Assembly (NCBI GenBank): GCA_028279215.1
Contig: JANQOF010000008.1
Location: 1 to 41,346, forward strand
Direction: 5' to 3'
Length of the DNA stretch: 41,346 bases
Source: Pirellulales bacterium
GTDB lineage: Bacteria > Planctomycetota > Planctomycetia > Pirellulales > Lacipirellulaceae
The translations under genes were made by a program, and so were the position numbers. The notes beneath the pieces are model-generated. The model was not told where the DNA came from. It did not search any database and saw only the letters and a list, made by a program, of their open reading frames with translations. Below, piece by piece: positions 1 to 41,346 of this stretch (the stretch's first letter is position 1; every line of letters begins with the position of its first letter).

Positions 1-374
1 CGTTGGCCAACACATCCCACAAACACATGCGATACCTAACAATCCACCCACGCGGCCGCCACTCAACCAACCGACCGGTTTTGCAACCAGTAACCTAGCA
101 AAGTGAGTGGCCTACTTTCTACAAAAATCCCCCAAGAATTCACCGCCTGGGAGGATCGCACGCGGCAGCGTGTGGGTCGGCGAGGCGAGCACAGTAGCAC
201 GTTTGCTTCAGTCGTCTGCCAAACTCTGCTCCTATCAGCGAAGATTAGCTTTCCCTCACTCCGCGCGTCTTTGCCACTCTGCGTCAACAAGCTCGAACCC
301 TGAGTGAAAACGCACTAGAAAAACAGGGTCGCCAATCAGATAGAGTGTCAAAACCAGATAGTAAGGCAGGTGGT
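1..374. other. Left-edge stretch without a recognisable gene
   Basis: I find no recognisable gene here. The open frames on both strands are short, low in complexity and resemble no family I know. No tRNA or rRNA signature is visible. It may be the downstream flank of the DUF1501 operon or the edge of a gene lying outside the window. Confidence 0.4.
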
Positions 375-438
375 GTGAGCCGCAGGCGCTAGCCTCGGAT
401 TCAATAGGCAGCATCCGAGGCTAGCGCCTGCGGCTTAC
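375..438. repeat. Long palindrome (REP-like or terminator hairpin) after the DUF1501 gene
   Basis: Positions 379-400 and 413-434 are perfect 22-base inverted repeats separated by 12 bases. Pairing extends outwards by four more positions, one of them a G-U wobble, giving a stem of about 26 bp. The arm contains the core GCCGCAGGCGCTAGCCTCGG. It lies about 30 bases past the stop of the minus-strand DUF1501 gene, where a transcription end is expected, but there is no T-run. From memory, palindromes with a similar core recur in Pirellulaceae genomes, so a dispersed REP-like element is my preferred reading; a genome-wide count would settle it. Confidence 0.8.
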
Positions 439-467
439 CCAGCAATCGAGCTTTGAGAAGCTTTCCC

Positions 468-1973
468 TCACACCAGAATCGGCTTCACGATATGCGCTTC
501 TTCCACGCCGGTGAGTCGTTGGTCGAGGCCGCGGAACTTGACGGTTAGGCGTTTGTGGTCGATGCCGAGTTGGTGGAGGATCGTCGCGTTGAGATCGCGG
601 ATGTGGACGGCGCCGTCCTCGAACTTTTCGGTTGGCGCGCCCGACGAATCGACGATGTTGCAGCCGTAGTCGTCGGTGGTTCCATGCACAACGCCTGGCA
701 TCACGCCGCCGCCCGCCATCCAAATGGTGAAGCAGCCAGGGTGATGATCGCGGCCGTAGGTCTTTTCGGTGAGCTTGCCTTGGCAGTACATTGTTCGGCC
801 GAATTCCCCCCCCCAAACGACCAATGTGTCGTCGAGCATACCGCGGTTTTTGAGGTCCTGCACCAGCGCCCAGCTCGGTTGGTCGACGTCGAGGCATTGC
901 TTGGGTAGGTCGACGGGAATGTTGAAGTGTTGGTCCCAACCACGGTGGAATATCTGGGTGAATCTCACGCCACGTTCCATCATCCTTCGCGCCAGCAGGC
1001 AGCTTGCCGCAAACGATCCAGGCTTCTTGACTTCTGGGCCGTACATGTCGAGCACGTGCTGTGGTTCGGACGAAATGTCAGTTAGTTCGGGCACCGAGGT
1101 CTGCATGCGGTACGCCATCTCGTACTGAGCGATGCGAGCCTCCGTCTCGGGATCGGCGAATTGTTCGAATCGCTCGCGGTTGAACTGAGCGATGGCATCA
1201 AGCACACGACGGCGGTCGCTCGGGTCGATGCCTGGGGGATTCGAGAGGAACAGCACAGGGTCGCCACCAGAGCGAAGCGCGACGCCTTGGTGTTTGCTTG
1301 GCAAGAAACCCGTACCCCACAATCGGTTGTAAAGCGCCTGGGCATCCTGACGGCCGGTCCAATAGGGTGTCATCACCACGAACGCGGGCAGATTCTCGTT
1401 CGCGCTGCCCAATCCGTAGCTGAGCCAGGCACCCAGGCTTGGAGACCCTGGCAACTGATTGCCCGTGTTGATGTAGGTGATCGCTGGATCGTGATTAATC
1501 GCTTCGGTCCACATCGACCGTACGATTGCCAAGTCGTCGACCATAAGGGCAGTATGCGGAAGCAATTCGCTAACCCATGCCCCAGATTTACCATGCTGAG
1601 CGAACTTGTATCGCGAAGGTGCAATCGGGAAGCTCGATTGGCCGGAGGTCATGGTGGTGACTCGGGTGCGTAGCACCGGCGAGCCATCTTCGTACTTCTC
1701 ATTCCGAAGGTCGGCCTTGAGCTTATCGACCATTTTGGGTTTGTAGTCGAACAAGTCGGGCGGCGAGGGTGCGCCCGCCATGAACAAATAGATGGCCCGC
1801 TTCGCTTTGGGCGCGAAATGGGGCGCGCTCGATAGGCCACTCGCGCTAGCCGTCGACGCCGGACCAACGCCCCCCATCATCGAGGCCAAGGCCGCCGTTC
1901 CGAGGCCCATGGACGATCGACCAAAGAAATGCCGGCGCGTCAACTGTTGCAGATGTTCTTCGGAGGGATTCAT
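468..1973 (-). CDS. DUF1501 protein with Tat-type signal (sulfatase-superfamily fold)
   Basis: This 501-residue protein belongs to DUF1501, a large planctomycete family related in fold to alkaline phosphatase/sulfatase enzymes; its substrate is not known. The N-terminus carries a twin-arginine-like motif, RRHFFGR at residues 13-19, followed by a small-residue-rich stretch (to about residue 45), so Tat export is likely. Family landmarks visible are [15 protein letters not shown] (around residue 65) and a late [10 protein letters not shown] segment with HHPG following. The gene starts 53 bases after the DUF1549/DUF1553 gene on the same strand, the usual two-gene operon in planctomycetes, which suggests a joint extracytoplasmic role. 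The ATG at 1973 is the natural start because the Tat motif follows directly. Confidence 0.93.
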
Positions 1974-2026
1974 GGTACTGGGTGCGTGAATGGTGGTACT
2001 TGCCTGTTGGGACGACTGATGTGTGG

Positions 2027-5000
2027 CTACTCCTTGTTGAGCAGCTCGTCCAAGTTCAAAACGGCGTTGGCGACCAAAGTCCAGGCTGCTACCCCTACGG
2101 GATCCAATTCGGCGTCGCGCGGCGCCTGGCCAAATGCGAGCAGTTTCTCCGTGCCTTCTGGATCGTCTTCGTACCGTTGGCGACTCGTTTCAAACATGTC
2201 CACCAGCCGCGTTACCTCCGCATCGCTTGGCTCACGAAGCACCGCGAGTGCCATCATCCGACGCGCAATGGCGTCAGGCGAACCTGCTGATTCCTGAATC
2301 GATCGTTGTGCGAGCGCCCGAGCTGCCTCGACGAACTGGACATCGTTCAGTAGCAACAGCGCCGCCAACGGGGTGTTGGTACGCTCGCGCCGCACGACAC
2401 AGCTTTCGCGGGACGGAGCGTCGAGCGTGCTGAATTGCGGAGGCGGTGCGGTGCGCTTCCAAAAGGTGTAAAGGCTGCGGCGATGGATCTTATCGCTGCC
2501 GGTGTCCGGCTTGAATCGATTCGTATTCGAACTGGAGTACGCCACTGCTTTCCACAATCCATCCGGTTGCGGAGGTCGCACGCCCGGGCCGCCAAGTTTT
2601 TCGACCAACAAACCACTCACTGCCAACGCCTGATCGCGAATTACCTCGGCATCCAAACGGAATCGTGGCCCACGAGCCAATAGCCGATTTTGTGGATCGA
2701 TTGCTTGCAGCTTTTCGTTGGACTTCGACGACTGCTGATAAGCGGCCGTCATTACGAGCTGTTTCATCAGACGTTTGACGTTCCACCCATTCTCGCGAAA
2801 GTCGACCGCCAGCCAATCGAGCAGCTCTGGATGGCTCGGCCAGGAGCCCTGCGAGCCGAAATCGTCTGCCGTGTCCACCAAGCCGATTCCGAAACATTGC
2901 TGCCAAAATCGGTTGACCGTGACGCGAGCCATCAGTGGGTTTTGTTCGTCGATCATCCATTGGGCAAGCCCCAGACGATTGTCAGAAGCGCCTTCGGGCA
3001 GTTGCGGCAAGAACTCGGGTACCGCGCGAGGCAACGGACCAAGTTCTTTGTCCGGCGAGTCGTACTGCCCGCGCACCAGTAGGAATGCGGGCCTCTGGTC
3101 CGAACGCTCCTTCATCACTAGCGTGGTGGGTATTTCGCCTTCGAGTGTCTTAATCTCTTGCTTGAGTTGATCGATTCGCTGCAGTAATTCCACGAGCTTC
3201 GCAGCGGCAGCTACTTGCCTCCGGTAGTACTGCTGCAACTTGGACGACTGCTCGGATGTGCGGGACTCGCTGGGCTCGTTGAGGGCAGCGGTTACCTCGG
3301 CAGGTATCGCGTCCTCGAGTTCGGAATTCGAAAATGAGAAGCCACAGTTGCCACCTTCGTTAACGATCTTCAGCAGCAAATGGTTGGTGCCTTTCGCCAA
3401 CTGCAGGACCAGCGTGTCTTCGTCGGGCGTAACGCTACGACCGTCTTGAAAGTCGTGAATTTGGTCGCCGTTCAGAAACACCTTTACGCCGTCGTCGGTC
3501 CCTAATCCGATGGGCAGGCTTTGTGGCCGACTCGACTCGATGGTGCGATAGATGAACGTCGCGCTGATTTCTTGGCTGAAATCGGTATGCACTTTGCCAT
3601 CCGCCCAAGCTGGTCGCGCTTGCCAGGTCAGTTTCTCGCCCGTGGAACTGATAAACTCCTCTTCTAGATTGACATCTCTTCCCCGGGGGCCGTCATTGCT
3701 GCTGTACAGGTAATCTACGGCTCCGGTGAACGGACCCACAGAGTGCCAAATGCCAAACGAAACTTGGGGCACGTCGCCAGTCGCAAGCTGTTCGAGCGTC
3801 TCTGTCTCCCAAGCAGCTTGCATCTCGTCGATTTCTGCCCACGGTGCGCTAAGTTGCGCTTCGGCCTCCTGCATTTCGTTTCGCAGGGCGTCGAGTTGGG
3901 CAGTTTGCTCTGGCGTGGGCGCTTTGATTGCCGGCGGATGGTCGGACACGTTGCCGTCCATCGCTTTGCCGTCGAGGTTATTGAAGAAGGCAAACATCGA
4001 GTAGAAGTCGCGCATCGACACTGGATCGAACTTGTGATCGTGGCACACCGCGCACCCCATCGTTAAACCGAGGTACACCGTGCCGGTGGTCGACACGCGG
4101 TCGACGACATTGCGGACGTAAACTTCTTCGGCGATCGAACCGCCCTCGTTCGTCGTCACGTGGCAGCGGTTGTAGCCGCTCGCGATCTTGTCGTCGAGCG
4201 TGGCCTCGGGGCGGAGGTCGCCCGCGATTTGCATGATCGTCAATTCATCCCACGGCACGTTCGCATTGAACGCCCGCACCACCCAGTCGCGATACGGCCA
4301 CATCTCGCGGTAGTTGTCCAGGTGCAGCCCATGCGTATCGCCATACCGAATCGCGTCGAGCCAGTACCTCGCCATATGCTCACCGTAACGCGGCGAGTCG
4401 AGCAACCGATCGACCACCCGCTCGAACGCGTCGTGCGAGTGGTCCTCAAGAAAGACCTTCGTCTCCTCGGGCGTTGGCGGCAGCCCGGTAAGGTCTAGCG
4501 TTACCCGCCGGAGCAACGTGACTTTGTCTGCCCGAGGCGATGGCGATAGGCCGTGCTTCTCTAATTCCGCCAGCAAAAATTGATCAATTGCGAGCTGCGA
4601 CCAGGTGAAGTCACTGGTCGGAGGATCGATCCGCTTGGGCGGCACGAACGCCCAGTGCGGCTCATACTCGCCCCCTTCTTGGACCCAACGTTTGATCAGT
4701 TCGATCTCTTCGGCATTCAGAGTCTTCCCCGAATCCGACGGCGGCATCACCAGGTCAGCATCGGTCGATGTGATGCGTGCAATCAGTTCACTTTCGTCTA
4801 GGTTGCCAGGGACGATGGCGATGTAACCCGAGTCCGACTCCGATGTCGCTACGTGGCGCTCGTCGAGCCGCAATCCTGCGCCGCGGTGTTTCTCGTCTGG
4901 TCCGTGACACTGAAAGCATCGGTCGGACAAGAGAGGTCGGATATTGCGGTTGTACCCAATCGCATCCTGGCCCAATGCGCGCAGGGCTGCAGAGTGGTAT

Positions 5001-5059
5001 CCCACGAACAGGCATAAAAGCATTGCGCCATAAGTGCGCCGCCAACCGCGCAACGACAT
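2027..5059 (-). CDS. PSCyt1 / DUF1549 / DUF1553 cytochrome c-like secreted protein
   Basis: A 1010-residue exported protein of the planctomycete cytochrome C family. After a hydrophobic signal (residues 11-28) comes a heme-binding CFQCH (residues 48-52) in a PSCyt1 domain with a later VMPP segment of the kind that supplies an axial Met. DUF1549 follows ([18 protein letters not shown]), including a second CAVCH motif, then a middle region with an Ala/Glu-rich coiled stretch and a beta-rich insert, and DUF1553 at the C-terminus ([13 protein letters not shown], and [20 protein letters not shown]). I chose the ATG at 5059 because the preceding 29 codons do not look like a signal peptide and a GGAG lies 10 bases upstream. 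It is the first gene of the operon with the DUF1501 gene. A redox or carbohydrate-related role is often supposed for the family but is not shown. Confidence 0.93.
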
Positions 5060-5514
5060 TTCGCCGTCTCCAGGAGGGAAAGGAGGGTAGGAAGCGAAAC
5101 AGCCTCGCACATGATGGTAGCCGGAATCAGCGGCCCAATGCAACATATTCGCCGCATCCAGCCAATCTGCCGTCTGCCGTGCTTGTCTCCTATCAGAGCG
5201 CGCCCTTCAACTATCAGTAGCGTGTTTGCTTACTGCGTCTGCATCTGGCTACGTTGGGCTGTATTGACGACTCACTCGGATTCGCTCTACTTCGGCCGCC
5301 TTGCCAGATTTGACTCGTTTGCTACAGCTGGCCGAAGCACCGCTCTAGATTCCCACTCAGCGAGCAGATTGGACAAAAAACTGCGCAGATTCTAGAAACG
5401 TGAGTAATGTTGAATAGGATCGAGACGCCGCCCACGTAGAGATGAATCGCTTAGCGTAAGAAGGATTGGCCCAACGGCAATGGCTACGGCGTCGTCGCCG
5501 GTTCATCCTGTGCG
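5060..5514. other. Intergenic region between two minus-strand operons
   Basis: This 455-base stretch holds the upstream region of the PSCyt1/DUF1549 gene and the downstream end of the kinase operon. I find no convincing coding frame, hairpin terminator or recognisable promoter. The promoter of the DUF1549 operon should lie in its left half. Confidence 0.4.
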
Positions 5515-6591
5515 TCATAAGGTTCTTTTGAGTGCCGACAGTTTGGTTTCCTTCCGGTCGATTCGCTGCGACCTTCTTGTCGAGAGATGGTGTTCGGCCC
5601 CCGCCAAAGCCGCCAGGGCAACCGCCAGCGCTTCGGGGTAGTGCCGGTGCGTGATGGGCGCCGCGACTTCATCCATCTGATGATCGTCCCGAACGGCGAA
5701 TGCCGCGTGCTTTGGATCGATGTTCGGGGGCGATGCCAAAGGATGCTCGGCTGCAGCCGTAGGAAAATGTCCCTTCTGCGGAGTTGGCTGCGATGCGGCT
5801 TCATTCGGCAGCTTGCTCAACGTGGCGGTAAGATCAAGATATGACGTCGACGTTTCGTCGGACGCTAGTACTTCGTCTGCAAGCGTCGCAGCGACGTCTC
5901 TCGGAGTACGTGCCTTGGGAGTGTCGGTTGGCGACCCCGCGCTTCTATCCTCTCGTTTTTGCTCAGTCGAAGCCGACTTGTCGGCCGCGTCGACGGCGGA
6001 AGCCACGCTCGCCGGACGGGTATAGGTAGCGGCCACTTCAAAAAACACGGCCTTGCTGCGAGGGCGCTCGATCTCGCTCGGCGGCAATGCAAGACCTTCG
6101 TCCCGCATGTCACTTGATTGCACGGTGGATACCGTCGTTTCCGATCCATTCGCCCCTGGCGGTCCTTCAGGTGGTAGGTTTCGCCCTGGTTGGACCACCG
6201 GTAGTGGAATCCAACCTTTCTCGGGATCCGACGATGCCCCTGGGGCTAGTATCGTCTTGAAGGAGTATTCGGAATTGAGATTGATGTCATCGGACAAACT
6301 GGATGGGTTCAAATCTAAGCTTCCGTTGCTCCAAGCAAGCGAGAGCGATGATTTCACTTCTCTGGCGAAGACAGCATCGGCTTGTACAATAACACCTGGG
6401 CTGTTTCCATCTGAGTCAAACAGGACGAATGAGTCAGCCAAAGTGTACAGGAACGCCCCACCGTCAACTCTCAGTGTGGGAACTTCGGCTGCAGCCGATA
6501 GCACGACTCGGTCTTCACAACGCTCGATGGCCAATCGTCGGTCGCGGCAGGCGAATCGTAGGCGTCTGTCTCGAGTCGGCCGAAAGCTCAT
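5515..6591 (-). CDS. LEPR-XLL-like secreted protein, low complexity
   Basis: This 358-residue protein starts with a basic stretch and a motif close to the planctomycete LEPR-XLL signature: AIERCEDRVVLSAA at residues 21-34, matching the general pattern of an acidic/Arg core followed by VLSA. Such N-termini are typical of large planctomycete surface proteins and are thought to act in targeting. The rest is rich in Ala, Ser, Pro and Thr, without a domain I recognise, and ends in a basic KRTL tail. The start codon overlaps the stop of the kinase gene as ATGA, so translation is probably coupled and the protein may be an output or surface partner of the sigma/kinase pair. Its function is unknown. 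Confidence 0.75.
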   Translation of the reverse strand: MSFRPTRDRRLRFACRDRRLAIERCEDRVVLSAAAEVPTLRVDGGAFLYTLADSFVLFDSDGNSPGVIVQADAVFAREVKSSLSLAWSNGSLDLNPSSLSDDINLNSEYSFKTILAPGASSDPEKGWIPLPVVQPGRNLPPEGPPGANGSETTVSTVQSSDMRDEGLALPPSEIERPRSKAVFFEVAATYTRPASVASAVDAADKSASTEQKREDRSAGSPTDTPKARTPRDVAATLADEVLASDETSTSYLDLTATLSKLPNEAASQPTPQKGHFPTAAAEHPLASPPNIDPKHAAFAVRDDHQMDEVAAPITHRHYPEALAVALAALAGAEHHLSTRRSQRIDRKETKLSALKRTL

Positions 6592-9272
6592 GGTTTGACC
6601 CCATTATGCTCTTGATGTTCATCATCTGGCTTGGTCATGGCGAGCATTCGTTCATCGACCTGGCGATCGGTCGTGTCGTCACCGGCGATCTGCAACACGC
6701 GGTCACGATTCTTTTGGTGCGTAGCCAGATAATCTCGATACTCCTTAACGCCGGGCGCCAATTCAATGGCGCGCGACTGGCTCTCGGCGGCGGCCGTGTA
6801 GCCAGCGATGGCTTCTTCCACATCGCCGGCGGCTTCCTGCACCATGGCTTGGTTGTTCATGATTCCTGCTAGCAGGCTTTGAAAGTCGGGCGTAGACGGG
6901 TAGTCGCCTGCAAGCTGTTCCACAATTTGCTTGGCTCTCTCGAACTCCGCCTCGGCCTCCGCCAGATCGCCTGTGCTCGACAACGCTTGCCCTAGATTGT
7001 TGCGGTTCACGGCCAGGTCGCGCCGGTATGCCACGACCGATGGCTCCTTACGAGCGAGCTGTTCGAGTGTTTCGGCCGCTGCGCGATGCGACTCGACGGC
7101 CGCCGTCCAGTCGTCCAAGTGTGCTTGTATAGCCCCGCGGTTGTTCTGGCACAACGCCAAGTCGTGGCTCCAGGTGGTGCTGGATGAATCAAGTTCGACC
7201 AACTGGCGTAGAACATTCTGGGCGCTGGCATTCGAACGGAGCGCTGCTTGCCAGTCCTTTTCGCGTTGCACGTAACTCAAATTGTTATACGCGGCTGCAA
7301 GCCGAGGCCAGACTTCTCGCCTGTCGACCGCTCCGCTCGACAACTGCTCCAGTACCTCCACCGCCGTGCTCAAGTAAACTTGCGCAGGATCGGTTCGGCC
7401 TGAGCGTGAAAGCAGTAGTCCCCAGTCACTCAGGATCTCGGCGCGAACGAGTTGCGACCTGGTGGACGATTTGGGCTCAGAGGGTAACGCTCCGAGAATC
7501 GCGATCGCCTTCTCGTACATGGCGTCGGCCGCGGGCATGTCGCCTTTAGTCGCCTGACAGGAAGCCAGGTCGCTCACGCATTGGGCTCGCGAGTAAACTA
7601 GCTCGACGTCGCCAGGCGACGCATCGGCTAACGACTCGTATTGGTCGGCAGCTTGTCGATAACGAGTTTCGGCGCTCTCCGTGTCGCCGAGTCGCTCAGA
7701 CACACTTGCCGACTTGTGCAACGTGGCGGCGAGCTGCCGAGCCAGCGACGGGTCGTCGCCGATTTGCTCAATGAACTGCTCGTAGTATTGCCGCGTGTCT
7801 TCGAGCAATACGCGGCGAATCGCGACTGTTTCGGGAGTCCCGGCGAGTTGGTCGGACAACCTGATGCCGAATCGGTCCACCGCTTCGCGGGCCTGAAGAA
7901 AATGGGCTTCGGCTCGTTGCAGGTGAGCTTCGGCTGTGGCCAAAGCTTCAGCCGTATGCCGTTGTTCGCGAGAAATGGCGATCCAACCAGCCGTCGACAG
8001 AACGGCCATCAGCATCACGCATAGGGCGGCGGTGGCAACGGGCTTTTGATTGCGCATGGCCCACCGCGCCACTCGGTCGGCGGGCGACAGCCGCCGCGCT
8101 TTGGTGCCGCGGCCTTCAAGGAAGCATCGAAGGTCGTCGGCCATTTGATCGGCCGAGTCGTAACGATCGTCGCGCGCTTTGGCCATCGCCTTGAGCACGA
8201 TCGTTTCCAGGTCGTACGGAATACTTGAGTTCAGCCGCCGCGGCGAAGTGGGTTCCGCCTTTTCGATTTGCTCCAGCAAAGCATGGCGGTTGTCGGCGGG
8301 ATGCGCGTGCTTGAGCGTGAGCAACTCGTAGAGCGTGACACCCAAAGAGTAGACGTCGGTTCTCGCGTCGATGGGTGCCGGCTTACCCGTCGCTTGTTCA
8401 GGGCTCATGTAGCGCAACGTGCCCACCAGATCGCCCGACATCGTGACGCCGGGGCTCGACTCGACGCGGGCGAGTCCGAAGTCGGTGACCCAAACCTTCC
8501 CGTCGCGATCGACCAACAGGTTCGAGGGCTTCACGTCGCGATGAATCACTCCTTGGTCGTGTGCGTGAGCGAGAGCCTCGGCCACCTGCATGCCCAACCG
8601 CGCTACGCTTTCGCAGTAGGCTCGGGTGCGGGTGGAAACTCGCGTGGAGAAAGCGACGTCCGCGGTGGTCGTGCACTCCAGCGACTCCCCGAGGATTGCT
8701 TCGGGTTGCGGCGAAAGCGACTGGCACGACAAGTCGCGCAGTGCGCCATCGAGCGATTGGCCCGCGACGTACTGCATGGCGAAGTAGTGCACGCCCCGCT
8801 CGTCGCCAACTCCGTACACTGGCACAATGTTCGGGTGGTGAAGACTTGCGGCAGCTTGCGCCTCGTTGCGAAACCGTGCGATCTGCTTCTCGTCCAGCAC
8901 CGACGCAAACGGTAACACTTTCAGCGCGACTCGACGGTTCAGCGATAGCTGCCGCGCTTCGTACACCACGCCCATACCTCCGCGACCGATCTCGCATACG
9001 ATCTCGTAGTCGCCCAGACGGTGCGGCGCGTCGACTCGCGTAGTCTTTTTCGGCTCTTGGACGTTGCTGGAAATGCAGTGCAATAGCTGCAGGCTTTCGA
9101 CGCAGTCGCGAAGTTCGGTCTCCAGATCGGGGTGCTCCGCGACCAAGACCTCGAGGTCGGGTGGCGTTCCACCTTGTTCGAGCTGCTGCAAATATGCATC
9201 CAGTACCTCCGCCAACCGCTCGCCGTCTTTCGGTACGACCGTGTCCTGATTGCTGGTTATCAATGGATTCAC
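6588..9272 (-). CDS. Transmembrane serine/threonine protein kinase with TPR repeats
   Basis: An 894-residue Hanks-type kinase. From the GTG start the order is an N-terminal region of about 85 residues, then a kinase domain with glycine loop GRGGMGVVYEA (from residue 96), ATP lysine in VALK (residue 118), catalytic HRD (residues 244-246) and DFG (264-266). A Ser/Thr-rich insertion of about 45 residues precedes the catalytic loop. One membrane segment lies at about 411-433, followed by a long TPR-rich C-terminal half outside the membrane that could sense proteins. The GTG at 9272 overlaps the sigma-factor stop as GTGA and has AGGTGGAG eight bases upstream, so I prefer it to the ATG at 9314, which would overlap the sigma gene by 46 bases. 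Planctomycete ECF factors of this kind are known to sit beside such kinases; phosphorylation of the sigma factor is plausible. Confidence 0.93.
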   Translation of the reverse strand: MNPLITSNQDTVVPKDGERLAEVLDAYLQQLEQGGTPPDLEVLVAEHPDLETELRDCVESLQLLHCISSNVQEPKKTTRVDAPHRLGDYEIVCEIGRGGMGVVYEARQLSLNRRVALKVLPFASVLDEKQIARFRNEAQAAASLHHPNIVPVYGVGDERGVHYFAMQYVAGQSLDGALRDLSCQSLSPQPEAILGESLECTTTADVAFSTRVSTRTRAYCESVARLGMQVAEALAHAHDQGVIHRDVKPSNLLVDRDGKVWVTDFGLARVESSPGVTMSGDLVGTLRYMSPEQATGKPAPIDARTDVYSLGVTLYELLTLKHAHPADNRHALLEQIEKAEPTSPRRLNSSIPYDLETIVLKAMAKARDDRYDSADQMADDLRCFLEGRGTKARRLSPADRVARWAMRNQKPVATAALCVMLMAVLSTAGWIAISREQRHTAEALATAEAHLQRAEAHFLQAREAVDRFGIRLSDQLAGTPETVAIRRVLLEDTRQYYEQFIEQIGDDPSLARQLAATLHKSASVSERLGDTESAETRYRQAADQYESLADASPGDVELVYSRAQCVSDLASCQATKGDMPAADAMYEKAIAILGALPSEPKSSTRSQLVRAEILSDWGLLLSRSGRTDPAQVYLSTAVEVLEQLSSGAVDRREVWPRLAAAYNNLSYVQREKDWQAALRSNASAQNVLRQLVELDSSSTTWSHDLALCQNNRGAIQAHLDDWTAAVESHRAAAETLEQLARKEPSVVAYRRDLAVNRNNLGQALSSTGDLAEAEAEFERAKQIVEQLAGDYPSTPDFQSLLAGIMNNQAMVQEAAGDVEEAIAGYTAAAESQSRAIELAPGVKEYRDYLATHQKNRDRVLQIAGDDTTDRQVDERMLAMTKPDDEHQEHNGVKP

Positions 9273-9883
9273 GACTTCAGCTCCACCTGCAGTTGCTTGA
9301 TGGCGCGCAGCCAAAGCATTCGGATAGCCCCTGCCGAACGGTCCATGGTCCTGGCGATCTCTTCAAAAGTCATGCTACGAAAATGCCGCATCACGATCAC
9401 GTCGCGATAGTCGGCCGGCAAGTTGGCAACCTGATTGGCCACCTGCAGTTGCAACTCCTCTCGTTCCATACGCATGCTCGGCGAACTGGCAGCGTCGGCT
9501 ATGATCGAGTCGAGCCGCGCCGCCGACTGCTCAAGCCGTGCCGCCAACTCCTCAGCATTCACCTCGCGCCGAACGTCACGACGGGCAGCGTAAACGTGAC
9601 GCTCGGCGCACCGCTTGAGATTGTGAATCAGTATCTGCCTGATCCAAGCAAGGAACTCCTGCACGGTGACGCCGCGAAAGTTCGAAAAGTCGCGGTGCAC
9701 CTCGTAAAAGGTCTCCTGCAGTACATCCGACGGGCTCACCCGAGCGCGAAGTCGGGCCTCGAACTGGGCCAGCACGAGCACGCGCAGGTAATTCTCGTAC
9801 AACTGCAGCAATTCCCCGAGAGCGTCGGCAGACCCGGCCCGCGCCTTCTCCAGCAGTTGTATCTTCGAGATCGATGGACTCAT
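9269..9883 (-). CDS. ECF-type RNA polymerase sigma factor linked to a kinase
   Basis: A 204-residue sigma-70 family protein. Region 2 covers roughly residues 15-75, with SPSDVLQETFYEVHRDF as the core recognition segment. Region 4 is at about 150-200 and contains LPADYRDVIVMRHFRSMTF and a helix-turn-helix ending in IRMLWLRAIKQLQ. A charged linker of about 50 residues separates them, longer than in compact ECF factors. No anti-sigma factor lies next to it; instead it is translationally coupled to the kinase gene through a GTGA overlap, which fits the planctomycete ECF/STK groups whose activity is thought to be controlled by phosphorylation. It is the first gene of a three-gene operon. Its target promoters cannot be read from this window. 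Confidence 0.92.
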   Translation of the reverse strand: MSPSISKIQLLEKARAGSADALGELLQLYENYLRVLVLAQFEARLRARVSPSDVLQETFYEVHRDFSNFRGVTVQEFLAWIRQILIHNLKRCAERHVYAARRDVRREVNAEELAARLEQSAARLDSIIADAASSPSMRMEREELQLQVANQVANLPADYRDVIVMRHFRSMTFEEIARTMDRSAGAIRMLWLRAIKQLQVELKS

Positions 9884-10220
9884 GGTGCTCCCCGCACCAT
9901 TCTAGGGTGATTCCCGCCGCAGTTGTCACGCGAAAAGCCGTCTGATTTCCCAAACTACAAATCGTTCGGTGAAGTGCGGCTGTTCCACTCGCCTCTTGTC
10001 GCTGTAAGTTGTTGTGGCGTAATGGATTGCGGATGTCGAAACCGCGTCGAGTCGATCGTCGCGTTGGGCAATGTACCGAATTGGAATCCGGACATTGTAA
10101 GCCGATTTCACTCACCACGGTGCACCGCCGCCTTGAGTCGTCGACGTGCATCGTTGAACATGCTTTCAGCGTCGTTACTCCAATCGCCCAGCAGGCCATC
10201 CCACAAGCTACTCGGAAGCT
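9884..10220. other. Divergent intergenic region, sigma operon / GH13 gene
   Basis: This 337-base gap separates the minus-strand sigma-kinase operon from the plus-strand GH13 gene, so it must contain at least one promoter in each direction. I see no strong consensus promoter, operator palindrome or riboswitch. Short open frames here have no family resemblance. Confidence 0.4.
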
Positions 10221-11534
10221 ATGAGCAACTTAGCCGGTACGATTTGGTGGCACGTCTATCCGTTCGGGTTCCTGGGTGCCGAACGCGCCGCACATGGCGT
10301 TGGCGACCAAGTGTGGCACCGCCTCCGCGACCTCGACCCCTGGCTCGACTACGCCGTCGAACTGGGGTGTACGGGCTTGTTGCTGGGGCCGATATTCGCC
10401 TCTGAGACGCACGGGTACGACACCGTTGACCACTTCCGCATCGATCCGCGATTGGGCGACGAGCACGATTTCGACAATCTCATCAATGTGGCCAACGAGC
10501 GCGGGTTGCGGGTGCTGCTCGATGGGGTGTTCAATCACGTCGGCCGTGGCTTTCCGGTATTCGCAGACGCAGTACGACATGGCCCAGGCTCGGACGCGAG
10601 CCGATGGTTCCATCTCTACTGGAACAGCGGAGACCATCATCCACCCGACGCAGAGGTATTCGAGGGTCACCAGTCGCTCGTAGAGTTCAATCATGACGAG
10701 CCAGCGGTGGCTGACCACGTAGCGCGAGTTATGAACCATTGGTTGGCGCGTGGGGCGGCAGGGTGGCGGTTGGATGCTGCCTACGCCGTTGCGCCAGCAT
10801 TCTGGCGAAATGTTCTCCCTAGCGTCCGAGCCCAGCACCCTAACGCGTACTTCGTGGGCGAAGTGATCCACGGCGATTACGTTCAAATTGCGACGGAAGG
10901 CGGGCTGGATGCGGTGACGCAATACGAACTGTGGAAGGCCATTTGGAGTTCGCTTAACGATCGAAACTTCTTTGAACTTGTTGCTGCGCTCGAGCGCCAT
11001 GAGCGGTTCCTCCAACAAATGGTGCCGATGACGTTTGTTGGCAATCATGATGTGACGCGGATTGCCAGCCAACTAGCCGACCCGCGCCACCTGGGGCACG
11101 CCGTGGCGGTGCTTATGACCGTTGGCGGGGCGCCTTCGATCTACGCCGGCGACGAGCAGCGCATGAAAGGACTAAAAGAGCATCGCGCCGGCGGCGACGA
11201 CGCAGTCCGCCCCGCGTTCCCATCGCAGCCAGCCGAACTGTCGCCTGAAGGTTGGGTGACGCATGCGCTGTACCGAGAGTTGATCGCCTTGCGGCGCGAG
11301 CGACCTTGGTTAGTCGACGCGAAGACCGAGGTGCGCACGCTCACGAACACCACGCTTGTCTATCACACCAAATCACGACACGACGACACCCAGTCGATCG
11401 ATGTGATACTCAACGTCGACGAAGCACCACAGGCAATTCCGTCGTCGTCGTTTGAACTACTCGCGGGCCAACTCTCCGGTAGCAGCGACGCAGTACCAGC
11501 CCACTGCTGGGCCATCGGGCACCTTCACGAGTAG
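10221..11534 (+). CDS. GH13 alpha-amylase family enzyme
   Basis: This 437-residue protein has all four conserved regions of glycoside hydrolase family 13: DGVFNH (101-106), GWRLDAAY with the nucleophile Asp185, FVGEVI with the general acid Glu214, and FVGNHD with the transition-state Asp277. No signal peptide is visible, so it probably acts in the cytoplasm on alpha-glucans such as glycogen-derived oligosaccharides or maltodextrins. The enzyme is short and lacks the extra N- and C-terminal domains of classic amylases; exact specificity (amylase, maltodextrin hydrolase, transferase) cannot be assigned. It is monocistronic or followed by the channel gene 60 bases downstream, with no obvious functional link. 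Confidence 0.92.
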   Translation: MSNLAGTIWWHVYPFGFLGAERAAHGVGDQVWHRLRDLDPWLDYAVELGCTGLLLGPIFASETHGYDTVDHFRIDPRLGDEHDFDNLINVANERGLRVLLDGVFNHVGRGFPVFADAVRHGPGSDASRWFHLYWNSGDHHPPDAEVFEGHQSLVEFNHDEPAVADHVARVMNHWLARGAAGWRLDAAYAVAPAFWRNVLPSVRAQHPNAYFVGEVIHGDYVQIATEGGLDAVTQYELWKAIWSSLNDRNFFELVAALERHERFLQQMVPMTFVGNHDVTRIASQLADPRHLGHAVAVLMTVGGAPSIYAGDEQRMKGLKEHRAGGDDAVRPAFPSQPAELSPEGWVTHALYRELIALRRERPWLVDAKTEVRTLTNTTLVYHTKSRHDDTQSIDVILNVDEAPQAIPSSSFELLAGQLSGSSDAVPAHCWAIGHLHE

Positions 11535-11593
11535 CGCACGGCTCTGCTTCCACGGTGGCGCCGAATCCAATCATCAATCCAGAGAGCACGTAA

Positions 11594-12061
11594 TTGTTCA
11601 GCAATCTCGTAGTTGGCTGCCTGGTAATGGTGATTAGCCTTGCAATTCAGTGCGTGGTCGTCAGCATTGTACTGCGTTTTTTCATCCACTTGGAAAAGAA
11701 GAAGGCTATCAGGCCGACGTTGCTAACCGGTTCCCTACTGCTTATCGTTGCCATGCTTGCGATGCTGGGGGGGATACTCGTGCAGGTAACTGTTTGGGCC
11801 GGCCTGTTTTGGGGTTGCGGTGAGTTCGCAACTTTCCGCACAGCGTTTTATCACTCCGTCGTGAACTTCACCTCGCTGGGGTATGGCGACATCGTCATGA
11901 GCGAAGAACGACGACTCCTAGGCGCCCTTGAAGCTACCAACGGAATCTTGATACTCGGGCTAACCACGGCGTTTCTATACTCCGTGATCGACACGCTAAT
12001 TGCTCAAGTATGGCTGACGGAACTCCCGTCGCCGCCAACCGCCAGCGAGCACACCGACTGA
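11594..12061 (+). CDS. Small potassium-channel-like membrane protein
   Basis: A 155-residue protein with hydrophobic segments at about 4-30, 44-68 and 108-134 and a pore loop carrying NFTSLGYGD at 91-99, the K+ selectivity-filter pattern of the Ion_trans_2 superfamily. It lacks a cytoplasmic RCK/TrkA-N domain, so gating is not apparent. It should form a homotetrameric pore in the cytoplasmic membrane. The frame opens with a TTG at 11594 preceded by AGAGAG; the next in-frame ATG is at 11627 and would remove most of the first hydrophobic segment, so I keep the TTG, with moderate certainty. The gene follows the GH13 enzyme. Confidence 0.82.
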   Translation: MFSNLVVGCLVMVISLAIQCVVVSIVLRFFIHLEKKKAIRPTLLTGSLLLIVAMLAMLGGILVQVTVWAGLFWGCGEFATFRTAFYHSVVNFTSLGYGDIVMSEERRLLGALEATNGILILGLTTAFLYSVIDTLIAQVWLTELPSPPTASEHTD

Positions 12062-12153
12062 ACCAGCGCCGTGGTATCTTCAACTGCAAATCAATCGTTT
12101 GCAGCGAGCGCCGCGCCCTCGAGCAAGATGAACCGGCCTGCAATCAACCCTTA

Positions 12154-12420
12154 CTACCAACCATAGTAGTAAGCAGGCGCGTAACCATACCGCACGCGTG
12201 TGACGTAGCCCCCGCGCAGAGGTCGATAACGCGTTGTGTAGTAGGCCGTTGGCGCCGCCACGGGTACGGCCGGCGCATAGTACGCGGTCATCGGGCGGTA
12301 CGCTACCACAGGCTGGTAAACTGGCGCGTAGTAGGTCGCGTAAGCACACTGTGCATTGGCGTCGCTTGCGGTCAACCAATGCGCCCCCGACAACAAAGCG
12401 ATTAATGCAAATACCCTCAT
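12154..12420 (-). CDS. Small secreted Tyr/Pro/Ala-rich protein
   Basis: This 88-residue protein begins with a clear signal peptide (hydrophobic ALIALLSG, cleavage likely after DANA near residue 23). The mature part of about 65 residues is built almost only of Tyr, Ala, Pro, Val and Arg, in irregular repeats such as YAPVYQPVVAYRP, and ends in YYYGW. Proteins like this are common, unstudied exoproteins in planctomycetes. Tyr/Arg richness suggests a structural or adhesive role in the cell envelope, but that is only inference. The ATG at 12420 has a GGGG stretch upstream. It is convergent with the channel gene and probably monocistronic. Confidence 0.7.
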   Translation of the reverse strand: MRVFALIALLSGAHWLTASDANAQCAYATYYAPVYQPVVAYRPMTAYYAPAVPVAAPTAYYTTRYRPLRGGYVTRVRYGYAPAYYYGW

Positions 12421-12909
12421 GTTTTTTTACCCCTATCTACGAGGAAAAACTGTATTCAACCCAACCGCATTATGCGGGTGCCAAGTATCGTTTTCAACTG
12501 AATCGCCGCCTATTTTCGATCCGCGGCGCATCGACATCTCCGCGCGAACCGCACTTGCCGCAGCCGCCAAATTAGACGCTGTCTCACTAAACCTCCTGGC
12601 CATCAGTTCTTCACAGGCTGCCAGCATCCGCAAGCACACACCGCATTAGTGATAGCGATGGCGGGAGCAGCACCAACTCGTCGACGGATTGCATTTCGCC
12701 GCAATGCGAACGGATACAAGGACTTCCAACTACCTGTTGTGCCATTTTCAATGCTCCGACCCACGAAAAAAGCGTGGATTCGTCACCCGAGCCAAACCGG
12801 TCGCTTGGTACAGTAGAGGGGTTGGAGAATGCTGCTTAGCAAAACTGACGACTTCCCGTGGCGTCTCCACGTGGCCCTCGCATCTCCTCCACACAGCAAT
12901 AAGTCGACC
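12421..12909. other. Intergenic region with no secure gene
   Basis: The 489 bases between the Tyr-rich gene and the coiled-coil membrane gene hold a minus-strand frame at 12433-12639 (68 residues, Ala/Arg-rich) that I could not match to any family, and a tiny palindrome CCGCAT-T-ATGCGG near 12466. The right part should contain the promoter of the downstream plus-strand gene. Nothing else stands out. Confidence 0.35.
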
Positions 12910-13335
12910 ATGAAAAACCAAGAGAAAACGATGACCACCGAGGAACTGATGCAGGCCGTAGGTCTGCTTATTGAACGTCAAGAGTCGCTCGACCGCCAGC
13001 AACGCCGAAGAGCCCAACTACGGCTTCGCCGCCGCCGTGAACAAACGCAGGCGAGCATCTCCAAGCTTGCCTATTCGATTGAGGTCATTAAATGGTGTGT
13101 TGTTGGCATCACCACGGTGATGGTGCTGTCGTTGCTGGTCATCATTCTGGTGGTGAATCAAGTGAAGGGCGAGGTCGAAAAAGTGACTATCGAGGTCGAA
13201 CGCATCCAGCACGAAGCCGAAGCGATCCGAGACAAAATCCGCCACCCGCTCGAAACCCTCGGGGCGACCATGGGGCGACGCCTAGAAGGAAGCATCGGCG
13301 AGTACATCGGCGGGGACGTTCCGGAGAGTGAGTAG
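12910..13335 (+). CDS. Single-pass membrane protein with coiled coil, unknown function
   Basis: A 141-residue protein I do not recognise. It has a hydrophilic N-terminal coiled-coil region very rich in Gln and Arg (QQRRRAQLRLRRRRE), one membrane segment of about 25 residues (CVVGITTVMVLSLLVIILVV), and a second Glu/Lys-rich coiled coil (VKGEVEKVTIEVERIQHEAE) followed by a glycine-rich tail. The frame is open from 12829, but the upstream 27 codons look non-coding; ATGs at 12910 and 12931 are both possible starts, the latter with AAGAGA seven bases upstream. The layout resembles small envelope scaffolding or phage-holin-associated proteins in general terms only. Confidence 0.65.
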   Translation: MKNQEKTMTTEELMQAVGLLIERQESLDRQQRRRAQLRLRRRREQTQASISKLAYSIEVIKWCVVGITTVMVLSLLVIILVVNQVKGEVEKVTIEVERIQHEAEAIRDKIRHPLETLGATMGRRLEGSIGEYIGGDVPESE

Positions 13336-13771
13336 CAATAGTGCCAATCGCGCATTGACCAGCGCCCACGAACGCTACCAGTTGTTAAGTTAAACTCTGG
13401 ATCATTTGAACCAGCACCCAAATTGAGTTCTGTTGACGAAAAATTCTCGCTGTTTGTTGAGTTTCTTTTGATGATAAACTTGTGGAATAGGCGCGTGAGC
13501 GCAGAAGCCAAGGGGAGCCTCTTACGAAGAAGATGAGCCGCAAAAGAACTCCGGATAATCTGCGTCAGATTTTAACTCGGCTGGAGTAGCCGGATGAAGC
13601 AACACCGCGCCGTCGGTACCCGCTGAGACCGCGATGACCAAGCCCGTGCCTACGCCCAACTCGCCGTCGCGATGATCGCCTTCAGACACTCAATTAATCA
13701 GCAAGCGTCTTGAGCACATGCTATTATGTATACAGACCAATCTCGGCAATCGGCGTTAGAACCGACCTTGC
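13336..13771. other. Intergenic region with insertion-sequence debris
   Basis: The 436-base gap includes the dispersed repeat at 13356-13420 and an adjacent stretch (about 13470-13700) with short interrupted frames rich in Lys/Arg, for example a peptide beginning MSRKRTPDNLRQILT. This faintly resembles the start of IS3-type OrfA proteins but is too short to claim. I see no intact gene. Confidence 0.45.
13356..13420 (+). repeat. Dispersed ~65-bp repeat, copy 1 (IS-end-like)
   Basis: This stretch matches 29596-29661 over its full length with about ten differences, including small indels. Each copy starts with a TGACCAGC(C/G)CC motif and ends with a second, directly repeated TGA(A/C)CCAGC(A/C)CCC motif, with AGTTAAACTCTGGATCAT-like sequence between. 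The TGACC-AGCCCC motif also opens the IS3-type element at 41216. I read both copies as leftovers of insertion-sequence termini. Confidence 0.75.
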
Positions 13772-14704
13772 TCAACTGCACCTGCTGCGGCGACGCCGCA
13801 TACAGGATACGAAGCCAATTCCAGGAACGCCAACCAGCATCAAGGATGTTGGTTCAGGGATTGGTGCACTTGTGATGGACAAGCTAAAGTTGTCGAACTC
13901 TTCAGCGTGAGCTTGGCCGTTCCCTGCCCTTGAATAGTGAAAGCCGGCGTAGAATTCGTCTTCGGCATAGACCGTCGCGTTGTTGTAGGTGAAGCTTGCC
14001 GTGAGCAGATCCGCCGTGACCACGGCCGTGCCGTCGGCATTCAGCAAGTCGAGTGACGCGGTCACATCGAACTCATCCGCGGTAAAGCTCTTCTGGATCG
14101 AGAGGTTGATGGTGTACCACTCGTCGGCTGCGGTGCTGATGTTGGGTTCGGTCGAGAACTGGTTGTTGACAACGCCAGCGGGCTCTTCGTTGCTACGGAG
14201 CGTTAGACGTTTGGTCGCCCCTTGCTGAACCAAAGCGCCGATTGTGTTTCGGCTGCTGCTGACCAGGTTGTCGGCGTTCGTCAAGTCGAAGAACGAATCA
14301 TTGGCGACAATGCCGAGCCGAGGCGTTGATGCTTGGTTCGGGTCGAGAACCTGATAGGACACTGAGAGGTTGATCGTGTCGCCTGGATCAAGGTTGATGA
14401 CGCCATTCGCCAGCGCTCCACCGGGGGCGTAGATGGCGTTTCCATCGTTCGTGCCGTTGGAGTTGCTGAATCCTGAGAACACCGCGCCTCCCGAAGCAGG
14501 CGTGTCGGTTCCTTCGGTTGCACTTTGGACGAAAGCCGCCCCTACTTCACTTGCGTCCTTCGCGAGAACCCAGTTGTTAACGTTCGCGTTGAAGTCTTCC
14601 GTTACGCTTGTGCCAGCGATCAGAGCGGCGCGACAATCCACCGCAGCCGTTAGCAAAACGACTGACGACAGCAAAGAAATACTGCAATAGGTTACGCGGT
14701 TCAT
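13772..14704 (-). CDS. PEP-CTERM secreted protein, single module
   Basis: A 310-residue exoprotein with signal peptide (SLLSSVVLLTAAVDCRA, cleavage near residue 26), a beta-rich extracellular domain of about 250 residues, and a PEP-CTERM sorting signal at the end: IPEP, a short hydrophobic stretch, then RRRRSR. Such proteins are handled by exosortase and released or anchored at the surface. The domain is a paralogue of the middle module of the 18359-21064 protein: both contain [11 protein letters not shown](T/S)(L/I)R, a W-Y-x-(I/M)-(N/T) segment, DEFD-like stretches and (A/E)(E/I)(E/D)(F/N)NFS just before the PEP motif. It is the last gene of the minus-strand sulfatase operon, starting about 76 bases after the annotated sulfatase stop. 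Confidence 0.88.
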   Translation of the reverse strand: MNRVTYCSISLLSSVVLLTAAVDCRAALIAGTSVTEDFNANVNNWVLAKDASEVGAAFVQSATEGTDTPASGGAVFSGFSNSNGTNDGNAIYAPGGALANGVINLDPGDTINLSVSYQVLDPNQASTPRLGIVANDSFFDLTNADNLVSSSRNTIGALVQQGATKRLTLRSNEEPAGVVNNQFSTEPNISTAADEWYTINLSIQKSFTADEFDVTASLDLLNADGTAVVTADLLTASFTYNNATVYAEDEFYAGFHYSRAGNGQAHAEEFDNFSLSITSAPIPEPTSLMLVGVPGIGFVSCMRRRRSRCS

Positions 14705-14780
14705 TAGATCGACCCTTCTTTCAAGATGAGGAAACTGAGGTGAAAAAGGACATTGTTCAGGTTGGGTTGGAATAACTCGA

Positions 14781-16802
14781 TCACGGACGTGCTGTACTCA
14801 TGGACCTTTCGACGCCTGCCCACGGTGGCGATCGCGGCCACGGAAACGAACCTCGGATAGCTAGAATGGTTAAAACCGTGCTCAGGCCGGCGGGCTCAGG
14901 AACGGACAGGAGAGTTTCGAAGGACCCGCCCCCTGTGGCCGACTCGTAGGCTTGCTTGAATAGGACGAAGTCGGTCAGGTCGTTGTCCAAATCGCCGTCC
15001 AAGTCACCTTTCTGAAAGGCCTCAAGCGACGTCATCCCCGTGAGGTCCGTGCTTTGCCCACTGCGGAACATCAGCCAATCGGCCAAGCTAATTTGGGCGT
15101 CTCGATTGAGGTCCGCAAGGCTTAGCGCGCCGCCAAGCACGTAGGGAACCTCTTCGCCAGCGTTGATTGTCAGAGGACCATCAGGAGTCGTGATGGCGCC
15201 GTTGGAGTAGATCGGTCCGGTGGCGTTGATCCTTAGCTGCCCTGAACGCAGGGTGGCGAGCGGCGCGTCGACTTCATCGAGCCAGTTGAGCATCTTATCG
15301 CCTAGATCGGCGACAACTGTCGGGTTCGCGTCAGTGACGTCGGTGGATTCAGAGATATCGGCGTCAAGGTCGTAGAGTTCGTACGATTGGTCTTCGTAGT
15401 TGTACATCAGCTTCCACTTGCCCGATCGCACCACCGTTTGCGGTCGTTGATCGCGTCCACTGCCAATCAGATAGCCTGGCAGATGCCAGTACAATCCATC
15501 ACGCCCCAGCACGGCGTTGTTGTCGGCCAGGATGCCGGAAATGTCTTCGCCGTCCAGCGTTACTCCGGTCGGGTCTCCCGCTTCGGAAAGCGCCGCAAAC
15601 GTCTTGTAGAAATCGATGCCCGCGACCGGCGTGGAATTCACTGTGCCGCCGTCAACGAGATTGGGGTTGCCGCTCCATGCGATCAGTGGAACACGGATGC
15701 CACCTTCGTCGAATTCTCCCTTACGGCCCTTGAGAGGGCCGTTGTTGCTTTGTGGCAAAGCTCCACCGTTGTCAGAAAAGAAGAAAACAATCGTGTTATC
15801 GTCCAGCATGCTTCCTGGGTTGTTGGGGTCAGGCGTTGTTTCCAGATAGTTGATCAGCCGCGCAACACTCTGGTCCATGCCTTCAATCAATGCCGCGAAC
15901 GAAGCGTTGCTGTCCTGCACGCCGTCGGGCTTGTTCTGATACTTGTGGAGCAGGTCGTCACGAGCCTGGTTGTTGCCGATTGGTGTATGGACGGCGTAGG
16001 GGTGGAACTGCACATAGAAGCTGCCGCTCTTTTCTTGTTCCATGAACTGGATCGCCGCGTCCGCCATGGCGTCCGAAACATGCTTGTTCGTACCAACGAG
16101 CGCGTCGATTTGGGCGACGCTGGTGTTTACGGCATAAGGCTTTATGTTGTTGTCGACATACTGCTGGGTGTAGTTGCCGGCGAAGAGGTCGAGCTCGGGG
16201 CCAATTTCGCCGGCAAAATTCGTGCCGTTGCTGTGGTAGCTTCCGGGGTTGCCTGCCGTCGTTCCGCCAAAGTTCTGGTCGAAACCATGGTCCGAAGTAA
16301 TGAGTGCCGCCCCGCTCGTTCCGGTTTCGGTGACGTGAAACTTGCCATAGTGTGACGTCGTGTAGTTTGCCGACTGCAGCATTTCGCCGAGCGTGAACGC
16401 ATGGGTCGGAATTGCATCGGTCCCGGTGGGTAGGCCTTGCGATGGGCCCACCAACAGCGTCCCGCTCCCTCCTCGATCGAGATTGTTGACCAGGTAGACG
16501 TTGTTTGTGGGCCGCGGGGCGTACTGGCCAGTCAAGATCGCGGATCGGGTCGGTGCGCAGTTGGGGCCATTCGTGTAGGCGTTGGTGAACGCCATCCCCT
16601 CGCTCGCCAGGCGGTCAATCACTGGGGTTTCGTAGAAATCACTTGGATTCCCAAGATTTGTGAGCGAGTTGCTTGTGTCTGACCAGCCGAGATCGTCGGC
16701 CATGATGAATACAATGTTCGGTTTTGCTACGACATAATCAGCTGTGACGCAGCAAAAAGCAGCTCCAAGGATTAGCTGTAAGACCGCACAGCGCACGTGC
16801 AT
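14781..16802 (-). CDS. Secreted sulfatase with dockerin-like and PEP-CTERM end
   Basis: A 673-residue type I sulfatase. After the signal peptide (ILGAAFCCVTADYVVA) come the metal-binding aspartates in MADDLGW (residues 34-40) and the active-site motif CAPTR (82-86), whose Cys should be converted to formylglycine. Further landmarks are a KFHVTE-like segment, HTPIG and a SDNGG metal site. About residues 565-640 form a dockerin-like calcium repeat pair (DLNRDAQISLADW and DLDGDLDNDLTDF), followed by SVPEPAGLSTVLTILAI, the start of a PEP-CTERM signal. The expected end of that signal (FVSVAAIATVGRRRK) lies in another frame, so the C-terminus appears frameshifted near 14850. It sits between a lipoprotein gene and a PEP-CTERM gene and probably desulfates an extracellular glycan. 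Confidence 0.92.
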   Translation of the reverse strand: MHVRCAVLQLILGAAFCCVTADYVVAKPNIVFIMADDLGWSDTSNSLTNLGNPSDFYETPVIDRLASEGMAFTNAYTNGPNCAPTRSAILTGQYAPRPTNNVYLVNNLDRGGSGTLLVGPSQGLPTGTDAIPTHAFTLGEMLQSANYTTSHYGKFHVTETGTSGAALITSDHGFDQNFGGTTAGNPGSYHSNGTNFAGEIGPELDLFAGNYTQQYVDNNIKPYAVNTSVAQIDALVGTNKHVSDAMADAAIQFMEQEKSGSFYVQFHPYAVHTPIGNNQARDDLLHKYQNKPDGVQDSNASFAALIEGMDQSVARLINYLETTPDPNNPGSMLDDNTIVFFFSDNGGALPQSNNGPLKGRKGEFDEGGIRVPLIAWSGNPNLVDGGTVNSTPVAGIDFYKTFAALSEAGDPTGVTLDGEDISGILADNNAVLGRDGLYWHLPGYLIGSGRDQRPQTVVRSGKWKLMYNYEDQSYELYDLDADISESTDVTDANPTVVADLGDKMLNWLDEVDAPLATLRSGQLRINATGPIYSNGAITTPDGPLTINAGEEVPYVLGGALSLADLNRDAQISLADWLMFRSGQSTDLTGMTSLEAFQKGDLDGDLDNDLTDFVLFKQAYESATGGGSFETLLSVPEPAGLSTVLTILAIRGSFPWPRSPPWAGVERSMSTARP

Positions 16803-16865
16803 GTTGCTCTCCGTCGAGTGTCGTTTATGCTGACTTCGTCAGGGTAGCTTTATGTTGGATGATGG

Positions 16866-17321
16866 TCATTCTCGTATATCTAGTGGCAAGAAGTTCTCGC
16901 CAGATTCCGTGATTTCGATTGTGATTTTTGATTGAGTGTTGTACTGGTCTGGGAGGTACTGCTCGCGGTTTCGTTCCTCCAGGCCCGACTCAGGGTCGAT
17001 GTATGGCTCGCCAACATCCCGCATCGCCTTGATCTCTACGCGATACATTCCTGGAACAAGCCCAGGGGTGCTTGGCACACGGAATTCTCCATCCTGTATC
17101 ACTGCGCCAGCGGCTTGCCCCCTTCCGGTTGGGCGAAAAACAATATGGCCTTGTGGCAAAGGTTTACCCTGATAGTGCACGGTCCCGGACACCCCCTGGC
17201 GCCCCGAGCTACTTGAGCACCCGCTAACTGCCCCGCAACCGAGAACGACTGTGAGCAAAACGAACGGAGAATACAAAAAGCAACTCGGGTTGCATTCGCT
17301 TATGTTAGAACGGAGAGTCAA
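16866..17321 (-). CDS. Small lipoprotein with carboxypeptidase-regulatory-like fold
   Basis: A 151-residue lipoprotein with hydrophobic signal and lipobox AVSGC (Cys near residue 35). The mature part has [28 protein letters not shown] and a final beta strand, the pattern of small planctomycete proteins with a transthyretin/carboxypeptidase-regulatory-like beta-sandwich. These nearly always follow a DUF1559 gene, as here; the function is unknown. The TTG at 17321 has GGAG six bases upstream and overlaps the DUF1559 stop by 17 bases, so translation is probably coupled. No ATG is available before the lipobox. It precedes the sulfatase gene by about 60 bases. Confidence 0.85.
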
Positions 17322-18339
17322 AAGTCTCTCCTCGATTCATCGTGCTCATCGCTTGCCACACAACAAGCTCAACATCGTCCGACACAAAGTGTGTTGAGGC
17401 GTCGCACATCAGAGCATGCACTCCACCAGGATGTCGGCTGCGGGAACTGCTGTAGCTGATTGAGTTAGTCTTCGTGCCATTGCCGCCAAGTCGTACGCAC
17501 GGGGCATCTGGCAGGTCTTCCCGGCAGTGTCCCTCATCAGGCGCCGAGCTATTCGGTGTGAGAAAGGTTGTAAGGTTACTGCACCCAGCCTTCCGACACC
17601 AAATACGTGCTCGACGATCGCAATCTGATTCCCCTTGAGTTTGAACCATCTCCATCATTGCGAGGGTGTTGCTTGTGCCGTCGGTAATCTGCGATAGCTT
17701 GGCCCCAAAGCTCATGTGGAATGGGGCAATATGCACGGTAGCTGGCGCTAGCGGAGCCCCAACAAGGCAATCCGGATGAGGAGCATCGATGTCTGGCTGG
17801 CGTGGATACTGGCAGGTGTATCGCCAAGCTCCCCAGTTGATGCCGTAGTTGCCCTTCCAGTCTTCTCCCGGCTGGCCTGAGTTACACGGCTTTGCGGTCT
17901 TCGGCTCATCACTTGGACATTGATATGTGGGAAGCAGCTTCCCCACGGGGCTGTTGAGGTCGTTGTACTGATCCCTTGTCGACCGGGTGAAGTCGTATGC
18001 GTCAAAGAGCGCGCCTTCCTCCATGTAGGGGAGCACGAATGGCGGGAAAGCAGTGTTGACCTCGTTGCTATTGCCGCGAACCGTAGACAAACTGCTCGTC
18101 TTGGGGTCGTATCCCAGGTTGCCGGGGGGAAGGCGCTTGTTCGCGCCCTCGTAGGAGTGCAGTGCGATGCCGAACTGCCGCAAATTGTTCAAGCAGTGGG
18201 ATCGCCTAGCCGCTTCGCGTGCGGCCTGAACGGCCGGCAGCAACAGCGCAACCAAGATCCCGATGATTGCGATAACGACCAGCAGTTCAACAAGCGTAAA
18301 TCCGGCGCGACAACGTCGGCGATCTTTAGTTCGACTCAT
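17305..18339 (-). CDS. DUF1559 pseudopilin-like protein
   Basis: A 344-residue DUF1559 protein. It opens with the type IV prepilin-type methylation motif [20 protein letters not shown], which would be cut before Phe by a prepilin peptidase, continues with [16 protein letters not shown], and has the conserved C-terminal H-x-G-G-V-x-x-L-M-C-D-A segment. Planctomycetes carry dozens of these genes; a role in type II-secretion or pilus-like surface structures is inferred from the N-terminus only. The ATG at 18339 has GGAAG with suitable spacing; an in-frame ATG at 18351 is possible. It begins 19 bases after the stop of the large PEP-CTERM gene and overlaps the lipoprotein gene, so all are one transcription unit. 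Confidence 0.92.
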
Positions 18340-18358
18340 TCTTTCTTCCATGCGGAAT

Positions 18359-21064
18359 TCACGGCTGAGGACGATGGCGTTGTCTGCGTATGATTAGGCA
18401 TGTCACAGACAAGGCCGCTAGAGTTCCTGGCGGTTCTGGTACCGATAAGGCTGCAACGCTTGCGCCGGAGGCGCCGTAGTTGTTCTTCCAAACACCGTAG
18501 TCAGCCGCGTCCACGACTCCGGCGCTATCGCCTGATTCATCGCCGTTGCCGCTCAACGGGTTCGAGGACCCAAGGTTATCCCGCCATACGGTGTAATCTG
18601 CGACGCTAACCATCCCGTCAGCATTGAAGTCGCCGGGCAGACCCGGTGCAGAGACGTACGTCACAAGGCCAGTTGTCTCGATAGCGCCTTGGCCCGCGAT
18701 GTGGTACACGAAGGCCAGATCCTGAGTCGAACCAGGAACAAACGCGTTACCGAGCGAAATTTCCCCAGCAGCGTTGGTTATTACCGACGAGCCGGTCAAG
18801 AACGATTCGATGATCTCGGTGTCGTCGTTGTTATCGGCGGCTTCCCATCCAAGGCCATCGTTGTTGCCGGCGGGGAAGCCGGCGGCGCCAGCCAACCCGG
18901 TATATGCCCCGCTTGTTAGCGAGCCGCCGTCAAGTTCAACGTCGGAGCTGGTGATACGCAAGTAGTCGATGTCTATCGAGAGCGCCGCGTTGTTGTTCGC
19001 CAACCGGATTTCCCCAGAATCGGTCGACACGATGAGTGTGAGCGGTTCGGGAACTGGCGCATTCGAGGTTGTGATAGAGAAGTTGTCGATCGCTTCGACA
19101 ACGTTGCCTAGTGTTGAATCAGCATCACTATCTCCAACGGTGAAGCCGGCAAAGCCGCCGCTTGCGTACAATCCCGAGTTCACAACGCCAGCTGCGGACT
19201 CAGTCCGTAGCAGCGCTGGCGTGTCGGTGCCGGTGGCGCCCAGGTCAAACACACTGCCCACGATATCGAACTGATCCGGCAAGGCGGTTCGTGTGATTTC
19301 CATGGTCATGCGGTACCAGTTGCCAGTGGTAAGGTCAAATGCATCCGTACCTGGAGTGTCAGCAACAAGATTGGCGCCGGTTGTCGAATCAGAATTGCGG
19401 ATCGAAAGTCGCTTTGAATTTCCCGTGCGCAAAAGGATGGAGAGGCTGTCGACGGGAGGGGGGCTCCCGCCAACACCAACCTCACCAAGAGGGTTGACGA
19501 TCCCTAGCCGCGGCGTTGCCGCCGAAGTGACATCGTCTGCGAGGAATTCGTATTGGAGGGTAATGATATCAGCCGTGACCCTATCAGACGCGGTTCCGCC
19601 GTTTGGGGCATAGATGAAGAGTCCGTCACGGTCGTCGGCGCTCGACCCAGCACCGCCATCGTAGGTCAACGCCCCCGACCCTCCGACGCCACCAGTAGCG
19701 TTATGTCCAATGATCGGATCAAAGTCGGGGTCTCCCAAAGCGACGCCTAAGCCGTCGGTGATCAAGAAATCATCCTGGTCGGTGCTCATATCAAAATCGA
19801 CCGTCGCCGACGTAATCTGAGCATCTACTTGAGTTGGGGAGAGAAAAACACATGTCGCGATGAGTCCAGCGGCCGATACCACAGATAACCTTGTATTCGT
19901 GTTCATAGCGCTTTTGCGATAAGTGGAGCGGGGAAGAAAATCTTGCTGGGCGAGATCGACACGCGAATTCGCGATACGCCTTCTACGGTAAACGCCAGCG
20001 AATCCAACTAAGCTGAGCACCGCCAGCATGCTCGAGCTGGGCTCAGGAACCGCAAGCAACGTTGCGAGCGCTCCCGAGCCATTGGCGGCGTTGAAGATCG
20101 TTTGGAAGTGTAAGAAATCCGCCAAGTCGTTATCGCCATCGAAGTCTAAGTCGCCTTTGGCGTAGGCTCCCATCATGGTTTCTGAAGAAAGGTCCACACC
20201 TTGTCCGGACCGGAACGCCAACCAATCAGCGGCGTCAATGGTGCCACCACTGAAATCGAGGTCGGCCAATTCAAACTGGCCGCCCGAGCCATCGTGGATA
20301 ACAGCCGTGTCCGTTACGACGACTTCGTCCACTAGTCCGTCGTAGAGCCGAAACGTCCCGCCCGTCCCACGGTTGGCGCCAATCCGTAGATCTTCGATTG
20401 CAAACCCACTCCCCGCTGTGCCTGTCGACGAGATGGTCAGCTGCGATAGCTCGTCGCGCGTGAAAATTACGGCCGTGTTGGTTGCCCCAAAGAAAGAAAT
20501 CGACAGCTGTGTCCATTGGTCGGCGGGCACGTTGGCGCCTGGAATAACTTCAACGCCGGGGGGCGTGAAACGGGTGAAGGTTGTCGATCCGTCGCCGAGG
20601 CCACCATCAACGGTTGCCCCATTGTCGATCTGCCAATCGCCGATCCCACCACCGACAGGTGTCAGCGACGAAACAATGCCCCGCGAGCCCTGCCCATCGT
20701 TTGTGAACGCCGCGCTCGGCTTGACCCAAAGTGACAAGGAGAAGTCATCGCCTACGGCCTGATCGGGGAACTCGGCTCCTAGGAACTCGATGAACTCGCC
20801 TGTTCCGCTGTCGAATTGCGTGAAGTTTGCCGAACCAAGCCCGGCAGACACGCTGGGCACATCTGTGGATTGCGTGATATTCCCGAAGCCAGAGGCGCTT
20901 GTGATCACCCCATTCAATCCAGAGCCGCTGGTTTCTTCCGTGAGATCCAGACCGTTCTCAAAATCGAGTCGCAGCAACTCAGCCCCCGTTGCAATAGTCG
21001 CGAAGGTGGCGATCGTTGTTGCGACTACTGGGATTGCAAGACGACAACGAAGTGATGCACTCAT
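18359..21064 (-). CDS. Fused multi-module PEP-CTERM exoprotein with internal sorting and signal sequences
   Basis: A 901-residue ORF without internal stop. Module 1 (residues 1 to about 360): signal peptide ending in TGAELL, LamG-like domain, dockerin-like repeats ([27 protein letters not shown]), then [19 protein letters not shown] + RRRR at about 337-365, a complete PEP-CTERM signal. Module 2 begins at Met387 (19906) with a new signal-peptide-like stretch ([17 protein letters not shown], ending VDAQ), followed by a beta-rich domain paralogous to the 13772-14704 protein up to VPEP at about 670. Here, instead of a membrane segment, it runs into module 3, a beta domain with a dockerin pair and a final VPEP + RRQRHR end. 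First gene of the operon. A real fusion, a lost stop codon or independent starts are all possible; I could not find a strong ribosome-binding site at 19906. Confidence 0.85.
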
Positions 21065-21703
21065 GAATACGAGATTCCTTGCTTGGAGTGGTTCGGATGG
21101 ATCCTGGTGCCCCATCGTTCATGAAACGGAGCCATGCGGCTGAAAATCGCAGCACGACCCTGCCCCGATTCTCTACAGCAACTTGGCCACGACTCCTGTG
21201 TCCCGGTAGTCACCAAGATGACATACTGTCGACGAGCCATAGTTTTCCCAAAATTCCTCTTCGGTTGAAGGCGATGCGCACTCAAAACCGGGTAGAGTGG
21301 TACAAGAACAGAAACTTAGGAGCATTGCTGCCCGACAAGTGGAGGCGGTACGGCATTGGTAGGAGCCGACTGGTCCTCTAGACGAGAACCCTCCACGGTG
21401 CCTTTTGCTGTACAAACTAAACCGAGAAAATCCTCAATTTCGTTGGTCAGCTCACTATTGAGGCGTTCGGGCCAGACTTCGGACCGCATCTGTCGATAGC
21501 CGTCACTCTCGGTGTTGATCGTCGAATTGCGGGTGCGGTCACGGCGCCACTCGCTCGAGGTGCCGCCAAGCATGCTGTGGCTGCATTATGGCGTTGGCCC
21601 AAAAAAAGAGGCAAGACGACCAGGATTCGATGTACAGCGAAGCGTGGTATCCAGGGTTTCTTGTGGTGTTACCTGCAGGTACCGCGAGTGCACACTACTG
21701 AAT
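21065..21703. other. Divergent control region between PEP-CTERM operon and sigma gene
   Basis: These 639 bases separate two divergent operons and should hold both promoters. I see no clear consensus. A minus-strand frame at 21316-21573 (85 residues) is polar, matches nothing I know and lacks a ribosome-binding site, so I do not call it. The size is generous for a simple divergent promoter. Confidence 0.4.
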
Positions 21704-21745
21704 ATGAGCGTAGACCAGCAATATATGAACGTAGACCAGCAATTG
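21704..21745 (+). repeat. Tandem 21-base duplication of the sigma gene start
   Basis: The units at 21704-21724 and 21725-21745 differ at only a few bases and each begins with ATG, encoding MSVDQQY and MNVDQQL. Either ATG could serve as start codon; neither has a strong ribosome-binding site. Confidence 0.85.
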
Positions 21746-22246
21746 ACCCAGACGCTCATCCGAGAGCGACCAACGATTATGGCCTATGCCCAGAGCATCG
21801 TTACCGACTGGGACTTAGCCGAGGATGTCTACCAGAACGCGGCAATAGTGGCGTTGCGCAAATCAGACCAGCTGAAGAGTCAGGACGGTATTCTCTGGTG
21901 GATCCTCAAGATCGCGCGTTACGAGGCGCTCAAAGCCGTTGAAGCACGCAGTAAGCGGAAGCCAATCTTTGGTAGCGAGATGATCGACGTCTTGGACAGC
22001 GAGTGGAAGGACTACTTGGCAAGTGACCGCTCTAGCCTTGTAAGCCAGGCTCTTGAACACTGCATAAAGAAGTTGAGTGCAAGAAATCAAGAGTTAGTTC
22101 GGCTGCGTTACTCGGAAGGTTTGTCGGGCGAGTCGCTCGCCAACGCATTAGGAAAGTCGTTGAACACTTGCTATGTCGCGTTGTCCAGGGTTCATAAACA
22201 GCTGCGTACTTGTATTCAGACGCGACTTGCGAGGACCAGCAGGTGA
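21704..22246 (+). CDS. Sigma-70 family (ECF-like) sigma factor
   Basis: A 180-residue sigma factor of the short type common in Rhodopirellula and Verrucomicrobia. Region 2 (about residues 25-80) includes AYAQSIVTDWDLAEDVYQNA and the ILWWILKIARYEALKA helix; region 4 (about 120-175) reads LSARNQELVRLRYSEGLSGE followed by a helix-turn-helix with LNTCYVALSRVHKQLR. It is followed 179 bases later by a FecR-type membrane protein, probably its regulator, and faces the PEP-CTERM/sulfatase operon. The first 14 codons arise from a duplicated 21-base unit, giving two consecutive possible ATG starts (21704 and 21725). Longer upstream frame (from 21512) looks non-coding. Confidence 0.9.
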   Translation: MSVDQQYMNVDQQLTQTLIRERPTIMAYAQSIVTDWDLAEDVYQNAAIVALRKSDQLKSQDGILWWILKIARYEALKAVEARSKRKPIFGSEMIDVLDSEWKDYLASDRSSLVSQALEHCIKKLSARNQELVRLRYSEGLSGESLANALGKSLNTCYVALSRVHKQLRTCIQTRLARTSR

Positions 22247-22425
22247 ACGATTGGGGTGAAGGGCTTTTGACGGCAGGACGTCCTGCTGGTGGCAAGTCGA
22301 GATGAGCCTTCGAAACGATGGCCTACTCGCCACCTCTACAAGCTTAGTGAAAGGCGGTGACTCACTTGCATTTTTGAGTCAAGGTTTACAACGGTAATGC
22401 ATGAACTTGTGAAGGGTCGGTTGAA

Positions 22426-24078
22426 TTGATTCCGCGCAGTCACTTAGATATTAATCTGCTCGTCGATGCAAGCTTGCTTCGCACTCCCTCGGGTGACGAA
22501 GTGCAGAAGCTTGAGGCGGTCCTGCGTGAAGATGCTGACGCAAGGCAGCAATACCTTCTCGCGTGTCATGTCGAAGGCCTGCTTAGAGCTCGCGGAGCTA
22601 AGTCGGCGCCGGGCACGGCTTCCCTGATTCCGCCAGAACGGTCTTTCTGGCAGAGGAGCCTTCCACTGCTAGCCGTCGCCGCAGGCTTGCTGATCGTTGT
22701 AACTGCCGCCAAGTTTCTGTTGGTGGTAGGACCACAGCCCCAAGTAGTTCTAGCGTCTCGAGAAGCTACTGCTCCAGTTGCAATTGTCGCTACGTTAGGG
22801 AATTCGGAAGCTTGTCATTGGGAAGGGGAGGGGGAGGCGCTTACGAGTGGCCGCCACTTTGTTACCGGCTCGGCGCTGAAATTGTTGTCAGGTGTCGCCC
22901 AGCTGACATTTGAAACAGGCGCTGTCCTTGTTATGCAGGGGCCGTGCCAGTTGATTCTCGAAGAAAACGCCATCAAGCTCCATGAGGGGCGTGTTTCTGC
23001 CGTTGTACCCCGGCTTGCATCAGGGTTTTCCGTAACTACGCCTACATCGGAAGTGATCGATCTCGGAACAGAGTTCGGCGTGAATGTCGATTCGTCGGGT
23101 AGTACGCAGGTGCATGTCTTTTCTGGTGAGGTCGTCGCCCACGCACGCAACGAGCAGGGCCAAACGGTGGGGAGCCCTCTGTTTGTCACAACGGACAACG
23201 CCATTCACTTCCGGCCTGGGACGGATGCCGCCGAGCGTTTTGAAGCCGATGAAGCGGCGTTTGTTAGATGGCTCAAGAACCGCAAGGATCCTTTGATCGA
23301 TTTCACGCCTCCAGTGGAAGGCCGACTGCTGCTTTGGCTCAGCAACGGTCACTGGGTTTTGGACGAAGAGCAACGAGTGAATGTTTGGAGGGATACATTA
23401 TCGTCATGTAACCGAGTTGCTGAAGATGCCCTGCAAGCCGATCCAGGTGCTCGCCCCCGAGTTATCCGAAATGCAATTGGCGAATGGCCAGCCGTCCGCT
23501 TCGATGGTCAGAACGACTGTCTAATTACTACGCCTATGGCGTCTGGCGATAGCCAAACGATCGCAATGGTCGCCACTGTCGATAGCCGATCGCATCGACT
23601 CGCACAAATTCTGAACTATAACGGACCGCCTCAGCTTGCCACCTGGGAAGAGCAACATCCGAACATTCTTCAAATTGTTGCAAAGGTCAATCAGCAGCAA
23701 CGGGTTCGCATTCTGCCGTTCGCTTACGTGGGGATTCTGTCTGACAGACGGGTCAAGGTGGGAGCGATCCGTCCAGATCCTGTGCGCTCTCCAGAGCCCG
23801 ACGAACCCTTTGTGCTTACCTACCTCTACGACCATGTAGCCAATCATGCTGAACTGTGGATGAATAATCGGTCAGTGGGTGTTAATACAGCCCCGTCCGC
23901 TATTGCGGTTACCTCAAGAAAAGTTGTCGGCCGGCACGGCGGGTTTGCCCATCACTTCTGTGGAGATATAGCTGAAATCATGATCTTCGACGAGGGGCTG
24001 GAGCGAAGTAAGATCAACGAGCTCAATCAAGAACTCGGCGCCAAGTACGGCATCTCTGTGCACACCTCATCGCAGTAG
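22426..24078 (+). CDS. FecR-domain membrane protein with LamG-like C-terminus
   Basis: A 550-residue protein with a cytoplasmic N-terminal region of about 75 residues (helical, EVQKLEAVLREDADARQQYL, typical of the anti-sigma-like part of planctomycete FecR proteins), a membrane segment at about 79-101, a FecR domain (about 125-245, with VIDLGTEFGVNV and VHVFSGEV), and a concanavalin/LamG-like domain from about 300 to 540 that could bind glycan. It directly follows the sigma factor and is probably its membrane-bound regulator, sensing a substrate outside. The start is a TTG at 22426; a weak AAGGG lies upstream and no better in-frame start is available. The order sigma factor, FecR protein, glycosidase, sulfatases resembles a glycan-utilisation locus. 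Confidence 0.88.
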   Translation: MIPRSHLDINLLVDASLLRTPSGDEVQKLEAVLREDADARQQYLLACHVEGLLRARGAKSAPGTASLIPPERSFWQRSLPLLAVAAGLLIVVTAAKFLLVVGPQPQVVLASREATAPVAIVATLGNSEACHWEGEGEALTSGRHFVTGSALKLLSGVAQLTFETGAVLVMQGPCQLILEENAIKLHEGRVSAVVPRLASGFSVTTPTSEVIDLGTEFGVNVDSSGSTQVHVFSGEVVAHARNEQGQTVGSPLFVTTDNAIHFRPGTDAAERFEADEAAFVRWLKNRKDPLIDFTPPVEGRLLLWLSNGHWVLDEEQRVNVWRDTLSSCNRVAEDALQADPGARPRVIRNAIGEWPAVRFDGQNDCLITTPMASGDSQTIAMVATVDSRSHRLAQILNYNGPPQLATWEEQHPNILQIVAKVNQQQRVRILPFAYVGILSDRRVKVGAIRPDPVRSPEPDEPFVLTYLYDHVANHAELWMNNRSVGVNTAPSAIAVTSRKVVGRHGGFAHHFCGDIAEIMIFDEGLERSKINELNQELGAKYGISVHTSSQ

Positions 24079-24219
24079 CCATACGTTAATGAAGCAGCCT
24101 GCCGGCTAGTTCTTGTTTCGCCTTTCAGTAAACACCACTACAAGGCTCCACGCATCCTTGCTGCCTAGGCAGGCGGATTTTCCACGCCTGTAGGGTTGCT
24201 TAGCGCTATCTTAATCAAT

Positions 24220-26334
24220 ATGAAAAACCAAACGAGAAGACACCCGAGCGTCTTTTTCCAAACTTCTCTAGTGGATGCATGGCTATTTGTTTGCTGCGGT
24301 TCAGCCATTGGCTTGGTGACTTGTGCGGAGGGCATTGCAGCGACCGCGACACCCTCGGCCTTTCACGAAAAGGCATCTTTTCATCAGGCGTCTATGGTCT
24401 TCGACGGTGAAACGCTCACGGTAGATACCGGCATCGTTCGTCGTGTCTGGGATGTAACGCCACACGGCCTGATAACGGTTGGGTTGCAGCGCAATCATTC
24501 TGACTTCATGAAAGTACGTCAGCCGCCTGCTTCAGGATGCGACTGGGATCTTGGCGACATTGGGCCGGGAGAGCTCACCTCTCTGCAAGCCTATCGTGAC
24601 GACGATGAACGCTTTACGAGCGAGCACCTTAGAGTCGCGGCAGAGTTTGTATACCCCACAGCGCGAATCAAGTTGCGGTACGTCGTTTGGGTTTATCCGG
24701 GCGCCCAGGGCCTTCGTACACAACTCCAGATACAGGCCATGCCCGGCTACGACCACGCTCTGGTGGACCTAACCCCTCAAATCGTTGAGTCGGTGGATCT
24801 AACAATCGGTCGGCAAGAATATTGTGCCTTCGGCCTGATGCAGGGAATAAGAACTAACTCGAACACATGCATCCTCGAGGAGCAAACGATTACAGAGAGT
24901 GATGCGCTAGTTGATTGGGCAAACGGCGTAATCCTCCAAGGCAATCGTTACGGCGTTATCCTTGTTAAGGAGTCAAACAAACATATCGCTATTAGAAAGC
25001 GTCGAGAAGTTGAAACAGGAGCATTCTTGCTTGATGACAGTCAGGTGGCGGTCACTGGAACCGGCTTGAAGGCTGCGGACATCAATCAAGATGACTATCT
25101 AGACTGTTGGGCTACCTGGCTTATCCTCTACGAGGCGGGCCCGATCAACGGAAACTTAGCGCTCAAGCAGTTCGATCGGCTCCGCTATCCGATCGATCCC
25201 GAGCGAGACATCTATCTCATGGCAAACACCTGGGGCAGTGAGGACAGGCGGCCGCCTTGTCTGCATGCGGCTCGTGAAGAAAACGTGCTCGAAGAACTGG
25301 AGTCCGTTGCTGACTTGGGAATTGACGTCTTGCAAATTGATGACGGATGGCAGACTCCAAAATGGACGCCCGCGGTATCGGCGGCCCAGGTTCAGCGTGG
25401 GGGCGGCGCGGTAAGAGCATTCGGTGATTATCCCGTCTATCCCGAAGGTTGGTCACGGACGCGTGATAAAGCAAAGCAGTTAGGAGTAACGCTGGGGCTG
25501 TGGGCCGCCTGGACTGCGCCATTAGGGTCACTCCAGGACAACTATGACCAAGCGGATTTTAAGTACTTCAAGCTTGACTTTGCTGATCTCAGTAGCAAGA
25601 AGCGGTACGACGGCCTCGTAGGCAAAGCCCGAGAACTAATAAAACACTCTGATTACACCGCTCGCGTGAATTGGGATGTCACAGAGACCGCAACGAGAAT
25701 GGGCTACTTCAGTGGACGAGAATATGGAAATGTTTACCTTGCAAATCGTAAAACACGTACAGAACGGAACGACGTTCTCTATGTCCCGCACAAGGTCTTG
25801 AATGACGCCTGGAATCTCTCGAAGTATGTAAACTTGAACAAGTTTCAAGTGCCAATACAAAACGTTGAGAATGTGCTGCAAGACGCCCCAACCGATGCTG
25901 CACTGCACAGCCACGACTACGCAGTTGGCATCGCGCTGATGTCTAGCCCCGTTTTTTTCCAGGAGACTCGCTACTACAAGCCTTCCGCTCGCCAGCGCAT
26001 CCGCACAATCCTTGCGACCTACAAGCAGCATCGCCATGAGATGTTTAAGGGCTACGTATTCCCGGTGGGAGACGCGCCCAACAACATGAATTGGACCGGC
26101 TTCCAGAATTACAATCCAGACGACGGCTGCGGGTACTTCACGATCTTCCGAGAAAGATTGAATAAGTCGAAGTCTCGTGCGTTGAGCTTGCACTTTATTG
26201 ATGCGCCAAGCTTGCGTGTTACCAACTTGCTGACGAGCAAGGTTGTCCAGATACCAGTTAAGTCAGGCTGTGAGATCGAATTGGAAATTCCGGACGCGCC
26301 TGGTTTCCTCTTCATGCGTTATGAGCCTCTCTGA
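24220..26334 (+). CDS. Secreted GH36-like (clan GH-D) alpha-glycosidase
   Basis: A 704-residue secreted protein of the alpha-galactosidase superfamily. After a signal peptide of about 40 residues there is an N-terminal beta domain, then a TIM barrel with YLMANTWGSED, GIDVLQIDDGWQ and YFKLDFADL; the Asp of the last is the expected nucleophile. A later NWDVTETATRMGYF and HDYAVGIALMSSP follow, and the C-terminus has a beta domain. This pattern points to GH36 or a related clan-D family, acting on alpha-galactoside or similar links; I cannot name the exact substrate. The ATG at 24220 is preferred over one at 24196. It stands between the FecR gene and two sulfatases, consistent with combined desulfation and hydrolysis of a sulfated polysaccharide. 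Confidence 0.82.
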   Translation: MKNQTRRHPSVFFQTSLVDAWLFVCCGSAIGLVTCAEGIAATATPSAFHEKASFHQASMVFDGETLTVDTGIVRRVWDVTPHGLITVGLQRNHSDFMKVRQPPASGCDWDLGDIGPGELTSLQAYRDDDERFTSEHLRVAAEFVYPTARIKLRYVVWVYPGAQGLRTQLQIQAMPGYDHALVDLTPQIVESVDLTIGRQEYCAFGLMQGIRTNSNTCILEEQTITESDALVDWANGVILQGNRYGVILVKESNKHIAIRKRREVETGAFLLDDSQVAVTGTGLKAADINQDDYLDCWATWLILYEAGPINGNLALKQFDRLRYPIDPERDIYLMANTWGSEDRRPPCLHAAREENVLEELESVADLGIDVLQIDDGWQTPKWTPAVSAAQVQRGGGAVRAFGDYPVYPEGWSRTRDKAKQLGVTLGLWAAWTAPLGSLQDNYDQADFKYFKLDFADLSSKKRYDGLVGKARELIKHSDYTARVNWDVTETATRMGYFSGREYGNVYLANRKTRTERNDVLYVPHKVLNDAWNLSKYVNLNKFQVPIQNVENVLQDAPTDAALHSHDYAVGIALMSSPVFFQETRYYKPSARQRIRTILATYKQHRHEMFKGYVFPVGDAPNNMNWTGFQNYNPDDGCGYFTIFRERLNKSKSRALSLHFIDAPSLRVTNLLTSKVVQIPVKSGCEIELEIPDAPGFLFMRYEPL

Positions 26335-26414
26335 GCTTGTCTTGTGGGTTGGCTGGGCGACGAGGCCGCCTTTGCAGCGAGAGACTGTGCACATTTACTA
26401 CTCCAGGAATCGCC

Positions 26415-27890
26415 ATGCCTTGCAGCGCAACAAAGTTTTGGATTGCCCTACTGTTTCTATGGAACTGCGTACCTTGCCTGCCAGTTCCTGCAGTAGCTGC
26501 ACAGCGAACCAACATTCTTTTTATCTTTGTCGATGACATGGGCCCCGGAGCATTGTCTTGCTACGGGAATCAAGATGTTGGCACGCCGCATATGGACTCT
26601 CTGTCAGAGGATGGGATGCGGTTCACCAAGGCTTATGCATGTTCGCAGTGCTCCCCATCTCGCGCGGCTTTTTTGACTGGGCAGTACGGTCCTAGGAGCG
26701 GCATGACGAAAGTGATCAATAGCCGTTCTTGGCCGCACGCGCCGATGCTGACTCCAACAGCTTTGAAGTCTATCCCGCCTGAGGTTCCAACGATTGCAGA
26801 CGTGCTCAAGAAAGCAGGCTACGTGACGGGGCTGTCTGGAAAGTGGCATGTTGCTGGGCCATATGATACCAGTCAAAACGGACGGCAAACTTTTGACTTC
26901 AGCGAATATGGCTTCGACTACGCGGGGCGGATGCAGCAAGAAGCCAAAAGTGCTCACTGTGTCACGGGGATAACGGACGATGCGATATCCTTCATGAAGG
27001 AGAATCGAGACAAGGTATGGTTTTTCTTTGCCTCGCACAAGACAACCCATACCCCCCTCAATGCTCCAAGTAGCTTGGTTAACAAGCATCTCAAGCGAGG
27101 GTACCCCAGATCGACGACACGCTGGGGTGACTTCGAGCAACGCCCAACAGCCGATTATCTTGCGATGCTGGAGCATCTTGACAACAACGTTGGGCGAATG
27201 CTGGAGACGCTCGAATCGTTAGGCATCGCTGACGATACCCTGGTGCTGCTTATGGGAGATAATGGGACGCTTGATCGTGTGGCTTCTTCGACTCCACTCA
27301 GGGGCGGGAAGGGAATGCCCTACGAAGGGGGGGTGCGTGTGCCACTGCTGATGAGGCTTCCAGGAGTCATCTCACCTGGCCAACCGTGCTCTTCACTTGC
27401 GCACATCATCGATTTGTATCCCACGTTCGCGTCGATAGCTGGAGCGTCCCTGCCAGTTGATCACGTGATAGATGGCGTATCACTTGTTTCAGCGATGTCA
27501 GGCGGATCTTTGCCACGTGACACACTTTATTGGCACATGCCACACTATGTTCCCATGTACGCCCGCACCCCTTGCTCGGTCATACGAAGTGGCGATTGGA
27601 AGCTGATTCATTACTACGGCGACACATTTGATACGTCCGGTTTTACACCGCGGAATCGAAAGCCCGCCGGAAAACTGCTCGTCGGCTCGCGAACCGAGTT
27701 GTACAACTTGACCAATGACCCCAGTGAAAATACCAACCTGATCGACCAGCATCCTGGCAAACGCGATGAACTATTCGCTAAGCTTCAAGATTGGCTTGAT
27801 ACGACATCGGCCAAACTGCCTGAGCCAAACCCCGACGTAGCAAGTGACTCGACGAAGTGGCTCTACGAAGCGCCTAACCGATTGCGCTAG
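26415..27890 (+). CDS. Secreted type I sulfatase
   Basis: A 491-residue sulfatase with a signal peptide (FWIALLFLWNCVPCLPVPAVAA), metal-binding aspartates in FVDDMG, the formylglycine motif CSPSR with Cys79, a GKWHVAG segment containing the active-site Lys and His, KTTHTPL, and MGDNGT metal ligands. There is no dockerin or PEP-CTERM, unlike the 14781-16802 sulfatase, so it is probably periplasmic or soluble. The frame is open from 26337 but the start at 26415 has AGGA at suitable spacing and directly precedes the signal peptide. It follows the glycosidase by 80 bases and precedes another sulfatase; the three are likely co-transcribed. Confidence 0.93.
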   Translation: MPCSATKFWIALLFLWNCVPCLPVPAVAAQRTNILFIFVDDMGPGALSCYGNQDVGTPHMDSLSEDGMRFTKAYACSQCSPSRAAFLTGQYGPRSGMTKVINSRSWPHAPMLTPTALKSIPPEVPTIADVLKKAGYVTGLSGKWHVAGPYDTSQNGRQTFDFSEYGFDYAGRMQQEAKSAHCVTGITDDAISFMKENRDKVWFFFASHKTTHTPLNAPSSLVNKHLKRGYPRSTTRWGDFEQRPTADYLAMLEHLDNNVGRMLETLESLGIADDTLVLLMGDNGTLDRVASSTPLRGGKGMPYEGGVRVPLLMRLPGVISPGQPCSSLAHIIDLYPTFASIAGASLPVDHVIDGVSLVSAMSGGSLPRDTLYWHMPHYVPMYARTPCSVIRSGDWKLIHYYGDTFDTSGFTPRNRKPAGKLLVGSRTELYNLTNDPSENTNLIDQHPGKRDELFAKLQDWLDTTSAKLPEPNPDVASDSTKWLYEAPNRLR

Positions 27891-27997
27891 TGGGTACTGG
27901 TCTTATGCGACTAAGTCTGACAACCCAATGGATGAGCATTCAGTCTAGCAGCGATTGCATACTTGATGTTCCAGCCTTTCTCTTCCGCGACCTTTGT

Positions 27998-29395
27998 ATG
28001 AGCATTTCTTTGTTGCACTGTGCGTTACGCTGGATAGGTCGCGCTCTGCTCATCGTTGGATTGGTGAGTGCCATTGACCCCCTACTGGGAGCGGGTCCGC
28101 CAAACATCATATACGTTCTTGCTGATGATTTGGGGTATGGAGATCTGGGCTGCATGGGGCAGAAGCATATTCTGACGCCTAGCTTAGACAGGATGGCTGC
28201 TGAAGGGCTGCTCTTCACTCGCCATTACGCGGGGGGGCCCGTTTGTGGGCCATCGCGCGCAACTCTTATGACCGGGATGAGTCAAGCAATCGGGTTCATC
28301 AAGGGTAACCCAGGTGGTGATTGGAGAAAGGAGAACTTGCGCGCCCAAGATGTAACTGTTGCCGAGAAACTCAAAGAAGCTGGCTATGAGACCGCCTGCT
28401 TTGGCAAGTGGGGGCTAGGCCCACGGGGGCGGTCGGGTTATCCAACGAGTCAAGGGTTTGATCGATTCGTCGGGTACGACACACACGCGGCCGCCCACAA
28501 CTACTACCCACGTCGCCTTTGCCAAGATGACGGTTACGTTGAACTACCTAACGGGCAATACAGTCACGACGTATTCGCAAGATTGATTCTTGAGTATTTG
28601 CGTGCCGAGCATGGCCGACCGTTCTTCTTATACGTCCCTTTCACAATCCCACACATTCCATTGAACCCACCTGATCTGGGATCCTACGCAGACAGAAACT
28701 GGCCGGATTCTCACAAGAAGTACGCGGCGATGATAACTCGCATGGACCGGGACATTGGCCGTATGTTGGACTTACTCAAAGAGCAAGGTATAGCCAAGAA
28801 CACCTTGGTCGTCTTCTCAAGCGACAATGGCCCTCAGTCGAGCTATGGGAAGGGTGTGAGCAAGATGACGAAGTTCTTCAAGAGCGGAGGCCCCTTGCGG
28901 GGTATCAAACGAGATGTATTGGAAGGAGGCGTGCGGGTGCCAATGATCGCGTGGTGGCCCGGCTCAATCGAGCCAGGGAGTACCGATCACGTATCGGGTT
29001 TTCAGGACATTATGCCAACTTTTTGCGAGCTTGCTGGCGTCGATCCACCTGCTGATATCGACGGTGTTTCATTTGTGCCAACCTTACGTGATGAGCCAGA
29101 GAAGCAAGAACGGCACAAATTCTTGTACTGGGAGTTCATCCGCATGGTCGGTGACGATATGCGAGGCTCTAGACAGGCAGTGCTCCATGTGTCGGAGAAT
29201 GTGAAAGCGATCCGCTACGGCATCAATGGATCAATCAAACTCTTCGATCTTGATGAGAGCCCCGACGAGAAAGTAGAGATCCGCTCGCCAAGCCCTGGGT
29301 TGGCACTTGAGATGAAGCGACTACTCGATGAGTCGCGAAGCCCTAGTAAGCTATGGCCACGCTCTGCTCTACAAGAGGGCTGGCAGCCCAAGTAG
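27998..29395 (+). CDS. Secreted type I sulfatase
   Basis: A 465-residue sulfatase. Following a signal peptide (ALLIVGLVSAIDPLLGAG) are ADDLGYGDLG, the CGPSR formylglycine site (Cys83), FGKWGLG with the active-site Lys, PHIPL with a conserved His, and SSDNGPQ metal ligands. It resembles arylsulfatase A-like enzymes of the S1 family; subfamily and substrate cannot be read by eye. The frame continues upstream to a GTG at 27890 that overlaps the previous stop; ATGs at 27905, 27932 and 27998 are candidates and I chose the last because it sits right before the signal peptide, although none has a good ribosome-binding site. It ends the plus-strand glycan locus; insertion-sequence debris follows. Confidence 0.9.
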   Translation: MSISLLHCALRWIGRALLIVGLVSAIDPLLGAGPPNIIYVLADDLGYGDLGCMGQKHILTPSLDRMAAEGLLFTRHYAGGPVCGPSRATLMTGMSQAIGFIKGNPGGDWRKENLRAQDVTVAEKLKEAGYETACFGKWGLGPRGRSGYPTSQGFDRFVGYDTHAAAHNYYPRRLCQDDGYVELPNGQYSHDVFARLILEYLRAEHGRPFFLYVPFTIPHIPLNPPDLGSYADRNWPDSHKKYAAMITRMDRDIGRMLDLLKEQGIAKNTLVVFSSDNGPQSSYGKGVSKMTKFFKSGGPLRGIKRDVLEGGVRVPMIAWWPGSIEPGSTDHVSGFQDIMPTFCELAGVDPPADIDGVSFVPTLRDEPEKQERHKFLYWEFIRMVGDDMRGSRQAVLHVSENVKAIRYGINGSIKLFDLDESPDEKVEIRSPSPGLALEMKRLLDESRSPSKLWPRSALQEGWQPK

Positions 29396-29552
29396 GTGCC
29401 AAAGCTGAGGTCCCTGCGGCAACCCCGAGGTTATGAGACAGCCCAATTGAATCAAGAAAGTCGCTTGCTGGAAGGGGTATTTGGGCTCTGTCGAAAGCAT
29501 ACAATTGCTAGGTCGCGTTGACAACTACGTTAGCCGTTTGATGGTGGCACCG

Positions 29553-29592
29553 TGACCTAGCACCCTTAGACGAGTCCACGTCGTGGTGAATA
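29553..29592 (+). mobile_element. Solo IS3-type left end (relic)
   Basis: This 40-base stretch matches 41216-41255, the left end of the IS3-family element at the window's right edge, at 35 of 40 positions, starting with the same TGACCTAGC. No transposase reading frame follows it here, so only the terminus remains. It shows that a related element was once inserted next to the glutaminase-like gene. Confidence 0.8.
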
Positions 29593-29595
29593 AAT

Positions 29596-29661
29596 TGACC
29601 AGCCCCCCACGAACAGTACCAGTAGTTAAGCTAAACTCTGAATCATTTGACCCAGCCCCCT
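29596..29661 (+). repeat. Dispersed ~65-bp repeat, copy 2 (IS-end-like)
   Basis: This is the second copy of the repeat at 13356-13420. It begins three bases after the solo IS3-type end. Two TGACC(C)AGCCCCC motifs in the same direction bound it (29596 and 29648). The second one overlaps the point where the glutaminase-like coding sequence stops matching its family. Confidence 0.75.
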
Positions 29662-30023
29662 GAAATGTGGGTTGGAGCGATCCGCAAACTAGTTTGACCC
29701 AACGACGGCACGGTTTGGGGCTCTGCGCCCATGAGACGATACGCTTCGCCATCAGTGACGACCTGAGCGCGTTTTCTGGTCCAATTCGACATCTCGACGT
29801 CATGTAGTCCTCCTCCGCTGGACCAAATGCTGAAATAGGGGTCGCACGCCACCAGCGGAGTCGCCGGGACAGTCCACGATTTCTCGGCAACCGCTGCATT
29901 ACATACCCAGAATTGAAGGAGCAGCAAGAGGCAAGAGCGATGTACAAGTCTCAATCGATGCGAGAATCCGAGGAGATACATATTGCGGAATCGTGGGTGA
30001 AAGAATGGGACCAAGTCTCGCAA
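29643..30023 (-). pseudogene. N-terminal fragment of a glutaminase-like (DUF5127/DUF4965) secreted protein
   Basis: About 126 residues remain. From Met at 29981 there is a signal peptide (SCLLLLLQFWVCNAAVA), then TVPATPLVACDPYFSIWS, SNWTRKRAQVVTDGEAYRLMGAEP and VPSLGQTSLRIAPT, which follow the N-terminal region of planctomycete and Bacteroidetes proteins annotated as glutaminase-like (DUF5127, DUF4965, DUF1793), normally 650-850 residues. After this point the sequence enters the TGACCCAGCCCCC insertion-sequence-like motif and stops. The rest of the gene is absent, so it is a relic, cut by insertion and deletion. It lies downstream of the 30078-30812 PEP-CTERM gene on the same strand and may once have been part of that operon. 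Confidence 0.75.
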
Positions 30024-30025
30024 GT

Positions 30026-30055
30026 GCCCGGTCGTCCGACGCCAGACGACCGGGC
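30026..30055. terminator. Perfect hairpin downstream of PEP-CTERM gene
   Basis: Arms of 11 bases (30026-30036 and 30045-30055, GCCCGGTCGTC and its complement) flank an eight-base loop. It lies 22 bases past the stop of the minus-strand PEP-CTERM gene and just before the glutaminase-like fragment. There is no T-run, so it may be a terminator that needs another factor or a messenger-stabilising hairpin. Confidence 0.6.
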
Positions 30056-30077
30056 GGAGCCAAATTCGAGCAAGTGG

Positions 30078-30812
30078 TTAGACGGCGGACGTGCGTCGAC
30101 GCCAGTCGACCAAGCAAGCGACTAGAATTCCGAGACCACTCAACACAACGGTAGCGGGCTCGGGCACTTGATTAAAGCTCAAGTTATCAATCGCGTGACG
30201 ACCATTGAGTGGGTCGCTCACGCCGTCCAAAACCAGCGTATAGCTTTCGCCGAGCGCGCCAGTGAAGTTCGGTGTGACGGTGATGACGTCGCTATCTGGA
30301 TTGGTGAGGGAAACCTGCTGACTCCAAACCACATTATCGGAAGAGTCGGTGAGCGATAGATCCCAGGTGCTCGAGTCGCTCGTTTCTTCTGTATTGCCAA
30401 AGTCGAAAGAGTTCAACACCAGGGCGTAGCCTGGGTCGGCGGCAAAACCAATCGAATGATAATCAAAGTCGAGTTGGCCAACGCGCTCATCGGGGCCTTC
30501 GTTGTCCCAATCTCCGCCACCCACGGTTTGATTCTCGATTTCCGCAAAGAAATCCGAAGTATGAATGTCCCATCCATTGCCGCTTCCACCACCGTCCTGC
30601 CCATCGATGTCCCAAGTCAAAGTAATATTGGGAGTTGCGCCGTTACTTACGACCAAGCCATTGCTATCCACCGTGGCGTTCGAGCCATAGTCAATGGGTA
30701 CGGTGGTGTTACTGCCTCCAAGCTGGCCGAAACCGAGGATCGTGGCATGACTGGCTCTGGTAGCCGCAAGCATGGCAAGGCATGCTGCAATCATCACAAA
30801 ATGTCGGGTCAT
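30078..30812 (-). CDS. PEP-CTERM secreted protein, single module
   Basis: A 244-residue exoprotein: signal peptide (VMIAACLAMLAATRASHA), a beta-rich domain of about 185 residues, then VPEPATVVLSGLGILVACLV followed by WRRR, a textbook PEP-CTERM signal for exosortase handling. It is a close paralogue of the first module of the 31151-33904 protein: both contain FGQLGGSN, VVSNG(A/T)TPNITLTWDIDG, WDNEGPDERVGQLDFDYHSI and RHAIDNLSFNQ. In the large protein that alignment continues into another domain exactly where this protein has VPEP. The ATG at 30812 has GGGAG ten bases upstream and is better than the upstream ATG at 30857. The domain function is unknown. Confidence 0.9.
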   Translation of the reverse strand: MTRHFVMIAACLAMLAATRASHATILGFGQLGGSNTTVPIDYGSNATVDSNGLVVSNGATPNITLTWDIDGQDGGGSGNGWDIHTSDFFAEIENQTVGGGDWDNEGPDERVGQLDFDYHSIGFAADPGYALVLNSFDFGNTEETSDSSTWDLSLTDSSDNVVWSQQVSLTNPDSDVITVTPNFTGALGESYTLVLDGVSDPLNGRHAIDNLSFNQVPEPATVVLSGLGILVACLVDWRRRTSAV

Positions 30813-31150
30813 TGGATCTTTCTCCCTAGTGTGTGACACGAGAAACAAACAAAACAACTAAAGTGAATCTGTTGAAGGTTCAGCCGCCGCGGGACTAAGT
30901 TCACGCATGACTCATGCGATGGTTGACCAATGTTGAGCCCACCAAGAATCTCCAAAGGACTTGTCCACCGCACATTTCGGATGGCGCATGCGATGGGCCT
31001 TCCTGATGTCCACTTATCAAACTCCATGACGAGTGGAAGGGAGAATTGACCGGCGGGCCATACTACCGACGTCTCTCTGCCCAAGCAGATCGACGCTGCC
31101 CTATTTTCGATAGTTGGTCCACCGAGCAATTCCCTTAGTGTGTCCGGCAA
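30813..31150. other. Intergenic region between two paralogous PEP-CTERM genes
   Basis: This 338-base gap holds the upstream region of the single-module gene. A minus-strand frame fills most of it (113 residues, no signal peptide, no family resemblance, no good start site), and I do not accept it as a gene. A promoter for the single-module gene is likely here but not recognisable. Confidence 0.4.
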
Positions 31151-33904
31151 TCAAGAGCGCTTCGATTGCTCTACGAGCATCTGATCCGACGGACTGATAC
31201 CAACTTCGCGGCCAAGCGGTGTGCCGCGCCGCGCGAGCCATCTGCACGCTGACCAGCGCCGCAGGAGGGTCGCCACAGCAGCGGTGCTACACAGTAATAG
31301 GGCGGCATTCGGCTCGGGCACGTTCGCTGTATTCAAACCACCGAGCAACAGCGCGCTCGCGCCAAAATTGTTCTTCCATACCGTATAGTCTGCGTTGGTT
31401 ACGCTGCCGGGGGTGGAGTCATTTGGCAAGGTAGTGTCGGCGTCTAAGTTGTCGCGCCACACCGTGTAGTCCGCTAGGTTAACGGATCCATCGCCGTTGT
31501 AGTCGCCGGCCACGCCAGGAGCGACGCCAATGTAGTCGACGCGCGCGTTGTAAACTTCGCCTTGTGAATTGGTCCACAGGAAGGTCAGGTCTTCAATGCC
31601 GGAAACACTGTTGTAGGCGCTACCAAGGCTGATGGGACTAGTACCGCTGGTAAGCGTGGTTTGGCCATTGAAGAAGGTTTCGACAAGACGATTGGAGTTG
31701 TTGCCCTCTGCCAGTTCCCAACCGTTACCGCTCCCTGTACCTAGCGGGAACATTGCGTCGCCACGTACACCGTTGAAACTCCCCGACACTAGCGATCCAC
31801 CGGGACTCTCAATTGTGTATCCATTCATGAATACGTTCTCCGCACCGGCCAAGTTATTGGCGAGCGTCAACTCGCCGGTAGCGCGGTCAACGGTGAGCAC
31901 CACGTCGCTCGGTCCGTCGAGCAGCCGGAACTCATGGCCGCCAATACGGCTTGTACTGGTTAGGGCTCCGGAAGCATCGGCTTCGGTGATTCGCATTGCC
32001 ACATACTGACCGGAGAATTCACCCCCAAGCGTGTAGGGACGAATGACGCTATCGTCGATCCGATTGTCCCCTGGAAGGAGCTCAACCACTGCGTCCGGGG
32101 CGCTAGTGGGAGCGACGCCACCAAAATCGCTATTGCTGAACCAGAACTCGAATCTACCTACCTTGTCGGCTGCCGGGTTACCACCCGTCCGCTGAGCGTA
32201 CGCAAACCAGTTAGCGGAAACCGATGTCCCATAGTCCATGAACACTACCGCGGCATCGGAAACGCCTGGCATTTCGCCGCCGATGGCGTACTGACCGAGG
32301 AAGCCACCGGGAAACAGGTCGGGGTCGGTGTAGTTAGTAGAAAACAGATCGAGTTCGACGCGGCCAGGTTCGTCCAGAATCGTGTCGTCGAATAACCGAT
32401 CGGGACTGGCGTTTTCCCCCTCATTCTGTTGTCCAGCAGGGATCGTCGTGATAGGTGTTGAACCGACTACGCTGAAGTTCTGCAGGGTCTGAGCCTGCGT
32501 CGACGAACCGGCGGCAACTACGGCAACAGCAATCAGCTTGGCAACGGTGCCGCGGAGATGCCGGGTCGTGCAAACGGCAAGAGCGACCAGCGCGATCAGC
32601 GTCACTGAGGACGGCTCGGGAACCCTGTTCGTTCCAAAGAGGGCAGTAGTGCCGCCGGCGAGTTCGACAAACACATTATAGTCGTGGATATCGCTGTCAA
32701 AGTCACCATCCAGGTCGCCACCCAGGTACGCCTGAGCAGCAGTCAATCCTGTGTAATCTTGCCCCAAGCCAGCGCGGAACAGTGGCCAGTCTTGGATATC
32801 CACGGACAAATCGCCGTTGTAATCGCCCCATGGAACCGGATCGCCCGTGTACTCAGTCCCAATGGCCAAGAGCGTTTCACTCTGGTCGAAGACCAAAATC
32901 CCCGCGTCTTCCCAGTTTGTCGGAGTAGTGCCGTCCAATTGGAAAGCCGGCAGTATGCTGAATGCCTGCCCCAAGTTGTACTGATCGCTTGCACTCAAGG
33001 ACACTCCATCATCAGCTCCCCCGATACCATCTTGCTCGCTGAGCGACGTAGCGGTTTCGGCTACAACCGTCCAAATGTCGTTAGGGTCGCCGTTGGTGCT
33101 TGTGATTGAATCCCAACCATCGGGGTTCAGAGCGGCACTAGGCGAGTGGATTTCGTACTCGCTAAACGAAAACGCCTGATCTGCGCGAATGTAAGCGGTG
33201 CCCGCGTCGGGACCACTACGGTTGACTACCAACGCCCCGATCGCGTTGGAGAGGTCTGGAATCTGATTGAAGCTCAGATTGTCGATCGCATGACGTCCGT
33301 CAATTGGGTCGCCCAAACCATCGAAAACAAGTGTGTAGTCTTCACCAAGCTCGCCAGTGAAATTGGGCGTGACGGTAAGCACGTCACTGTCAGGATTGGT
33401 AAGAGTTACTTGCTGGCTCCAGACTACGGTGTCTGAAGAGTCTATGAGCGATAGATCCCAGTTACTGGAGTCGATCGTTTCTTCGGTGTTGCCGAAGTCG
33501 AATGAGTTCAGTACGAGGGCAGCACCTGGATCAGCAGAGAAGCCAATTGAGTGATAGTCGAAGTCGAGTTGACCCACGCGCTCGTCGGGACCTTCGTTGT
33601 CCCAATCACCACCCCCTATTGTCTGGTTTTCGACTTCCGTGAAGAAATCGGAGGTATGAATATCCCAGCCGTTGCTGTTGGGATTGCCGTTGTTATTCTC
33701 GCCATCAATGTCCCAAGTTAGCGTGATGTTGGGTGTTGTGCCATTGCTCACCACGAACCCGTTACCGTCAGTTGTTGCCCGCGAAGCTAGTGTTTTGGGC
33801 ACTGGCGAGTTGCTTCCGCCTAGTTGGCCGAACCCGACAATGGTGGCGTGGCTGATGCCAGGCATAAAGAGGGCTGCTGCCAAGAAAACTGTTCGGTGCT
33901 TCAT
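31151..33904 (-). CDS. Fused multi-module PEP-CTERM exoprotein with internal sorting signal
   Basis: A 917-residue ORF. Signal peptide MKHRTVFLAAALFMPGISHA; module A (to about residue 215) is a paralogue of the 30078-30812 protein but its PEP site reads IPDL and continues into module B, a beta domain with dockerin-like repeats (DYNGDLSVDIQDW, DLDGDFDSDIHDY) ending in VPEPSSVTLIALVALAVCTTR at about 427-447. This internal PEP-CTERM-like signal is followed at once by a second signal-peptide-like stretch (KLIAVAVVAAGSSTQAQ) and module C, with a beta domain, a dockerin pair (DYNGDGSVNLADY, VTNADYTVW) and a final VPEP + RRW end at about 861. There is no in-frame start codon between B and C, so C can only be made from the fused ORF. 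The ATG has GGGGAG eight bases upstream. Confidence 0.87.
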   Translation of the reverse strand: MKHRTVFLAAALFMPGISHATIVGFGQLGGSNSPVPKTLASRATTDGNGFVVSNGTTPNITLTWDIDGENNNGNPNSNGWDIHTSDFFTEVENQTIGGGDWDNEGPDERVGQLDFDYHSIGFSADPGAALVLNSFDFGNTEETIDSSNWDLSLIDSSDTVVWSQQVTLTNPDSDVLTVTPNFTGELGEDYTLVFDGLGDPIDGRHAIDNLSFNQIPDLSNAIGALVVNRSGPDAGTAYIRADQAFSFSEYEIHSPSAALNPDGWDSITSTNGDPNDIWTVVAETATSLSEQDGIGGADDGVSLSASDQYNLGQAFSILPAFQLDGTTPTNWEDAGILVFDQSETLLAIGTEYTGDPVPWGDYNGDLSVDIQDWPLFRAGLGQDYTGLTAAQAYLGGDLDGDFDSDIHDYNVFVELAGGTTALFGTNRVPEPSSVTLIALVALAVCTTRHLRGTVAKLIAVAVVAAGSSTQAQTLQNFSVVGSTPITTIPAGQQNEGENASPDRLFDDTILDEPGRVELDLFSTNYTDPDLFPGGFLGQYAIGGEMPGVSDAAVVFMDYGTSVSANWFAYAQRTGGNPAADKVGRFEFWFSNSDFGGVAPTSAPDAVVELLPGDNRIDDSVIRPYTLGGEFSGQYVAMRITEADASGALTSTSRIGGHEFRLLDGPSDVVLTVDRATGELTLANNLAGAENVFMNGYTIESPGGSLVSGSFNGVRGDAMFPLGTGSGNGWELAEGNNSNRLVETFFNGQTTLTSGTSPISLGSAYNSVSGIEDLTFLWTNSQGEVYNARVDYIGVAPGVAGDYNGDGSVNLADYTVWRDNLDADTTLPNDSTPGSVTNADYTVWKNNFGASALLLGGLNTANVPEPNAALLLCSTAAVATLLRRWSACRWLARRGTPLGREVGISPSDQMLVEQSKRS

Positions 33905-34018
33905 CGAAGGTACTCCCCAGAGGAATTCTCTATGTGACTATGAATACTTACCGCACGCGCCGCCTACATTGGTCAACCCAAAACTCGCAGCATGTGGTCT
34001 ACAGATCGTGTTGCTCAT

Positions 34019-35167
34019 CTATCGCGGTGCGATCTTTATCGCGCCTTCATCATTGCGAGCCCCCATCTGACGGAAGACTTCTGGGGCGACATCGAATTCG
34101 ACGCCTGATACCGAGCCATCGCACATCGAGAACAGGCATACACCAGGATGACTGCTGCCGAATATCTCTCGAGCAACGTACTGTCCGACGTCTGTAACTA
34201 CCTCTTCCATCGTCTCACTCGATGAGCGAGGCAAGTGGGTCGCCTTCCGAGGGACGCCCGTAGGAGAAACTCCGACATAGTACGTGGAACGCGCCATGTC
34301 ATCCTGAAAACCAACGTACTGGGACCAATCGTCTCCCTTGTAGAGCCCAGATTCATAATCCTCAGCAGGCATCCATTTCTCACCCAGGGCAATCGTATTC
34401 GTAAGACCATCAGTTACTGCACGCGACTTAATAGCGGTTCCACAGAACGATACGCCCGAGAACTCCTGCAAGCTCGGTGGAAATCCGACGGGGAACGTCT
34501 CGCGAACGTAGTTTTGAGGCGATATCTTTCGACACCGACTGCTGCCAGTGCGGTCGTAGTCGACATCGTCACCAACGCTAACTGCGTAGTCGCTGCGCGC
34601 GGCACTAGTGTAGGTGTATCGCAGGGTTCCTCCCTCGCCGTTGCCAGTTAGTGCCTGGCCACCGTGCGGATATGGGTATGGGCCTCCATCACGCCGAGAA
34701 GGGCAGTTGACAATTGGCACGGGCGTCGCGTCACGCAGCTGCAATTGTTCGATCCGCGCCGCGCCGGTCGCTCCCTGGCCCAAGTCGTGCAACGACTGGT
34801 GCTCAATAAACGGTAGTGTCACGAATAGCCACGAACCTGGTTGATTGGCCCCGCTCCCGCGGTCGGGATCGGAGTTCCATTCGCCAGGCCAGCCCGATGC
34901 GGGCCACTGACCAAAGGCGCTCTCGTGATTAAGCATGCCAAGGGTCAGGTTCTTGAGCCGCGAGGAACACTGGGTGCGCCTCGCAGCTTCACGTGCGGAT
35001 TGGACCGCAGGCAGCAGCAAGGCGATCAGAATACCGATGATGGCTATGACCACCAGCAGTTCCACCAGCGTAAAAGCAGATGCCTTGGAGGAAACCTCGC
35101 GAAATCGGACGACGCCCAGGGGCTCTTGATGTTCCGTGCCTGGTCGAGCGATGGGGTCGCTGTGCAT
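34019..35167 (-). CDS. DUF1559 pseudopilin-like protein
   Basis: A 382-residue DUF1559 protein. A hydrophilic leader of 31 residues, unusually long, precedes the prepilin-type segment [20 protein letters not shown], followed by QSAREAARRTQCSSRLKN. The C-terminal part has the typical SSHPGVCLFSMCDGSV motif. It lies 114 bases upstream of the fused PEP-CTERM gene, on the same strand, repeating the DUF1559 plus PEP-CTERM pairing seen in the first locus. The start at 35167 is the only ATG before the prepilin segment. The role is unknown; the N-terminus indicates processing by a prepilin peptidase and insertion into a pseudopilus-like structure or the membrane. Confidence 0.92.
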   Translation of the reverse strand: MHSDPIARPGTEHQEPLGVVRFREVSSKASAFTLVELLVVIAIIGILIALLLPAVQSAREAARRTQCSSRLKNLTLGMLNHESAFGQWPASGWPGEWNSDPDRGSGANQPGSWLFVTLPFIEHQSLHDLGQGATGAARIEQLQLRDATPVPIVNCPSRRDGGPYPYPHGGQALTGNGEGGTLRYTYTSAARSDYAVSVGDDVDYDRTGSSRCRKISPQNYVRETFPVGFPPSLQEFSGVSFCGTAIKSRAVTDGLTNTIALGEKWMPAEDYESGLYKGDDWSQYVGFQDDMARSTYYVGVSPTGVPRKATHLPRSSSETMEEVVTDVGQYVAREIFGSSHPGVCLFSMCDGSVSGVEFDVAPEVFRQMGARNDEGAIKIAPR

Positions 35168-35419
35168 CTTATTCGCCGTTGTGCCTATGTTGTTTCTTAG
35201 CCGCTCACTATGTCACACCAACTCGGAGACGTAGGTTGCGCTTCTTAACACGCTCTTTACATTGGCTGGGCGGCCTTCCGAGCCGCGGGAAAAAAGCGCG
35301 ACCAAAGTGGGCGTCGCGGTGTATACACAAGGTGTGGCGTGGTTGCGCCCTCAGTTCAGTAGGTCTTCGTGGCCGGACTGGGGTCGCTGGCCCGTGCTGG
35401 TCCGGTGGAGACTAACTAC

Positions 35420-36013
35420 ATGCAAAAGCAGCCAAGGGGCATTTCAACGAGCGACGAGAGCGATGGTGTGACGCACGATTCACGCTCGCGAGAGGACGGG
35501 GAGTTTGTCCAACTGCTGACCAAAGCTCAGCTCCCGCTGTTGAGATACATCACGTCGCTTGTAGGCGACCCACACATCGCGAGCAACCTTCTCCAAGAGA
35601 CAAATCTGGGGCTCTGGAAGAAACAGTCGGATTTCGAATTCGGTACGAGCTTCGAAGCGTGGGCAACGCGTTTCGCCTATTGGGAGGTGAGGGCATACCT
35701 GCGTGATCGCGGGCGGGACCGACATGTTTTCGGTGAAGAACTAGTTTCGCAGCTCAGCGACCGCAAGATCGCTGCGTCGGAATCTGACAACTTCGAGGCG
35801 ACGATGCAAACTCTGCGGGAGTGCGTGAAGAAGCTACAAGGATCACATCGTAGCGTTGTGTCGCTACGGTACAACGATGGCTTAAGCATCCAGATGATCT
35901 CCGGGCGACTGGGTAAGTCGCCCTCTGCGGTGAAAGGCGCATTACTTCGCGCACGTCGATCTCTACGGCGCTGCATGGAGAGAAGTGAGGCGGACGCACC
36001 ACCCGACCGGTAG
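35420..36013 (+). CDS. Sigma-70 family (ECF-like) sigma factor
   Basis: A 197-residue sigma factor of the same short type as the one at 21704. Region 2 includes LPLLRYITSLVGDPHIASNLLQE and FEAWATRFAYWEVRAYLRDR; region 4 includes LQGSHRSVVSLRYNDGLSIQ and a helix-turn-helix ending in AVKGALLRARRSLRRCM. The ATG at 35420 is preceded by GGAG nine bases upstream, which decides for it over an upstream ATG at 35369. It faces the DUF1559/PEP-CTERM genes across a 252-base divergent region and is followed 68 bases later by a single-pass membrane protein, probably its partner. Confidence 0.9.
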   Translation: MQKQPRGISTSDESDGVTHDSRSREDGEFVQLLTKAQLPLLRYITSLVGDPHIASNLLQETNLGLWKKQSDFEFGTSFEAWATRFAYWEVRAYLRDRGRDRHVFGEELVSQLSDRKIAASESDNFEATMQTLRECVKKLQGSHRSVVSLRYNDGLSIQMISGRLGKSPSAVKGALLRARRSLRRCMERSEADAPPDR

Positions 36014-36081
36014 GCAGTTGGATAGATTCTTCTCTCATATGTCTTCATTAGCAGAGACCAATCGGGGCGAGGGCACATTCA

Positions 36082-37524
36082 ATGACGGCAAAGCAACTAC
36101 GTGAGTTGGAACAACTTGTGTCGGACCTCTATGACGATGGACTCTCGTCGATGGAGACACAACGGCTCGAAGGACTGCTTCTCGATGAACCCGCCTTGCA
36201 AGATAAGTATCTCGGAATGGTTGACCTGCACGTCGGCCTGAGTGTAGCCGGCGAATCGCTAGCAAATCCCTCATCGGACGAAGAACAGTCCGACACCGTG
36301 TCGACCATTCCAGCGCACCTATCCATGGTCAGGGGATTCGTCGCTATCCTTGCCACCACGGCTTGTATCTTGCTTGCTGTTTGGATTTGGCATGGTTGGG
36401 ATTTCAGTGACTTACCCTCGCGAGTACCCGAATTGGCCTCACACGCTGATCACAAGCTCAGCGCTATTCCCACCATCAAATGCGTTTCGTGGAATGGCAC
36501 CACCTTCTCTCAAGACGTGGACGACTGGCAACCTCTCTCGGTCGTTGGCCCCGGCGTAATCCCCCTTCGCCAGAGCCGAGGAGAGATGGTAGATGGATAC
36601 TTATTGGAGTTGCCGCCCGGTTATCGTTTGGAACTAGTGACAACGTGCGATGCTACGGCCGAGAATTGCTTGTCTATTGAAGAGGTCTGGGCTGGTACGA
36701 CGCCATCGTCACGCAAAGTTACTTTTCACAATTCGGGGCAAGGTTCGAAGCCACGACACGCCAATCCTGCCGCGAAGCATCGTCGATTCGGTATCGTAGG
36801 AACTTGGGCCGATAGAAACGTCACCCAACAACCGCGGTTCTTTCTAGTAACTGCCGTCCACAAGCGCGTCGACCCAGGCCCAAATGAGGCATGGAGAGTA
36901 AGTGAGATGGCGGTGATGATCGAGGAGCCCGATGTGATTCAAATTGGGTGGGACGACAGCGGCCCTGCTCCGAGTACGGCCGGCGATGAAGACTTTGACG
37001 ATTTATCTGCAAGCATCTTCATCGTACCTATCGGCCAAACGCAGCGAGTTACGCCAGTGACGCCGGAGCTCGAGGTAGCGGCCGCACAGGTGCCGACAGC
37101 GGATCCAGACGCAGCGCCTGCGATTGGATCAACGGCGTACGAGATGATGCTGCCACCTGGATCGATTACGTTGTTCAAGGCCGCGTCAAACGCCTCGGCT
37201 CACAACGAGCTATTCTTGAGGAATGCGAAGGACGGCAACGTACTTTGGTCGGCTTCGAACAATCGTGGCAAGAGCAGCAATGTAGGAGGGGTGGCGCTAC
37301 GCAACCGTTCTGACTCATTTCAACGTATCTACCTGATGTCTTCACATCGCAATCCGGATGTCGAACTTGTGGAGCCCTCCTCTGCATCCAGGTATTGCCT
37401 TCTGTTTGAACAGACAGGCTACAATATTGTTGGATTCGACGATGGAGTCAGACCAGATGCTGATTTTGACGATGTGCGGGTCGGAATACTGCAATTTGAT
37501 TCCCAAATTGTATCTCCACAATAG
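36082..37524 (+). CDS. Single-pass membrane protein, probable sigma-factor regulator
   Basis: A 480-residue protein with an N-terminal helical region whose pattern (ELEQLVSDLYDDGLSSMETQRLEGLLLDEPALQDKYLGMVDLH) is the one seen at the start of planctomycete FecR-type regulators, a membrane segment at about 82-103, and a large outer domain of about 370 residues rich in beta strands. I do not see a clear FecR motif, so the outer part is unassigned. Position right after the sigma gene and the shared N-terminus with the 22426-24078 protein suggest an anti-sigma or sensor role. Nothing beyond the sigma-regulator pair remains intact downstream; decayed genes follow. Confidence 0.75.
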   Translation: MTAKQLRELEQLVSDLYDDGLSSMETQRLEGLLLDEPALQDKYLGMVDLHVGLSVAGESLANPSSDEEQSDTVSTIPAHLSMVRGFVAILATTACILLAVWIWHGWDFSDLPSRVPELASHADHKLSAIPTIKCVSWNGTTFSQDVDDWQPLSVVGPGVIPLRQSRGEMVDGYLLELPPGYRLELVTTCDATAENCLSIEEVWAGTTPSSRKVTFHNSGQGSKPRHANPAAKHRRFGIVGTWADRNVTQQPRFFLVTAVHKRVDPGPNEAWRVSEMAVMIEEPDVIQIGWDDSGPAPSTAGDEDFDDLSASIFIVPIGQTQRVTPVTPELEVAAAQVPTADPDAAPAIGSTAYEMMLPPGSITLFKAASNASAHNELFLRNAKDGNVLWSASNNRGKSSNVGGVALRNRSDSFQRIYLMSSHRNPDVELVEPSSASRYCLLFEQTGYNIVGFDDGVRPDADFDDVRVGILQFDSQIVSPQ

Positions 37525-37701
37525 ATGCGCACTGGTGTACTGACAGCCTCTTGCAATTGAATTGCACTTCACCTAAACTCCTCGGTCCCACCTCCCTCTG
37601 TCAGCCAGAGAAGAGTCATGATTTGACCATGCTTGTAGCGTCGGCAAGCACTTTTTCATGGCAGTGCTTACTTTTGAGGAGATACGCACGAAGTTGGTTT
37701 G

Positions 37702-38288
37702 ATGCGCCGAGTTCTTGGTTTTACTCTTGTTGAGTTGTTGGTCGTCATTGCCATTATTGGCATCCTGGTTGCGCTATTGTTGCCCGCCGTGCAAGCAGCG
37801 AGAGAATCGGCTCGACGAATGCAGTGCGTCAACAACCTCAAACAGCTTGGGCTTGCCCTACAGAACCACCACACCGCCCTTGGCGGCTTTCCAGGAAGTC
37901 AGACGGCCAGTGGGCGCAGTTCAGGTGACGACTGCGAACCAGGTTACTACAGTTGGCTCGTGTTTTTGTTGTCGTACAGGCGAACAGCAGTGGCACTGTT
38001 CACAGCCACATCGATTTCGCGCTTAATCCGCTCTCCCTCGATACTCCAGCGTACGGGGCGTATGGCCTGTTGATGGAGTTGACCACAGACGAGCCGGGCA
38101 TTGCGAACTCGGACCCGTTCTACATCGTGTTCAATTTCGGGCTTGAAGCGCCCCAGTTTGATCAGGCTGTAGGCGCCTTTGCCGCTCGGATACCGGAGCC
38201 GACGTCGCTTGCGCTCGCTGGGCTCGGCGCTGTCGGCGTCGGTTGCCTGCGGAAGCGGTCCGTTTTGCAGCGCCGCTCGGTTTCTTGA
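37702..38288 (+). pseudogene. Chimeric remnant: DUF1559 N-terminus joined out of frame to a PEP-CTERM C-terminus
   Basis: From 37702 the sequence encodes a good DUF1559 start: [20 protein letters not shown], then [25 protein letters not shown] and [10 protein letters not shown]. Near 37965-37975 homology to DUF1559 ends and a different frame continues with [19 protein letters not shown] and ends in RIPEPTSLALAGLGAVGVG + RKR, a PEP-CTERM signal of another protein. In the original frame the product would stop at 38073 with about 123 residues. Two unrelated gene pieces have thus been joined by deletion. Neither can work as its family does. Confidence 0.8.
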
Positions 38289-38401
38289 CACCGCTCGGAG
38301 CGCGAGGCCGATCCGTCTATCGAGATGTTTACGCGATTGCTTCGGCGATCGTCACACAATCTGAGTTTGTACTTACTAGCACCTTTCTTGGAGTAGAACC
38401 A

Positions 38402-39085
38402 ATGATGAAGAAAACCGCACTCACGTTGCTTTTTGGAATCGTACTGAATTGCCAAGCAACCCACGCTGAAATCATCTTTGACTGGGCTTACATCGGAAAC
38501 GCCGGGAACGCCCATGACACGCCTCCGACGATTGACGTAGGCGGTGGCGTCACATTCCCACTTCGCGACGCACATGGCGCAGTCGCGTACGATTATCGCA
38601 TCAGCAAGCACGAGGTGACGAACGCTCAGTACACCGAGTTCCTCAACGCCGTCGATTCCGAGGGAACAAACGCGCTTGATCTTTACGACGACGAAATGGC
38701 CAACCACGGAAACGGTGGTATCCTGTTCGACAGCGGTGCCGCGGTGGGCTCGAAGTACCAGGTGAAGCAAGGGCGTGGCAACAACCCCGTTGTCTTTGTT
38801 ACTTTCTTCGACGCCATGCGGTTCACCAACTGGCTCGAAAACGGCCAGGGAGCCGGCGGCACCGAAGTGGGTGTCTACACAATCGGCAACGGCATAAACG
38901 AGGTCCGAAGCCCTAACGCCAGCTACTTCCTCCCAACCGTCGATGAGTGGTTTAAGGCGGCCTACCACAAGAACGATGGCGTCACCGGCAACTACTGGGG
39001 GTACGCGACATCGACCGACGACCAACCCTACAGCGACCAACCCTACAGCGACCAACCCTTGTCGCCGATCCACTTCTGCACATGA
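38402..39085 (+). pseudogene. SUMF1/formylglycine-generating-like secreted protein, 3' truncated
   Basis: A 227-residue remnant with signal peptide (MMKKTALTLLFGIVLNCQATHA) and the N-terminal part of a SUMF1-like (FGE-sulfatase) domain: YRISKHEVTNAQYTEFLNAV, VFVTFFDAMRFTNWLENG and YFLPTVDEWFKAAYHKN. The C-terminal half of the domain, where true formylglycine-generating enzymes have their copper-binding cysteines, is missing: from about 39046 the DNA becomes the 3' part of an integrase fragment on the other strand. Secreted planctomycete members of this family normally end with PEP-CTERM and need not be genuine sulfatase activators, so it should not be taken as the maturase for the sulfatases here. 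Confidence 0.8.
39026..39060. repeat. 15-bp tandem repeat at the SUMF1/integrase junction
   Basis: The unit CCCTACAGCGACCAA occurs at 39026-39040 and 39041-39055 and starts again for four bases. On the plus strand it encodes QPYSD of the SUMF1-like protein; on the minus strand part of it encodes the last KGWSL of the integrase fragment. The junction of the two genes falls inside it. Confidence 0.85.
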
Positions 39086-39375
39086 TACGGCTTCAAGGAT
39101 GCTGCCTTCAGATTCTTGGGAACTGACTCGCCGAAAGAGCGGAACATGCCCTCGCGTGGCTGATAAGTCGTCCGTCGTCGGTTCTTCTTGAGCCACTTCC
39201 AGTGCAGGTCAAGAATCTGCCGGACGGTGTAGAGTTCCGGGTTCCCGGAATCGATCAGACGGCGGTATCGGCGATGGGCTTTCTCTTTGTCCTTGCCCAG
39301 ATTGATCTGCTTGCCGTCGATCTTGACGTACCAAGCACCCGTCTGCTTGCGGAACCACATCTTCGGAATACGCAT
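39043..39375 (-). pseudogene. Tyrosine recombinase (integrase), N-terminal fragment
   Basis: Only about 110 residues remain. MRIPKMWFRKQTGAWYVKID and GKQINLGKDKEKAHRRYRRL are typical of the arm-binding N-terminus of planctomycete phage-type integrases, and the following VRQILDLHWKWLKKN and LKPYHVQKWIGDKGWSL are the core-binding region. The catalytic domain with its Arg-His-Arg-Tyr set is missing: the frame ends by a stop inside the 15-bp repeat. The ATG at 39375 has GGAGG five bases upstream. It begins about 100 bases from the tRNA-Pro fragment at 39477, the usual position of an integrase beside its attachment site, so an integrated element once started here. Confidence 0.85.
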
Positions 39376-39409
39376 CGTAACCTCCACAACAAGGATAGGT
39401 CGTGGAAGG

Positions 39410-39442
39410 CTTCGGTGCAGATGTGGTGCACTTCGGTGCAGA
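39410..39442. repeat. Direct repeats between integrase start and att site
   Basis: CTTCGGTGCAGA occurs at 39410-39421 and 39431-39442, exactly 21 bases (two helical turns) apart. Position and phasing suit arm-type binding sites for the integrase. Confidence 0.6.
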
Positions 39443-39476
39443 ATCACAAGGGGTCGTTCAGAAATCCCTTGTTTTG

Positions 39477-39523
39477 TAGTCGGGCTGAAAGGATTTGAAC
39501 CTTCGACCTCTGCGTCCCGAACG
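39477..39523 (-). other. tRNA-Pro(CGG) 3' fragment, probable attachment site
   Basis: Read on the minus strand, this is the 3' half of a tRNA: anticodon loop TTCGGGA (CGG, proline), anticodon 3' stem CGCAG, T arm GAAGG-TTCAAAT-CCTTT, acceptor strand CAGCCCG, discriminator A and a CTA end. The 5' half is absent; upstream sequence no longer pairs. Such a 3' fragment is what integration into a tRNA-Pro gene leaves at one end of an island. An integrase fragment lies about 100 bases away. Confidence 0.75.
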
Positions 39524-39636
39524 TTGTGGACGTTCTAAGTCAACAAACGTAAACCAATTGTAACAAGGGACTTGCGGCATTCAATAGCGACCGGCAATTT
39601 GTCGTAAGTCGGTCCATTTAGGGTATCTAAAACCAA

Positions 39637-39658
39637 TTCCGGGTACATTCCGGGTACA
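39637..39658. repeat. 11-bp tandem repeat near att site
   Basis: TTCCGGGTACA is present twice in a row (39637-39647, 39648-39658). It lies between the tRNA fragment and the IS21-type end and may be a recombinase-binding site or simple duplication. Confidence 0.6.
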
Positions 39659-39710
39659 ACTACTGGGCTCAAGTTCGTACTGTTCAATTCATGAACCTAC
39701 CGATTGAGAG

Positions 39711-41215
39711 TGTGAATCGCAGTCGAATAACTGAGCGCCTGGCCCAGCCGGAATGGCAGTTGAATATCTGAGCGCACAGATGTGCATCTTCGCGGATTTG
39801 TGAAGATGGCGGCTTTAGCCGCTATCTTTCCCAGATTCGCAGGGAGGCACAGGAGTGTATGAGGATATGGACCAATGGGCCGAAGTTCGTCGTCGGGTGC
39901 TGACCGGCGAGCTTTCCAAACGAGCCGCGTGTCGCGAATACGACATCTGCTGGTACACGCTAGAGAAGATGCTGGCGCATGTAGAGCCGCCCGGCTACCG
40001 CATGCAGAAGCCGCGCAAGAAGCGGAAGTTGGAACCGTTCCTGCCGATCATTCACGAGATTCTCAAAGCCGATAAGAAGGCTCCCAAGAAGCAGCGCCAC
40101 ACGGCGACCAGGATCTTCCATCGCCTTCGCGACGAACACGGCTATGAAGGTAGCTACACGTCCGTCCGCTACGCGGTCCAAGCCTGGAAGGAGCAGTCTC
40201 AAGAAGTCTTCCTGCCGCTCTCCCATCCACCGGGAGAAGCGCAAGTCGATTTCGGCTACGCCTACGTCGATCTGGCAGGCGAGCGAACTCAGGTAGCGCT
40301 ATTTGTAATCACCTTGCCTTATAGCGATGCGTTCTACATCCAGGCATTTCCCCGGGAATGTACCGAGTCGTTCCAAGAAGGCCATAAACGCGCATTCGAG
40401 TTCTTCGGCAAGGTTCCCACGCGAATCAGCTATGACAACAGCAAGATCGCCGTGACCAAGGTCACTGGTCACCGTGACCGGAAGCTCACCCGAGAGTTCC
40501 TGCGGCTCCAGAGCCACTACTTGTATGAAGCCCACCTCTGTTTGGTTCGTCGGGCCAATGAGAAAGGGCACGTCGAGAACTTGGTCGGCTACACGCGGCG
40601 GAACTTTCTGGTGCCCGTGCCGCAGGTCGGTTCACTCGAAGAGCTGAATGCAGAGTTGCAACGACGTTGCGAAGCCGATCTCGACCGCACGCTACGCGGC
40701 AACAACCAGTCGAAGCGAGAGCTGCTCCGAGAAGAACAGCCCGTTATGCGGGAACTTCCCAGCCAGGCCTTTGACGCCAGGCGTGTCACCCAGGCAGCAG
40801 CCAACTCACTGTCGCTAGTGAAGTTCGACACCAACAGCTATAGCGTACCCGTAAAATACGCCCATCGGCAGATTACGATTGTCGTCGGTGTCGACGAGAT
40901 TCGGTTGGTCTTCCAGGGAGAACTCGTCGCTCGTCATCCACGACACTGGGGTAAAGATCAGTACCTGTTCGACCCCGTGCATTACTTGGCGCTCTTGGAG
41001 AACAAGCCTGGCGGCTTTGACCATGCCAGGCCGCTAGAAGCCTGGGAATTGCCGGAGTGTTTTACGACACTCCGGCGGAGGATGGAAAGAGACCCCGACG
41101 GCTTAGGCACTCGGGAGTTCATTCGCACCTTGCGATTGTTGGAATCTTGCTCCCTGGCGAAGCTTACCGGAGCGGTTAACTACGCCCTCGACATCGGCAT
41201 TCACGATGCCGATAG
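39711..41215 (+). mobile_element. IS21-family element, truncated at its right side
   Basis: The left end shows two directly repeated 20-base motifs, GCAGTCGAATAACTGAGCGC at 39719-39738 and GCAGTTGAATATCTGAGCGC at 39756-39775, as expected for the multiple terminal repeats of IS21-type elements; a TGTGAA at 39711 may be the outer tip. It carries istA. The partner gene istB and the right end are not present before an IS3-type terminus begins at 41216, so the element is interrupted or cut there. Confidence 0.82.
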
Positions 41216-41252
41216 TGACCTAGCCCCCTTAAACGAGTCCAGGTCGCGATGA
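39855..41252 (+). CDS. istA: IS21-family transposase IstA, C-terminus altered
   Basis: A 465-residue transposase. It has an N-terminal helix-turn-helix region (SKRAACREYDICWYTLEKML), then an RNase H-like DDE core: Asp132 in AQVDFGY, Asp194 in ISYDNSK and Glu241 in KGHVENLVG, and the C-terminal beta domain with NSYSVPVKYAHRQITIVV typical of IstA. The last ten residues (LAPLNESRSR) are encoded by the left end of an IS3-type element starting at 41216, so the native C-terminus is lost and its istB partner is not next to it. The GTG at 39855 has GGAGG seven bases upstream; an in-frame ATG is at 39867. Transposition without IstB is unlikely. Confidence 0.9.
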   Translation: MYEDMDQWAEVRRRVLTGELSKRAACREYDICWYTLEKMLAHVEPPGYRMQKPRKKRKLEPFLPIIHEILKADKKAPKKQRHTATRIFHRLRDEHGYEGSYTSVRYAVQAWKEQSQEVFLPLSHPPGEAQVDFGYAYVDLAGERTQVALFVITLPYSDAFYIQAFPRECTESFQEGHKRAFEFFGKVPTRISYDNSKIAVTKVTGHRDRKLTREFLRLQSHYLYEAHLCLVRRANEKGHVENLVGYTRRNFLVPVPQVGSLEELNAELQRRCEADLDRTLRGNNQSKRELLREEQPVMRELPSQAFDARRVTQAAANSLSLVKFDTNSYSVPVKYAHRQITIVVGVDEIRLVFQGELVARHPRHWGKDQYLFDPVHYLALLENKPGGFDHARPLEAWELPECFTTLRRRMERDPDGLGTREFIRTLRLLESCSLAKLTGAVNYALDIGIHDADSDLAPLNESRSR

Positions 41253-41346
41253 ATAATCGTGGCGTCAGGACGCAACTTTAAGGAGGCGATAGGATGGCAC
41301 GAGGCAAGAAGTACAGCGCGGAGGAGATCATTCCGAAGCTGCGTGA
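41216..41346 (+). mobile_element. IS3-family element, left end (runs off the window)
   Basis: The terminus TGACCTAGCCCCCTTAAACG starts at 41216 inside istA; the style resembles IS3-family left ends (a run of C after a TG tip). A solo relative lies at 29553. An OrfA-type gene starts 78 bases inside. The right end lies beyond the window. Confidence 0.8.
41294..41346 (+). CDS. IS3-family transposase OrfA, 5' part only
   Basis: Only 17 codons are visible: MARGKKYSAEEIIPKLR, the characteristic start of OrfA helix-turn-helix proteins of the IS3 family, which bind the element's ends and are extended by frameshifting to the OrfAB transposase. The ATG at 41294 follows AGGAGG (about 10 bases upstream). 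The gene continues past the window. Confidence 0.85.
   Translation, partial: MARGKKYSAEEIIPKLR

Follow-up and report, generated by a model that had tools for sequence, protein, structure and literature searches.

The window analyzed here, a 41,346-nucleotide stretch of DNA from a bacterium of the Pirellulales (family Lacipirellulaceae), contains an open reading frame (ORF) that probably specifies a polyprotein for export, with two PEP-CTERM surface proteins carried on one chain, a reading to which we assign a probability of about two in three. The ORF (positions 31151 to 33904, on the minus strand, as are all of its features given below) starts with an ATG preceded by GGGGAG and runs for 917 amino acids in a single stop-free frame; a preliminary description of this DNA had singled it out as a fused PEP-CTERM ORF. 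Each of the two modules consists of a signal peptide, secreted domains, a dockerin-like repeat, and a PEP-CTERM signal, and the modules are joined by a hairpin of two hydrophobic stretches with a basic loop between them.

Module 1 opens with a signal peptide (residues 1 to 20, 33845 to 33904) whose sequence predicts a cut at GISHA/T. Domain A follows (residues ~21 to 217, 33254 to 33844), as delimited by a similarity search of relatives, and then a beta-rich domain B (residues ~218 to 355, 32840 to 33253), recognized from the structure model and the sequence. The dockerin-like repeat of this module (32657 to 32839) was read from the sequence, and the dockerin type I profile PF00404 matches 12 of 16 fused proteins, a count given per protein and not per position. 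The internal PEP-CTERM signal begins with VPEPSS at residue 428 and includes the first membrane stretch (residues 428 to 446, 32567 to 32623). It is followed by a basic loop, TRHLRGT (residues 447 to 453, 32546 to 32566), delimited by the sequence and by comparison of junctions, and by a second signal-peptide-like stretch (residues 454 to 471, 32492 to 32545). This stretch runs into TQAQ at residues 469 to 472, as previously noted, and its predicted cut, STQA/QTL, is based on the sequence, the alignment, and the junction test described below. In module 2, domain C (31919 to 32482) has a weak likeness to the CBM32 or F5/8 type C fold in domain and Foldseek searches. A second type-B domain (31508 to 31918) was assigned by eye from its likeness to domain B of module 1 and from the model, and it is followed by a dockerin-like repeat (31355 to 31507) and the C-terminal PEP-CTERM signal (residues 862 to 884, 31253 to 31321). 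Both PEP-CTERM copies were recovered by TIGR02595 and the internal one, at residues 428 to 445, also by PF07589; the internal copy lies 490 amino acids from the stop and the terminal copy 56. The internal signal has the PEP motif, the hydrophobic helix, and the basic cluster that PEP-CTERM proteins require. Just downstream of the fused ORF lies an ordinary single-module gene (30078 to 30857, minus strand), identified by similarity search and sequence as a stand-alone paralogue of domain A, with a signal peptide, VPEP, a membrane stretch, and WRRRTSAV, soon after whose arginines it stops.

In the mechanism that we propose, signal peptide 1 would take module 1 through Sec, and the internal PEP-CTERM helix would stop the transfer, leaving its basic tail in the cytoplasm. 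The same basic tail would serve as the n-region of signal peptide 2, restarting export for module 2, and the second PEP-CTERM signal would end the chain. From its sequence, TRHLRGT is most likely both the cytoplasmic anchor of the one signal and the n-region of the next. Each such junction would cross the membrane twice, with all modules outside. Signal peptidase I would cut after A471 (STQA/Q) and free the N terminus of module 2, exosortase would cut at the PEP motif and free the C terminus of the preceding module, and one of the two cuts would suffice to part the chains. Equimolar mature surface proteins, one from each module, are the expected products, plus a small leftover membrane hairpin. 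To our knowledge, there are hardly any known examples in bacteria of cellular polyproteins cut by both a signal peptidase and a sorting enzyme. If this mechanism is right, the PEP-CTERM signal functions in midchain as well as terminally, gene-based counts of surface proteins are too low for these planctomycetes, and coexport in fixed proportion becomes testable. Exosortase activity in bacteria could also be studied on such a chain as a natural substrate, since a cut in one chain would yield two easily tracked products.

The fusion is conserved in relatives, a comparison that the preliminary description had proposed. A similarity search of 59 genomes with the window ORF yielded the stop-free fusion in 16 ORFs (the window ORF included) from nine genomes, all of one family. 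The 15 further ORFs, from eight other genomes, show 32 to 71% identity to the window ORF and are fused at the identical point. Fused ORFs were found in Aeoliella straminimaris ICT_H6.2, in Botrimarina colliarenosi Pla108, and in the Pirellulales metagenome-assembled genome SJ86; NCBI taxonomy places Aeoliella in the Lacipirellulaceae, Pirellulales. A lost stop or a sequencing error in the window ORF, the latter already considered less likely, is ruled out by this conserved fusion point. Domain C was found in 17 places in 9 genomes among the 43 genomes of the family that were searched. Sixteen of these are in fused ORFs, directly behind the hairpin, and the 17th is a partial copy in a 332-amino-acid frame of G001; module 2 is normally found in the fused position.

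The alignment of the 16 fused proteins also bears on whether the chain is cut at all. VPEP is invariant, the loop region always holds three or more lysines or arginines, and a small-x-A motif stands at the predicted cut in all 16, followed by glutamine in 15. An uncut two-module membrane protein, in which the hairpin permanently anchors the chain twice and the modules remain joined at the inner membrane, would need neither the PEP motif nor the cut site, and yet both are kept while the membrane stretches around them drift. Nor would such an anchor have need of exosortase, which is present in these genomes: the exosortase profile PF09721 matched 34 of 35 genomes in one search and 6 of 6 in another, including the window's own genome, G000, where the match lies at G000:C38:40911-41849. 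We consider the uncut form unlikely on these grounds, while noting that cleavage of the polyprotein is inferred and not observed and that a low-confidence structure model draws the hairpin as two helices (residues 433 to 446 and 453 to 463). In the hairpin that model has little reliability (pLDDT below 50 at residues 424 to 474), too little to show topology. Two further observations count against the polyprotein reading. The cut site of the window ORF is T-Q-A and not a strict A-x-A, and selection on the hairpin may be weaker than on the domains, as a rough comparison with the four closest relatives, with synonymous sites near saturation, gave pN/pS values of 0.51 for the hairpin, 0.62 for the loop plus second stretch, and 0.19 to 0.38 for the domains. 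As a side observation on the exosortases, the domain lies in frames of ~1740 to 1770 amino acids at G001:C91, G003:C1:1484638, G009:C2:93067, G014:C1:3441252, and G038:C58, and the other exosortase frames among the matches listed reach up to ~670 amino acids.

The preliminary description had spoken of a recurring architecture, and this proved to be an understatement. Internal PEP-CTERM junctions were collected from 91 ORFs in 29 genomes, 164 junctions in all; two of the 91 ORFs show just a single PEP site. Similarity to the window ORF served to pick the first 16 loci and a hairpin profile most later ones, and outside G000 and a second genome, G068, the junction counts are therefore biased upward. 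A second hydrophobic core is present in 157 of the 164 junctions. Counted from the end of that core, a small-x-A motif follows in 153 of 157 and a strict A-x-A in 110, whereas random windows from the same ORFs gave a core in 43 of 2,047, with small-x-A behind 12 of the 43 and A-x-A behind 7. In the first version of the test, where A-x-A could fall within the alanine-rich core itself, core plus A-x-A was found in 114 of 164 junctions versus 3 of 1,087 random windows; the repeat test counts from the core end. For the single-module genes of G000, a similar test found an N-terminal signal-like segment in 95 of 106 and a strict A-x-A in 50 of those 95. The loops between the hydrophobic cores have a median length of 10 residues; all 157 carry two or more lysines or arginines and 143 carry no aspartate or glutamate, a composition that fits the positive-inside rule for a cytoplasmic turn. 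Across these diverse junctions, invariance or near invariance is confined to the PEP motif, an arginine, a leucine, and the alanine that precedes the cut. Cotranslational separation of the modules by a frameshift or a ribosome-skipping (2A-like) signal was ruled out as next to impossible, since the junctions have no other invariant motif and the frame stays open across them; no supporting signal was found, and what can be said for it is that the window junction has no internal start from residue 435 to 544.

The same junctions allowed us to ask how far internal initiation might contribute. It had been claimed that no in-frame ATG, GTG, or TTG lies between the two modules of the window ORF. This is correct for residues 435 to 544, the next start-type codon being ATG545, but a GTG does occur at residue 434 (position 32605), inside the PEP-CTERM membrane stretch. 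Separate production of module 2 by ordinary initiation, which the preliminary description had judged impossible, is indeed unlikely in this ORF. A mixed scheme, in which the full chain is made and internal starts (GTG434 here and ATG, GTG, or TTG codons in loops elsewhere) also yield module 2 alone, is quite unlikely in our estimation. GTG434 is in frame, the second fused ORF of the window has an internal ATG404, and a start-type codon occurs in 81 of the 157 loops and, within G000, in six of nine. However, the remaining 76 loops have none, GTG434 lies within the first of the two hydrophobic stretches, and a start with a Shine-Dalgarno-like 4-mer is found in 18 of 157 loops, compared with 49 of the 95 starts picked for genes with one module. 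From the sequences, internal initiation appears unlikely at the window junction and is a possibility elsewhere.

A census that used TIGR02595 sites in place of the hairpin profile was made in G000, where 150 of 194 candidates were scored and at least 122 sites found. Of the 116 sites examined, 106 end 21 to 44 amino acids before a stop and two more at 56 and 72 amino acids; recoded stop codons were ruled out, given that these 106 end at ordinary stops within 44 amino acids. The C-terminal signal of the window ORF is 56 amino acids from its stop, so that the tail behind it (31151 to 31252) exceeds that of most sites in the genome, and the original stop there may have been lost. The eight other sites lie 313 to 980 amino acids before the stop, in seven ORFs, and all eight are followed by a second signal-peptide-like stretch. 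A regular-expression search added a ninth internal junction (L065, residue 349) that is absent from the 122 TIGR02595 sites. Five of the nine loops are compact (5 to 18 residues) and four are long (29 to 40), and three, including that of the window ORF, lack a start-type codon. With four long loops and six with such a codon, some of the G000 fusions may have arisen recently or by accident.

In G068, from another Pirellulales family, internal sites predominate: of 84 sites examined out of 98 TIGR02595 sites, 62 are internal and 17 terminal, and the other five are truncated at a contig end or intermediate between these classes. One frame of this genome (L127), open at the contig's 5' end, extends for 2,531 amino acids and holds ten PEP-CTERM motifs, nine of them internal; PF07589 matches it in ten stretches, and Laminin_G_3 and F5/8 type C domains are also present. 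Another long chain (L128, G086:C14) has seven PEP-CTERM motifs and six FGE-sulfatase stretches in 2,427 amino acids, a third (L137) has five motifs in 1,512 amino acids and comes from a single-contig genome (G003, in which 150 of 392 candidates were scored), and a fourth (L136, G091:C17) has four motifs and repeated modules. Within L128, and likewise within L136, the modules are highly alike, and by their sequences both chains look as if an entire PEP-CTERM gene had been duplicated in tandem and in frame. Hairpins were found in six Pirellulales families (f1, f2, f11, f13, f14, and f18) and in one genome elsewhere in the phylum, G273. A phylum scan of 244 genomes, with at most 29 candidates scored per genome, gave at least one full-cover stop-free hairpin outside the Pirellulales and beyond the window's own genome among the matches listed, namely that in G273. 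There, a sulfatase with a dockerin-like repeat and PEP-CTERM (L195) is hairpin-fused to a second module. The window itself carries a single-module sulfatase (14781 to 16802) that is similar by eye to the sulfatase of L195.

These chains weigh on the suggestion that such junctions are accidental, functionless fusions of neighboring genes through a lost stop or a base error. The long loops in G000 speak for it, as does the 23-residue linker of the second fused ORF in the window, which resembles a translated intergenic stretch. Against it stand nine internal PEP-CTERM signals in the one frame of L127, the five motifs of L137, whose genome is a single contig, and the identical point at which 16 ORFs from nine genomes are fused, which refutes it for the window ORF. 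It is possible for some junctions with long linkers, and as the explanation of the architecture we regard it as very improbable. On balance we lean toward the broader view that in the Pirellulales a share of the surface proteome, and in one lineage or more the majority of the PEP-CTERM proteins, is produced as exported polyproteins with two to at least ten modules, each junction being a dual-use hairpin (an exosortase signal and a signal peptide that share one basic cluster) cut by two proteases.

Parts of the proposed polyprotein mechanism have counterparts in known systems. In the Bradyrhizobium cytochrome b/c1 fusion FbcH, one chain contains an internal signal peptide that is cut after the preceding membrane helix; it differs in being made of respiratory proteins with a single junction and no sorting signal. 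Viral polyproteins alternate stop-transfer and signal sequences, and their internal signal peptides are cut by the host signal peptidase, whereas the window case concerns cellular bacterial genes with a PEP-CTERM signal and surface modules. The name of the profile NF033207, midcut-by-XrtH, describes a protein cut in midchain by an exosortase and suggests that such a cut was proposed previously; we know of no tandem repetition in that family. The window ORF is not a member (residues 419 to 471, E value of 0.0054, 16.8 bits where the cut-off is 45), and it is the only one of the 16 fused proteins matched at E values up to 1. The likeness to the PEP-CTERM/exosortase (EpsH) system lies in the PEP motif, the membrane helix, the basic cluster, and an exosortase gene in the genome. 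In its founding description (Haft 2006, PMC1569441), the PEP motif is placed near the C terminus "virtually without exception," and it is suspected that signals with much longer tails may be nonfunctional; in the window ORF, by contrast, the signal is internal and a second export signal comes directly after it. Another report (PMC12188702) concerns, in the passage at issue, two separate proteins. No description of tandem PEP-CTERM polyproteins was found in the titles and first lines of abstracts among the matches listed, a search that covered few subscription papers and preprints, and the literature search gave no bacterial precedent of use for the window architecture.

A dockerin had been described, and in the window ORF the match is weak (PF00404 at residues 799 to 830, E value of 0.23, 12.1 bits against a cut-off of 22.9); the 12 matching fused proteins, the window's included, were counted at E values up to 1, with a best value of 1.5e-8. 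The whole-protein structure model has a pLDDT of 64, and with this model the clearest single-domain Foldseek match is 7blg (E value of 4.8e-3, TMt of 0.61); better-ranked matches superpose poorly over long multidomain alignments, with rmsd above 16 Å. Judging by their titles, most of the top Foldseek entries carry CBM32 or a related domain. PF00754 was found in 3 of the 16 fused proteins, with a best E value of 0.065. From the model, a sugar-binding surface role of the modules is a guess with some support, and carbohydrate binding by module 2 in particular is suggested by a weak fold match. A Pfam match to MLTR_LBD at residues 830 to 887 was rejected, being below the cut-off and present in 1 of the 16 fused proteins.

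The preliminary description had pointed to a second fused ORF within 15 kb. The ORF at 18359 to 21115 (minus strand, 918 amino acids, internal PEP at residue 356 by sequence) is indeed PEP-CTERM-fused, but it makes a weaker case, with an internal ATG404 (position 19906) upstream of its second signal peptide and 23 residues from the arginines to that codon. Its first module has relatives in G001 (L206) and G014 (L207) that are likewise PEP-CTERM-fused. Genes with a prepilin-type N terminus adjoin both fused ORFs (34019 to 35167 and 17305 to 18351). On the opposite strand near the first fused ORF (35369 to 37524) are what we take to be a small-sigma-factor-like gene and its membrane-anchored partner, and an ORF near the contig end (39855 to 41252) presumably resembles an IS21-type transposase.
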